NCBI GenBank assembly: GCA_017883965.1
Contig: JAFNKG010000003.1
Coordinates: 20,784 to 68,956, forward strand
Source: Candidatus Methanophagales archaeon
Lineage (GTDB): Archaea; Halobacteriota; Syntropharchaeia; Alkanophagales; Methanospirareceae
DNA length: 48,173 bases
Reading direction: 5' to 3'
In this document: in pieces, positions 1 through 48,173 of the stretch
Numbering within the stretch: the stretch's first letter is position 1
Layout: every line of letters starts with the position of its first letter
Position numbers and translations under genes: made by a program
The notes under the pieces: model-generated
The model's database searches: none
What the model was told of the DNA's origin: nothing
Seen by the model: the letters and a program-made list of their open reading frames with translations, nothing else

Positions 1-360
1 CACGAAATCACGATTATAAACCTTCAGCTGCTTATTAGTAACATCGCACACCCAGATATTTTTATCGTCGAATACAAGCCCGACGGGACTGTATCCCAGC
101 GCGGCGGACGTTTTCAAGAGCACGAAATCACGATCGTGAACCTTCAGCTGCTTATTTATATAATCAACTACCCAGACATTTTTACTGCCAAATGCAATGT
201 CATAAGGACTGTATCCCAGCGCGGCGGACGTTTTCAAGAGCACGAAATCACGATTATAAACCTTCAGCTGCTTATTAGTAACATCGGACACCCAGATATT
301 TTTACCGTCGAACCCAAGCCCATGTGGGTCGTATTCCAGCGCACCGGACGTCTTCAACAG
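1..360 (-). repeat. Three tandem 120-bp coding repeats
   Basis: Units 1-120, 121-240 and 241-360 align base for base without gaps and differ at scattered positions only. The period equals exactly 40 codons, so copy number can change without breaking the reading frame. The array continues past the left edge by an unknown amount. Confidence 0.95.
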
Positions 361-369
361 CTCAAACAT
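1..369 (-). CDS. Repeat beta-propeller protein, probable virion adhesin (partial, runs off left edge)
   Basis: Reading leftward from an ATG at 369, the frame stays open to base 1 (123 codons). After MFE it is three consecutive 40-residue units starting LLKTS, each with GLxFDxKNIWVxD in the middle and NKQLKVYNRDFV at the end. The W-V-D core and the 40-residue period are typical of NHL/YVTN-type beta-propeller blades. The start overlaps the stop of the upstream gene (TGATG) and is preceded by GAGGG, so translation is probably coupled. Position at the end of the capsid operon suggests a surface or receptor-binding protein. No signal peptide is present. The near-identity of the units suggests recent expansion or recombination between blades. 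The function as an adhesin is inference. Confidence 0.75.
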   Translation of the reverse strand, partial: MFELLKTSGALEYDPHGLGFDGKNIWVSDVTNKQLKVYNRDFVLLKTSAALGYSPYDIAFGSKNVWVVDYINKQLKVHDRDFVLLKTSAALGYSPVGLVFDDKNIWVCDVTNKQLKVYNRDFV

Positions 370-791
370 CACACTTCCCTCTCGTCACGGAAGAACTGAA
401 CACGAGCGCCGACCGTGAAGTAGTTGGAAGTAGATAGCGTCCCGGACGCAACGGCTTTGACGGACATTTCACGACCGATACAACGACCGCGGAAGGCACG
501 TAAGCACGGCACTGAGGACTCTTCTTCGAGTAACAGTCCGAATGCGCCGTCTTCGTAATTGTAGATTTTATCTTTGCGATCGTGGAACCGGACGTAGAAC
601 TGGACGGTGGACGTGTCCGGTGGCGTGCCGGATTTCGCTACTTCGTAAAGCAGTAGGAAATCGCTGTATGCGTCGCAGATGAAGCTCTTTGATGCGGTAT
701 TTGCTTTATCTGCCTGCAGATGTTCCGCTTCGATAAACGTTATCTCACAACGTTGTATCGAAGTCTTCTGACATACTTTTTCGGATGACAT
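369..791 (-). CDS. Hypothetical virion-operon protein, 140 aa
   Basis: I do not recognise a family. The protein is hydrophilic, mixed alpha/beta in character, with no membrane segment or signal peptide. It sits between the probable capsid genes and the beta-propeller gene on the same strand. Its stop codon overlaps the start of the propeller gene by one base, which argues for coupled expression. A role as a minor capsid, spike-base or adhesin-attachment protein is plausible from position only. Upstream of the ATG there is an AAGGAGG-type site. Confidence 0.6.
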   Translation of the reverse strand: MSSEKVCQKTSIQRCEITFIEAEHLQADKANTASKSFICDAYSDFLLLYEVAKSGTPPDTSTVQFYVRFHDRKDKIYNYEDGAFGLLLEEESSVPCLRAFRGRCIGREMSVKAVASGTLSTSNYFTVGARVQFFRDEREV

Positions 792-811
792 GGTTTATAC
801 CTCCTTTTCTT

Positions 812-1237
812 TTACCATAGTTCGTCTCCTTTTTCGTTTCGCAGCTCGTCGAGGTCGCCGACAGGAATGAGCCAGACCCATACAGGGATACCGTTCACAT
901 TCCTGGCATGGTACCGTCCAGGATTTGAGCTTGGTACATCCACGGATTTGATGCCAAAAAATCGTAATAGTCGTTGTACGATTCGCAGCAAACGGTCCAC
1001 ACCTTTCGTATGCTTTTTGAGATAGGTTTCGCCAGGATGAAAAGAAGCGATGTCGTGCATGAAATCATCTTTGCAGCCCTCCGGGATGAGGACGTCCCAT
1101 AACTTGACCTCACGCCACGTTGCAGGATACCGTATTTTTTCTTCTGTTGTCTCGTCAATGTAACCACGTTTGTCGAACTCCTCTTTGAGCCGCTCGAAAT
1201 GACCAGGGTAAGAATGCGAAAAAATAAGGAGATGCAT
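812..1237 (-). CDS. Hypothetical protein in capsid operon, 141 aa
   Basis: No family recognised. The sequence is charged with a basic central helix (around residues 80-95, RLLRIVQRLLRFFG) and a tryptophan-rich C-terminal part (VWVWLIP). It starts 18 bp after the stop of the capsid gene and has GGAGATG upstream, so it is in the same operon. No transmembrane segment is evident. Another frame across the same bases is open for over 100 codons, but it has no ribosome-binding site and atypical composition, so I prefer this one. Confidence 0.6.
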   Translation of the reverse strand: MHLLIFSHSYPGHFERLKEEFDKRGYIDETTEEKIRYPATWREVKLWDVLIPEGCKDDFMHDIASFHPGETYLKKHTKGVDRLLRIVQRLLRFFGIKSVDVPSSNPGRYHARNVNGIPVWVWLIPVGDLDELRNEKGDELW

Positions 1238-1254
1238 AGTGGGCGCTGCATCTC

Positions 1255-2382
1255 CTAATAGGGACGGACCTGCTGTAAGACGGTTCGGACTTTGCCAGCG
1301 GTTGAACCAGCGGTATATTTCAGCCTGACGGTTTCCATTGCCTTCGGATCGAGCAGGTTAGCCATCGATTTATTTTCGTCGAAATCGAATATTGCCGAGA
1401 GCATGTAGGCGTAGCCACGTGCTTTCCAGTTTACGGGTTGCCCCGCGTAGAGTTGCGTTTCGTACATAATCAACCGTGACTCCGGCAGATTTCCAAGACC
1501 GACAATTGCGCCGGACGTTGCCTGTGTTTGATTTGGAGCGAGAGAGGCATTAGCATCGAGCACCCAACCAAGGTCAGTACTAAGGTAGTCTGCATCATCA
1601 CCTTGCACGACACCACCCAGATCAACGAGCCCATAGACATCTTCGTTCTGCCGCATCAGCTCTTCTGTGTCCTCGTTAAAGACGACAATGTTACCTGACT
1701 TGTAGGAGAACTTGATAAGGTCCAGGATCTCCCACATCTCCGCGTCATACGGCTCGGTTACAGCCTTTTTTGTCGGGAGCACGGATATGAGTGCCTGTCT
1801 GATGAGATAGTTCTTCGGGAAGTCGATAGTCTTCTCCGCAGTTGTAGATGCAGGAGTCCACGAGTTTGCTTCGTACGTCTTGAAATAACCGGTTGGTGCA
1901 GGACCCTCACGTATAAACTTCTCGCGGACGGTATAACTACCGGACGCAAAGAAGCTCGTTGCACCCATGTCTGCGTTTGTGATGTTCAATTCGACGAGGT
2001 CCCATTTTTCGAGGTCGAGTGCGTATTCCGGATCGCCTAATTTCCGACCGAACGGGATGGGAATGTGAAAGTTATTGACGGTGCTCACTTCCCCGGTTCT
2101 GCGTTCTGTGACTGGTTGTTTCGACATGTAAAAGTCGAGTGCGGCAAGTTCCTGTGCGTCGAGTGAGAGCAGAATATCGGTTGAGTTCCCGATCACTTCA
2201 ATTCCCGTGATGAAATGTGGGATGTAGTACACGAAATTAGCCGCGCTTGAATACGTAGTTGCCTCGATAAGCAGGTCAATGTAGCTCAAAATCCCCGCGG
2301 TTTCAAGCTCGTACGTCTTCGTCATGCCTCCGATAGTAGTGATAGAGTCGTCTTTTACGACGTCAACGGTTTGTTCATACAT
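1255..2382 (-). CDS. Probable major capsid protein, double jelly-roll type, 375 aa
   Basis: The length, beta-rich character and two segment patterns match double jelly-roll capsid proteins. Around residues 108-135 is an F-x-IPIPFGR stretch followed by D-x-x-YALDL and then LVELNITNA, which resembles the end of the first barrel. Around 165-205 is GYFKTYEANSWTPA followed by IDFPKNYLIRQALIS, which resembles the linker into the second barrel. There is no signal peptide. It lies in the virion operon, 14 bp downstream of the 148-aa gene. Such proteins form the icosahedral shell of tailless dsDNA viruses. No packaging ATPase is visible in the window. The call rests on pattern recognition; a structure prediction showing two eight-stranded barrels would settle it. 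Confidence 0.65.
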   Translation of the reverse strand: MYEQTVDVVKDDSITTIGGMTKTYELETAGILSYIDLLIEATTYSSAANFVYYIPHFITGIEVIGNSTDILLSLDAQELAALDFYMSKQPVTERRTGEVSTVNNFHIPIPFGRKLGDPEYALDLEKWDLVELNITNADMGATSFFASGSYTVREKFIREGPAPTGYFKTYEANSWTPASTTAEKTIDFPKNYLIRQALISVLPTKKAVTEPYDAEMWEILDLIKFSYKSGNIVVFNEDTEELMRQNEDVYGLVDLGGVVQGDDADYLSTDLGWVLDANASLAPNQTQATSGAIVGLGNLPESRLIMYETQLYAGQPVNWKARGYAYMLSAIFDFDENKSMANLLDPKAMETVRLKYTAGSTAGKVRTVLQQVRPY

Positions 2383-2396
2383 TTTTTACACCTCGA

Positions 2397-2843
2397 TTAT
2401 GCGCCGCCGGCACCGATGAGCGCCAATCTCTTCTTGAACAATGCTTCTCCTATTTTCTTCACTCTGTCATAGTTTGCGGGGTCGCCACGTGGCTTCCTGT
2501 CCGGTATTTCAGTTGCAGTGATCACGGAATGGAAGGGGTCGAAACCCGCTTTGAAATCCGCTTCGGCTGCCAATACGCCCGGACCGAACCGGTCAACACC
2601 AACGTCTATTGCTTTGCGCTGCCATTTACTCGTGCCTGCCCTTCTCGCACCACCTGCGAATCGCTTACCGATGTCGGCTGCGCTTACGGCTGCTTTGAAT
2701 GCAGCAGCGGCGGCGACGGTCTGCGCTTCCCAGTCTTCGAGTGGGTCGCGGACACCTGATTCGTAAAACGGTGCACGACCCGGGGTCACTTCGATAAATT
2801 TTGCTGTTATGTCATCAATACCTCTAATTTTCGCTTTTGCCAT
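2397..2843 (-). CDS. Alanine-rich protein upstream of capsid gene, 148 aa
   Basis: First gene of the leftward virion operon, ending 14 bp before the capsid gene. The middle is alanine-rich and helical (around residues 40-72) and is followed by basic stretches; the end is glycine/alanine-rich. No family recognised. Proteins with this composition next to a capsid gene are often minor structural or scaffold proteins, but nothing here proves that. The divergent gene at 2923 begins 80 bp away, so this intergenic stretch must hold both promoters. Confidence 0.6.
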   Translation of the reverse strand: MAKAKIRGIDDITAKFIEVTPGRAPFYESGVRDPLEDWEAQTVAAAAAFKAAVSAADIGKRFAGGARRAGTSKWQRKAIDVGVDRFGPGVLAAEADFKAGFDPFHSVITATEIPDRKPRGDPANYDRVKKIGEALFKKRLALIGAGGA

Positions 2844-2922
2844 TTCTTTTAATTCACCTCGATGGGACAGAAGGGGAAAGGTTTATTTAGATGGGTATGG
2901 AATTCTATATTGAGGTTACAAT

Positions 2923-3060
2923 ATGAGTATGCAGGAAGAGGTTTTAGTGCTGAATATTGCGGACTATGCGCTGCGAATATTGGTACGTGGAGGTTATGGA
3001 AAATCAAAGCTGCACGATATGGTGACGAGGATTTGTAACGAGGAGCAGGGGGGAGGATAG
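2923..3060 (+). CDS. Small protein, 45 aa
   Basis: ATG at 2923 opens a 45-codon frame ending in TAG at 3060, preceded by TGAGGT as a possible ribosome site and by a TTTATTTA box near 2882. The product starts MSMQEEVLVLNIADYALR and looks like a single amphipathic helix plus a charged helix. It is the first gene of the rightward block and ends 17 bp before the next start. No family recognised. Confidence 0.45.
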   Translation: MSMQEEVLVLNIADYALRILVRGGYGKSKLHDMVTRICNEEQGGG

Positions 3061-3077
3061 AGTAAGGAGGAAAAAAG

Positions 3078-3266
3078 ATGGCAGTAAGATATGTCGATGC
3101 AGAAGCAATGAAGTTAGCGCTGAATGATCCAAGATTACCAGAGCAAGGCAAAGGAAATGAAGTTGAGAGGAGGACGAGGTTTGTTGAGTTATATCAAGAA
3201 CATTTTAACGCTGTTTTGGAAGATGCGAAAAAGAAGGGCGATAAAATAATGGTTCTTCAGGTGTAA
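3078..3266 (+). CDS. Small charged protein, 62 aa
   Basis: A strong ribosome-binding site (TAAGGAGG, 7 bases before ATG) supports translation. The product is helical, charged and soluble, with no recognisable motif. It ends two bases before the start of the nuclease-like gene, so the two are probably translated together. Confidence 0.6.
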   Translation: MAVRYVDAEAMKLALNDPRLPEQGKGNEVERRTRFVELYQEHFNAVLEDAKKKGDKIMVLQV

Positions 3267-3268
3267 AG

Positions 3269-3790
3269 ATGCCCGGGTTTACGAAATTGAGAGCGGATTG
3301 GGAGCACCGGTATGTTTCGGATTACGTACTAATGAAGTATCCGCATGACATTCATAAATTTCGCTGTCCACTCGGGACCGTGCCGGAGATGTGGGTGCGG
3401 GAAATGGGGTTGGGAAAGGCAATTCGAGCGTTTCGGCCTTACAGGCCCGAGGTAGACGCGGCGGTAGTGACTGCGGACCGGATAGTGATAATCGAGGGTA
3501 AGCTGTTCAAGGTCATGGATGGGTTGAGCAAGCTGCCGATATATCGTAGTCTTATAGCAGAGACTCCGGAGTTCAGCGAGTACAGGACATTGCCAGTTGA
3601 GGCGGTGTTGGTGACGCCGAAGGAGCCGCAGTGGGCGCAGAAGGTCGTGGCTGAGCTGGATATTGTAGTGGATATATTCATTCCTGGCTGGATCAAGGAG
3701 TATTACGAGGCGCAGGAGAAGTACTGGACGACAGAGGAGAAGTTTGAACGTGAGAAGAGGAAGGAGATGCTCAAAGGGTTGGGGTATTGA
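3269..3790 (+). CDS. PD-(D/E)XK nuclease-like viral protein, 173 aa
   Basis: Around residues 60-80 the sequence reads PEVDAAVVTADRIVIIEGKL, which fits the PD-(D/E)XK nuclease core: D63 on one strand, then E76-x-K78 on the next, separated by a hydrophobic strand. A conserved lysine-arginine rich helical tail follows after residue 150. Family members cut or trim DNA, for example during recombination, replication or host DNA degradation. It is preceded by the 62-aa gene with a 2-bp gap and lies upstream of a ParB-like gene, so a role in viral DNA handling is likely. Activity and substrate cannot be told from sequence alone. Confidence 0.6.
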   Translation: MPGFTKLRADWEHRYVSDYVLMKYPHDIHKFRCPLGTVPEMWVREMGLGKAIRAFRPYRPEVDAAVVTADRIVIIEGKLFKVMDGLSKLPIYRSLIAETPEFSEYRTLPVEAVLVTPKEPQWAQKVVAELDIVVDIFIPGWIKEYYEAQEKYWTTEEKFEREKRKEMLKGLGY

Positions 3791-3801
3791 AGAGGTGTGA
3801 T

Positions 3802-3951
3802 ATGAGAAAGACGATACGAAAGTGGATGAGGAAAAGAATGGTGGATAATCTTCGTGCAGGAATGATATATGGCGTTAATTTTTGGCACATGACAAAAGCA
3901 CAGATAGAAAAAAGAAGGAAGCATCAGGGGAGTAGGTATCATGGCAGGTAA
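3802..3951 (+). CDS. Small basic protein, 49 aa
   Basis: ATG at 3802 is preceded by GAAGAGGTG and the frame runs to TAA at 3951. The product is very rich in arginine and lysine (MRKTIRKWMRKRM at the start), so it may bind nucleic acid. It overlaps the start of the ParB-like gene by 11 bp, which suggests coupled translation. No family recognised. Confidence 0.5.
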   Translation: MRKTIRKWMRKRMVDNLRAGMIYGVNFWHMTKAQIEKRRKHQGSRYHGR

Positions 3952-4795
3952 GATGAAAGTGCAGTATCTGGACCCGAATGATCTGCAAGTCCCGGCAGTG
4001 CGGATAACGTCCGCGTTCGATGATGAGATCTATGCAATGTTCCAGGGTGACATAGAGAAGACAGGGATAAATCAGCCGCTTCTCGTCGCAAAAGAGAATG
4101 AGACGTTATGGGTCATAGATGGGAAGAACAGGCGAGATCAGGCACTGTTGCAGGGGATTAAGACGGTTCCCTGTGTAGTCCTGGAGATGACGCTCAAAGA
4201 GATTCAGTTGAGAAACTTAGTGCTGAACAGGTTGCGGGGGAAGACGAAAGCGTCCGAAGAGGTAATGGTGATCAAGGATCTCAGCGAAAACCATGGGTGC
4301 GGGATAGAGGAGATAGTGGATAAAACAGGTATGAAACAGGAGCGAGTGGAGCAACTGCTCAGGATCGGCGGTGCAGATCCGGAGGTCTGGGATGCACTTG
4401 ACAATGATCAAATTAAAGTCTGCCATGCGTTTCAGTTGTCGCGGCTCGTGGACCGTAGTGCACAGTTGCGAATGCTGCGAATGGTGCTGCAATACCGGCT
4501 GAATTGTAGCGATCTGAAGGAAGGAGTGGACGAAGCGCTGAAGATCATTGCGGAACGGAAGACAGAGGAAGAGGGTATACCGGCTATTGCGCCGCCAGAG
4601 ATACCAACGGCTGCATGTTCACTGTGTAAAGAAAAATATCCTGTGCGTGAGTTGGCTGCACCGGTATTATGTCGAGGGTGCTATGCGATACTGATTACAG
4701 CGTACGAAGAGGGGCGGAGGCAATACGAGGCAGAACTGGAGAAGAAACGGAAGGTTGCAGAAAAAATCGTTGGGAGTGAGGTCGATGCGGGGTAG
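3941..4795 (+). CDS. ParB-like N-terminal domain protein with C-terminal zinc site, 284 aa
   Basis: Residues about 5-115 fit the ParB/Srx fold: a conserved GINQPLLVA strand, then WVIDGKNRRDQAL (residues 57-69), where the G-x-N/H-R-R box binds nucleotide in ParB-type CTPases. A helix-turn-helix-like segment follows (about 120-155, ending QERVEQLLRI). Near residues 226-249 are two C-x2-C pairs (CSLC and CRGC) that could hold zinc, and the end is a charged coiled coil. ParB proteins bind and partition DNA; viral ParB-like proteins can act in DNA binding, nicking or modification. It follows a nuclease-like gene in the same block. Partitioning, transcription control or packaging are all possible. 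Confidence 0.75.
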   Translation: MAGKMKVQYLDPNDLQVPAVRITSAFDDEIYAMFQGDIEKTGINQPLLVAKENETLWVIDGKNRRDQALLQGIKTVPCVVLEMTLKEIQLRNLVLNRLRGKTKASEEVMVIKDLSENHGCGIEEIVDKTGMKQERVEQLLRIGGADPEVWDALDNDQIKVCHAFQLSRLVDRSAQLRMLRMVLQYRLNCSDLKEGVDEALKIIAERKTEEEGIPAIAPPEIPTAACSLCKEKYPVRELAAPVLCRGCYAILITAYEEGRRQYEAELEKKRKVAEKIVGSEVDAG

Positions 4796-4813
4796 GGGGC
4801 ATGAAATTTGGCG

Positions 4814-4837
4814 GGCAGGCAGGCAGGCAAGCAAGCA
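4814..4837 (+). repeat. Tetranucleotide repeat (GGCA)4(AGCA)2
   Basis: Four perfect GGCA units are followed by two AGCA units just downstream of the ParB-like gene. The run lies in a non-coding stretch (4796-5068) that also contains a TTTTTGC/GCAAAAA palindrome at 4893-4909 and a run of eight G near 5000. I see no convincing gene in this stretch. Confidence 0.85.
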
Positions 4838-5010
4838 TAATTTCATACGAGGGATTTTAACAAAGAAAATTAAAAATGCAGGGAGGAGAATGTTTTTGCG
4901 AAGCAAAAATCTTTTATTCTCGCTCAGAAAAATCGAATCTTTCCCCAATCAAGTTTCCATTAAAATAACCTCTGAAAAGCGCCAAAACGGCAAATTTCAG
5001 GGGGGGGAGG

Positions 5011-5059
5011 GAGGTTTTTGATGATTGGAACTCGAGGTTTTGATGATTGGAACTCGAGG
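5011..5059 (+). repeat. Tandem duplication of a 22-23 bp unit before a ribosome-binding site
   Basis: The unit GAGGTTTTGATGATTGGAACTC is present twice in a row (first copy with one extra T), the second copy running into the GAGGAGGTG ribosome-binding site of the gene at 5069. It looks like a slippage duplication of the leader of that gene. Confidence 0.85.
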
Positions 5060-5068
5060 AGGTGAAAA

Positions 5069-5386
5069 ATGGCCGTAGAAGAGAATTTCGTGAAGTTGGA
5101 AATCGGAATACCGGTTGTAATGAGGTTTGACAAATATGCATGGCAGTCAAGACAGGTGCTGGACCCGGACCTGGGCTTTACGAAGACCGTGAAAACCCTG
5201 GTGTTTCACGTTGTCGAGCTGGAGGGTATGCCCGCTGATACGGTGTTCAGTCTCGTGAGTGTGAAGGCGCAGAAGGAATTTGAGCCGTATCTGCTTGGCG
5301 ATAAGTTTCTGCGATACAGGTTCACGGTGATCAAGGAAGGTCCCGGATTCGTGGCGCCCAGGATCATGTTGGCAACGGCACTATAA
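5069..5386 (+). CDS. Hypothetical viral protein, 105 aa
   Basis: A very strong ribosome-binding site (GAGGAGGTG) lies 6 bases before the ATG. The product is beta-rich with alternating hydrophobic residues and has no cysteine or membrane segment. No family recognised. It is the last gene of the rightward block, followed by a TATA-like box and a structured non-coding stretch. Because of the strong ribosome site it may be an abundant protein, possibly structural; that is inference. Confidence 0.6.
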   Translation: MAVEENFVKLEIGIPVVMRFDKYAWQSRQVLDPDLGFTKTVKTLVFHVVELEGMPADTVFSLVSVKAQKEFEPYLLGDKFLRYRFTVIKEGPGFVAPRIMLATAL

Positions 5387-5412
5387 CGCACTATTTTCGA
5401 GTGGAAAGAAAG

Positions 5413-5420
5413 TTTATATA
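5413..5420 (+). promoter_or_regulatory. Archaeal TATA box before a structured non-coding stretch
   Basis: TTTATATA lies 27 bp after the stop of the 105-aa gene. A start of transcription would be expected about 25 bp downstream, near 5445, where no convincing gene begins but a strongly paired sequence does. Confidence 0.5.
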
Positions 5421-5444
5421 CCTGCGATTTCTATGTGGTTACCA

Positions 5445-5697
5445 AAGTTCACGCTGCCACACACAAAAAGGAGCCACCGAAAAGCGTTACCTCTACTGGT
5501 GAAAGTAAGGTTTGCGAGGCAAGGTTCGCCCGCTCAACGATGGCGTGGTTCACCCTACGTGGCCATAAGAACCGAAGCGTCACCTGCGTAAGTGGTGAGG
5601 TTAGCCCCAGAATACACCCAGCGAATCGGTAGTTGCCTGCCTTTTCTTACAAAGAAAAGGATAGGTGGCTCCGTTTATCTTTATACAATCAGATAAA
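5445..5697 (+). ncRNA. Candidate structured RNA in the provirus
   Basis: This part of a 442-bp gap without convincing genes is rich in long-range pairing. A perfect 9-bp helix can close it: GGAGCCACC (5470-5478) with GGTGGCTCC (5664-5672). Inside are CCTTTTCTT/AAGAAAAGG (5640-5660, loop of three), GGTGAA with TTCACC, and several GC-rich short stems. A TTTATCT/AGATAAA hairpin follows at 5674-5697. The frames open here start with TTG or GTG, lack ribosome sites, and give proteins of odd composition. I could not match it to RNase P, SRP or another known RNA. It could instead be a small transposon-like remnant with 9-bp inverted ends. Confidence 0.4.
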
Positions 5698-5828
5698 ATT
5701 AGTGAGCTCCGGCCTTGAAGATCTCATTACCAGGGTAAACTCGAAAAGAAATAAAAAAGGTTCAATCGACAAAAGAAGCCTTTTGAACCCCACTATACTT
5801 TTGTATAATTTTTGTTTCTACAAAGACG

Positions 5829-5942
5829 TCATTGATCAGGACCTGACTTCACGGGCCATCCTTTCGCTCGAAACATATCGTCCACTTCTTCTTCCGTATA
5901 GCCACGCACTTCGATCAGCCATGTCCTGAAACCCTCTGTCAT
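5829..5942 (-). CDS. Small protein, 37 aa
   Basis: Read leftward from an ATG at 5942 the frame ends in TGA at 5829. The product starts MTEGFRTWLIEVRGYTEEEV and looks like a compact two-helix protein. It is last in the chain of small genes downstream of the integrase, beyond the hairpin at 5977-5993. A weak AGGT lies upstream. No family recognised. Confidence 0.4.
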   Translation of the reverse strand: MTEGFRTWLIEVRGYTEEEVDDMFRAKGWPVKSGPDQ

Positions 5943-5976
5943 TGTGCACTAACCTATTTCCACTCGAAACGGAAAT

Positions 5977-5993
5977 GAGCCCTCAGAGGGCTC
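5977..5993. terminator. GC-rich hairpin after the 76-aa gene
   Basis: GAGCCCT pairs with AGGGCTC around a CAG loop, directly after the stop codon of the gene ending at 5992. In the rightward direction it is followed by AGTTTT. It may end transcription from either side or attenuate read-through into the 37-aa gene. Confidence 0.45.
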
Positions 5994-6222
5994 AGTTTTC
6001 CGCAGCTCTTCGCGACACATGCGCACACACCCCCCCGTACGTTGCGGGTGGAACTTCTGTTTCGCCAAAGGTGACGCTGATATCGTGTTGATGTTTGAAC
6101 GCATAGACTGTAAGATAGTTGTAGAGCCGAAGCAGGTAATACGGGTCTCCTACGACTTTAACGACCAGTACGCCCCCATCACCGTCTTTGATTGATACTT
6201 TCATTTGCATCTGCCTTTTCAA
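5992..6222 (-). CDS. Small viral protein, 76 aa
   Basis: The start overlaps the end of the 70-aa gene by 4 bp (ATGA), the usual sign of coupled translation. The product begins MKRQMQMKVSIKDGDGG and has an alpha/beta pattern with a VLVVKVVGD strand and a tyrosine-rich helix. No membrane segment or recognised family. It belongs to the operon led by the integrase. Confidence 0.55.
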   Translation of the reverse strand: MKRQMQMKVSIKDGDGGVLVVKVVGDPYYLLRLYNYLTVYAFKHQHDISVTFGETEVPPATYGGVCAHVSRRAAEN

Positions 6223-6431
6223 TCCTCCACTCTCTCACTCTTGCTGCAATGTACTTTCTTTACAGCAGCAATGAGGATCCTGAGCGATGTTTCAAGCGCC
6301 TCATAGTCAACACCGCTCACTATGACTATGCGATGCCCGGAGTGCTTTGTAATATACTCTTTGAATTCGTACGCTTCGAGTTGATCTACTGATTCACATT
6401 CAACGCACACAAACACTCTTATTTCATCCAT
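6219..6431 (-). CDS. Small viral protein, 70 aa
   Basis: The gene begins directly after the stop of the 43-aa gene and overlaps the next by 4 bp. The product has a regular strand-helix-strand-helix pattern (RVFVCVEC, then an acidic helix, then RIVIVSGV, then a helix), a possible small alpha/beta fold. Two cysteines at the start (VCVEC) are not paired with a second cluster. No family recognised. Confidence 0.55.
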   Translation of the reverse strand: MDEIRVFVCVECESVDQLEAYEFKEYITKHSGHRIVIVSGVDYEALETSLRILIAAVKKVHCSKSERVED

Positions 6432-6432
6432 G

Positions 6433-6564
6433 CTACACTCGTATCCCGCTCCACTTCCTTCTCGTCCCTCTCAGTATATCCTCGAGCACACGCGCTTCTT
6501 TTCGACTGTCCATTTCACATTGTCGTATCAGCTCATCCAATAACAGTACGATCATTTCTTCCAT
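6433..6564 (-). CDS. Small protein, 43 aa
   Basis: ATG at 6564 directly follows the stop of the 41-aa gene (TAAATG) and the frame ends at TAG 6433. The product starts MEEMIVLLLDELIRQC and ends in a basic stretch, so it looks like an amphipathic helix with a basic tail. Perfect packing against both neighbours is the main support. No family recognised. Confidence 0.5.
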   Translation of the reverse strand: MEEMIVLLLDELIRQCEMDSRKEARVLEDILRGTRRKWSGIRV

Positions 6565-6690
6565 TTAGTGCCACCAACCAGTTCCGATGCCTGCCACGAT
6601 TTTATTTTTATTCATTTTACGTAGCATTTCTTCTTCTTCTGCATTCTCTGGACGGTAAAATTTTCCCATCCAATTGCTTTCACATTCCAT
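6565..6690 (-). CDS. Small protein, 41 aa
   Basis: ATG at 6690 is preceded by GGAGCTGTAAAA; nearly the same leader (GAGCTGTAAAA) precedes the zinc-ribbon gene just upstream, which suggests the two genes share an expression signal. The product has a run of four glutamates and ends GIGTGWWH. No family recognised. Confidence 0.5.
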   Translation of the reverse strand: MECESNWMGKFYRPENAEEEEMLRKMNKNKIVAGIGTGWWH

Positions 6691-6702
6691 TTTTACAGCT
6701 CC

Positions 6703-6822
6703 TTATACCTCCCGAACGTTCCCGCAGAACGTGCAGACAGCTATTAAGCAGTCATCTTCCGTGTGTGAATCGTCCCAGTCATTTGCTCCGCATACCTCAC
6801 AAGCGTCCTTCAATTTCGTCAT
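6703..6822 (-). CDS. Mini zinc-ribbon protein, 39 aa
   Basis: The product carries two C-x2-C pairs (CEVCG near residue 8 and CTFCG near residue 30), enough to hold one zinc ion. It begins 10 bp after the integrase stop and is preceded by GAGCTGTAAAA. Small zinc-ribbon proteins of archaeal viruses often bind DNA or regulate transcription. Here it may act with the integrase, whose own C-terminus is also a zinc ribbon; that link is inference. Confidence 0.6.
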   Translation of the reverse strand: MTKLKDACEVCGANDWDDSHTEDDCLIAVCTFCGNVREV

Positions 6823-6831
6823 TTTTACAGC

Positions 6832-7890
6832 TCAGCCCTCTACTTCAACCGCAAGCGACGTCCTGCAGCTTGCGCAGACCGGTGCGTCAAGGGTATTCAA
6901 AGCACCGCAGTCAGGGCACTGCACTGGTTTCAACAACGGTTCCCGCTCCTCCATAGGTTGTAAGCCGTATAATCGCAGCAGGTCTCTGTCAATGTCTCTG
7001 CCGCTCATGTGAACGTAAACGGCGGCCATCTTTGAGTTCGGTGACAGGCCAAGGTACTGCTTCAGTTGTAACTCGGTGATACGAAGTGCGAGATGCGTGC
7101 CCCTGGTATGACGAAAGTTGTGAAGATTGCACTTTGCATTTACGTTAGCACGTTCTGCTATCCTCCTGATCTGCTGTCGCAACGCCCCGTATTTCATACC
7201 TGTGGGGCTCCGCCCCACGCCCCCGCAGGTCCATAGTGGTGCATTGCGGTCACCACGGAACGGATGCATCCCGAGCCACTGTGCGATGTACGGCGCTGCA
7301 AAAATGAGCGTTACCGCTCGCGGACCCGTCTTTCCGTTCACACGAACTTTTGCGCACAGTCTGTGCAAAGAAACGTCTCTGATTCTCAATCCGCCCACCT
7401 CGCCAACCCTCAGCGCGCCTTCATATATGCACGCTATCAGTGCTTTATCTCGTGTTGAGCTTGCAGCATCAATCATCGCAAGGATGTCACCCTCACTGAG
7501 CAGGTCCTCGGGTTGTGTAGTTGTACCCGGATTTCCGGGACGTATCCATGACACCAGGTCGTCCTTTTCGAGATACTTGAAGAACGTTTTGATGATGACC
7601 AGGTAATCGTGCTTTGTCCAGTCGCTCAGATTGCTTCGCTCGATCTTTGCTACGATGGAAATAATACCTTTTTTAGAAATGTCTGTAAAATCTCTGTCGT
7701 TGAGATACCGCTCTGCGATTATTCGTAAGGTTCCGATATACTTCGCAATCCGCGGGAGCTTTACCTTTGTTGCCGTTTTGAAATCACAAAAGCATCTGAT
7801 CAGGTCTTTATTGACGTCCGAGATCCCTGATTTTTCAAGTAGTAGCTCCGCTTTTTCTACCCTACCTTCAAAATCGTGTACACTATACAT
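6832..7890 (-). CDS. Tyrosine integrase with C-terminal zinc ribbon, 352 aa
   Basis: It catalyses site-specific recombination between viral and host attachment sites. Catalytic residues are visible: R161 in ALRVGEV, H257-x-x-R260 in HNFRHTRGTHLA, and the nucleophile Y292 in VYVHMSGRD. An N-terminal helical core-binding domain covers about residues 1-125. After residue 320 is a zinc ribbon with C325, C328, C339 and C342, which may help bind DNA or a partner. The gene starts 44 bp from the tRNA-Thr 3' end and reads away from it, so the tRNA is the likely integration site. Six very small genes follow in the same direction. The catalytic set looks intact, so the enzyme is probably active. Confidence 0.9.
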   Translation of the reverse strand: MYSVHDFEGRVEKAELLLEKSGISDVNKDLIRCFCDFKTATKVKLPRIAKYIGTLRIIAERYLNDRDFTDISKKGIISIVAKIERSNLSDWTKHDYLVIIKTFFKYLEKDDLVSWIRPGNPGTTTQPEDLLSEGDILAMIDAASSTRDKALIACIYEGALRVGEVGGLRIRDVSLHRLCAKVRVNGKTGPRAVTLIFAAPYIAQWLGMHPFRGDRNAPLWTCGGVGRSPTGMKYGALRQQIRRIAERANVNAKCNLHNFRHTRGTHLALRITELQLKQYLGLSPNSKMAAVYVHMSGRDIDRDLLRLYGLQPMEEREPLLKPVQCPDCGALNTLDAPVCASCRTSLAVEVEG

Positions 7891-7910
7891 GTAGTTGGTG
7901 TTACTTTGGT

Positions 7911-7939
7911 AGGGCTTTAAACATTGTGTTGAAAGCCCT
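7911..7939. promoter_or_regulatory. Inverted repeat at the provirus/tRNA junction
   Basis: AGGGCTTT (7911-7918) is the exact inverse complement of AAAGCCCT (7932-7939), the latter being the 3' acceptor end of tRNA-Thr plus flanking bases. The spacer is 13 bp. It lies between the integrase start and the tRNA, where attachment-core and integrase-binding sites would be expected. Confidence 0.5.
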
Positions 7940-8005
7940 GAGCGGGATTTGGACCCGCGGTCTCCACCTTACCAAGGTGGCGCATTACCACTATGCTACC
8001 AGGGC
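7934..8005 (-). tRNA. tRNA-Thr (anticodon GGT)
   Basis: A full cloverleaf is visible on the minus strand: acceptor GCCCTGG with TCAGGGC, anticodon stem CCACC/GGTGG around TTGGTAA (anticodon GGT), and a T-arm GCGGG/CCCGC with loop TCCAAAT. The discriminator base is U, usual for archaeal tRNA-Thr. CCA is not encoded. Its 3' end faces the integrase gene, so it probably serves as the attachment site and was rebuilt on integration. Confidence 0.95.
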
Positions 8006-8083
8006 ACAGCAAGGCAATATCATATATATGCCTTCCTTATATAAAATGAAGAAGAAAGAAGATATATTTGGTGTGAAGCGTAA

Positions 8084-8989
8084 ATGAAGATAGGCATATT
8101 AGGACCTGAGGGGACGTTTTCAGAAACCGCTGCAGTGTTGTGGCTAAAAGGAAAAAGAATTGAGAATGTCGAGATAAAATATTACGAGACGATATTTGAC
8201 GTAACAGAGAGCTTATTAATGGAAGAAGTGGATTATGGAATTGTTCCCATCGAGAATTCGTTGGAAGGTTCCGTGGGAGAGACGTTAGATGTACTTTCGA
8301 GCGAGAATGACGAGGTAGAGATGCGAATAGTAGGAGAAGTTTTGGTACCGATAAAAATTTGCTTACTCGCTAAACAAAACCTTTCTTTAAAAAAGAAAGC
8401 TTTACCAAAGAAACATGTTTTTTCGTCCCACGAAGAGGCTTCGCAATCTTTCGGGAATATAAGAAAGGTGGTTTCACATCCTCATGCATTGGCGCAATGT
8501 AAGCAGTTCATAAGGGAACGATTGAGGGTAAAGGGCGTGGAGGTGAAGTCAGTGGACAGCACGGCAGGTGCAGCGAAGCTGGCATCACAATCTGAAGAGA
8601 TAGTGGCATTAGCATCTGAAGAAGCAGCGCGGAAATATCACCTTGATATAATAGAGGAAAATGTGCAGGACAAAGACAGCGTTACGAGATTTGTCGTGCT
8701 TTCTTCTTCCGATATCAAAACCGCACCTACCGGAAAGGACAAGACTTCTATATTGATATATTTGAAGGACCGTCCTGGGGCGTTATACGACGTCCTGGGT
8801 GAATTCGCTCTGCGGGGTATAAACCTTACGAAGATAGAGTCACGACCTTCCAAGCGTGCTCTGGGGAATTACATGTTTCATATAGATTGTGAAGGTCACA
8901 TAGAAGAGGAGAAGATAAAAGAAGCGTTAGAAGGCGTTGAACGGAAAGTAGCGATGCTGAAAATACTGGGTGCTTATCCAATGGCATGA
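8084..8989 (+). CDS. pheA: Prephenate dehydratase with ACT domain, 301 aa
   Basis: It converts prephenate to phenylpyruvate in phenylalanine synthesis in the cytoplasm. The N-terminal GPEGTFSE, the FGIVPIEN-like segment (YGIVPIENS), the catalytic S-V-T-R-F motif (near residue 206) and a C-terminal ACT domain with GALYDVLGEF and ESRPS (residues about 220-295) are all present. The ACT domain normally binds phenylalanine for feedback control. Between CLLAK and VVSHPHALAQC the protein has about 25 extra residues compared with usual homologues. That segment is encoded by a palindrome-rich stretch (8378-8450) and looks like an in-frame insertion. The start follows an AGCGTAAATG context; a TATATA-like stretch lies upstream near 8025. 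Confidence 0.93.
   Translation: MKIGILGPEGTFSETAAVLWLKGKRIENVEIKYYETIFDVTESLLMEEVDYGIVPIENSLEGSVGETLDVLSSENDEVEMRIVGEVLVPIKICLLAKQNLSLKKKALPKKHVFSSHEEASQSFGNIRKVVSHPHALAQCKQFIRERLRVKGVEVKSVDSTAGAAKLASQSEEIVALASEEAARKYHLDIIEENVQDKDSVTRFVVLSSSDIKTAPTGKDKTSILIYLKDRPGALYDVLGEFALRGINLTKIESRPSKRALGNYMFHIDCEGHIEEEKIKEALEGVERKVAMLKILGAYPMA
8378..8403 (+). repeat. Palindrome inside pheA
   Basis: CTTTCTTT and AAAGAAAG pair around an AAA loop; the outer AAA/TTT pair extends the stem across one C-C mismatch. It is followed by TTTACCAAA. The hairpin at 25158-25182 has the same layout (AAACTTTTT...AAAAAGTTTACCAAA), and another similar one lies at 46154-46180. A second small palindrome, CGAAG/CTTCG, follows at 8431-8443. 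Confidence 0.6.
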
Positions 8990-8999
8990 GAAATGAAAA

Positions 9000-9941
9000 A
9001 TGAAATTTTTAGTAACTGGTGGAGCGGGATTCATAGGTTCGCACGTGGTTGATAGGTTAATAGATGCGGGACACGAGATAGTAGTCCTGGATGACTTAAG
9101 CGCAGGGAACGAGAAATTCATAAACCCTCACGCAGGCAAAGAAAGTTTCCAGTTTCACAAAATAGACCTCTTGCATGCCGATATAACCGGTTTTTTTGAT
9201 GGTGTAGATGAGGTCTGGCATCTTGCTGCGAATCCAGAGGTGAGAATAGGTGCGGAAGATACAAGAATTCATTTAGAGCAGAATGTAATCGCAACCTATA
9301 ACGTGCTGGAAGCAATGAGGACGAAAGAAGTGCGGAGGATAATATTCACGTCCACGTCCACCGTTTATGGCGATGCGGATAAACTGCCTACACCTGAAGA
9401 ATACCCCACAATACCTATCTCGTTATATGGTGCCTCGAAACTTGCCTGTGAAGCTTTAATCGCTTCTTACTGTCATACCTTTGACATGCATGCCTGGATA
9501 TACCGGTTTGCGAACGTTATAGGCAAGCGGTCCTCGCACGGCGTAATCTACGATTTTATAAATAAGATAAGAAGCAATCCGGCGGAGTTGGAAATCTTAG
9601 GCGATGGCAATCAAACGAAATCGTATATTTACGTGGATGATTGTATAGAAGCGATGTTTGCGGGCTTAAAAGCAGAAGGTAAGAATAAGAACCGAGTGAA
9701 TATTTTCAACATAGGCACGGACGACATGATAATTGTGAAGCGAATTGCAGAGATAGTGTGCGACGAGATGCAAGTTTCACCAAAACCTGAATTCAAATTC
9801 ACAGGTGGTAAAAGGGGCTGGAAAGGAGATGTCCCCATTATGCTGCTCGATGCTTCGAACCTGAATAAACTGGGCTGGAAACAAAGGTACAATTCGGAAG
9901 AGGCGGTGAGAAAGGCGATAAAGGATTTGTTGGATAACTAA
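9000..9941 (+). CDS. NAD-dependent sugar-nucleotide epimerase/dehydratase (GalE-like), 313 aa
   Basis: An extended short-chain dehydrogenase: GGAGFIGSHVVD (residues 7-18) binds NAD, and the S/T with Y-x3-K triad is present as STSTVYGD and SLYGASK. Such enzymes interconvert UDP-sugars such as UDP-glucose and UDP-galactose or make dehydrated or uronic forms, feeding surface polysaccharide or S-layer glycans. The length fits the family. It starts 10 bp after the pheA stop, so the two are probably co-transcribed although functionally unrelated. The exact substrate cannot be told from sequence. Confidence 0.88.
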   Translation: MKFLVTGGAGFIGSHVVDRLIDAGHEIVVLDDLSAGNEKFINPHAGKESFQFHKIDLLHADITGFFDGVDEVWHLAANPEVRIGAEDTRIHLEQNVIATYNVLEAMRTKEVRRIIFTSTSTVYGDADKLPTPEEYPTIPISLYGASKLACEALIASYCHTFDMHAWIYRFANVIGKRSSHGVIYDFINKIRSNPAELEILGDGNQTKSYIYVDDCIEAMFAGLKAEGKNKNRVNIFNIGTDDMIIVKRIAEIVCDEMQVSPKPEFKFTGGKRGWKGDVPIMLLDASNLNKLGWKQRYNSEEAVRKAIKDLLDN

Positions 9942-9994
9942 AAACCTAAGAGCTTGTCCTATAATCAGATATTTTGCGACAAGGACTGAGCTCG

Positions 9995-11449
9995 TTACAT
10001 TATGGTTAATGGGTCAGGCCCACCATATGCACCCATATCATTTCTGGAACCATCAATATCATTGAAATCTTCGCCAGGATTTCCGGCATTAATGCCTGGA
10101 GAGCCACTCTGCAGATGGAAGTCATAGTTGTCAGGATCTACAAATAGTGGATCGGCAATTGGGAATATATCATGGGGACCTGGATTATTGCCACCATACT
10201 GGCGTCTATAAATCCATGGCGGCCAAGAGCCCCCAACCCATACTCCATTATTACCAAAGAGACAATTGTAGTCGTAGCCTCCTACGTCGCTTTTAATGCC
10301 AGGTTTAGAGTTGCCATAACATATATTATTTTCAATAGGAAATGCCGTACCGACGTGATTCACGATACCCACCGTACCACTATAGGCAACCACATTATTG
10401 TAAATCCCATCCAGGGGCGTATCGAAAACGGCAATACCCGCAGCCCAATTTCCAACCACAATATTGTTGGTGATCTCTCCAGTAACTCCGTGGCATCCAA
10501 TGCCAGCCCCTTCATTGTCATGAATCACATTTCGTCGAATCTCTACGTGAGCTGCTGGTTCTTCCTCTGAGGTACCAATACCAGCGGCAGCATTATTGCA
10601 TATCTCATTATCAGTTATCACTGCCGTGGCACCATTCTTACAGCCTATCCCTGCTGCCCCATTATCAAAAATGAAGTTGTTGGTAATGGTTGGTGAACTC
10701 CCATCGCAGCCTATGCCAGCATTGCCGTACTCTTTGCCATTACTTGAAATCTCATTGCCATCAATTATGGGCGCTGTAACGGGGTAACCTTCCACTGTTC
10801 TGGTGCCAATACCCACAAAAGGATTGTTAAGTATCCTGTTATTGCGGATTACCGGGCTTGCCCCATAGGCACAGGCTATGCCGCGGCTATTACCTGTAAT
10901 TATACAGTTTTGGATTGTGGGTGAAGTACCACGTAGGGTCTTTCTCTCAACACATAGAACACCATTACCACCGCTGCGTGGACCAATTTCTTCTGGGTTT
11001 TCAATGATAGCCCCAGTGAGAGTGAATCCATCAATGGTAGCATCATCTGCACCACGGACTACATTAAGTCCCCGCTTCCCACCTCCACAGTGCCTGCCAC
11101 CTCCATCGCTACTAGCGTCAATAATGGTACGGCCTGCGGTGGTAAAATCTTCACGCTCCTCATCCTCCCCATCAGCTACAACATCTACCCCTTCTTTCAT
11201 GGTAATCTGCTCGAAATACACTCCTTCTCTGACAATAACAGTATCGCCATACTGGGCGCTATCAATTGCCCCTTGAATAGAGGAATAATCATCCGGCACA
11301 TAAAGGATTTTTGCACCTCCGTCCCAATGATGACCCCAAGTCGTACCTACACCTAAAAACGCTACAACCACTGCTATAATAATACACAATGCTATTTTCC
11401 TTCCCTTAATAAGCCTGTCAACCTGTGGTGTCATCAATTCTATATTCAC
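9995..11449 (-). CDS. Secreted right-handed beta-helix protein, about 480 aa
   Basis: After a basic start there is a hydrophobic leader (KIALCIIIAVVVAFLGVG, about residues 18-35), so the protein is exported. Then comes ILYVPDDYSSIQGAIDSAQYGDTV, a typical opening of NosD/pectate-lyase-like beta-helix proteins, followed by many turns with N-x-I/S-x-N and G-I-G-C motifs to about residue 400. The end (DPLFVD...GSPGINAGNP...D-x-x-G) is also typical. Such proteins bind or process polysaccharides, or act as surface scaffolds. It starts 11 bp after a multihaem cytochrome gene, whose leader is nearly the same. The frame opens with GTG, but ATG at 11434 has a better placed AAGGTGA and is the likelier start. 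No PEP-CTERM or LPXTG-like anchor seen. Confidence 0.85.
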   Translation of the reverse strand: MNIELMTPQVDRLIKGRKIALCIIIAVVVAFLGVGTTWGHHWDGGAKILYVPDDYSSIQGAIDSAQYGDTVIVREGVYFEQITMKEGVDVVADGEDEEREDFTTAGRTIIDASSDGGGRHCGGGKRGLNVVRGADDATIDGFTLTGAIIENPEEIGPRSGGNGVLCVERKTLRGTSPTIQNCIITGNSRGIACAYGASPVIRNNRILNNPFVGIGTRTVEGYPVTAPIIDGNEISSNGKEYGNAGIGCDGSSPTITNNFIFDNGAAGIGCKNGATAVITDNEICNNAAAGIGTSEEEPAAHVEIRRNVIHDNEGAGIGCHGVTGEITNNIVVGNWAAGIAVFDTPLDGIYNNVVAYSGTVGIVNHVGTAFPIENNICYGNSKPGIKSDVGGYDYNCLFGNNGVWVGGSWPPWIYRRQYGGNNPGPHDIFPIADPLFVDPDNYDFHLQSGSPGINAGNPGEDFNDIDGSRNDMGAYGGPDPLTIM

Positions 11450-11459
11450 CTTCTTTCAC

Positions 11460-12038
11460 TTATTCTGGAGCACATGTGAGATGACAATTAGTGCACTGTG
11501 TGTGAGAAGTAACACCGTCATGAACACACTGGTTCAACGTGGGATTATAAGATTCCGGTGCATGGCAAGATGTGCAGTCAGCATTGTCTGGCAGTTCGAT
11601 GTCCGGATTCTTATGACACAAAAGACAGTAATCCTCTTGATCCTCATGTACCGTTGGCAGATTTGTCAAATGACATTGCGTACAAAATGCTTCTGTGGAG
11701 GTGTGCTTTGTATCCATGTTCATGTGATAAGCTACGGGTTCCCCTGATGGGGTATGACATGAAAGGCAATCATAAGACTTCGCTAAATAGTCATAGAGAC
11801 CTCTGCGCCCTGTGGGATGGCAAATATAGCATCCAGTTCGATCAGTTGACCACGATTCATCGTGGATTGCTGTTAAACTGGTACCATGACATACTGTACA
11901 CTCTCCTGTGGGGGAAGTATGTTGCATTCCTCCACCACCTCCACCTCTGCTCCAGGTCGTACCTACAACTAAAGACGCTGTAAACAATGCTATAACGATA
12001 CACAACGCTATTTTCTTTCCCTTATTTTTCATTTTCAT
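11460..12038 (-). CDS. Small multihaem cytochrome c with seven CxxCH sites, 192 aa
   Basis: A signal peptide (KIALCIVIALFTASLVVG) is followed by seven haem-binding sites: CTVCH, CYICH, CLSCH, CTQCH, CLLCH, CTSCH and CTNCH. It is therefore an extracytoplasmic electron carrier, about 19 kDa before haem. Multihaem cytochromes in ANME archaea are thought to pass electrons to partner bacteria. It is the first gene of a two-gene operon with the beta-helix protein, transcribed leftward from a box near 12158-12168 with a leader of roughly 95 bases. Several other histidines (HMNMDTKH, HDGVTSH) could serve as distal ligands. The lack of a membrane anchor suggests a free or surface-associated protein. 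Confidence 0.93.
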   Translation of the reverse strand: MKMKNKGKKIALCIVIALFTASLVVGTTWSRGGGGGGMQHTSPTGECTVCHGTSLTAIHDESWSTDRTGCYICHPTGRRGLYDYLAKSYDCLSCHTPSGEPVAYHMNMDTKHTSTEAFCTQCHLTNLPTVHEDQEDYCLLCHKNPDIELPDNADCTSCHAPESYNPTLNQCVHDGVTSHTQCTNCHLTCAPE

Positions 12039-12157
12039 TTTTCATCCCTTTCTTCCTCCCTTTTGCCCCCCTTCTTTTTAGCCTTTGTTTATGTTCACCC
12101 TGAAGGGGCACAAATCAGGAGGTTGTTTATGGCTACCGTAAATGGTTAGGAAAAAGG

Positions 12158-12168
12158 GTATATAAAAG
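12158..12168 (-). promoter_or_regulatory. TATA box for the cytochrome/beta-helix operon
   Basis: On the minus strand it reads CTTTTATATAC. The expected start of transcription is near 12135, which leaves about 95 bases of leader before the cytochrome gene. Confidence 0.5.
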
Positions 12169-12212
12169 TTTTTCGATTTTTTGCGGCATCGCATTTTTGA
12201 GATGCAGAAGCT

Positions 12213-14981
12213 TTATTTCAAATCCAACCGAGAAGCAACCGTCATCGTCAAATCCTCTATTTGTATTTTATCTTTACACAGTTCAGGATTTGACGCATAG
12301 GCGCAGTCGAGATGTATCCAGCATTTTGGACACGCCACAACCAGTTTAGATGCTTTAGTCTGCTTAGCCTCGGTCAACCGTTCAATTTGCATCTCTCTCG
12401 CTACCGGACCACAGGTCAACAAAGCACTTACACCACAGCATATCGCTCTTTCCTTATTATGCGCCATCTCCTTTATTTTTACGCCGGGAATTCTCTTTAA
12501 AACCTCTCTTGAGGCATCGAAATTACCCAAATGCCGTAATCTGCATGGGTCATGATAAGTAATAATCTCCTCGCTTCCGTTAACAAATTTCAAGTCTTTA
12601 TCTTTTAAGAATTCCGAGATATGCATGACTTCAAATCCTGAATCGCCCGAAAATCGCCGATAGTCTCTATCAAAAGTTCTGAGACATTCTGCGCATGTAA
12701 AAACAACCGTTTTCGCTCCACTTTCCCTTATCACCGCTATATTCGCCTTCATCAACTCTTTGAATCTCTTCTCATCTCCAGCCCATAGTAAATCATGACC
12801 ACAGCACTTCTCCTCTTTGCTCACCGCTGGAACAATCCCAGTAGAATTAAGTATCTTTACCGCACTCCTTGCTATTTCAAGCAACCTCAAATTTTTCCTG
12901 TCGCCATACACTCTATCGAGATATGCAAGACAACCCGAGAAATAGTAAACATCGCCCTTATCCGAAACTTTCAGTTCCTCACCGCTTCCTTCTCCTTCTC
13001 CCACGAGCCACTTCAGCCTATTGCTATCGCTATCACTGGCATCAGCACCTATTTCTTCAGTAGCTAATAGCCCGGCTTCAAAGAAGTGCGGCACGCTGTT
13101 TTTACTTAATGCTAAGCTTCTCACACCCTGGATAAAACTCAGGAAATCCACGCCGTAAGGACAAATCGCATTGCATATACCACACGTGGTGCACAACCAG
13201 ATTTCCTCGCTTAACGCCAATTTCTCTGCGTCTTCCATCAATGCTCTGCCAGAAAGACGTCTTGGTGAGAAGCCCGGGTCTATTGCCGTTACAGGACATG
13301 AAGCGGTGCACTCTCCACATTCCGCGCATTTATTCACGCCCGTAGCATAAGTTAACCCCTCCATAAATCCAGATGCATCTATTTCCTCACGTTCTTCTTC
13401 AGGCTCCACTTTCACAGTCGGAAACGTTAAAAGACAGCTTCTACATTTGAAACATCTTTCCGTTTCATCAACCGCCGCAGCGTCTTCTGAGAACCCGATG
13501 TTTATCTCTTTGAAACTCTGTATCCGCTCTTCCATTCCGATTCTTTCCGATTCTCTTCTTCTTTTCTTGCTTAATATCCCTTTCTCTTCCTCAGCCTCTA
13601 ACTCTTCCTTTATGTATTCCACCGCCTCAGGTCGCTCTTCAGGAATTTTTGGCGAAGTCCTGCCTTCTTTTAAATCCACAACCCTTAAGAACCTGTCAAT
13701 AGATCCCGCAGCCTCGTTACCATCTGCGATGGCATCAACGGCAAATGCCGCACCACGAACGCAATCGCCACCTGCAAATATACCTTCCTCTGTGGTAATA
13801 CCAAACTCATCTGCTTTTATCGCTCTCCCCTTTATTGTCTCAACCCCACTGCCCTCAAGAAATCGTAAATCTGATGCCTGACCTATCGCAGGTATCACCG
13901 TGTCCACATCTATCAAGAACTTTGAACCTTCGATGGGGACTGGACGCCTCCTCCCTGATTCATCCGGCGCTCCTAACTTCATCTGGATAAGTTCCATTTT
14001 CTCTACCCTGTCTGCGCCCAAAATCCGCGTTGGATTGGCTAAGAACATAAATTTCACGCCCTCTTCCTCTGCCTCCTTTATCTCTTCCTCCCTCGCTGGC
14101 ATCTCTTCTCTCGACCTTCTATAAACAATCGTAACGTCAGAACCAGAACCCTGTCGAATCGCACATCTCGCAGCGTCTATCGCTACGTTTCCACCGCCTA
14201 CGACTGCTATTTTCTTTCCTGCTACTTCCTCATGATTATTCCCAAGGTTAAAATCACGAAGGAAATCAACACCGTGCACTACACCATCCAAATCCTCACC
14301 CTCTATTTCAAGTTTCCTGCTTACGTGCGCACCAACGGCAATAAAAACTGCATCGTACTCATTGCGAATCTCTTCAAATTTATTCTCATCTATTTCCACC
14401 CCGGACTCTATCGCTATTCCCGTTCCCTTAACATCGTCAATTTCTCTTTTTAAAACTTTTTTTGGCAGTCTATAAGCAGGAATACCAGCAAAAAGCATTC
14501 CTCCTTCCACAGCCAATTTATCAAATACTTTTACTGAATATCCTCTCATCACCAACCGATACGCCGCTGTCAGTCCCGCCGGACCCGCACCAATAATAGC
14601 AATTTTTTTCGCTTTCGCTTCACTCCTCTCTACCAAAGGCTCCTCCTCTCTTCCCTTTTCCGATGCATGGTCGCCAACGAATCGTTTTAAGGGTGCGATA
14701 GCAACAGGCTCATCAAAAAACCCCCGCTTGCAATTATCCTCACAGGGATGATGACAGATTCGTCCAATAGAAGCAGGAAAAGGTATTTTCTCTTTTATTA
14801 GCAAATACGCTTCCTCATACCTGCCCTCTTCTATCAGTTTGAGGTACCCCTGAACGTCACAACCTGCTGGACAGGCAGAAATACATCTCGGCACTTCTCT
14901 ATCTATGCCAAAACCTTCTTCGGAATGTAAATATTCCTTGAACCGGGCATAACGTTCGAGCATAAGCATAATTGACCTCAC
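12213..14981 (-). CDS. Fusion of GltD-like flavin oxidoreductase with HdrC-like and HdrB/D-like domains, 922 aa
   Basis: Residues 1-500 are a GltD/NfnB-type module: cysteines 33, 37, 41, 76, 80 and 84 for iron-sulfur clusters, an FAD site at IIGAGPAGLTAA (129-140) and an NAD(P)H site at VVGGGNVAIDA (260-270) followed by VYRRSREEMPA. Around 512 is CFKCRSC, then two ferredoxin motifs (CAECGECTASCP near 551; CTTCGICNAICP near 596), as in HdrC. The last 240 residues hold two CCG domains with GC, CCGH, CAEC (682-766) and DPCR, CCGV, CPKC (812-885), as in HdrB/HdrD or GlcF. It lies 69 bp downstream of metF. I infer that it carries electrons between NAD(P)H or ferredoxin, a disulfide-type centre and MetF. 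The ATG at 14969, after a GAGGT site, is the more likely start than the GTG at 14981. Confidence 0.88.
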   Translation of the reverse strand: MRSIMLMLERYARFKEYLHSEEGFGIDREVPRCISACPAGCDVQGYLKLIEEGRYEEAYLLIKEKIPFPASIGRICHHPCEDNCKRGFFDEPVAIAPLKRFVGDHASEKGREEEPLVERSEAKAKKIAIIGAGPAGLTAAYRLVMRGYSVKVFDKLAVEGGMLFAGIPAYRLPKKVLKREIDDVKGTGIAIESGVEIDENKFEEIRNEYDAVFIAVGAHVSRKLEIEGEDLDGVVHGVDFLRDFNLGNNHEEVAGKKIAVVGGGNVAIDAARCAIRQGSGSDVTIVYRRSREEMPAREEEIKEAEEEGVKFMFLANPTRILGADRVEKMELIQMKLGAPDESGRRRPVPIEGSKFLIDVDTVIPAIGQASDLRFLEGSGVETIKGRAIKADEFGITTEEGIFAGGDCVRGAAFAVDAIADGNEAAGSIDRFLRVVDLKEGRTSPKIPEERPEAVEYIKEELEAEEEKGILSKKRRRESERIGMEERIQSFKEINIGFSEDAAAVDETERCFKCRSCLLTFPTVKVEPEEEREEIDASGFMEGLTYATGVNKCAECGECTASCPVTAIDPGFSPRRLSGRALMEDAEKLALSEEIWLCTTCGICNAICPYGVDFLSFIQGVRSLALSKNSVPHFFEAGLLATEEIGADASDSDSNRLKWLVGEGEGSGEELKVSDKGDVYYFSGCLAYLDRVYGDRKNLRLLEIARSAVKILNSTGIVPAVSKEEKCCGHDLLWAGDEKRFKELMKANIAVIRESGAKTVVFTCAECLRTFDRDYRRFSGDSGFEVMHISEFLKDKDLKFVNGSEEIITYHDPCRLRHLGNFDASREVLKRIPGVKIKEMAHNKERAICCGVSALLTCGPVAREMQIERLTEAKQTKASKLVVACPKCWIHLDCAYASNPELCKDKIQIEDLTMTVASRLDLK

Positions 14982-15050
14982 ACTTTAAAGTTCAACCAAA
15001 TCAAAATAAAAAAGAAAAAAGGGGAGAGAAAAAAAGTATTTCTCAAGTTT

Positions 15051-15971
15051 TTACTCCATCACTTTCTTAAGTGGTGCAATTATCCTGGGATACCCAACAG
15101 CCATCATGTGGCATCCAGCCGCCGGTGTTCCTTTTAGATGCTCCAGAAAACCCGTAAAGAATTCTACGTTGATCCTGTCCACCTCTTCCTTCTTCTTCTC
15201 CTTATCCTTTATCTGCTTCGACGCCTTCATGTTCTCTAAATAATCCGGTGGAACATCCACACCAGCCACATATTTATCGAAGAAATCTGCCTGTCCAAAA
15301 GTCCTCGCCGGAAATATCCCAACCAGAATCGGAACGTCCACCTTCCCCAGCTCTTTAAAGAACTTATCCAGAACCTCTGGGTAGTAAACGACCTGTGTTT
15401 GTATGTATTCCGCGCCAACCTTGATTTTTCTCTTTACCTTGGCAACTTCAGCCTGCAAATACGCCGCTCCGGGTGCCGCTGCACCTCCCACATGTAGTTT
15501 CGGCGGGTTATGTATTTCATTGCCTCCGAGGTCCTTGCCCTCGTCCACCACTTTCCTTATCATGGCAATAAGCGTGGTTGAGTCCAGATCGAATACAGGC
15601 TTCGCATCCGGTGTATCACCAAGCGATACGTGGTCGCCTGCTAACGCTAAGATATTCTTTAATCCCAGTACGCCGGCACCAAGCACATCGGATAGAAGCG
15701 CCATACGATTTCTGTCCGCACACCTGAGCTGGTATACGCACTCCATACCCGTTTCTTTTTGGATTTGATACGACGCCGCCAGGCTACTAACGTAAGCGAA
15801 ACTCTGTGGATTGTCCGTCACGTTACAGGCTGTCACCAAACCCACCAGCTCTTTTGCCATTTCAATCGGCTCATTCACGTCGCCCGCTTTTTCCGGCTCT
15901 AACTCACCTGTGAAGACATATTCCCCTTCCTTTAATTCTTTCATCAACTGGCTATAAACTTCGTCACCCAT
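15051..15971 (-). CDS. metF: MetF-type methylene-tetrahydropterin reductase, 306 aa
   Basis: The protein is a TIM-barrel reductase of the 5,10-methylene-tetrahydrofolate reductase family. The TGELEPEKAGD start, ACNVTDNP, LRCADRNRMAL, NILALAGDHVSLGD and VGIFPARTFGQADF segments follow the family plan of catalytic Glu near the N-terminus and FAD-binding loops. In canonical methanogens this step uses Mer, an unrelated F420 enzyme; ANME-1 is known for lacking Mer and having MetF. Here it would interconvert methylene- and methyl-tetrahydromethanopterin, which is inference because the pterin is not visible in sequence. It follows metV by 22 bp with an AAAGGAG site and precedes the GltD/Hdr fusion. 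Confidence 0.92.
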   Translation of the reverse strand: MGDEVYSQLMKELKEGEYVFTGELEPEKAGDVNEPIEMAKELVGLVTACNVTDNPQSFAYVSSLAASYQIQKETGMECVYQLRCADRNRMALLSDVLGAGVLGLKNILALAGDHVSLGDTPDAKPVFDLDSTTLIAMIRKVVDEGKDLGGNEIHNPPKLHVGGAAAPGAAYLQAEVAKVKRKIKVGAEYIQTQVVYYPEVLDKFFKELGKVDVPILVGIFPARTFGQADFFDKYVAGVDVPPDYLENMKASKQIKDKEKKKEEVDRINVEFFTGFLEHLKGTPAAGCHMMAVGYPRIIAPLKKVME

Positions 15972-15993
15972 TTTTTTTCATCACACTCCTTTT

Positions 15994-16743
15994 TTATTCC
16001 TCAAGCTTTGGTTTCGGACCGAATTTATAAGTCAGCATCCCCATGCCAGCCCCAATCATATCCATCCCAACGGGCTCTTCTATCTCGAACAGCCGTGGTC
16101 TCTTCGCTTTACCCCATTCGTGTGGGTCTCGCATTTCTATGAATTTATCGAGTTCGCCAAGTTTCTCCATTCGCTTATAGATCTTAACCCATGCGCAGTC
16201 CTTTTCCTCGTCTATTTCGCATTTGTCATCAACTCGCACTCCTCCACAAGGACCGTTCATCAATCCCTTTCCGCACGATGTCAACGGACAGATGCCCGCA
16301 GTTTTGCCTAATTCACACATTCCACATGACTGACAGGTCTCCTTGAACTTTTTAGGACCACCACCTACAAGCCCTAATGCATCGTTTGCAGGAATTATGG
16401 GCTTCGTAATACCCATTTTTTCGTCTGTATATTCGGTCACTACTTGCACACCATCGCCGCAACTCATCAGTAAAAGTGCATCGCGATTCTCAAGCTCCTT
16501 TCGGTTCTTTTCCAGCCACACCCCGCTCTTCTCAATATCACAGGCTTGAAAACTGAAAGGCAGAACGATTAGGAGGACATCCTTTCCTTCTTTCGTAAGT
16601 TTCTCAGCCATATCATTCACCGCTTTTTTGTCACCGGTATGATAGAACGTAGCGCATCCCCCGCAGCCCATTACTACTACTTTCTGTTTTCCATCGAGGT
16701 AACCCAGAATCTCTTCCATAGGCTTTTGCTCTTGTGCAATCAT
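15994..16743 (-). CDS. metV: MetV, zinc/iron-sulfur partner of MetF, 249 aa
   Basis: This matches the MTHFR C-terminal-like family found with MetF in acetogens. Key features are GCGGCATF near residue 27, an Fe-S or zinc cysteine set CQSCGMCELGKTAGICP (about 137-153) and CGKGLMNGPCGG (about 157-168), then C-x6-C. In acetogens MetV binds MetF and is needed for its activity and for passing electrons. It is first in a leftward operon metV-metF-GltD/Hdr. A GGAGG site lies upstream, but the first ATG after it opens a two-codon frame (ATG ATA TGA) that overlaps the true start. Confidence 0.9.
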   Translation of the reverse strand: MIAQEQKPMEEILGYLDGKQKVVVMGCGGCATFYHTGDKKAVNDMAEKLTKEGKDVLLIVLPFSFQACDIEKSGVWLEKNRKELENRDALLLMSCGDGVQVVTEYTDEKMGITKPIIPANDALGLVGGGPKKFKETCQSCGMCELGKTAGICPLTSCGKGLMNGPCGGVRVDDKCEIDEEKDCAWVKIYKRMEKLGELDKFIEMRDPHEWGKAKRPRLFEIEEPVGMDMIGAGMGMLTYKFGPKPKLEE

Positions 16744-16780
16744 ATCATTTTATACCTCCGTTAATATGTGTCAAAGTAGT

Positions 16781-16790
16781 AATATATAAA
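16781..16790 (-). promoter_or_regulatory. TATA box of the metV-metF operon
   Basis: TTTATATATT on the minus strand, about 40 bp before the metV ATG. The divergent gene mptA begins at 16859, so both promoters share about 115 bp. Confidence 0.55.
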
Positions 16791-16858
16791 TTTTTCTATT
16801 TTTCGTTTAAATTCAAATAAAAAGGTTTAACAAGGTTAAGGGTATATAAATAAGAACC

Positions 16859-17845
16859 ATGACGTTACCTCTGCCTGATGTGCAAGCGAACAGTCCGGAC
16901 ATAAAAATAAACCTGACGAGGGTGGGTGTAAAAAATGTGAAGAAATTGGTGGAGGTAGCGAGAGCTGGCGGAAAAAGACCTGTAATTCTTATATCGGATT
17001 TCCACATCTTCGTGGACCTCCCAAGTGATATAAAAGGAGCAAATCTTTCAAGAAATTTCGAGGCAATGTATGAAGTGCTGGAAGAAGCGGTTAGCACGCC
17101 GATATACGAGGTGGAGGAGTTGTGCAGTGAAGTAGCAAAGCGGTTACTCTTTCTCCACGAATACGCTTCTACCGCTGAAGTAGGAATGAAAAGCGAGTAT
17201 ATGTTAAAAAGGAAAACGCCTATAATGAAGATTTCCTGTCAAGAGCCTGCAACTATCTTCGCTGAGGCGAAAGCTTTTCGTAACTCCTCGAATGACAAAA
17301 AAAGCGGCGTGCGAATTAAAAAAATAATAGGCGCAGAGATTGTAGGAATGACCACATGTCCTTGCGCACAGGAGCTAATGAGGGATAAAGTAGCAGAAGA
17401 ACTGACGAGGATGGGAATAGCCAAAAAGGAAATGAACGCTTTTTTGAATACCATACCTCTGGCAACACATAATCAAAGAGGTAGAGGTATAATATCCATA
17501 GAGGTAGAAGATGATGTTAAAGTCCCTATGGAGAAGATAATAAATGTAATAGAGAAATCAATGAGTACTAAAACGTATGAAATCTTGAAGCGCCCGGATG
17601 AGGCGGAACTTGTGGAAATTGCACATAAAAAGCCCATGTTTGTTGAAGATTGCGTTCGCGAGATGGCGAAGCGAGTGGTAGAAACTTTTAATGACCTCCC
17701 TGACGATTCTATCATTACTATAAAGCAGATAAACGAGGAGAGTATCCATCAGCACGATGCCGTTGCAGAGCGAGTTGCTTCTATCGGCGACCTGCGAAGG
17801 GAGTTAAAAGAAGGAAATGCGGAGTTGAAAGCCGGGGTGGCCTAG
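16859..17845 (+). CDS. mptA: GTP cyclohydrolase MptA (COG1469/FolE2 family), 328 aa
   Basis: It opens the ring of GTP to give 7,8-dihydroneopterin 2',3'-cyclic phosphate, the first step of methanopterin synthesis. Family marks include LPDVQ at the start, [39 protein letters not shown] and THNQRGRG. The length fits. The enzyme normally uses Fe(II) bound by Cys/His/Glu residues. The last five codons and the stop lie inside the tRNA-Met gene: the stop TAG at 17843-17845 is made of tRNA bases, so transcription of the two must be coordinated. A methanopterin gene beside the metF operon fits C1 metabolism. Confidence 0.92.
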
Positions 17846-17904
17846 TTGGTTAGGGCGCCAGACTCATAATCTGGAAGTCGCGGGTCCGAACCCCGCCCCC
17901 GGCA
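17831..17904 (+). tRNA. tRNA-Met (anticodon CAT), probably elongator
   Basis: Cloverleaf: acceptor GCCGGGG with CCCCGGC, anticodon stem CCAGA/TCTGG with loop CTCATAA (anticodon CAT), T-arm GCGGG/CCCGC. The overall sequence resembles archaeal elongator tRNA-Met rather than the initiator, which has a characteristic GGG/CCC anticodon stem base. It shares its first 15 bases with the end of mptA. No CCA encoded. Confidence 0.93.
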
Positions 17905-17952
17905 TGGGCTTCTTATGTCTAAGTAACCCTACAAAAAATTCTGTATCGAAAT

Positions 17953-18041
17953 ATTCCAAAGGGTGCATTACTGTGGAGGTACCCAAGCGGAATGTGGGTA
18001 AGGCAACACTGGGAAACATGCGTAATGCACCCATTTGGAAT
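17953..18041 (+). ncRNA. Candidate structured RNA: long hairpin after tRNA-Met
   Basis: ATTCCAAAGGGTGCATTAC (17953-17971) pairs along its whole length with 18022-18041, with a single bulged base. The 50-base loop contains a smaller hairpin, TACCC/GGGTA (17980-18000), whose loop AAGCGGAATGT resembles a D-arm. No gene covers it. It begins 48 bp after the tRNA. It may be a processed RNA of the mptA-tRNA transcript, a tRNA-like remnant or a terminator-like element. I found no match among RNAs I know. Confidence 0.45.
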
Positions 18042-18074
18042 TTATAAATCAACTGAAGATTGAGCAGTTACTTC

Positions 18075-18347
18075 TTATCGTATATACGTCGCAGTCACAA
18101 GATTATCTTCAGTTTCTTTTTCCTTTTCCTTCGCCCCTACCATTGCTGCCACGGTTTCGAGAAAGATTTTCTCAATGAGGCATACCCCGTCTTCACTCAT
18201 TTTCTCTTCACTCCTCACCAACTTTCCATCTGGATTGTAGACTTTTATCGTTCCGTCCTCTGGTTTTGTCACTACCTTATATATTTTCCCGCTCGGCATT
18301 CGCCAAGCCCAAATTTTTTCTTTTTCTTCTTCCATTTTTATTCTCAC
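18075..18347 (-). CDS. Hypothetical protein, 90 aa
   Basis: The middle reads KIWAWRMPSGKIYKVVTKPEDG and then KVYNPDGKLV, a beta-hairpin-like pattern, flanked by charged ends. No signal peptide or membrane segment. It starts 45 bp after the chemoreceptor gene in the same direction, so it may be co-transcribed with it. A GAGGCGGTGAG site precedes the ATG. No family recognised. Confidence 0.55.
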   Translation of the reverse strand: MRIKMEEEKEKIWAWRMPSGKIYKVVTKPEDGTIKVYNPDGKLVRSEEKMSEDGVCLIEKIFLETVAAMVGAKEKEKETEDNLVTATYIR

Positions 18348-18392
18348 CGCCTCTTACCAAAAAATAAAAAAGAAAAGAGGCATGATGCCTCT

Positions 18393-21300
18393 TCACTCTT
18401 CTTCAGAGCTTGCAATTTCAATTTCCTCTTTCTTCCTCTTGCCTTCGCTGCTGCCCACCTTCAATTTAAATTTCGCAATCATCTCTGCTGCTTGCTCAGA
18501 AATTTCCGAAAGTTTCTGGATACCACCGCTGAGCTGTTCTGCGGCTGCCGTTTGCTGTTCTACGGCAGAAGAGCTTTCTTCTGATGAGGATGCCGCCTCT
18601 TCTGCTGAACTTGCAATCTCGTCCACGCCCTTCGATACTTTTCCTATGCTTTCCGCACCTTTTCTTGCACCCTCTGTAATTTGCTCCATCCTGTTCTTGA
18701 TGTCGTCAATCATGCCTGCGGTTTTTTCTACACTCGCTACTGCTTTTTCGAGGTCTTCACGACCTACCTCGGCACGCTGTGTGACCGCATCTGTGGCATT
18801 CACGACTTTTTCCATCTCCTCTTGCAAGCTCTTTATCATTGTATCTATCTCTGAGGTGGACTTCTTCGAGTTCTCCGCAAGTTTTCGCACTTCTTCGGCA
18901 ACGACAGCAAATCCTCGCCCGTGTTCGCCGGCACGTGCTGCTTCTATTGCGGCATTCAAAGCTAACAGATTCGTTTGCTCTGCGATGCCCTCTATCACCT
19001 CGGTAGTCTTTCCTACTTGCTCTAACGAACCGCTCAGGTTTTTTATTATAGCTACGGTGTCACTGATAGCATCCTGTATTTCCTTCATTCCTTCTGACGA
19101 TTTCTTAGCCAGTTCATTCATCTCTTTTGCGCTTTCCGCACTCTCCACGGCGAACTTATTTGACTCCTCTGCATTAGACTGCACCTGCTGTAACACTGCG
19201 TTTGTCTCCTTAACCTCCTTTGCCGCTTCGTTAACGGTGCTCGAAGTTTCTTGAGAGCCCTTTGATATTTGCTGCGATGCAGAAGAAATCTGCTGCATAC
19301 CGGAATTCACCTGCCCGACAGAAGTAGCAGATTCTTTGCCTATTGATGCGACGTTCTGCACTGTGCCTTGCAGCTCTGCGATCAAATCCGATAAATTCGC
19401 GGTAGCCTGGTTGAGGTTGTCCCGTATCACATTGAAATCCCCAGGTGTCTCGGCGGTGAAATCCGCAGTCAGGTCCCCTGCTGCCATGTTCTGTGCTACT
19501 TTGGTGATGTCATTGATAATAGTTTGTAGGGTCTCTCCGAATTTATTTAAGGTCTCAGCCAGTTCCATGAACTCACCCTTTGCTTCGATTTTTATCCGCT
19601 CTGAAAGATTTCCTTCGGCAAATGCGTCACACATTCGCGTGACCTCCCGGATCGGTCCTACCACGGCATCTATGACGTCGTTGATACCCTTGATGACATT
19701 CCTGAAGCCACCGATCTTGTAATTGTCCGGGTTCCCTCTTGCGTCAAGCTTGCCAGCGACAGCAGCCTCCACGAGGCGCCCCACATCCGCAACAGCTAGA
19801 TTCTCTTCGGAAATGTCCACGACGTATTCCAAACCGCCCACGACGTTACCTGTGGCGTCCTTGATTGGTGCACCAGTGTAGCGGATCGGAAGCTCACCTG
19901 ATGGCAACTTGGCTATCGTGTCGCTGGTGAAGATGCCGTTCTCCTGTATTGCCTTTGCCACCTGGCAGTCAGGGGTGTTGCAATGGGGTGTGTTGAACAG
20001 ATTGAAGCACTTCTGACCCACACAGGCCTCTGGTGTCCTGCCCACAGCCGTGGCTCCGGCAGGGTTCATGAACCGGATGGTCATGTCCTTGTCCACCACT
20101 ACCACTGGTGTGGGGATGTTGTTGAGGTAATCTACCTTCTCTCTGGCGTCGTCCATTGCTTTCTTGCTCTCTGTGATGTCTGCCACATATTCCAACGCGC
20201 CGGCTATGTTCCCGTCTCTGTCCTTGATAGGCGTGGCGGTATATTGGATGGGTATATTGAGACCGCTCGGGTCCGCCACCGTCTCTCCGGTGACTGTCTC
20301 GTCGCGCTGCATCGCCTGGGCGCAACGGCACTCGGGCGTCTGACAGTGTGGCGTCTTGAACAGGTCGTAGCACTTCTTGCCTTCGCACTGCTCCGGCGTC
20401 AGCCCCACCAGCTTCGCGCCAACCGTGTTCATGTAGGTGACTGTGAAGTCCTTGTCTATGGTCATGACCGGCGTGGGGATGTTGGTGAGGTTGCTTATCT
20501 GGGCACCTACACGGTCGATCATCACGTTCAGGTTGTTCTTGATCTCGTCGAAGTCGCCCTTGTACTCTTCGGTGATCTTCTCCGGGATGTCACCCTTTGA
20601 AATTAGGTCCACGTATTCCGCTGCTACGTTCAGCGGACCTATAACGCTATCAAGCGTGCTGTTTACACCTGTGACGAACTTTGCGAAATCTCCTTCAAAC
20701 TTCTCCGGGTCTCCCCTGACTTCCAGTTTACCTTCTGTTGCCGCCTTGTTAAGAACATCTAACTCACCTCCGAATTTTTGGATAGCACCAGCTACCTTGC
20801 TAAACGCAGTAGTCAACGTGCCTAACTCGTCCTTGCTCTCTGATATTGTGACCTCGTGGGACAGGTTGCCCTTCGCGAGCTCTTCCGCATCGTCCACCAG
20901 TTGGTTAATTGGCTTGGTGATTTCCCTAGTAACGAACAAGGCAATTCCTACGCCGGATGCGATCGCAGCGATAATAAATGCTATTATATACATAGTGGCG
21001 GTTGCCGCTGCCTTTGCTGCTTGCGCTTCTGCACTCTCGAATAGCGCGACAGAAGCCGCACCCATATCACGTCCTGATTGCACCAATGGACCGTCAGTAG
21101 CTATGAGCGCATTAACGTCCGCTGTCGTGCTCACGAGGGCAGAGAAATCCTTCTGATACGTATCTGCTGCGGTCTTGATTGCACTTTTTTCCGCTCCCGT
21201 AATCGCAGAAGCCGCATCGACATCTGCCTTCAAGCTGCTTATTCCATCTGATACCTGTGTAACGTATTGGTCGTCCCCACGCATTACGTAGTTTTCTTCC

Positions 21301-21776
21301 GCTCGCCTGATACTTAGCAACTGGATTATCAGTGCATCTTTGGTCTCATGGTCGGCTGAACTGGCTTTTATCGCATTCTCTATGTCCCTACCATCCTGTT
21401 CGCAAGTTGCCAGAATTTCGTTTTTGGCGTTTGTAAGTCTCTGAAGCTCAGCAAAGGCGCTCTCATACTTCGGAATTGTAATCGTGATTTTGTCGAATGT
21501 TGTTTTATCTGATGCTGCTGCAATTTTTAATCCAGCAAGGTGTTCAGCTACCTTGTCAATGCTGCTCTGGTCTTCCCTCATTATATAGTTCTTTTCCTGT
21601 CGCCGAACCTCTAGAATACTCGCATGTGCCTCAGCCGCTTTTTCCATCATCTCGTTTTGCGCTTGCATGCTGCCTATTTGCATAAATGCGATTATTCCCA
21701 GCGCTGTCGTCAATATCACCATGACGCCAAAGCTCGCAAACAGTTTCTGTCCTATTTTCACATCTCCTATTTTCAT
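18393..21776 (-). CDS. Methyl-accepting chemotaxis protein with two cysteine-rich PAS domains, about 1127 aa
   Basis: Order of parts: membrane helix near residues 10-35, an extracellular helical sensor domain to about 265, a second membrane helix ([20 protein letters not shown]), HAMP, two PAS domains (about 430-660), a second HAMP-like stretch, and the signalling hairpin with [19 protein letters not shown] and [13 protein letters not shown]. Each PAS carries a C-x5-C-type cluster with [11 protein letters not shown] or [11 protein letters not shown], which suggests haem, iron-sulfur or redox sensing. It should bind CheW/CheA, but no che genes are in the window. The frame opens with GTG at 21791, but ATG at 21776 sits behind a GGAGGTGA site and is the likely start. 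Long alternating Glu/Ser tail. Confidence 0.93.
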
Positions 21777-21942
21777 GTTTTTCCCTTTCACCTCCTTTTT
21801 GGTTTTTTATACTTTACGGCAGACCGTTCAAAGACAGGGCATCGAGTGTTTTGATTATTTCCAGCACTAACTCCCTATGATGTGTCAGCTATGTAGTAAC
21901 GTCTTTAAATGGAATGAAAATCACTTGTGAAAATAAGTATAA

Positions 21943-23298
21943 ATGAAAGAAACCGAAGAAGTAAAGGTGATTCTGGCAGGAAGGAGTGAAAACACAAGGC
22001 GGAATTACATATCAGGATTAAAAAGGTATTGCGAATTCAGAAACTTACAACCCAATGAATTGATAGATGAGATAGAGGAAAACGTGAATAAATCCCCAAG
22101 GGAACGAGAAAGAGCTGAGAGGGAAGTAAAAAAGTTCTATGATTGGCTGAGGAAGGAGAAGAAATTATCCGCAGGCACTGTTCACGTTTGTATTACGGCA
22201 GTTAGAGCATTCTACAGAGACAATGGCTTCCCTTTAGGACCACTCAGACTTCCTACGTCAAGAGTAAAAAAGGAAAACATAAGGCGAGTACTCAAGGCTG
22301 AGGATGTCAAAAAGATGGTCAATTACTGTAAGAATTCGAGAGACAGAGCGATAGTACTGATGATGTTCCAGGGGGGATTTGATACCCAGACATTACTGAG
22401 CCTTGATTATGGAGATGCGAAAGAAGGATTAAAGAAAGGAGAAGAGCCTTTGGTGATTCACGTTGTTCGCCAGAAGGAAGGGGTTGATTACAAGACATGT
22501 ATAGGACATGATGCGATTGAAGCTCTGAAGCTATACCTTCACGAAAGAGAAATGGGGACGAGATATATTCCCGCGGAGAAGCTGAAGCCGGATTCTCCAC
22601 TATTTATCAGCGAAAGGGTTTTTGACATGAGAAAGCGTAAAAGATTGACTAATATAGGTGTGGGGATTGTATTTAAGAACCTGGCGAGAAGAGCTGGCGT
22701 GGTTGACGTGGAAGATTTGAAAAGGAGCGATATAAATATTGCCGGAGCACATGCCTTGCGAAAAAGCTTTTCCACTATCTGTCGGAATTCTGGTGTCCCT
22801 CCAGACCTTGTTGAGTACATGATAGGGCACAGGCTGAAATTTGACGGTGCATATTACGGACCATCCGATGAGAAACTGAAAGAGGAGTACAGGAAAGCAG
22901 AACCATTCCTGAGCATAGGCGGGATGAGTGTAAAAATCGGGGATGGATATGTTGTTCCGAAAGTGGAAATGCTCAAAGAAGTTGCAGAGATATTAGGAAT
23001 CAAACTTGATACACATAATCTTAGTAAGGAAAGTGGAGAGTTGCTAAAAGACCTCAAAGATTGTATTAGAGATGAAATCGATACGAGATGTGAAAGGTGG
23101 AGGATACAGGTGCTGGGAGAAGAAGGACTAAATATGAATTCGGTTTACAAATGCCAAAACTGTGGGATGGACCTGAAGAAAAACTGGAAAATATGCCCTA
23201 AATGCGGAAAGGAAGTAGGATTTACAACGTGTGATAACTGCGGAGAAACACTATCCCGCGATTGGGAATACTGCCCGAAATGTGGTAAAAAACTCTGA
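21943..23298 (+). CDS. Tyrosine recombinase-like protein with two C-terminal zinc ribbons, 451 aa
   Basis: An N-terminal SAM-like core-binding domain (about 1-105) is followed by a catalytic-type domain with HALRKSFST (about 270), GHRLKFDGAYYG (about 296-307, with the tyrosine) and a Y-x-P-x-x-E-x-L tail. At the place of the first catalytic arginine the sequence reads GGFDTQTLLSL, so Arg is absent at the usual site. The last 50 residues form two zinc ribbons with C-x2-C pairs (CQNCG...CPKCG and CDNCG...CPKCG). The gene stands alone with no virus-like genes around it. It could be a domesticated recombinase, an Xer-like dimer-resolution enzyme, or a relic. Confidence 0.85.
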   Translation: MKETEEVKVILAGRSENTRRNYISGLKRYCEFRNLQPNELIDEIEENVNKSPRERERAEREVKKFYDWLRKEKKLSAGTVHVCITAVRAFYRDNGFPLGPLRLPTSRVKKENIRRVLKAEDVKKMVNYCKNSRDRAIVLMMFQGGFDTQTLLSLDYGDAKEGLKKGEEPLVIHVVRQKEGVDYKTCIGHDAIEALKLYLHEREMGTRYIPAEKLKPDSPLFISERVFDMRKRKRLTNIGVGIVFKNLARRAGVVDVEDLKRSDINIAGAHALRKSFSTICRNSGVPPDLVEYMIGHRLKFDGAYYGPSDEKLKEEYRKAEPFLSIGGMSVKIGDGYVVPKVEMLKEVAEILGIKLDTHNLSKESGELLKDLKDCIRDEIDTRCERWRIQVLGEEGLNMNSVYKCQNCGMDLKKNWKICPKCGKEVGFTTCDNCGETLSRDWEYCPKCGKKL

Positions 23299-23760
23299 AT
23301 TTCCGATTCAGGATATCGAAAGTCTTTCCTTGTGTCGCATGAGTGAAATAACAATATTTTTTCAAATATATTCAATAAAAATTGCAAATAGTTGATAAAA
23401 AATTTTGTAACTGCGAAAGTTTTTTAAGTAAAACTCTTAAATTAATGGAACATGGCAGAAGTAGAAAAAGATAAGGGAATTGGTGTTGATAAACCTGACA
23501 CCATAGGCGATGTGGAGAAGTTCAAGGGATACCATAGGGAGTTAAATCTTTATAGAATACACTTTTTATCATTCGTCTCCAAAAATCTCTCAGAATGTCC
23601 ATGTTCAAGATAATAGGCATTTAGTATTTATTGGGATTTGGATTTTACAGCTAAACATTTACCAATTTTGGTTTCTTACTCGGAAGTGGATTTGTAGAAC
23701 AGAAGGTTTTTTTATCTTTGCAAATGTAACGTGATAAAATTATGGAAAGAATGATTATTT
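23299..23760. other. 462-bp stretch with one weak small gene candidate
   Basis: The stretch is AT-rich. Apart from the small frame at 23452-23613 and a T-rich stretch before the gene at 23767, I see no RNA, repeat or gene. Confidence 0.5.
23452..23613 (+). CDS. Weak candidate small gene or gene remnant, 53 aa
   Basis: The frame starts MAEVEKDKGIGVDKPDTIGD and is charged and protein-like for about 35 codons, then becomes atypical (FLSFVSKNLSECPCSR). This change suggests the 5' part of a decayed gene. There is no clear ribosome site, though a TTTTTTAA stretch lies 20-30 bp upstream. No family recognised. Confidence 0.25.
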   Translation: MAEVEKDKGIGVDKPDTIGDVEKFKGYHRELNLYRIHFLSFVSKNLSECPCSR

Positions 23761-23766
23761 TTGAAT

Positions 23767-24789
23767 ATGAAATCAAAAAGCCTCTGGTTCCTCGGGCGGA
23801 AGGAAGTAGGATTTAGAGAAGAAGAAGTAAATATCTCAAGAGGAGATGAAATCTTAGTAGAGACTCTTTATTCAGGAATAAGTCATGGAACCGAGCGTTT
23901 GATATATCGAGGAGAGGTTGCAGAGGGTCTTCAACTCGACTCTTCAGTAAAGACAATTAAAGGGCGATTCCCTTTTCCCGTGAAATATGGCTATTCTAAC
24001 GTTGGTAAAGTTGTAGAGACAGGCGAAAAAGTTTCCGCGCTTCAAAAGGGCGATGTTATTTTCGCTTTTAACCCGCATGAAACAAATTATATGATTTCGG
24101 AGAAAGAAGCGGTAAAACTACCTGTTGAGATTACACCTTTACACGGCGTCTTTATAGCGAGCCTAGAGACGGCGATTAATGTGGTTCTGGATTCTGGTAT
24201 AAAACTTGGTGAGTCGGTGGTTATCTTCGGTCAGGGAACCGTCGGGCTATTTATAATGCAATTAGTGCGGAAATCAGGAGCGGATAAGATTTTTACCGTG
24301 GACAAGATAGAAAAAAGAAGGGATACTTCCCTTATGTTTGGTGCTGATTTCTCTTTCGACCCAGATAGTGATAATCTATCAGCGGTAATTATGGAACTTA
24401 CGGATGGTATTGGAGCAGATGTGGTAATAGAAGCGAGTGGTTCACCCTCGGCTCTAAATAATGCGATAAAATTGGCGGCTTTTCAAGGTCAGGTAGTAGT
24501 TGTTTCGTGGTATGGAACAAAACCTGTAACGCTTAATTTAGGTGCGGAGTTTCATAGAAAAAGGATAAAGATAAAGAGTTCACAGGTTTCCTTCGTTGAC
24601 CCTGCCTTGACACCGAGATGGAGTATCAAGCGAAGGATGGCTCTCGCACTAAAGCTTTTACCCATGCTCAACCTGGATGAATTGGTATCTTTATCTCGTA
24701 TATATCCCTTTGAAGAAGCCGAAGAGGCTTTTGAGATGCTGGATAAAAAACCAGAAGAAGCGTTACAGGTGATCTTTAGCTATGTATAA
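23767..24789 (+). CDS. Zinc-type alcohol dehydrogenase-like (MDR) oxidoreductase, about 340 aa
   Basis: A medium-chain dehydrogenase: GroES-like part with YSGISHGTERLIY and GYSNVGKVVETGE, then a Rossmann part with VVIFGQGTVGLFIMQL (about 155-170) and DVVIEASGSPSAL. The SGIS-x-GTE pattern resembles the BchC-like branch, which lacks the usual structural zinc cysteines; indeed no four-cysteine lobe is present. It overlaps the next gene, a pterin-synthase-like protein, by 8 bp. I infer a two-step pathway on a pterin or related substrate, but the substrate is unknown. The frame extends to a TTG at 23761; ATG at 23767 is the likely start. Confidence 0.85.
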   Translation: MKSKSLWFLGRKEVGFREEEVNISRGDEILVETLYSGISHGTERLIYRGEVAEGLQLDSSVKTIKGRFPFPVKYGYSNVGKVVETGEKVSALQKGDVIFAFNPHETNYMISEKEAVKLPVEITPLHGVFIASLETAINVVLDSGIKLGESVVIFGQGTVGLFIMQLVRKSGADKIFTVDKIEKRRDTSLMFGADFSFDPDSDNLSAVIMELTDGIGADVVIEASGSPSALNNAIKLAAFQGQVVVVSWYGTKPVTLNLGAEFHRKRIKIKSSQVSFVDPALTPRWSIKRRMALALKLLPMLNLDELVSLSRIYPFEEAEEAFEMLDKKPEEALQVIFSYV

Positions 24790-25159
24790 GATAGGAATAG
24801 AGGATGAGTTCGAGGCTATCCATTTTTTAAAGGGTGAGTTCGGACCGGAAACACGTTTGCATGGGCATAGATACCGCGTGCAGGTTACCATAGAGGGCGA
24901 AGAATTGGATGAATCAGGAACACTTTATGATATTTCCAGGCTTAAAGACGGATTAAAGGCGATATTAAGCGGGCTTCATTATCATAATTTGAATGAGATA
25001 GAGGGACTTAAAGAAGTTAACCCTACTGTGGAAAATGTTTGTAGATACATCTATGAGAAATTAGCGCCTGCACTTGTATCTAAGGGGAATGGACAGATCA
25101 AAGGATTAGAAGTCACGGTTTGGGAATCCGCTACTGCTTTTGCTTCTTATCGTGAATAA
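24782..25159 (+). CDS. 6-pyruvoyl/6-carboxy-tetrahydropterin synthase family (QueD-like), 125 aa
   Basis: The zinc ligands of the PTPS/QueD family are present: H18 in EAIHFLKGEF and the pair in LHGHRYRVQ. Residues LHYHNLNE (a variant of LDH-x-x-LN) and the late TVWESATAFASY carry the usual Glu. The family's catalytic Cys, four residues before HGH, is replaced by Glu (ETRLHGH). Such Cys-to-Glu forms (PTPS-III type) are known to cleave the side chain and give 6-hydroxymethyl-dihydropterin. The gene overlaps the alcohol-dehydrogenase-like gene by 8 bp. A role in pterin cofactor synthesis, possibly methanopterin, is inference. Confidence 0.85.
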   Translation: MYKIGIEDEFEAIHFLKGEFGPETRLHGHRYRVQVTIEGEELDESGTLYDISRLKDGLKAILSGLHYHNLNEIEGLKEVNPTVENVCRYIYEKLAPALVSKGNGQIKGLEVTVWESATAFASYRE

Positions 25160-25182
25160 ACTTTTTGCTTCGCAAAAAGTTT
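25158..25182. terminator. Perfect hairpin between convergent genes
   Basis: AAACTTTTTGC pairs perfectly with GCAAAAAGTTT around a TTC loop, between the pterin-synthase-like gene and the convergent PHP gene. It could end transcription from both sides. A related TTTTTGC/GCAAAAA hairpin occurs at 4893-4909 and a similar layout inside pheA, so it may instead be one copy of a dispersed palindrome. Confidence 0.55.
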
Positions 25183-25197
25183 ACCAAAAATGCTCCG

Positions 25198-25845
25198 CTA
25201 TTTTGCTTTGCTTCTCCATGTTTTTAGCACCTTCGTCAAGCCTTGATATAAAGGATTGCTCAGTTTTCCTTCAAATGTAATTTCTTTTTTCTGTATTTTT
25301 CTTCTCAATTCTTCCTCACCTGAAGATTCCGCTAAAATAAAAGCGTTTCCGATTTCCGGTGCGAAATGAGCATCGCTTCCCGCGGTAATCGCTAAATTGT
25401 GGTTCATTGCAAATTCCACTGCTTTCTTATTGTATTTTTGAAAAACGCATCTCGAATTAAATCCCTCTATACAATCTATGAATTTCGCATCTTCTTCTAC
25501 GGGATGAAATGAGGAATGCCTTAGTTCATCGAAAGGATGTGGTATTACGACGATGCCGTTCTGTTCTTTAATCTCCGAGACAACACCTGAAACATCCTTT
25601 GATTTAATTTCTTCTTCGAGGAAAAGACCGAGTATCTCTCCTCTTTCTGTCGAGATTTCAGAACCGACAATCACCTTAAAATCTTCTTTTTCGTATTTCT
25701 TTGCTTTTAATCCTCCTTTAATCGCGTTGTGGTCGGTAATTGCGATTCCGTCTAAGCCTCTTTTTATTGCAGTTTTTATAATTTTCGCTGGCTCAAGAAC
25801 GCCATCGGATGAGTATTTCGAGTGGCTGTGCAGGTCGTATTTCAT
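25198..25845 (-). CDS. PHP-domain metal-dependent phosphoesterase, 215 aa
   Basis: All four PHP motifs are visible: DLHSHSKYSSDG (residues 4-15), ITDHNAI (about 37-43), GSEIST with later IPHPFDE, and GSDAHFAPEIG (about 157-167). The fold binds three metals and hydrolyses phosphate esters; relatives include histidinol phosphatase, 3',5'-nucleotide phosphatases and cyclic phosphate hydrolases. It converges on the pterin gene pair, so an involvement with pterin phosphates is possible but not shown. Length fits the small PHP proteins. Confidence 0.85.
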   Translation of the reverse strand: MKYDLHSHSKYSSDGVLEPAKIIKTAIKRGLDGIAITDHNAIKGGLKAKKYEKEDFKVIVGSEISTERGEILGLFLEEEIKSKDVSGVVSEIKEQNGIVVIPHPFDELRHSSFHPVEEDAKFIDCIEGFNSRCVFQKYNKKAVEFAMNHNLAITAGSDAHFAPEIGNAFILAESSGEEELRRKIQKKEITFEGKLSNPLYQGLTKVLKTWRSKAK

Positions 25846-25952
25846 TTACTCTTATTTATGAAACTGATATCATGGTATTCTTATATACTTTAACCCTTAC
25901 TCTGGGCATGCAAGTTATTAGACTTCCCTTTCCCTTTATCAAGGATATAATT

Positions 25953-26294
25953 TTAGTCAGACTTAGAAGAAGAATCCAACTTTGCCTGAACTTCTTCTTT
26001 TAGCTCTTCCTCGCTCTTCCCCTCGGTATCTATGCCCATATACGCAGCCACTTCTTTTATGTTTACATCCCCTGTCTTTGTCTTCGCTTTTGCCTTCGCT
26101 CTCGGTATCTCTTCTTCACTGCTTGTCACGGATTTTTCAAATTTTTTGTAGTCCAGTTCCGCTTCTCGTCTCGCTTTTTTGAACTCCCCCATTGCCTGCC
26201 CAAAAGACCTGGCGAGTTGTGGCACCTTAGCTGCGCCGAACAGCAGAACGATTATCAATACGATTATCCCAATCTCCATTGGTCCTGGCATCAT
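25953..26294 (-). CDS. tatA: TatA, pore subunit of twin-arginine translocation, 113 aa
   Basis: One N-terminal membrane helix (MEIGIIVLIIVLLFGAAKVP) is followed by a hinge and the amphipathic helix (LARSFGQAMGEFKKARREAE), the TatA hallmark with F-G and P. The C-terminal tail is unusually long and charged, with a small helical part (VAAYMGID). It works with TatC to export folded proteins across the cytoplasmic membrane. Genes for two TatC-like proteins follow on. The ATG pair at its start is preceded by AGGAG. Confidence 0.93.
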   Translation of the reverse strand: MMPGPMEIGIIVLIIVLLFGAAKVPQLARSFGQAMGEFKKARREAELDYKKFEKSVTSSEEEIPRAKAKAKTKTGDVNIKEVAAYMGIDTEGKSEEELKEEVQAKLDSSSKSD

Positions 26295-26349
26295 CGTTTT
26301 TTTTCTCCTATTTATAAGTTAGGGTGAGGGTATATAAATATATGTTCTT

Positions 26350-26372
26350 GTCATATGTTCTATCCATATGAC
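26350..26372. promoter_or_regulatory. Inverted repeat upstream of tatA
   Basis: GTCATATG and CATATGAC flank a 7-base spacer, and a further ATATGACAT follows. It lies just upstream of the tatA TATA-like box (ATATTTATATACC near 26330) and downstream of the tatC stop. A regulator site is possible. GTGTCATATGACAC at 47828 has the same core. Confidence 0.4.
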
Positions 26373-26401
26373 TATATGACATCGAAAAAACCATGAAATG
26401 T

Positions 26402-27172
26402 CTATCTACGCCTACGACTGATATACCTTGTTATTAACAAACCAAGCTCAAACATAGCTATTGACACCACTGCCATCAACATCGAAATACCCGTAGGGTC
26501 GGCGATGACAAAAAAAGCGATTCCTATTATCAGTCCGTATATTATTAACCTCTTATCTCTAAGCCATGAATAAGTGACGAGCTTCATCTTCACCGCTAAA
26601 GTCATTATTAAGGGGATTTGAAAAATCAGCCCGAATCCCACGACAGTGTAAAGGATGAGAGAGAAAATCCTTTTTGACGAAAGCGCAACCTTCGCTATCT
26701 CTCCGGAGTAAGCGATGATGTAATTGAAGACCAGAGGAAGGACAAAGAAATAAGCGAAGAAAACGCCGACGCCATAACAACAGAGCGAGGGTATAACAAC
26801 CAGCAGGAAAAATTTTCTCTCCGAGGGATATAAACCGGGTCGCATAAATGCAAAAGCTTCATATAATAACAATGGTATCGTAACAGAAAGAGCGCATAAA
26901 AAGGAGAACAAAAACATCACGCTTATCCATTCCATTGGACTATAGATGTATATAGTAGGCACATCCTCGGGGAGTAGATTGGCGAATAAGGAATGAAGAG
27001 AAATGTTTTCCGGGAAGGCGATTAGAGTAGCAAAGACTGTTACTGTAACAATACCAAAAGGGATTAAAACAACTATGAGTCTTCTCCGTAGTTCAGAGAG
27101 ATGCTCCATCAGTGGGATCGCTTCATCTCCTACCGGTCCACTTATTATATCATTTTCGTCATTTCTCCTCAT
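26402..27172 (-). CDS. tatC: TatC, twin-arginine translocase receptor, 256 aa
   Basis: Six membrane helices and the canonical N-terminal MEHLSELRRRLI (about residues 22-33), which recognises twin-arginine signals, are present. The F-x-RPGLYPSERKF loop and FGLIFQIPLI helix are also family marks, with a charged RRRR end. It forms the substrate-binding complex with TatA. The gene is 107 bp upstream of tatA on the same strand and diverges from a second tatC. Confidence 0.93.
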   Translation of the reverse strand: MRRNDENDIISGPVGDEAIPLMEHLSELRRRLIVVLIPFGIVTVTVFATLIAFPENISLHSLFANLLPEDVPTIYIYSPMEWISVMFLFSFLCALSVTIPLLLYEAFAFMRPGLYPSERKFFLLVVIPSLCCYGVGVFFAYFFVLPLVFNYIIAYSGEIAKVALSSKRIFSLILYTVVGFGLIFQIPLIMTLAVKMKLVTYSWLRDKRLIIYGLIIGIAFFVIADPTGISMLMAVVSIAMFELGLLITRYISRRRR

Positions 27173-27218
27173 TTTTTCTTTAGCTTTTACCCCTCTTTAT
27201 TTATAGTCATAGGAGCAA

Positions 27219-27971
27219 TTGAAGATGGCGAGTATTAGTGAGGAATTTGGGTATATATTGGTAGCGATAAAGAAAAAAATCATGCTCATTTTGGGCATTG
27301 TCATTATTGGTATGGTCGTATCTTTTTCATTATTAGTAGACCCTTTGCTGCTGAGGATGAAACAAGACCTCCTCCCCGTAGGTGCAACCCTCATCTATAT
27401 TTCACCTGTGGAGGTGATAATGCTGAAATTAAAGATAGCTCTGCTTACAGGTATAATACTCGCCACTCCCGTTGTATGCCATTATGTGTATAAGACATTG
27501 AAAGTGAGATTTGGGATAAAGAATCCAATGAAAAGGACACATATAATCGTCTTGCTGAGTGCTGCCATTTCTTTGTTTATAGCAGGGATATGTTATGCTT
27601 ACTTCCTTATGTTGCCGCTCGTTCTACGTTATCTCCACTATATGTCATCAGCAGCGGGAGTTGCTGCCACGTACTCCATCCAAGAATTTATATTCTTCGT
27701 CATCATATTAACGCTCATACTTGGAATATCGTTTGAACTTCCCGTCGTTCTCGTCTTTGCTGTTCACTCCAGACTCGTTCAGGTAGATACCTTAAAGGAA
27801 TATAGGCGATACATATACGTGGCAATGTTCGCACTCGCTGCGATTTTTACACCGCCTGATGTCGTGAGTCAGCTCATAGTCGCTTTTCCTTTGATATTTT
27901 TCTATGAGATAGGTATAATAGTTGCGAGCGTTATCTCTAAGAGGTGTTCTGTTCCACTTCGAACTTTATAG
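27219..27971 (+). CDS. Divergent second TatC-like protein, 250 aa
   Basis: Six membrane helices in the TatC arrangement, with GISFELPVVLVFAV and the late FTPPDVVSQL segment that matches the TatC 'T-P-x-D' loop. The N-terminal signal-recognition segment (HLxELRxR) is not conserved: it reads EFGYILVAIKKKI. The RPGLxxxE loop is also lost. So it probably keeps the fold but not the usual receptor residues, and may pair with the first TatC or serve special substrates. It diverges from tatC across 46 bp. Confidence 0.85.
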   Translation: MKMASISEEFGYILVAIKKKIMLILGIVIIGMVVSFSLLVDPLLLRMKQDLLPVGATLIYISPVEVIMLKLKIALLTGIILATPVVCHYVYKTLKVRFGIKNPMKRTHIIVLLSAAISLFIAGICYAYFLMLPLVLRYLHYMSSAAGVAATYSIQEFIFFVIILTLILGISFELPVVLVFAVHSRLVQVDTLKEYRRYIYVAMFALAAIFTPPDVVSQLIVAFPLIFFYEIGIIVASVISKRCSVPLRTL

Positions 27972-27981
27972 TTTGGGCATA

Positions 27982-29727
27982 TTAACTTCGTTTAAAGTAT
28001 TCGACTATCGCCGCTTTGAGGAGACAAAAAATCCTTAAATTCCTCTTCGCCGCAGGCCACTCCATCTGCACCTTCTCGTTGATAACCGAGTTGAGTATCG
28101 TATCGAGTTCGGGTTTCAATTGCATCAATCTTTCGTGCTGGACAGATGCGTCATTTAACGCCTTTATTTTGTCTATCGCTGATGTGAGTTCAATTGCGAG
28201 CTTTATCCGCTCTTCCGTTGCCTTGAATGAATCATAGTCAATCAAACCGTATTCTGCCTTCAGTCTGTTCAATTTCAGCCCTGCTTGATAAGTGCAATCT
28301 ACGATTTCGTCCCTCGTCATCCATTCTGTCTCGTAATTCAGGGCGTATTTCCAACTCGGCGATAGCATTGCTTCTCGATATTCCGCGAGAGTTTTGAAAA
28401 GAATCTTGTAGCCGAACTTTTCGGGATTCTCGTATGCGATGCAGCCGGGGTCGAGAAAAGGGGAATACGCCAAGATAAAAGGGACAAACCTCGTGCCAAA
28501 TTTAGCCATCAGATACCCGCACCAATCAACGGTCTCCATCACAGATTCGGGGGTCTGAAAAGGAAGCCCAATCATGAAGAACGCATCAAATCTATTGCAC
28601 CCTGAATCCAACGCCCACCTTATGTTCTTTTCAATCTCTGAATTTTTATACCGCTTTCCCTCTGCCGCTCTTATCCTCTCGTCATGGCTATCGGGGGATA
28701 TTTCAAAGTTGAAGTTATCAACAGATTCAGCCACGAACTCAAAATAATCCTCTGGAGCAGGTTTGAACAACTCAAATACGAGATGGTTTTTGAATGCCGT
28801 TTTTTTCAAGCCTTCCAAGACCGCGTAAGCGTATTCTTCGCCGGGTTGGAGCAGGTCACCTATAACGAATATGGGCGCTTTCGTATATTTCGTGATTTTT
28901 ACGATGTCCTCGGCGATTAATTCTGGGCTACGAAAAGCAGGTTTCTTCCGATTGCAGTAATTAGCAAGTGCATTCCTGGAGCCTCCGCAGAATATACAAT
29001 TATGGATACAGCCACGACAGGTTATCACCGGCGTGATTGGGTAGTCCAGCCATTGAGAAGACCAGCCTTTCCAGGGGCTAAGACTTCGGACGTCACGGTA
29101 TTTCAAAGCAGATTTGAAGACATAGACGAAATTATTTAAAAATTCGTTCACCTCGGTTGGAACGTGAGTGAAAGGATTTATATGAACCTCGCCGCCACTA
29201 TCCTTCCAAACAAGGTTTGGGATATTATGGGGTTGTTGATGCTGGATAATCGCTTTCATGAGACGTAGAAGCGGCACTTCGGCAGAATCCCCTCTTAAGA
29301 TAAAATCCACCTCCGGATAGTGAATCAGCTCCTCGTAGAAGTAAGTTGCGGAAAATCCACCGAAGATGACGGGAACGTCCGGGTGATATCGCTTGCATAT
29401 CGTCGCTACTTCGAAGCTTCCCTGCGCATGAGGCAACCAGTGGAGGTCAATTCCAAAAGCCTTTGTTTTAAGCCTTCGTATCATTTTTTCTGCATCAAAA
29501 CTATCGCTGCTGAGCATTCTCACCGCTAAATTGACTATCCTTACTCCTATCCCATTTCTCTCCAGATGTTCCACGATAGAGAAAAATCCTACTGGATACA
29601 TCTCGAATAAGGGAGTTGAGGGGACTCCATCTGCAATCGGACCGTACATTATAGGATGCTTTCGAAAATCATACACCGTTGGTGCATGGAGTAAGACTAA
29701 ATGTGGGTTGGCAATGCTCATTTTCAC
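27982..29727 (-). CDS. B12-binding-domain radical SAM protein, 581 aa
   Basis: Residues 1-190 form a B12-binding-like Rossmann fold (VLLHAPTVYDF, then VPVIFGGFSATYF and DFILRGDSAEVPLLRL). The radical SAM cluster motif is CIHNCIFC inside RGCIHNCIFCGGS (about 237-249), followed by a TIM-barrel and EISPDSHDERIR and FFMIGLPFQT segments. The sequence resembles the Ta0216-type family of archaeal radical SAM proteins, for which no function is known to me. It diverges from the mvhD/hdr operon. The C-terminal 100 residues are helical and end in YFKRS. Confidence 0.85.
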   Translation of the reverse strand: MKMSIANPHLVLLHAPTVYDFRKHPIMYGPIADGVPSTPLFEMYPVGFFSIVEHLERNGIGVRIVNLAVRMLSSDSFDAEKMIRRLKTKAFGIDLHWLPHAQGSFEVATICKRYHPDVPVIFGGFSATYFYEELIHYPEVDFILRGDSAEVPLLRLMKAIIQHQQPHNIPNLVWKDSGGEVHINPFTHVPTEVNEFLNNFVYVFKSALKYRDVRSLSPWKGWSSQWLDYPITPVITCRGCIHNCIFCGGSRNALANYCNRKKPAFRSPELIAEDIVKITKYTKAPIFVIGDLLQPGEEYAYAVLEGLKKTAFKNHLVFELFKPAPEDYFEFVAESVDNFNFEISPDSHDERIRAAEGKRYKNSEIEKNIRWALDSGCNRFDAFFMIGLPFQTPESVMETVDWCGYLMAKFGTRFVPFILAYSPFLDPGCIAYENPEKFGYKILFKTLAEYREAMLSPSWKYALNYETEWMTRDEIVDCTYQAGLKLNRLKAEYGLIDYDSFKATEERIKLAIELTSAIDKIKALNDASVQHERLMQLKPELDTILNSVINEKVQMEWPAAKRNLRIFCLLKAAIVEYFKRS

Positions 29728-29845
29728 ATCAATATTCTATACCTTTTAACTTTAAAGTTGTGGTATTATTTTATCTCGTGAAATTTCGTGGTTTTTCTAT
29801 CTCCGCTATACAAATTGTGGTGGCACCATGAAAAATATCGAAAAA

Positions 29846-29854
29846 TTTATATAT
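29846..29854 (+). promoter_or_regulatory. TATA box of the mvhD-frhB-hdrCBA operon
   Basis: TTTATATAT within an A-rich stretch, about 70 bp before the mvhD start. Transcription would begin near 29878. Confidence 0.6.
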
Positions 29855-29919
29855 GTTATAAAAATAGGGAAGTTATAGAAAGTTATTGTGAAAAGAAAGA
29901 ATAGGTATGGGTGAGACAA

Positions 29920-30348
29920 ATGGAAGAAGCGAAAGAGGGATTTGAGCCAAAAATAATCGGATTTACCTGTAATTGGTGTACGTATGCCGGAGCAGACCTT
30001 GCAGGGACGTCTCGAAAGAAATACCCACCGAACATTCGGATAATAAGGCTTATGTGCTCAGGGAGGTTAGATCCGATGTTTGTGCTCAAAGTGTTATTAA
30101 ATGGTGCGGATGGTGTTTTCATTGGGGGCTGTCATCCCGGGGAGTGTCATTATATAAAAGGGAACTTCTATGCCAGACGCAGGATAGCGGCATTGAGGAC
30201 TATCCTGAAGCAGTTCGGGCTGGATGACCGGGTTAGATCAGAGTGGATCAGCGCATCCGAGGGTGATAAGTTTGCGAGAGTGATGAAGGAGATGGCGGAG
30301 GACATAAAGAAATTGGGACCTAATCCTATGAGGGACAAGATACTATGA
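29920..30348 (+). CDS. mvhD: MvhD, [2Fe-2S] electron-transfer subunit, 142 aa
   Basis: It links an electron donor to HdrA. Family marks: IIGFTCNWCTYAGADLAG (C at 11 and 14 of the mature start), RIIRLMCSGRLDP, and GGCHPGECHYIKGN near residue 70; these cysteines bind one [2Fe-2S] cluster. The gene is first in an operon with an FrhB/FdhB-like gene and hdrC, hdrB and hdrA, overlapping the next by 4 bp (ATGA). No hydrogenase genes are nearby, so the donor is probably F420H2 through the FrhB-like partner. The frame opens at a GTG (29911), but ATG at 29920 sits behind GGGTGA and is likelier. Confidence 0.92.
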   Translation: MEEAKEGFEPKIIGFTCNWCTYAGADLAGTSRKKYPPNIRIIRLMCSGRLDPMFVLKVLLNGADGVFIGGCHPGECHYIKGNFYARRRIAALRTILKQFGLDDRVRSEWISASEGDKFARVMKEMAEDIKKLGPNPMRDKIL

Positions 30349-31412
30349 AAGGAACAGAACTAAAACAAGAGGATTTGGAAGGGTTATTTAAGGGATTGCT
30401 CGATAAGAAAGCAGTGGATTGTCTGGTATTGCCGCATAAAGTGGGTAACAACGTGGCATACATGCTGGTAAAGGACGGGGATAAGATAGAATCGCCAGCA
30501 GCGTCGGCTATTTTCGCACCTTCGTTCGGAGTAAACGCAGCAAATATCGTGAAGGGATGGACGATACCGGAGAGAGTAGGAATTGTGGCGAAACCCTGTG
30601 AGATACGGGCAGCAATAGAGTTGATAAAACTAAAGCAGATGGACAAGGAGAGTGTGCTTCTGATAAGTGCGGATTGTTCGGGTGCCTTCACGAATCAGGA
30701 TTATGCAGACCACGCAGGGGAGATAGGTGACTGGGTGGACAGTGCGAAGATAAATGAACTGAAAGGTAAAGGGATTGCGATACGAGAAGCCTGTGCAATC
30801 TGTGAGAATCGGCTTGCAGACGTTGGAGATATAATTATTGAACGTGTGGACGGAGGAAAGGTGCTGGTTGCGGGAATAACGGACATGGGCGATGAGGCAT
30901 TGTCAAGCACGGAACTGTCGCTGGAAGATAAGGACGTGGAAAGACAGGCTGAGAAAGAGAAGATAGCTGCGGATGCGAAGAAGGAGAAAGAGGAACTGCC
31001 AAAAATGAGCAGCGTGGAAGAGTTAGAAGAGTTCCTGAGGGACTGTATAGCGTGCAAGAACTGCCGTGATATGTGTCCGGTATGTTATTGCAAGGAATGT
31101 TTCTTTGAACAACCTCTGGGGAAACCCGTCGGTGGGGATTTATTGAACTTAGCAGAGCTGCGGAGTGCGATAGGTGTGCCAACAAATCAACTGTTATACC
31201 ATCTCACGAGGATTTATCATGTCTGCACGACGTGTGTTGGATGTGGAGCCTGTGAAGACGCATGTCCGAAGGACATACCACTGACGAGGCTATATCCGCT
31301 GATTGCGAAAAAGGTGCAGGAAATATTCGAGTATGTGCCAGGAGAGGATGCTGAAGAGCCGCTACCGTTTATTACATACGAAGAAGAAGAGCTGGAAGAC
31401 AAATTAAGATAA
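30345..31412 (+). CDS. F420-linked FrhB/FdhB-like flavoprotein with two ferredoxin motifs, 355 aa
   Basis: The N-terminal 200 residues match the coenzyme F420 hydrogenase/dehydrogenase beta family (VGIVAKPCEIRAAIEL and ISADCSGAF, CAICENRLADVGD), which binds FAD and reacts with F420. Then comes an acidic linker and CIACKNCRDMCPVCYCKECFF (about 228-248), and CTTCVGCGACEDACPK (about 294-310). The arrangement is closer to FdhB than to FrhB. In this operon it would connect F420/F420H2 to MvhD and HdrABC. Which partner (formate, F420 or another) is inferred from context; no fdhA is in the window. Confidence 0.85.
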   Translation: MKGTELKQEDLEGLFKGLLDKKAVDCLVLPHKVGNNVAYMLVKDGDKIESPAASAIFAPSFGVNAANIVKGWTIPERVGIVAKPCEIRAAIELIKLKQMDKESVLLISADCSGAFTNQDYADHAGEIGDWVDSAKINELKGKGIAIREACAICENRLADVGDIIIERVDGGKVLVAGITDMGDEALSSTELSLEDKDVERQAEKEKIAADAKKEKEELPKMSSVEELEEFLRDCIACKNCRDMCPVCYCKECFFEQPLGKPVGGDLLNLAELRSAIGVPTNQLLYHLTRIYHVCTTCVGCGACEDACPKDIPLTRLYPLIAKKVQEIFEYVPGEDAEEPLPFITYEEEELEDKLR

Positions 31413-31413
31413 A

Positions 31414-32019
31414 ATGATAAAGACATGGGAACTGGACGCGAACTTCAGGAATGAGATAATGAACGAGCCCGGGGGCGAGCATCTTTCGGCGTGTTTCCAG
31501 TGCAGCACGTGCACGATAGGATGCCCGATTGCGGAAATCGTGCCGAGTTACAATCCGAGAAAAATCATCCAGATGAGCCTGCTGGGTATGCGAGAGGATG
31601 TTCTGTCAAATCCAGATTTATGGATTTGTGCTATCTGTCAGACGTGCACGGCGCGATGCCCACAAGACGTGCGGATTAGCGATTTGCTGGCTGCGATAAG
31701 GCGAATAGCAGAGAAAGAGGAGGAAGCGGGCAAGTTGAAGGTAGATAGCGTTAGACCACTATTTGAAAAGGCTTTTCTGCATCAATTAGAGAAGTACGGT
31801 CGGCTCTTTGATATGGGACTTGCAATGGAATATTACAAGGGAAAAGAAGGAGGGTCGTTCATTAAAGGGCAATTAGCAATGATGAAGGATTTCAAGGATT
31901 TCGGAATGCGGATGTTCAAGAAAGGGAAAATGGGACCGAAGGCAATGTTCCCGGAGAAAGTGAAGAAAAAGGAAGAGATAGAGAAGATTTTCGAGAAGGT
32001 GGGAGAGAAGGAGAAATGA
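31414..32019 (+). CDS. hdrC: HdrC, iron-sulfur subunit of heterodisulfide reductase, 201 aa
   Basis: Two [4Fe-4S] motifs are visible: CFQCSTCTIGCPI (about residue 27) and CAICQTCTARCPQ (about 70). It carries electrons from HdrA to HdrB. It begins directly after the FrhB-like gene and overlaps hdrB by 4 bp. The C-terminus after residue 120 is basic and longer than in short HdrC forms, with KYGRLFDMG. The protein is soluble, in line with the cytoplasmic HdrABC type. Confidence 0.93.
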   Translation: MIKTWELDANFRNEIMNEPGGEHLSACFQCSTCTIGCPIAEIVPSYNPRKIIQMSLLGMREDVLSNPDLWICAICQTCTARCPQDVRISDLLAAIRRIAEKEEEAGKLKVDSVRPLFEKAFLHQLEKYGRLFDMGLAMEYYKGKEGGSFIKGQLAMMKDFKDFGMRMFKKGKMGPKAMFPEKVKKKEEIEKIFEKVGEKEK

Positions 32020-32882
32020 GCGAAAAGAAACTTGCATACTACCCGGGATGTCCATCAGCAACGACGGCGATAGAGCAGGATATGTCAACAAAAGCAGTGT
32101 TTGAGAAATTGGGGATTGAACTGTCGGAGATGGAGGACTGGAACTGCTGCGGAGCGGCGGAAGCAGAGGACCCGATATTAGTTTATGCATTAAATGCGAG
32201 GAATCTTGCTATTGCCGAAAAGGACGGGCTGGATATTGTAACACCATGCAGTATATGTTATTATAATTTAGCGAGGACAGACAAGGCGTTGAGGGAAGAT
32301 GAGGGCTTACGTGCGGAGATGAAGGATATTGATAGTTCGCTTGAGTACAAAGGGACAATAAAGCCGAAACATATACTGGACGTCCTCGTAAATGAGATAG
32401 GCATGGATGAATTGTCAGGTAAGGTAGAGAAGAAAGTAAACGTGAAGGTAGCACCGTATTATGGTTGTTATATAGGGAGACCAAGTGAGACGGCTTTTGA
32501 TGACCCTGACGATCCGGATTTGATGGACAGGTTGATAGAGTTGATAGGAGGAGAAAACGTTCAGTTCAGTAGCATGAAGACGAAGTGCTGTGGAGGACCG
32601 CTGATGATGACGAGAGAGGATATAGCATTTGAGATGGCGAGGAAGGTACTGGAGTCGGCGAAGAACGCTGGTGCGGACTGTATTGCACTTGCATGTCCAC
32701 TGTGCGGCATGATGCTGGATGCGAAGCAGCCCGATATAGAAAAGAAGTTAGACATCAAGGTAGAAATGCCGGTAGTTTATATATCGCAGTTGTTGGGTCT
32801 CGCGCTTGGGATAGCGCCAGGTAAACTCGGTCTTAATAAAAATGTCGTATCCACGAAAGAAATTCTTGGGAAGGTGATATAA
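32016..32882 (+). CDS. hdrB: HdrB, catalytic subunit of heterodisulfide reductase, 288 aa
   Basis: It acts on CoM-S-S-CoB or the free thiols. Two CCG domains are present: GCPS, then NCCG near residue 44, then TPCSICYYN near 80; and YGCYIG near 149, then KCCGGPLMM near 190, then CPLCGMMLD near 229. These cysteines bind the two noncubane [4Fe-4S] clusters. It overlaps hdrC by 4 bp and touches hdrA with no gap. In an organism running methanogenesis backwards it would oxidise CoM-SH plus CoB-SH. Confidence 0.94.
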   Translation: MSEKKLAYYPGCPSATTAIEQDMSTKAVFEKLGIELSEMEDWNCCGAAEAEDPILVYALNARNLAIAEKDGLDIVTPCSICYYNLARTDKALREDEGLRAEMKDIDSSLEYKGTIKPKHILDVLVNEIGMDELSGKVEKKVNVKVAPYYGCYIGRPSETAFDDPDDPDLMDRLIELIGGENVQFSSMKTKCCGGPLMMTREDIAFEMARKVLESAKNAGADCIALACPLCGMMLDAKQPDIEKKLDIKVEMPVVYISQLLGLALGIAPGKLGLNKNVVSTKEILGKVI

Positions 32883-35600
32883 ATGGGAATAGCGATTATT
32901 GGAGGAGGCGTTGCAGGGATAACAGCAGCTCTTGACCTCGCGGATTCCGGGTTCAAAGTATATTTAATAGAGAAGAATGCGGAACTCGGCGGTAAGATGG
33001 CGGAGCTTGCGGAATGCAAGACCGGGTTATCACCGAAGATAGTGGAAATAGAAAATCATCCGAACATAGAGCTGTTGTTGTCAAGCGAGTTAGAGAGTTT
33101 ATCCGGGTCGGCGGGAGAGTTCAAGTTGAACGTGTCGGGTAATGAGATAGAAGCGGAGAGCGTGGTGCTGGCACCGGGATACGATGTCTTCGATGAGATA
33201 CCGAAGAGTTATGCAATAGCGAATCCGGATGTTGTCACCTCGTTAGAGTTTGAAGGTATGCTCAGGAGTGCGACTGCGAGTGAGACCGGGGAATTGCTGC
33301 GACCATCAGATGGTAAGCGGGTAAAAAAGATAGGTTTTATCCAGTGTATCGGGTCGAGATGTCAGGAGAACGAGATATGCTCGACAGCGTGCTGTGCGTA
33401 CACGGCGAAAGAGGCGTGGGAAGTGAAGGAAAGATACCCTGACATGGATGTTTGCGTCTTCTACATGGATATAAGAGTGTTTGGCAAGGATGAGGAACTG
33501 GCGGCAGAGTTAAAGGATAAATATGGCGTAAAGTACATAAGGTCGAGGGTTCCGGAGGTGATACCGGAGAATGGAGCCCTATCAGTTAAGTTTGAGAATT
33601 TAGAGAAAGGGACGATTGATAAACTTGACCTTGATATGGTGGTTCTTGCAGTTGGTCTTCTGCCATCGAAGACATTAAGCAGGCTTGCGGAAATAACGGG
33701 TGTAAAAACTGATAAATACGGTTATATTGAGACGAGTATCACGAACCCGCTGGAGACCAATGTCGAGGGTCTGTTCGCATGTGGAACGGCAACAGCGCCG
33801 ATGAAGGTTCGAGAAAGTGTTGCGCAGGCAAGTGGTGCGGCATTAAAAGCAGCGCTTCTTTCAGAGAGAACGGAGATGATTCCCGGGCAGGAGGAGCGTA
33901 AATACGTTGAAGCAGGCGAGGAGCCGAAGATAGGTGTTTTTATATGCGGTTGTGAAGGCGAAGTAAGGGACTGCGTAGATATACCTGCGGTTGCGGAACG
34001 GGTGAGCCAACTGAAGGATGGTGTTTTTGTGAACAGCGAGACGAACACAATGGAAGAGGCGATGGAAGCAATAGAGAGTGGAATAGTGGACCAGGGGTTG
34101 AACAGGATTGTATTTGCGGGATACACGCCGAGAAAGTATGAGGATACAGTCAGGGATAGATGCGCAAAGGCGGGGTTGAATCCTTATTTAATGGAGATGG
34201 TGAACTTAAGGGAGCAATGTGCGTGGGTGCACGAGCCAAAGGAAGCGACGGAATCGGCGGCTGGTTTGATAGCCATGGCAGTAGAGCGAGCGAGGTATCT
34301 TGAAGAGATTCCGGTCGAGAGGTATCCGGTGATACCGAAAGCACTTGTTATCGGCGGTGGTGTGTCAGGGATGAATGCGGCGCTTGGTATTGCAGATGCA
34401 GGCTATGAAGTATATTTAGTGGAGAAAGAGCCGGAGTTAGGTGGCAGTTTGCGAGAAGAAATAGGGTTACAGAGCGGCGAGAAATCTTCTGACGTTTTAA
34501 CAGAATTTGTTGATAAAGTAAGCAGTAACGAGCGGATAAATGTATATACGAATGCTAAGGTAGAGGATGTGACGGGAAGAGCAGGTTCGTTTAAGGCGAA
34601 GATAGCCGGAGAGGGAGCAAACGAGGATATAGATTTCGGTGCTTGTATAATTGCGACCGGAACGGATGAATCCGTGCCTGAAGGTTACTATGGCTATGGT
34701 AAAGATAAGAATGTGGTAACGCAACCAGAGTTTGGGAAGATGCTGGGAGGTACATTATCCGCGAACACGGTTGTTATGATCCAGGATGTGGGACCGGATG
34801 GAGGCGTGAATCCAAAGTATGGCAGTATCGAATTGATGAATAATGTGTTAAAAGCGAAGGAGAAGAACCCTGATTTGAATGTGTTCGTGCTGTACCAGGA
34901 CATTAAGACATACGGTAAGTGGGAAGTGCTATACAAAGAGGCGCGAGAAAAAGGAGTGATATTCCTCAGATACGATAAGGATAAGCCGCCAAAATATGAA
35001 GATGGGATTGTTTCGGTCCATGATGTGATATTAAACGATGAGATACAGATAAAGCCTGATTTGCTGGTGCTCAGCACGCCGGCGATGCCCGCAGAGGAGA
35101 ACGAGCGACTGAGCAAGATGTTCAAGATTCCTTTGAAAAACGGGTTCTTCTTAGAGGCGCAGGAGCGACCAAAGATGAAGTTAACACCTGTTGACACGGT
35201 GAACGAGGGAGTGTTCATCTGTGGTTCTGCAGTTTATCCCGCACTGATAGATGAGTGCATTGCGATGAGCAGTGCAGCAGCATCGAGGGCATGTGTGTTA
35301 TTAGCAAAAGATTTCCTCGAGACGCCTGCGGTGACTTCGGTGGTTGACGAGCTGATATGTTCAGGCTGCGGCGTGTGTGTGGATATGTGTCCGGTTGAGG
35401 CGATAGAGTTGACCGAGGAGCCAGTGCCTGTGGTTACTTTCGGCGTGGCGACGGTGATAGGCGGAACGAAGAGGATTGCGAAGGTCAATGATGGATGTAT
35501 GGGTTGCGGAAGTTGTGCTTCTTATTGCCCCTCAGGAGCGATGTCGTTGAAGCATTTCCGGGATAAGCAGGTTTACGCTCAGTTGGATTATGCGGTGTAG
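32883..35600 (+). CDS. hdrA: Double HdrA (two flavin modules in one chain), 905 aa
   Basis: Two FAD-binding Rossmann sites are present: IIGGGVAGITAAL at residues 4-16 and VIGGGVSGMNAAL at about 490-502. The first module keeps QCIGSRC...CSTACCAYTA (about 155-180) but lacks the N-terminal iron-sulfur domain and the inserted ferredoxin. A domain resembling the HdrA N-terminus (IGVFICGCEG) lies near 358. The second module has lost the matching cysteines. Two ferredoxins end the protein: CSGCGVCVDMCP (about 824) and CMGCGSCASYCP (about 870). HdrA flavin splits or joins electron pairs. A double form might hold two flavins of different potential; this is inference. Confidence 0.9.
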   Translation: MGIAIIGGGVAGITAALDLADSGFKVYLIEKNAELGGKMAELAECKTGLSPKIVEIENHPNIELLLSSELESLSGSAGEFKLNVSGNEIEAESVVLAPGYDVFDEIPKSYAIANPDVVTSLEFEGMLRSATASETGELLRPSDGKRVKKIGFIQCIGSRCQENEICSTACCAYTAKEAWEVKERYPDMDVCVFYMDIRVFGKDEELAAELKDKYGVKYIRSRVPEVIPENGALSVKFENLEKGTIDKLDLDMVVLAVGLLPSKTLSRLAEITGVKTDKYGYIETSITNPLETNVEGLFACGTATAPMKVRESVAQASGAALKAALLSERTEMIPGQEERKYVEAGEEPKIGVFICGCEGEVRDCVDIPAVAERVSQLKDGVFVNSETNTMEEAMEAIESGIVDQGLNRIVFAGYTPRKYEDTVRDRCAKAGLNPYLMEMVNLREQCAWVHEPKEATESAAGLIAMAVERARYLEEIPVERYPVIPKALVIGGGVSGMNAALGIADAGYEVYLVEKEPELGGSLREEIGLQSGEKSSDVLTEFVDKVSSNERINVYTNAKVEDVTGRAGSFKAKIAGEGANEDIDFGACIIATGTDESVPEGYYGYGKDKNVVTQPEFGKMLGGTLSANTVVMIQDVGPDGGVNPKYGSIELMNNVLKAKEKNPDLNVFVLYQDIKTYGKWEVLYKEAREKGVIFLRYDKDKPPKYEDGIVSVHDVILNDEIQIKPDLLVLSTPAMPAEENERLSKMFKIPLKNGFFLEAQERPKMKLTPVDTVNEGVFICGSAVYPALIDECIAMSSAAASRACVLLAKDFLETPAVTSVVDELICSGCGVCVDMCPVEAIELTEEPVPVVTFGVATVIGGTKRIAKVNDGCMGCGSCASYCPSGAMSLKHFRDKQVYAQLDYAV

Positions 35601-35712
35601 AAAGTAACGCACAGTCCACTGAGTTCTTTTTTCTTTTTATTTCTATATTTGCTTTTTCTTCGCAGTATCCCGTATCAAGAAGTGAGCCCAAGGCAACTGC
35701 AGGACAGACTCC

Positions 35713-36174
35713 TTATACAACAATTTCAACGAACTCGACTCGCTCGAAATCCGCATCAAAAGTGGCAATCTTCCTTATTCCGTGATATTTGCATGTGGCA
35801 GCTATCAAGGCATCGTTTGGAAGCAAGGCGTAATTAAACGCTATTTCAATGGAATCATTGGCAATCTCCTTATTTATGTCAATCACGCCTATGACATCGT
35901 TTCTGATGCTCTCGATCACGAATTCACTCATGTACTTTCTGACATTATTGTATTTTTGGGTGTGTTTCCTGAACTTCTCTTTGACCACGAATTTACCGGT
36001 CTTACCAAAAATTCTCTCGGTCTCCATGTATAAAAGTTTGAAGAAAGTTTCTTCGATGACATTATGAGCAGTAACAGCCTCGTTTTCGTTCACTGCGAAA
36101 TCCAAAAGCTTGAGAGCACCATCTATGCCGTAAAAATGCCGGATGAACGCTGAGGTATCAATAAATATCTTCAC
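35713..36174 (-). CDS. PIN-domain toxin (VapC-like), about 153 aa
   Basis: A PIN nuclease: KIFIDTSAF with Asp near residue 5, a central acidic segment VIEETFF, and PNDALIAATCKYHG with IATFDADF at the end, together giving four acidic metal ligands. Such toxins cut tRNA or rRNA. The gene overlaps the preceding DUF104-like gene by about 17-35 bp, as toxin-antitoxin pairs often do. The frame reaches ATG at 36192; GTG at 36174 gives a better-fitting start. The pair sits inside an island bounded by hdrA 3' ends. Confidence 0.82.
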   Translation of the reverse strand: MKIFIDTSAFIRHFYGIDGALKLLDFAVNENEAVTAHNVIEETFFKLLYMETERIFGKTGKFVVKEKFRKHTQKYNNVRKYMSEFVIESIRNDVIGVIDINKEIANDSIEIAFNYALLPNDALIAATCKYHGIRKIATFDADFERVEFVEIVV

Positions 36175-36352
36175 TTTCGAACCTCTCCTCAAGTTCTCTT
36201 ATTTTCTTTTCTGGCAGTTCTGCCATGACAAAATCCTCGATAGCCAGTCTTGGTTTAATCGTGACCCTGACCTTTGCCCTTTCCTTCAAATCTACCTTCT
36301 TAAAGGGTTTAAGCACCCCGCCCTCATATATGCATTCAATTACTTCTGGCAT
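36158..36352 (-). CDS. DUF104-like antitoxin, 64 aa
   Basis: The product begins MPEVIECIYEGGVLKPFKKVD, the typical start of AF2212/DUF104 antitoxins, with V-R-V-T-I later and a helical C-terminus (EKKIRELEERFE) that would bind the toxin. It directly precedes the PIN gene. The open frame extends upstream to 36412, but the family start at 36352 is preferred. Confidence 0.82.
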   Translation of the reverse strand: MPEVIECIYEGGVLKPFKKVDLKERAKVRVTIKPRLAIEDFVMAELPEKKIRELEERFESEDIY

Positions 36353-36504
36353 GATTATGCCATTAAACTTGCATCTATTTAAACCTTCTGCTCTCCACTT
36401 CTCGCTTCCCAATTTGAAGCGACATTTCTGTTATTATTTCATTTAAATTTAAAAGAGTAGAAGTGAATGAGTATCTGCGGTTACTTACAGTGCGGTAACA
36501 ATAT

Positions 36505-36897
36505 TCATGGTTTGATCTTCTCCTCTGCCCATTTGCGAACCTTTCTTACAAGTTCACGAGTCGCCACCCTGTCAAAAGGGAGTTCGGCTTCCGATGGCAG
36601 TATATCGTAGCGGAACTCAACAGCATAAGGTGAAAGCACATCCAACTCCTTAATGTAATCAGGAACTTCTATCTCATTATCAGCAAGCAAATTCAGCAGT
36701 TTTTCAAGATCATGGATTTTTCTATATGCGACTCCAAATTCTGACAATACAGCTTTCAAGAGTTTTTCAATTGCCTGCTGGGCATGAAAACCTATTATTT
36801 CGTCGCTGATACGTTCGGAATCTAATATTTCATCCAATAAAGCTTCATCTTCAGACGCCTTGTTCAATAGTAACAAAGCCTTCTCATGATGTTTCAT
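36505..36897 (-). CDS. HEPN-domain protein (toxin of HEPN-MNT pair), 130 aa
   Basis: Helical HEPN fold: IIGFHAQQAIEKLLKAVL (about 34-51) and YRKIHDLEKLLN with an R-x3-H motif, the catalytic or binding motif of HEPN RNases. It overlaps the nucleotidyltransferase gene by 14 bp. In HEPN-MNT systems the MNT protein blocks the HEPN toxin, often by adding AMP. The frame extends to 36915; ATG at 36897 fits the family start MKHHEKA. Confidence 0.85.
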   Translation of the reverse strand: MKHHEKALLLLNKASEDEALLDEILDSERISDEIIGFHAQQAIEKLLKAVLSEFGVAYRKIHDLEKLLNLLADNEIEVPDYIKELDVLSPYAVEFRYDILPSEAELPFDRVATRELVRKVRKWAEEKIKP

Positions 36898-37201
36898 ACA
36901 ATACTCTCCCTTCAAAGGCAGCTTCGTAGATTACCGTGCCTGGTGTATCTGCCCACTCATTGAATACCTGTTCGCTTACCACAATGATGTCCACAGGTAT
37001 CCGCAAAGGCCTCAAAATTCGTCTAAGCCTTACCATCTCCATCCTGCGTGCTTTTAGTTCTTTTTCTACAACCAGAAAATCGAGGTCACTATCTTCTCTG
37101 GGTTCACCTCGTGCGTAAGAGCCAAAAAGGATAATCTTCTTTGGTTTCGCAGCCTTTCTGAGAAGGTCTACCGCTTCCTGGATGGTTGCTTCTGGAATCA
37201 T
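36884..37201 (-). CDS. MNT-type minimal nucleotidyltransferase (antitoxin), 105 aa
   Basis: The catalytic motif is visible as ILFGSYARGEPREDSDLDFLV (GS-x-AR-G and D-x-D), with a third Asp in VDIIVV. It resembles antitoxins that transfer AMP from ATP onto a HEPN toxin. It is first in the pair and overlaps the HEPN gene. No promoter is obvious beyond an AT-rich leader. Confidence 0.88.
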   Translation of the reverse strand: MIPEATIQEAVDLLRKAAKPKKIILFGSYARGEPREDSDLDFLVVEKELKARRMEMVRLRRILRPLRIPVDIIVVSEQVFNEWADTPGTVIYEAAFEGRVLYETS

Positions 37202-37231
37202 ATTTATGCTATATTATGTCTTCTTTATTTA

Positions 37232-37342
37232 AGACTTATTGCCCTTCCAGTACGATGTCGTTGAAGCACTTACGGGACAAGCAGGTGTACGCTCAGTGGG
37301 AGAAAGAACCCTTTGCTAAACAAATGTGCTTTATATTTAGTT
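37232..37342 (+). pseudogene. Remnant of an hdrA 3' end
   Basis: The stretch TATTGCCC...ACGATGTCGTTGAAGCA...GCTCAGT matches the end of the hdrA at 32883-35600 (35521-35587) at about 85% by eye and reads YCPSSTMSLKHLRDKQVYAQ in frame, as the HdrA C-terminus does. It then runs to TAA at 37342, 24 bp before the aspS fragment. Upstream of TATTGC the likeness ends abruptly, so most of the gene is gone. Confidence 0.75.
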
Positions 37343-37366
37343 AAAAACAAGAGCGAAATAGCGAAT

Positions 37367-37768
37367 ATGAAATCACTAATCAGGAACCGGAAATACGCAA
37401 CCGAAATAACCGCAGATAATGATGGCGAAGAGGTGAGCATAGCAGGATGGGTGCATGAGAAGCGGGATTTAGGCGGTGTATTTTTCCTTATCGTGCGAGA
37501 CCTTGGAGGTTTTGCTCAGGTTACACTGCACAAGGGTGAAGTGGAAAAGAAGCTGTTTGAACGAATGAAAAAAGTACCTCGTGAATCAGTAGTAGCAATA
37601 GAAGGCGAAGTAAAGAGCGAGAAAAAGGCGCCGAATGGATATGAGATATTACCCGAACGAATGGAAGTGCTGAGCGAGGCATCGCAAGTTTTACCGCTGG
37701 ATACCACGGGAAAAGTTCTGACATCCAAGTTACTACATGATAATTTTTGGACTACAAATATAAATTAG
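37367..37768 (+). pseudogene. Duplicated 5' fragment of aspS (OB-fold domain only)
   Basis: Bases 37367-37717 match the start of the intact aspS (39177-39527), with about 12 differences in 351 bases by eye. They encode the anticodon-binding OB-fold (about 117 residues), after which the sequence departs (LTSKLLHDN) and stops at 37768. Of the changed codons, more are silent than not, so the fragment is either young or still constrained. It might be expressed as a free OB-fold protein. The TTG-extended frame from 37313 is not needed. Confidence 0.8.
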
Positions 37769-38172
37769 AGAGGAGTCTGCTCAAACTCATACTCCTTAGT
37801 CCATTTCTTGGCTTCAGCCTCCTTTACAAGTTCATCAAGTCTAAGCAGATGCTTATAATTATGAACATCGCCATCAGTATCGGTAACTATTATATCCATA
37901 CTACCGACTCTTGCCCAAGCCCAGAATATTAGTTCAAAATTCTTATCTCGACCAGGTCGTATAGGATTTGGAAACTTATAAATACGTGGTAATATGTACT
38001 TAACCTCACGTATTTTGTCAATGTCCTCTCCGGTGACACAAATTCGATTTTTATAAAACTTCCGGCTGCCACCCATTATCAAAGGTCGCTTATAATATAC
38101 CACCTTCCTCTTCTCCTTTTCATCATATTCCTCGTATAATTCATGTTTAAAACTTATTTTTAGCTCAATCAT
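37765..38172 (-). CDS. Hypothetical protein of the aspS island, 135 aa
   Basis: A strong AAAGGAGG site lies before the ATG. The product is rich in lysine, tyrosine and arginine, starts MIELKISFKHELYEEYDEKE and has an alternating strand pattern, then VGSMDIIVTDTDGDVHNYK and an acidic helix. No family recognised. It overlaps the end of the aspS fragment by 4 bp, on the opposite strand, and lies between the two aspS copies, so it belongs to the inserted segment. Confidence 0.6.
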   Translation of the reverse strand: MIELKISFKHELYEEYDEKEKRKVVYYKRPLIMGGSRKFYKNRICVTGEDIDKIREVKYILPRIYKFPNPIRPGRDKNFELIFWAWARVGSMDIIVTDTDGDVHNYKHLLRLDELVKEAEAKKWTKEYEFEQTPL

Positions 38173-38217
38173 AAACTGCCTCCTTTCAAGTTAATTCCCG
38201 CCACTCGAACTAACGGC

Positions 38218-39096
38218 TTATTCCCCCCCCAAGAGTTTCCATTCTTCTTCAAACTGCATAATGTACTTTCTTTCCTCATTGTTCCAATCTCCCTCAGGTT
38301 TTTCTTCCCATGGCAGGTATTTATCAATATTTTCTACTCCTTTGAAATCTTTTTTATCTTTTTTAACTTCTTTTTTAAATCGGTCCCATGCCTCTTTTTT
38401 CTGATAAGATGACTCTTTGCTATCTTCAGTCGTTTCTTCGACGAGGGAATTGGCCGTTTTCCGTCTCTCTTTTTTTAGATTTTGTTCAGCATTCTCACGC
38501 AAATTGACTGCATCATTCTTTTCTTTCAGTGCTTTTTCACTTCGGCTCTCAGCGCTTTCTATCCCCCGATGTCCAAAATAAAATCCAACGATAACTCCTA
38601 ATAATCCACTTATGAATGTTAATTCTTCTGGATGATTACCAACCACTAAAAGTATACATGTAACGATGATTAAAGGGACTGTTATTATTAATGCGATAAT
38701 ATGCGTAAAAGTCTCTCTTAGATCACTTACGAGGGTTTTCTCTATTTTCGTTTCTTGACTATGTGGGGAAAGGTTTTTCGCGCTCTTCGTTTTTTGACTA
38801 CGTGGAGATATTGTGTTAATCGCGTATAAAATAATACCTAAAGATAAAATACACATCAGTAAAAAAACCATCCAAATATCAAATAATATTTTATTGCATA
38901 GGCCCGGAAAAGCCTGTTTAAAAGTTAAAATGCCAAAGATGGTAAGAAACAAAACCAGTGATGCTTTTATTGCCGCTTCAATTTCATCCCTCGCTGCTTT
39001 AATTTTATCCCACCATTTTTCATACACGTTACTTCCTATCCCTTCTGCTATATTTGCCTCCACTTCGATCACGCCTATGCCCTTTCCATTGCTCAC
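38218..39096 (-). CDS. Four-helix membrane protein with coiled-coil tail, 292 aa
   Basis: A soluble start of about 40 residues is followed by four likely membrane helices (about 44-62, 72-93, 132-153 and 158-176), the last containing GLLGVIVGFYFGHRG. Then comes a long charged coiled coil (about 180-215) and a Lys/Glu-rich end. No family recognised; similar layouts occur in membrane proteins of defence and abortive-infection systems, but nothing here proves that. The start is GTG. Eight consecutive G in the last codons could slip and change the C-terminus. It lies inside the aspS duplication. Confidence 0.6.
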   Translation of the reverse strand: MSNGKGIGVIEVEANIAEGIGSNVYEKWWDKIKAARDEIEAAIKASLVLFLTIFGILTFKQAFPGLCNKILFDIWMVFLLMCILSLGIILYAINTISPRSQKTKSAKNLSPHSQETKIEKTLVSDLRETFTHIIALIITVPLIIVTCILLVVGNHPEELTFISGLLGVIVGFYFGHRGIESAESRSEKALKEKNDAVNLRENAEQNLKKERRKTANSLVEETTEDSKESSYQKKEAWDRFKKEVKKDKKDFKGVENIDKYLPWEEKPEGDWNNEERKYIMQFEEEWKLLGGE

Positions 39097-39170
39097 AAAC
39101 TTTAATATGACTTTGGACTATTTAAAATTTTCGGTGATGTAATAATTAAACCAAGAACAAAGGTAATGTA

Positions 39171-40481
39171 ATGAATATGAAACCACAAATCAGGAACCGG
39201 AAATACGCAACCGAAATAACCGCAGATAATGATGGCGAAGAGGTGAGCATAGCAGGCTGGGTGCATGAGAAGCGGGATTTAGGCGGTGTATTTTTCCTTA
39301 TCGTGCGAGACCTTGGAGGTTTTGCTCAGGTTACACTACACAAGGATGAAGTGGAAAAGAAGCTGTTTGAACGAATGAAAAAAGTACCTCGTGAATCGGT
39401 AGTAGCAATAGAAGGGGAAGTAAAGAGCGAGAAAAAGGCGCCGAATGGATATGAGCTATTACCCGAACGAATGGAAGTTCTGAGCGAGGCATCGCAAGTT
39501 TTACCGCTGGATACTACTGGGAAAGTTGGTGCAGAGCTGGATACGAGGTTGGATGCGAGATTCATGGACTTGAGAACCGAGAGAACGAAGCAGATATTTA
39601 TTATTCGGAGCCGTGTTCTTAAAGCGATAAGAGATTTCTTCGACGAACGCGGCTTTATAGAAATAAACACGTCAAAGATAGTAAGTGCAGCGACGGAAGG
39701 CGGCACTGCTCTATTCCCTATTTCTTATTTTGAACGAGAAGCGTTCTTAAATCAGAGCCCACAGCTTTACAAGCAGATGCTCATGGCTTCTGGCTTCGAC
39801 CGCGTGTATGAAATAGCGCCGATATTCAGGGCTGAGGAGCATGATACCACGAAACACCTTAACGAAGCTACTTCGGTGGACGTAGAAGTTGCATTTGTAT
39901 CTGATGATGAGGTAATGAAGCTATTAGAGGAGCTTATTGCGTTTGTATATTCAAAGGTTGTGGATTATCCGGGCTTAGCTAAGCTGAATTTGAATCTGGA
40001 AGTTCCGAAAATACCGTTCAGGCGTATAACTTATGATGAAGCGATAGAACTACTTTCCGGGGCAGGTGAGCAGATAGAACGGGGAGAAGACCTCAGCACT
40101 TCTGCTGAACATATCCTGGGCGAGATAATAGGCGAGCATTATTTCATCACAGATTGGCCATGTGCGATAAAACCGTTTTATGCACAGCCGGTTGCCGAAG
40201 ATAAAAATATTTGTGATGCGTTTGACCTGATGCATCCAAGATTAGAGCTTGCATCAGGCTCGCAGCGTGTTCATTCATACGAGCTGCTGAAGAAGAACAT
40301 AGAATCAAAAGGACTGAGTGCAGATAATTTTGAGTTTTATCTCAACGCTTTTCGTTATGGTATGCCACCGCATGCAGGCTGGGGGCTTGGCGTTGAAAGG
40401 CTGTTGATGAGCATGCTGGAGATAGAAAACATAAGGGAAGTGGTGCTTTTCCCTCGTGATAGGAGGAGGCTGGCACCGTGA
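39171..40481 (+). CDS. aspS: Aspartyl-tRNA synthetase, archaeal type, 436 aa
   Basis: It charges tRNA-Asp, and possibly tRNA-Asn, with aspartate. An N-terminal OB-fold (residues about 15-105, with [11 protein letters not shown]) binds the anticodon. The class II catalytic domain has [11 protein letters not shown], the motif 2 [14 protein letters not shown] and motif 3 [11 protein letters not shown]. The length fits archaeal enzymes. The first 351 bases from ATG 39177 are also present at 37367. ATG at 39177 matches the other copy; 39171 is also possible. The upstream sequences of the two copies differ, so this copy has a different promoter region. Confidence 0.94.
39177..39527 (+). repeat. Second copy of the 351-bp aspS 5' duplication
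   Basis: Direct repeat of 37367-37717 with about 12 mismatches and no gaps. The copies lie 1.8 kb apart and bound a segment with two unknown genes on the opposite strand. Confidence 0.9.
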
Positions 40482-40503
40482 TGCGGAGAAAAAAAGCAAA
40501 AAA

Positions 40504-40510
40504 TTTATAT
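40504..40510 (+). promoter_or_regulatory. TATA box of the tandem hdrA pair
   Basis: TTTATAT, 43 bp before the start of the first gene of the pair, whose ribosome site is GGGGTGA (40534-40540). It shows that the pair is transcribed separately from aspS. Confidence 0.55.
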
Positions 40511-40546
40511 AATGATGGTGAATTATCAAAAAAGGGGTGAAAAGGT

Positions 40547-42160
40547 ATGGCAACTGAAACTGAAACAGAGGTAGAAGTAGAAAAGGAGAAGCCAGGGATC
40601 GGTAAGGAAGAAACGACGAGGCATGTGATGGAATCAATAAAGGGCAGGGTTGAAAATTCTATTTTAGAGAAAATCGAGGAGAAGGAGGTGGATGTCGTTC
40701 CAGAAGCGTTAGTGATTGGTGCAGGAATAGCGGGGATGTATGCCGCATTGGATATCGCAGATGCGGGGTTCAAAGTGCATTTGGTGGAGAGAACACCTAC
40801 TGTCGGTGGGCACATGGCACAGCTTGATAAAACTTTCCCAACGCTTGATTGTTCTGCTTGTATTCTAACGCCGAGAATGGTGGATGTGGGCGGGCATCCC
40901 AACATAAACCTACTGAGTTACTCAGAGATAGAATCGGTAGAAGGTTCGGTTGGGAATTTTAAAGTGAAGGTAAAGAAGAAGCCGAGGTATGTAATTGAGG
41001 AAATATGCACCGGATGTGCTTTATGTGAGGAAGAATGTAGATTCAAATACAAATGGCCAAGCGAATTTAATGTAAATCTTGGAAAAAAGAGTTCGATATT
41101 TAGGCCGTTTCCACAAGCAATTCCCGCTGTTTATTGTGTTGACCCTGAGTATTGTCAGATGATAAAAAAGGGAAAATGTGGAAAAGCAACGATTGAAAGC
41201 ACCAGAGAAGCAATTAAAAAGAGGGAGAGAGGAGAAGAAGTATCCAAAGATGAAGCCCCTCCCTGTGTTATGATATGTGAACCAAACTGTATAGATTTTG
41301 ACATGAAAGAGGAGATAGTTGAACTGAACGTGGGAACAATTATAGTTGCGTCTGGTTTTGACATCATTGACCCGACAGAGTCGCCAGAATATAAGTATGG
41401 TGTGTACCCAAATGTAATTCACGGATTAGAATTTGAACGCTACTCTTCTGCCAGTGGTCCTACATTTGGTAAGATAATAATAAATGGTAAGGAGCCGAAG
41501 GATGCGATTTTCATATCTTGCGTTGGGTCGAGGAATAAGCAGACCGGGTATGAATACTGCTCTCGTGTATGCTGTATGTATTTAGCGAAACATGCACATT
41601 TGCTTGAGGAGAAGGTTCCTGATTGCAACATAACCGTGCTCTATCAAGATGTAAGGGCATTTGGGAAAGGCTATGAGGAGTTTTATTCAAGGGTGAAAGG
41701 AGAGGGCATTAGTTACCGCAGGGGACTTGCATCAGAGGTATACAAAAAAGCTGGCAGTGATAGGCTGGTGGTGAGGGCGGAAGATACGATGCTTGGCGAG
41801 CCTTATGAGCTCGAAGCAGACCTTGTAGTGCTTGGTGTGGGTCTGAGACCGAGTGATGGCAGTGAAAAGTTATTTAAAATGCTTGGAATCACAGAAACGG
41901 TGGATAAATTTGCAAAAGAGGCACATCCAAAGGTCAGACCGGTGGATACAGATATAGAAGGACTTTTTGTGACCGGATGTGCTCAGGGTCCAAAGGATAT
42001 TCCTGATAGTGTAGCCCAGGGCAAAGCAGCAGCAGCAGCTTCTCTTTCTCTTTTAGCCCAGGGCAAAGCGAAAATACGACCTTCAGTAGCAGAGATGAAA
42101 GAAGAAATGTGCATAGGGTATAAGTCGTTAAGAGAAATGGCGGAAAAGATAGGAGCTTAG
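40547..42160 (+). CDS. HdrA-like protein lacking N- and C-terminal iron-sulfur domains, 537 aa
   Basis: After an acidic start, VIGAGIAGMYAAL (about 56-68) binds FAD. TFPTLDCSACILTPRMVD (about 97-114) keeps the two cysteines of the cluster next to the flavin in HdrA. CTGCALCEEEC (about 149) is the inserted ferredoxin, and SCVGSRN...YCSRVCCMY (about 325-345) is also typical. The N-terminal CHCG domain and the C-terminal pair of ferredoxins of normal HdrA are absent. It is followed after 29 bp by a full HdrA that has lost the flavin-side cysteines. I infer that the two form a heterodimer. Confidence 0.88.
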   Translation: MATETETEVEVEKEKPGIGKEETTRHVMESIKGRVENSILEKIEEKEVDVVPEALVIGAGIAGMYAALDIADAGFKVHLVERTPTVGGHMAQLDKTFPTLDCSACILTPRMVDVGGHPNINLLSYSEIESVEGSVGNFKVKVKKKPRYVIEEICTGCALCEEECRFKYKWPSEFNVNLGKKSSIFRPFPQAIPAVYCVDPEYCQMIKKGKCGKATIESTREAIKKRERGEEVSKDEAPPCVMICEPNCIDFDMKEEIVELNVGTIIVASGFDIIDPTESPEYKYGVYPNVIHGLEFERYSSASGPTFGKIIINGKEPKDAIFISCVGSRNKQTGYEYCSRVCCMYLAKHAHLLEEKVPDCNITVLYQDVRAFGKGYEEFYSRVKGEGISYRRGLASEVYKKAGSDRLVVRAEDTMLGEPYELEADLVVLGVGLRPSDGSEKLFKMLGITETVDKFAKEAHPKVRPVDTDIEGLFVTGCAQGPKDIPDSVAQGKAAAAASLSLLAQGKAKIRPSVAEMKEEMCIGYKSLREMAEKIGA

Positions 42161-42189
42161 ATGAGAAGAGGAGAGGAGGTGAAGAACAA

Positions 42190-44361
42190 ATGGTAGAGGA
42201 AGGATATGATTATACAAAAATCCCGATGACGGGATCGGTAGAAGGAGTTGCGGCTGATGCACCGGAGGAAGCACCGAGGATTGGCATTTATATATGCCAT
42301 TGCGGAATAAACATAAAGATGGTATTGAATGTAGTGGACGTTATGAATTATGCGGCGAAGTTGCCGAATGTTGCTCTTGTCCGGCACTATATATTTGTGT
42401 GTTCAGACCCGGGGCAATCGCTAATAAAAGAGGACCTTAAAGCGGGTAAAGTAAACAGGGTGATAGTGGCTGCCTGTTCTCCAAGGATGCACGAGCTAAC
42501 ATTCAGAAAGACATGTAGTGGTGAAGGTCTTAATCCTTACTACTTCGAGATGGCGAATATAAGAGAGCATTGTAGCTGGCCACACGTGGATTATAAGGAA
42601 GAAGCGATGGAGAAGGCGAAGGAATTGATAAGGAGTGCGGTTGCAAGAAGTTCATTATTAGAGCTAATTGAGGAGAAGGAGGTTGAAGTCAATCCGGAAG
42701 CATTGATAATAGGCGGTGGCATAACCGGGATGTATGCGGCATTGGATATAGCGAATGCCGGCTATAAGGTACATCTTGTGGAGAGGAAACCGTCTATTGG
42801 TGGGCACGTGGCGCAATTGAACAAGACGTTCCCAACACTGGATACTACCGCTTCTCTTTTAACGCCGAGAATGATAGACGTTGGAGCACATCCGAACATA
42901 AATCTGATGGCATATTCCGAGGTTGAAGATATAGAAGGCTACGTTGGTAATTATGAGGCGAAAGTGAAGAGGAAGCCGAGATACGTGGATGAGGCAAAAT
43001 GCACGGGATGTGGCTTATGTGCCGAGGCATGCCCGGTGAAAAATGTACCGAATGAATTCGACGAGGGGTTGAGTAAGAGAAGTGCCATTTACATACCTTT
43101 CCCGTTTGCAGTTCCACCTGTTTATACGGTTGACGCAGAACATTGCTCGTTGCTAAAAGAGGGTAAATGTGGTAATGCGACACTTGAGGGTGTTAAAGAA
43201 GGTAAAGAAGTTCCACCTTGTATGGCGGCATGCAGTCCGGGAGCGATAGATTTCGGGCAAATAGAGGAGACGGACGAGTTGACCGTGGGCACAATTATAG
43301 TAGCAACCGGTTATGACATCGTGGACCCGACAGTATCGTCAGAATACAAGCATGGTGTATATCCAAATGTAATTACAGGATTAGAGTTTGAGCGGTTGGC
43401 ATCACCGAGTGGTCCTACGGGTGGAAAGATAGAGATAAACGGAAAAGAGCCGAAGGATGTTATTTTTATAAGTTGTGTCGGGTCGAGGAATAAGCAAGTG
43501 GGAAATGAATACTGCTCTCGTGTATGCTGTATGTATATAGCGAAACAGTCGCATTTAGTAAAGGATACACTGCCGGACGCAAACGTAACAGTGTGCTATC
43601 AAGATGTGAGAGCGTTTGGTAAAGGCTTCGAGGAGTTTTACGGTGATACGAAGAGGGAGGGCGTTTTCTATTTAAGAGGACTTCCGGGAGAGATATACAA
43701 AAAACCGGGCAGTGATAGAGTGGTAGTGCGTGGCGAAAATACAATGCTCGGAGAGCCGTATGAGCGAGAAGCGGACCTTGTGGTGCTTGGCGTAGGAATG
43801 AAGCCCAATGAGGGCGTGTGGGACATAGTAAAGATGCTGAAACTGTCACAATCTCCAGACCAGTTCTTATTAGAAGCGCATCTCAAACTCAGACCGGTTG
43901 ACACGGCAACAGATGGCGTATTTATCGCGGGATGCTGTGCAGGTCCAAAGGATATACCAGAAAGTATATATCAAGGAAAAGCAGCGGCTTCTGGTTCTCT
44001 CGTCTATTTAGTTTTGACGAAGGCAAAATTGGAGCCTACAATATCAGAGATAAACGTGGAAGTTTGCATTGGATGCCGGTGTTGCGAAGAGATTTGTCCG
44101 TTTGGTGCACTTGTGTTTGACGATGAGATAAGAGTAATGACGGTAAACGAAGCGGTTTGCAAGGGCTGTGGCGGTTGTAATTCGATATGTCCTTCAGGAG
44201 CAGCGACAATGAAGCATTTCCGCGACAGACAGGTATATGCGCAGATAGAGGCGTTGACGCAGATAGGAATGCCGGTGGTTGAGATTGCGGGGGCAGAAGC
44301 AGGCACAGCTACAGAAACAGGTGAAGCAGAGAGTGCAGAAGCGGAGCAGAGTGCGGAGTGA
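42190..44361 (+). CDS. hdrA: HdrA with full domain set but altered flavin-side cluster, 723 aa
   Basis: The N-terminal IGIYICHCGINI (about 31-42) and IVAACSPRMHE domain, the FAD site IIGGGITGMYAAL (about 174-186), the inserted CTGCGLCAEACP (about 273) and the late ferredoxins CIGCRCCEEICP (about 623) and CKGCGGCNSICP (about 654) are all there. In place of DCSxC next to the flavin it has LDTTASLLTP (about 216-225), so those cysteines are lost. An acidic Glu/Ala tail ends the protein. The GAGGAGGTG site is strong. The mate upstream keeps the lost cysteines but lacks other clusters. Confidence 0.92.
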   Translation: MVEEGYDYTKIPMTGSVEGVAADAPEEAPRIGIYICHCGINIKMVLNVVDVMNYAAKLPNVALVRHYIFVCSDPGQSLIKEDLKAGKVNRVIVAACSPRMHELTFRKTCSGEGLNPYYFEMANIREHCSWPHVDYKEEAMEKAKELIRSAVARSSLLELIEEKEVEVNPEALIIGGGITGMYAALDIANAGYKVHLVERKPSIGGHVAQLNKTFPTLDTTASLLTPRMIDVGAHPNINLMAYSEVEDIEGYVGNYEAKVKRKPRYVDEAKCTGCGLCAEACPVKNVPNEFDEGLSKRSAIYIPFPFAVPPVYTVDAEHCSLLKEGKCGNATLEGVKEGKEVPPCMAACSPGAIDFGQIEETDELTVGTIIVATGYDIVDPTVSSEYKHGVYPNVITGLEFERLASPSGPTGGKIEINGKEPKDVIFISCVGSRNKQVGNEYCSRVCCMYIAKQSHLVKDTLPDANVTVCYQDVRAFGKGFEEFYGDTKREGVFYLRGLPGEIYKKPGSDRVVVRGENTMLGEPYEREADLVVLGVGMKPNEGVWDIVKMLKLSQSPDQFLLEAHLKLRPVDTATDGVFIAGCCAGPKDIPESIYQGKAAASGSLVYLVLTKAKLEPTISEINVEVCIGCRCCEEICPFGALVFDDEIRVMTVNEAVCKGCGGCNSICPSGAATMKHFRDRQVYAQIEALTQIGMPVVEIAGAEAGTATETGEAESAEAEQSAE

Positions 44362-44380
44362 ACTGAAATTCACTCCACTT

Positions 44381-46099
44381 TTATTCTGCTTTTAACTCCA
44401 CAATCTTCATTTTTTTCACATCCACCAACCCTCTATCCGTTATCTTTAACTTCAGTATCACCGGTAAAGCGATAAAAGACATTGTAATAAAAGGAGCTCG
44501 CAGTTTACATTCCATCACTGAAATTTTCTCTTCCATCTCTTTTTGTTTTTTAAACACATAATCCAGCCCTTTATCGGTCATTAGCCCCGCAATAGGCAGT
44601 TCCAACTCGCTCTTCACCTCGCATCCGCTGCACAGAACAATTCCACCACCTATTTCTCTTAAGCGGTTGCAAGCGAAAGTCATGTCTTTTTCGTTTGTTC
44701 CTATAACAACAATATTATGAGAGTCGTGAGCGATAGAGGAAGCGACCGCACCTGTTTTCAATCCAAACCCCTTTACGAAACCCAAGCCCGTATTACCGGA
44801 GCTATGATGCCTTTCGACAACGCCAATTTTTAATATATCACGAGCTATGTCCATACCGCTTATCTCCTCTATAATCTCCTCAGTCAGGAGTTCGCCTTCT
44901 ATCAAACCAATTATTCTCACCTTTGTCGCTCTTTCCAGCTTTATCTCAAAATCATCAGGTTTTACTTGCCTTATCCTTACACTTGCTCCGTATTCTGGAT
45001 AATTATGCTTATAGTTATATTCGGTGCGAGGAGCAAAATCAGTCAAAATCTTTCCATGCACTATCACTTTCTCCACTTCAAAATTTTCCAAATTTTTTAA
45101 CAACACGATGTCAGCGATTTTACCGGGTGAAATGCATCCCAAAAAATCGTCGAGTTTGAACCATTGCGCTGGATTTATCGTGCACATCTGCACTGCTTTT
45201 ACGGCGTCTATACCTTCTTCAATGGCTCTTCTCAAAACATGGTCTAAATAGCCTTCTTCCTTTAAATCGCGCGGTGTTCGGTCGCCGTCTGTGACGAGCA
45301 TGCAATTCCTTGTATCTACGGATTTCAACAAAGGAGCGATATTTTTCAAGTTCTTTGCTACTGAACCTTCTCTTACCATTAGACGCATACCCAGCCGGAG
45401 CTTTTCCTGCGCTTCCTCATACGAGACATTCTCGTGGTCTGAGCATGCACCACTTAAGACATAAGCGTTTAGCTCTTTATCGTTGAGTAGAGGAGCATGC
45501 CCATCTATTGGATATTTTAACTTCTTCGCAAGCTCTATTTTCTTCCATACCTCCTCCTCTTTTGTTAGGACACCACCGTAATTCATCACTTCTGCCAAGC
45601 CTATGACGCCTTCCATCAGCAGCAGTTCCTCTATCTCTTCATACCCTATCCTTGCACCTGAAGTCTCAAGTCCGAGAGAAGGGTCGGTAGAAGGCACGCA
45701 AGAAGGCGCCATGCAAAATACTTTTAGCGGTGTTGCTTTTGCTTCTTCTAAAATCGCTCTTATTCCCTCGACTCCTAAGACATTGGCTATCTCATGCGGG
45801 TCCGCCACCACCGCAGTCGTCCCACGAGGCACTACCGCATTTGCAAACTCGCTTACCGAAAGCATGCTCATTTCTATGTGCGTATGTCCGTCTATCAATC
45901 CCGGAACTGCATATTTGTCCTTCGCTTCTATTTCCTTCCTACCATCGTATCTTCCTAATCCCACGATTAAACCACGAGCAATTGCAACATCCGTTTCGTA
46001 TATCTCGCCACTGCATACGTTCACGAGATTTGCGTTTTTTAGCACCAAGTCCGATTTTTGTTTGCCTGAGGCGATGTCAAGCAAATTTTTTGTTTTCAT
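44381..46099 (-). CDS. ade: Adenine deaminase, 572 aa
   Basis: It converts adenine to hypoxanthine in purine salvage. Family marks are DLVLKNANLVNVCSGEI, VPGLIDGHTHIEMSML (metal-binding H-x-H), ADPHEIANVLG, GHAPLL, CSDHENVSYEE, VTDGDRTP and the C-terminal AHDSHNIVVIGTN. The amidohydrolase barrel and C-terminal domain are complete. The open frame extends to 46156, but family starts align with ATG 46099 (MKTKNLLDIASGKQ). A hairpin lies upstream at 46154-46180. Confidence 0.93.
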   Translation of the reverse strand: MKTKNLLDIASGKQKSDLVLKNANLVNVCSGEIYETDVAIARGLIVGLGRYDGRKEIEAKDKYAVPGLIDGHTHIEMSMLSVSEFANAVVPRGTTAVVADPHEIANVLGVEGIRAILEEAKATPLKVFCMAPSCVPSTDPSLGLETSGARIGYEEIEELLLMEGVIGLAEVMNYGGVLTKEEEVWKKIELAKKLKYPIDGHAPLLNDKELNAYVLSGACSDHENVSYEEAQEKLRLGMRLMVREGSVAKNLKNIAPLLKSVDTRNCMLVTDGDRTPRDLKEEGYLDHVLRRAIEEGIDAVKAVQMCTINPAQWFKLDDFLGCISPGKIADIVLLKNLENFEVEKVIVHGKILTDFAPRTEYNYKHNYPEYGASVRIRQVKPDDFEIKLERATKVRIIGLIEGELLTEEIIEEISGMDIARDILKIGVVERHHSSGNTGLGFVKGFGLKTGAVASSIAHDSHNIVVIGTNEKDMTFACNRLREIGGGIVLCSGCEVKSELELPIAGLMTDKGLDYVFKKQKEMEEKISVMECKLRAPFITMSFIALPVILKLKITDRGLVDVKKMKIVELKAE

Positions 46100-46153
46100 T
46101 TTCACGTACAAACAAAAACTGTGAGAAGCGATAGAAAAATATTGATCTTTCAT

Positions 46154-46180
46154 CAAACTTTCTTTTCAAAAGAAGGTTTG
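46154..46180. repeat. Palindrome upstream of adenine deaminase
   Basis: CAAACTTTCTTTT pairs with AAAAGAAGGTTTG (one G-T pair) around one base, giving a 13-bp stem. It resembles the palindromes inside pheA and at 25158. Confidence 0.7.
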
Positions 46181-46348
46181 TGGATAAAACTTAAATATGC
46201 CTAATTCACGATGCATTCAACTATTTTTGGAGATGTTGTAACTGGATAAGGGCACTTTGTAATTAAATTCGGTTTGAAGAGGCTGTATCTTGGGGGATAG
46301 AGGAGAATATGCTTGGTGGAACGAATGATGGGGTAAAGATAATGTTAC

Positions 46349-46607
46349 GCAAGGTTGATTGATGCGGGGTTCAATGCGGAGAAGGAATCGGCGATGTCAA
46401 AACTGCTCGCTTCTGAGGCGTTCTACAAAGTAGCGCATAACACCGTGCAGATATTGGGCGGTAGGGGGGCTTAGTGATGAATATCCTGCAGAATGGGCGT
46501 TCCGAATGGCGAGGTTGTCACTGATTCCTGCAGGGACGAACGAGATAATGAGGTTTATCGTGCAGCGGGAGGTGTATAGGGGGTGTAAGGGTAAGAGAGA
46601 AGGATAG
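46349..46607 (+). pseudogene. Remnant of an acyl-CoA dehydrogenase (C-terminal part)
   Basis: The frame reads ARLIDAGFNAEKESAMSKLL, then ASEAFYKVAHNTVQILGGRG; after a run of six G (46464-46469) the frame shifts and continues SDEYPAEWAFRMARLSLIPA with GTNEIMRFIVQREVYR. This is the C-terminal helical domain of acyl-CoA dehydrogenases, including the QI-x-GG-x-G and P-A-GTNEI motifs. The stop is at 46607. Upstream bases (46180-46348) show no convincing continuation, so the 5' part is lost. The rest of 46100-46692 has no gene that I can support. Confidence 0.85.
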
Positions 46608-46692
46608 AGACCCAAAAGTATTTTGTGGAATTAGATTCCTAAAATCGAAATGTTTATATGGATAGTTTTTATTTATCCTATTAAGCACACAA

Positions 46693-46944
46693 ATGAATAA
46701 AAGAGTGCATAAGCAAAAGGGATATAGTAGCGATATCGCGGAATACGTTTTGAGTCAATATCAGTGTTATCTTATTATTGGCACCCTCCATGATCTCAGG
46801 GAGAGGGTAAATGCGCTCGAGAAGGAGACCGCTTATATTAAAGGAGCTATTTACATGCTCCTAGCACTTCTGCCGATTCTCATAGCGGCTCTCCTACGAG
46901 CCTTTTTTGGTCGGCATCTCCGCAGCTTTTTTGGCCATGTTTGA
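46693..46944 (+). CDS. Small membrane protein with coiled coil, 83 aa
   Basis: Residues about 30-50 form a heptad-like helix (LRERVNALEKETAYIKG), followed by one or two membrane segments (AIYMLLALLPILIAALLRAF) and a basic end. A TTTATATGG box lies about 40 bp upstream. Size and topology recall holins or small membrane toxins, but no family is recognised. It converges on a three-gene leftward operon. Confidence 0.55.
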   Translation: MNKRVHKQKGYSSDIAEYVLSQYQCYLIIGTLHDLRERVNALEKETAYIKGAIYMLLALLPILIAALLRAFFGRHLRSFFGHV

Positions 46945-47038
46945 ATTTAATTCAGGTTAAGTGGGAAGAATGGGCGGCTGTGGTAGAAGGAAAACAATAT
47001 ACATGCTTTGTATTAATAATGTGGATATGTGACCTTTA

Positions 47039-47227
47039 TCATTTCTTCTTAATTGCTTTTTCTATTACACACCTAACGTTTTCCTTTAATGTCATCTCCT
47101 TTCTTCCACTTCCATCTTTAGCTTCTCGATAGCCGGACTTGGGCGTATAATTTTTGTAAGTTGCAACGATACGATCCCCTATGATCTTATCGCCATTATT
47201 GTTAAAAACTCGTCCCAAAAGAACCAC
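47039..47227 (-). CDS. Hypothetical protein, 62 aa
   Basis: Last of three leftward small genes. It starts MVLLGRVFNNNGDKIIGDRI, a beta pattern, and ends ENVRCVIEKAIKKK. The end resembles that of the preceding gene (GNVECILEYAVFRK), so the two may be distant paralogues. It begins 2 bp after the stop of its neighbour. No family recognised. Confidence 0.5.
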   Translation of the reverse strand: MVLLGRVFNNNGDKIIGDRIVATYKNYTPKSGYREAKDGSGRKEMTLKENVRCVIEKAIKKK

Positions 47228-47229
47228 CT

Positions 47230-47421
47230 TTAAAGGTTACGTACCTTCCTGAAAACTGCGTATTCCAATATACACTCAACGTTCCCCTCAAAAACCGATC
47301 TGAAACCTCTGTGACTCCCAGTTGCACTCACACCACCCATTCTATCTGTCTCCTTCTCAAATTTTACTAAAACGTGATGACCTTTCAATTCATCAAAAGG
47401 TTGGTCTCCAATTCTTTCCAT
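47230..47421 (-). CDS. Hypothetical protein, 63 aa
   Basis: ATG at 47421 follows a GAGGAGTGAG site that overlaps the stop of the 109-aa gene. The product starts MERIGDQPFDELKGHHVLVK and ends with FEGNVECILEYAVFRK. The longer frame reaching 47484 gives an arginine-rich start without ribosome site, so it is not used. No family recognised. Confidence 0.5.
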   Translation of the reverse strand: MERIGDQPFDELKGHHVLVKFEKETDRMGGVSATGSHRGFRSVFEGNVECILEYAVFRKVRNL

Positions 47422-47423
47422 AC

Positions 47424-47753
47424 TCACTCCTCTACGATCTCTATTTCTCCTTCTTTCAAAAGTTCTTCTATGATCTCTACGCATAGATCATAATCGATAT
47501 GAAGCCGTTCGGCTATTTCACTGGGATATATCTTCTCATCGATTTCACATAAGCATTCAGAGATTCTCTTTTTTGCCACGTCCTTACTTATTTCTTCGAT
47601 CACGGATACTTTTGTAATAGGAGAAAAACTCTCGATCTTCTTTTCAAGATCGCTTAATCTATTAGATATTGTATCCAATTTTGCGGTCATTTCATGTTTA
47701 AAATCACTAAATTCGCCTATTAACCTTTTTTCTTTTTTAATATCCTCTTCCAT
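47424..47753 (-). CDS. Coiled-coil protein with winged-helix-like end, 109 aa
   Basis: The first 45 residues form a coiled coil (FKHEMTAKLDTISNRLSDLE). Residues about 68-109 resemble a winged helix (YPSEIAERLHIDYDLCVEII then LLKEGEIEIVEE), so it may bind DNA. It has a strong GGGAGG site and is first in a three-gene leftward operon from an AATATATAAGG box. The palindrome at 47828 lies upstream. It could be the regulator of the small operon, which is inference. Confidence 0.6.
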   Translation of the reverse strand: MEEDIKKEKRLIGEFSDFKHEMTAKLDTISNRLSDLEKKIESFSPITKVSVIEEISKDVAKKRISECLCEIDEKIYPSEIAERLHIDYDLCVEIIEELLKEGEIEIVEE

Positions 47754-47827
47754 AATACTATCCTCCCTGTTACCTTATATATTTTTACTATTTAAAACTT
47801 AATGTTAAAATCCGCACTTTGCCCTTT

Positions 47828-47841
47828 GTGTCATATGACAC
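47828..47841. promoter_or_regulatory. Perfect 14-bp palindrome between divergent genes
   Basis: GTGTCATATGACAC is a perfect palindrome in the 130-bp gap between the leftward small-gene operon and the DUF1670-like gene. Its place and symmetry fit a dimeric regulator site. Confidence 0.5.
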
Positions 47842-47883
47842 CTGGTTCATGAAGGCATCTTTCTCTATAAATAGGTGATGCAC

Positions 47884-48173
47884 ATGAATCGGGAAGAGTT
47901 GGAAAGATTGGTGAACAAATCGGACAGACAGCTGTTTATCAATGACTTGAACACCAGTTTTGGACTATCTCAGGTGGAAGCAGAAGCGTTGTACGATAGA
48001 ATTACCCTGTTTAACCAGGATTACTACGAAGGCGCCAGGGGACCAGGTCAAATAACAAAAACAGTGGTCGCTTTAGGAGAACCAGCGGGAAAGCCGATAA
48101 AGTATTGTCGGATGGTATCAGTGAATTTAACGATCTACCACGACGAATACATTGAGGTCCGACAAAAATACGG
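47884..48173 (+). CDS. DUF1670-like protein (partial, runs off right edge)
   Basis: ATG at 47884 (or 47878) opens a frame to the end of the window, 96 codons. The part that is visible has a helical start (MNREELERLVNKSDRQLF), then GARGPGQITKTVVALGEPAGK and CRMVSVNLTIYHDEY. This resembles the opening of DUF1670 proteins, a family of unknown function common in methane-cycling archaea, often in many copies and near mobile DNA; later parts would show a helix-turn-helix. The assignment is from memory of the family pattern and only the first quarter is present. Confidence 0.6.
   Translation, partial: MNREELERLVNKSDRQLFINDLNTSFGLSQVEAEALYDRITLFNQDYYEGARGPGQITKTVVALGEPAGKPIKYCRMVSVNLTIYHDEYIEVRQKY

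Follow-up and report, generated by a model that had tools for sequence, protein, structure and literature searches.

The window analyzed here is a stretch of 48,173 nucleotides on contig C75 of a 2.48-Mb, 93% complete genome, which was assigned to ANME-1, order Methanophagales, on the basis of its closest named relatives. It contains metV, metF, and a gene for a GltD-HdrC-HdrB fusion protein in tandem, as three open reading frames (ORFs) that run in the same direction on the minus strand. The initial annotation had described these three genes at this place, and the Pfam matches of all three ORFs bore this out. The features of the locus are as follows.

16859..17845, plus strand: folE2/GCHY-1 gene, divergent from metV (PF02649, E value of 1.5e-76)
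15994..16743, minus strand: metV, 249 amino acids, Fe-S/Zn partner of MetF (Pfam DUF5981)
15051..15971, minus strand: metF, 306 amino acids, methylene-tetrahydropterin reductase (Pfam MTHFR, PF02219)
15003..15044, minus strand: terminator-like hairpin (15044-15026, GAGAAA/UUUCUC stem) and T-tracts (15020-15003) separating metF from the fusion gene
12213..14981, minus strand: GltD-HdrC-HdrB fusion, 922 amino acids as ORF (Pfam and NCBIfam domains; orthologues)
13680..14900, minus strand: GltD/NfnB/StnC-like module, residues 28-434, with two [4Fe-4S] sites, FAD, and NADP(H) (PDB 9n5u, 9bov, 8oh5, 5jca, 4ylf)
13434..13454, minus strand: CxxCxxC (C510-C513-C516), equivalent, in permuted position, to the RCxxC at the N terminus of NfnB (alignment to 5jca_L)
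13149..13337, minus strand: HdrC-like dicluster module, residues 549-611 (Fer4_8; HdrC chains 9sfi, 7bkb, 5odc)
12306..12950, minus strand: HdrB-like module, residues 678-892, in which both CCG motifs are complete (CCG twice, AF2, Foldseek)

The metV product matched DUF5981/MTHFR_C (E value of 2.5e-28) and carries an NGPCGG domain together with cysteines for two Fe-S/Zn sites. Twelve cysteines (C27, C30, C68, C95, C137, C140, C143, C152, C157, C166, C175, and C183) were invariant across 11 MetV proteins, including bacterial ones; a phmmer search of MetV against the PDB returned no match. The metF product matched PF02219 (E value of 7.9e-29), and metF was the sole PF02219 gene detected in the host genome; its barrel, with metV directly upstream, has the arrangement of a MetVF-type reductase. 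Mer (TIGR03555) was not found in the host genome, and Fno (TIGR01915) gave no match above the cutoff there, which supports the initial proposal that a MetVF-type reductase stands in place of Mer. Among 50 genomes of the same family, Mer and Fno were both above the cutoff in only one (G015), which has neither metF nor the fusion. The divergent folE2/GCHY-1 gene is a conserved neighbor of the main ANME-1 metVF locus and was also seen in L002, L033, L040, L041, and L048. An H4F-biosynthetic role of MetF was rejected because H4F genes are reported to be missing in ANME-1 (PMC9012536).

The probable start of the fusion protein is the ATG at 14963 rather than the GTG at 14981, since its relatives begin with M-x-L-E-R. 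The modules named in the initial annotation (an NAD(P)H/FAD module, ferredoxin domains, and two CCG domains) were recovered as matches to Fer4_20 (residues 30-110), Pyr_redox_2 (126-421), Fer4_8 (549-611), and, twice, CCG (best stretch, 807-892). The predicted cluster cysteines were all invariant among 16 aligned fusion orthologues, down to 52% identity: C33, C37, C41, C76, C80, and C84 in the GltD module, followed by C510, C513, and C516; C552-C562 and C597-C607 in the HdrC part; and residues 684, 726, 727, 763, and 766 and 813, 848, 849, 884, and 887 in the CCG part. The latter form two CX(n)CCX(n)CXXC motifs, as in HdrB and HdrD, with spacers of 41/35/2 and 34/34/2. The AF2 model of the full-length protein was weak (pLDDT of 64, pTM of 0.43) and was used for the Rossmann part only. 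The C-terminal half, remodeled with an improved alignment, reached a pLDDT of 86 and matched HdrB (8rvy_B and 5odc_B), EtfD (9ojn), and also LutA in Foldseek; HdrC chains match the fusion at the sequence level. HdrD and HdrCB-type proteins, as well as TfrB and EtfD, likewise have a pair of ferredoxin-type clusters ahead of two CCG domains with the HdrB fold, whereas the fusion adds an N-terminal NADPH/FAD module, and no membrane HdrE partner was seen at the locus.

The closest structures to the GltD module were NfnABC, StnC, and NfnB. The GltD fold, the NADPH motif, and the position of the N5-binding arginine of NfnB are all present: R171 aligns with R187 of Thermotoga maritima and R201 of Pyrococcus furiosus, which bind N5 of the NfnB b-FAD (PMC6405883, PMC10482914). 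The glutamate that serves NfnB as a ligand of the FAD-proximal [4Fe-4S] cluster is missing, and all 16 aligned fusions have a lysine instead (K99), which corresponds to K170 of StnC, a ligand of the FAD-proximal cluster in that protein (PMC10482914). The N-terminal NfnB stretch with RCxxC (5jca_L) aligns to residues 480-513 of the fusion, so that the protein combines two StnC-type features, the proximal-cluster lysine and a permuted C-terminal CxxC. The GltD module, this lysine, and an NADPH-binding arginine pair are shared with StnC of the Stn transhydrogenase (PMC10482914) and with NfnABC (PDB 9n5u, 9bov), but those proteins continue into NuoG-like domains, which were not found in the fusion, where HdrC and HdrB follow. 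None of the ORFs inspected at the locus was NfnA-like. The arginine pair is present in Methanophagales fusions as YRRSR or YRRTR and is replaced by VCVEAR in those of the sister family, which hints at NADH as their cofactor.

The fusion gene is separated from metF by 69 bp, and this gap contains the GAGAAA/TTTCTC hairpin and T-tracts. Relatives without an adjoining fusion gene (G052, G047, G049, G048, G034, G004, G018, and others) have a GGGGA..TCCCC-type hairpin followed by T-tracts 3′ of metF; at the equivalent position, GAGAAA..TTTCTC followed by T6-C-T6 is present in the window and in G023. A hairpin with a T-tract thus follows metF in most relatives, irrespective of whether the fusion is the next gene; no comparable hairpin was found after metF in L039, L040, L049, and L054, and L053 has a different one. 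Covariation was judged by eye and from single-sequence folds; with its stem changes matched on both sides, the element looks like the transcription end of metF, retained ahead of the fusion gene. Because this terminator-like element lies between the two genes, we doubt that the metVF operon includes the fusion, as had been proposed initially, and suggest that it is probably transcribed separately. Proximity alone was rejected as proof of an operon.

A search of 58 genomes of the class recovered full-length or partial fusions from 21 members of the family and from 2 genomes of the sister family, with orthologues in about 20 Methanophagales genomes. A metF match was present in 21 of these 23 genomes, and the two genes were adjacent in 4 of the 21: the host genome (G000) and G023, both of the window's genus, and G032 (AOM70-1, locus L014) and G033 (“Ca. 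Methanoxibalbensis ujae,” locus L015), which we take to belong to ANME-1c (PMC9894754, PMC9539880). The genes lie about 563 kb apart on the same contig in G007 (five contigs) and on separate contigs in the remaining genomes, in most of which 1.8 to 9.5 kb of metF-free sequence precedes the fusion; in G047, G048, G037, G038, and G011, this upstream sequence is too short to judge linkage from that side. The gene order is therefore not generally conserved in ANME-1. Absence of linkage in relatives was the outcome that the initial annotation had named as counting against it, and it is largely what was found, although the same adjacency was seen again in ANME-1c, next to a MetF of another lineage. 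The MetF tree places the protein encoded in the window in the main ANME-1 clade, and the linked MetF of G032 and G033 groups with sister-family MetF (99/98 support); in the fusion tree, G032 and G033 are basal among the Methanophagales fusions, and the window's genus lies well inside. Because both trees place these two genomes apart from the window's genus, the linkage appears to have arisen twice, in two genomes per case, rather than to represent a conserved operon. Elsewhere the fusion stands by itself, with varying neighbors (HypF, an XPB helicase, PAC2/NFACT genes, radical SAM), and in the sister family (G001 and G002, loci L058 and L059), it adjoins an HdrA pair consisting of a short HdrA and an HdrA6-like protein.

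Neither HdrA nor MvhD is encoded at the metVF-fusion locus. Within the window, hdrA genes were identified with starts at 32883 and 42190, and hdrC-hdrB-hdrA lies at 31414-35600; an HdrA pair on contig C39 of the host genome sits with a CODH-like protein and FrhB and has no HdrBC gene beside it. Either of the latter two could provide a partner for the fusion. ANME-1 genera without the fusion have a long unfused GltD, along with HdrCB where the contig shows the region; in genera g2, g5, and g8, complete or partial frhB-flpD-hdrCB-hdrA(short)-hdrA-mvhD-gltD(long) clusters encode GltD and HdrCB as separate genes. Among 50 genomes, the long unfused GltD (14 genomes) and the fusion (21 genomes) showed zero overlap (hypergeometric P of 8e-5, which overstates independence since the split follows genera).

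Our preferred reading, held with middling confidence, is that the fusion is an NADPH-linked HdrCB electron-transfer protein with partners in trans rather than a constant subunit of a bifurcating MetVF complex. The invariant ligands, the StnC-like lysine, the HdrB fold, the HdrA pair beside the sister-family fusion, the terminator-like element, the absence of Fno, the reported absence of HdrDE, and the mutual exclusion with unfused GltD and HdrCB all point in this direction. From modules, ligands, and gene context, we infer the following route, including its direction, substrates, and partner. MetVF would stand in for Mer as a methylene-tetrahydromethanopterin reductase, with electrons of the methyl group passing through the MetF flavin and the MetV Fe-S clusters to a partner; it would take H4MPT as its substrate, have no NAD(P)H activity of its own, and depend on an external carrier, the biochemistry being known for the acetogen enzymes only. 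In the fusion, electrons would be exchanged between NADP(H) and FAD and move on to the [4Fe-4S] cluster with lysine at a ligand position, the second [4Fe-4S] cluster, two HdrC-type [4Fe-4S] clusters, and finally two HdrB-type noncubane sites that may act on thiols or disulfides. The protein would thus most likely couple the NADP(H) pool to Hdr chemistry, by way of either CoM-SH/CoB-SH or a docked HdrA pair; it would not bifurcate alone, and an HdrA-type partner in trans would supply bifurcation. CoM-S-S-CoB chemistry is a candidate function of the HdrB-like module, and HdrDE is reported to be missing from every ANME-1 (PMC9012536); since EtfD and LutA have the same C-terminal fold, the substrate could also be something other than CoM-S-S-CoB. 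As to partners, an HdrA acting in trans is conjecture, no HdrA gene having been found next to the fusion in Methanophagales, and the recurrence of metVF adjacency in ANME-1c with another MetF lineage, which would be rare by pure chance, also speaks against our preferred reading.

Known MetVF enzymes are classed by their partner: none, RnfC2, HdrABC-MvhD, or NuoEFG-like (PMC8515935, PMC8760232). The locus shares MetV, MetF, and HdrB- and HdrC-type modules (here as parts of the fusion) with the Hdr-type (type IV/6S) MetVF-HdrABC-MvhD of Moorella thermoacetica and Sporomusa ovata, and the GltD-type NAD(P)H module with Moorella, whose HdrA has a GltD domain; a physical MetVF-Hdr interaction was shown by the Sporomusa pulldown only (PMC9430772). 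In contrast to these systems, the locus has no HdrA core or MvhD, GltD, HdrC, and HdrB form one chain, and separate transcription is likely. The predicted modules thus represent part of a known combination, in a single chain without HdrA and MvhD. MetVF and the fusion might be one enzyme, a condensed Hdr-type reductase in which GltD lets MetVF exchange electrons with NADP(H) and HdrCB is a second branch or docking surface. This is possible, and we lean against it. It would fit the adjacency in two ANME-1 lineages with differing MetF, the Moorella cluster with HdrBC and a GltD-bearing HdrA, the Sporomusa MetF that pulls down HdrA and HdrB (PMC9430772), and the finding that NAD(P)H by itself does not serve the characterized MetVF enzymes (PMC8760232, PMC8515935). 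In addition, a GltD-FlpD fusion lies immediately upstream of metVF in two Planctomycetes (L023 and L026), and in a third (L025), a metV match follows such a fusion, with the contig ending ahead of metF. Against it stand the 17 of 21 genomes in which the two genes are nonadjacent, the terminator-like element, the lack of HdrA and MvhD at the locus, and a second metVF in other ANME-1 genomes that is surrounded by a full HdrA-FrhB-MvhD cluster. This second metVF heads nine genes, metV-metF-hdrA-frhB-hdrA-hdrA-mvhD-hdrA-mvhD, in G047, G004, and G013 (three genera) and partly in G051, with a MetF of 55 to 57% identity; a second metF was not found in the window genome. The nine-gene cluster, with its F420-type subunit, is the stronger ANME-1 candidate for a MetVF-Hdr complex.

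It is very unlikely that the fusion itself bifurcates by Nfn logic, with HdrCB forming the high-potential branch in the place of NfnA and the reaction NADPH + disulfide + Fd(ox) <-> thiols + Fd(red) proceeding as confurcation during methane oxidation. Both NfnB-type clusters can form, and R171 occupies the place of the b-FAD arginine, but StnC retains this arginine as R239 without bifurcating at that flavin (PMC10482914), so that R171 was rejected as proof of bifurcation, and the glutamate that in NfnB ligates the low-potential proximal cluster is replaced by the StnC-type lysine. With neither HdrA nor NfnA at the locus, the initial reading of an operon with a bifurcating complex is weakened. 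Nor do we give much credence to an accidental neighborhood, in which the fusion moved beside metVF without any functional tie: the many differing neighbors and the retained metF 3′ element would suit it, but a same-strand, directly downstream placement recurs in another lineage, whose MetF is different, a chance match that we roughly estimate, without simulation, at well below 1% (about 2,000 genes per genome, about 9 contexts).

Related GltD modules occur in ANME-1 in HdrA9/10/11, the HdrA proteins with an NfnB-like insert described by Chadwick et al. in 2022 (PMC9012536), and residues 30-517 of the fusion are 60% identical to the copy of this module on contig C29 of the host genome. In HdrA9/10/11, the module is inserted in HdrA, whereas the fusion joins it to HdrCB without HdrA. 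No ANME-1 genome in that study's set had MetF clustered with HdrA, and the word GltD does not occur in its main text; in the limited set of papers searched, we found no description of a GltD-HdrC-HdrB fusion.

Because the linkage apparently arose twice and MetVF occurs with HdrABC-MvhD in Moorella and Sporomusa, a functional tie between the fusion and MetVF is possible in some ANME-1 lineages. We consider it rather improbable that the two form a new HdrA-free methylene-H4MPT reductase that couples the oxidation of methyl-H4MPT to NADP+ and a thiol/disulfide pool and whose genes were brought together repeatedly as ANME-1 evolved. How electrons return from the MetF step and how CoM-SH and CoB-SH are oxidized without HdrDE are open questions in ANME-1 (PMC9012536). 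The nine-gene metVF-hdrA-frhB cluster makes the idea of MetVF-based bifurcation directly testable, and the fusion, a conserved NADPH-to-HdrCB protein in a single chain, offers a concrete candidate, amenable to expression, for the connection between NADP(H) and Hdr chemistry in this lineage, where Fno is lacking as well.

In several ANME-1 genera, a second metF is part of a nine-gene cluster with the order metV-metF-hdrA-frhB-hdrA-hdrA-mvhD-hdrA-mvhD, found at the following loci of the compared genomes; MetF-HdrA clustering was reported for none of the ANME-1 genomes in Chadwick 2022 (PMC9012536).

L085 3140-14551, genome G047: nine-gene cluster
L086 4052-15494, genome G004: nine-gene cluster
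L087 3473-14741, genome G013: nine-gene cluster
L047, genome G051: partial cluster

A set of co-directional genes on contig C39 of the genome containing the window (G000), among which HdrB and HdrC were not found, is a possible partner set for the GltD-HdrC-HdrB fusion. The window itself carries further Hdr genes and, 3' of the fusion gene, a gene whose small product resembles cytochrome c7 and contains several CxxCH motifs.

L073 7889-16691 (contig C39): CODH-like protein (PF03063), FrhB, short HdrA, 817-aa HdrA
Window 30345-35600 (+): consecutive genes for 355-aa Fer4_8 protein, HdrC, HdrB, 905-aa double HdrA
Window 42190-44361 (+): additional HdrA, 723 aa
Window 11460-12038 (-): cytochrome c7-like protein

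In the Methanophagales genome G015, Mer and Fno both exceeded the cut-off, and searches for metF and the fusion found neither; G015 resembles the putative methanogenic ANME-1 known from the literature. The fusion version of genome G007 (L055 7207-10251) exceeds the others in length, at 1014 aa.

GltD-Fer4-FlpD proteins of 692 to 701 aa are encoded immediately 5' of metV-metF in Planctomycetota:

L023 9926-13645: GltD-Fer4-FlpD, metV-metF
L026 3127-6867: GltD-Fer4-FlpD, metV-metF
L025 9929-12865: GltD-Fer4-FlpD, metV (sequence stops ahead of metF)

Because LCLENE replaces YRRSR, an NADPH arginine-pair motif of the Methanophagales fusions, their sequences suggest that these proteins would use NADH as cofactor.
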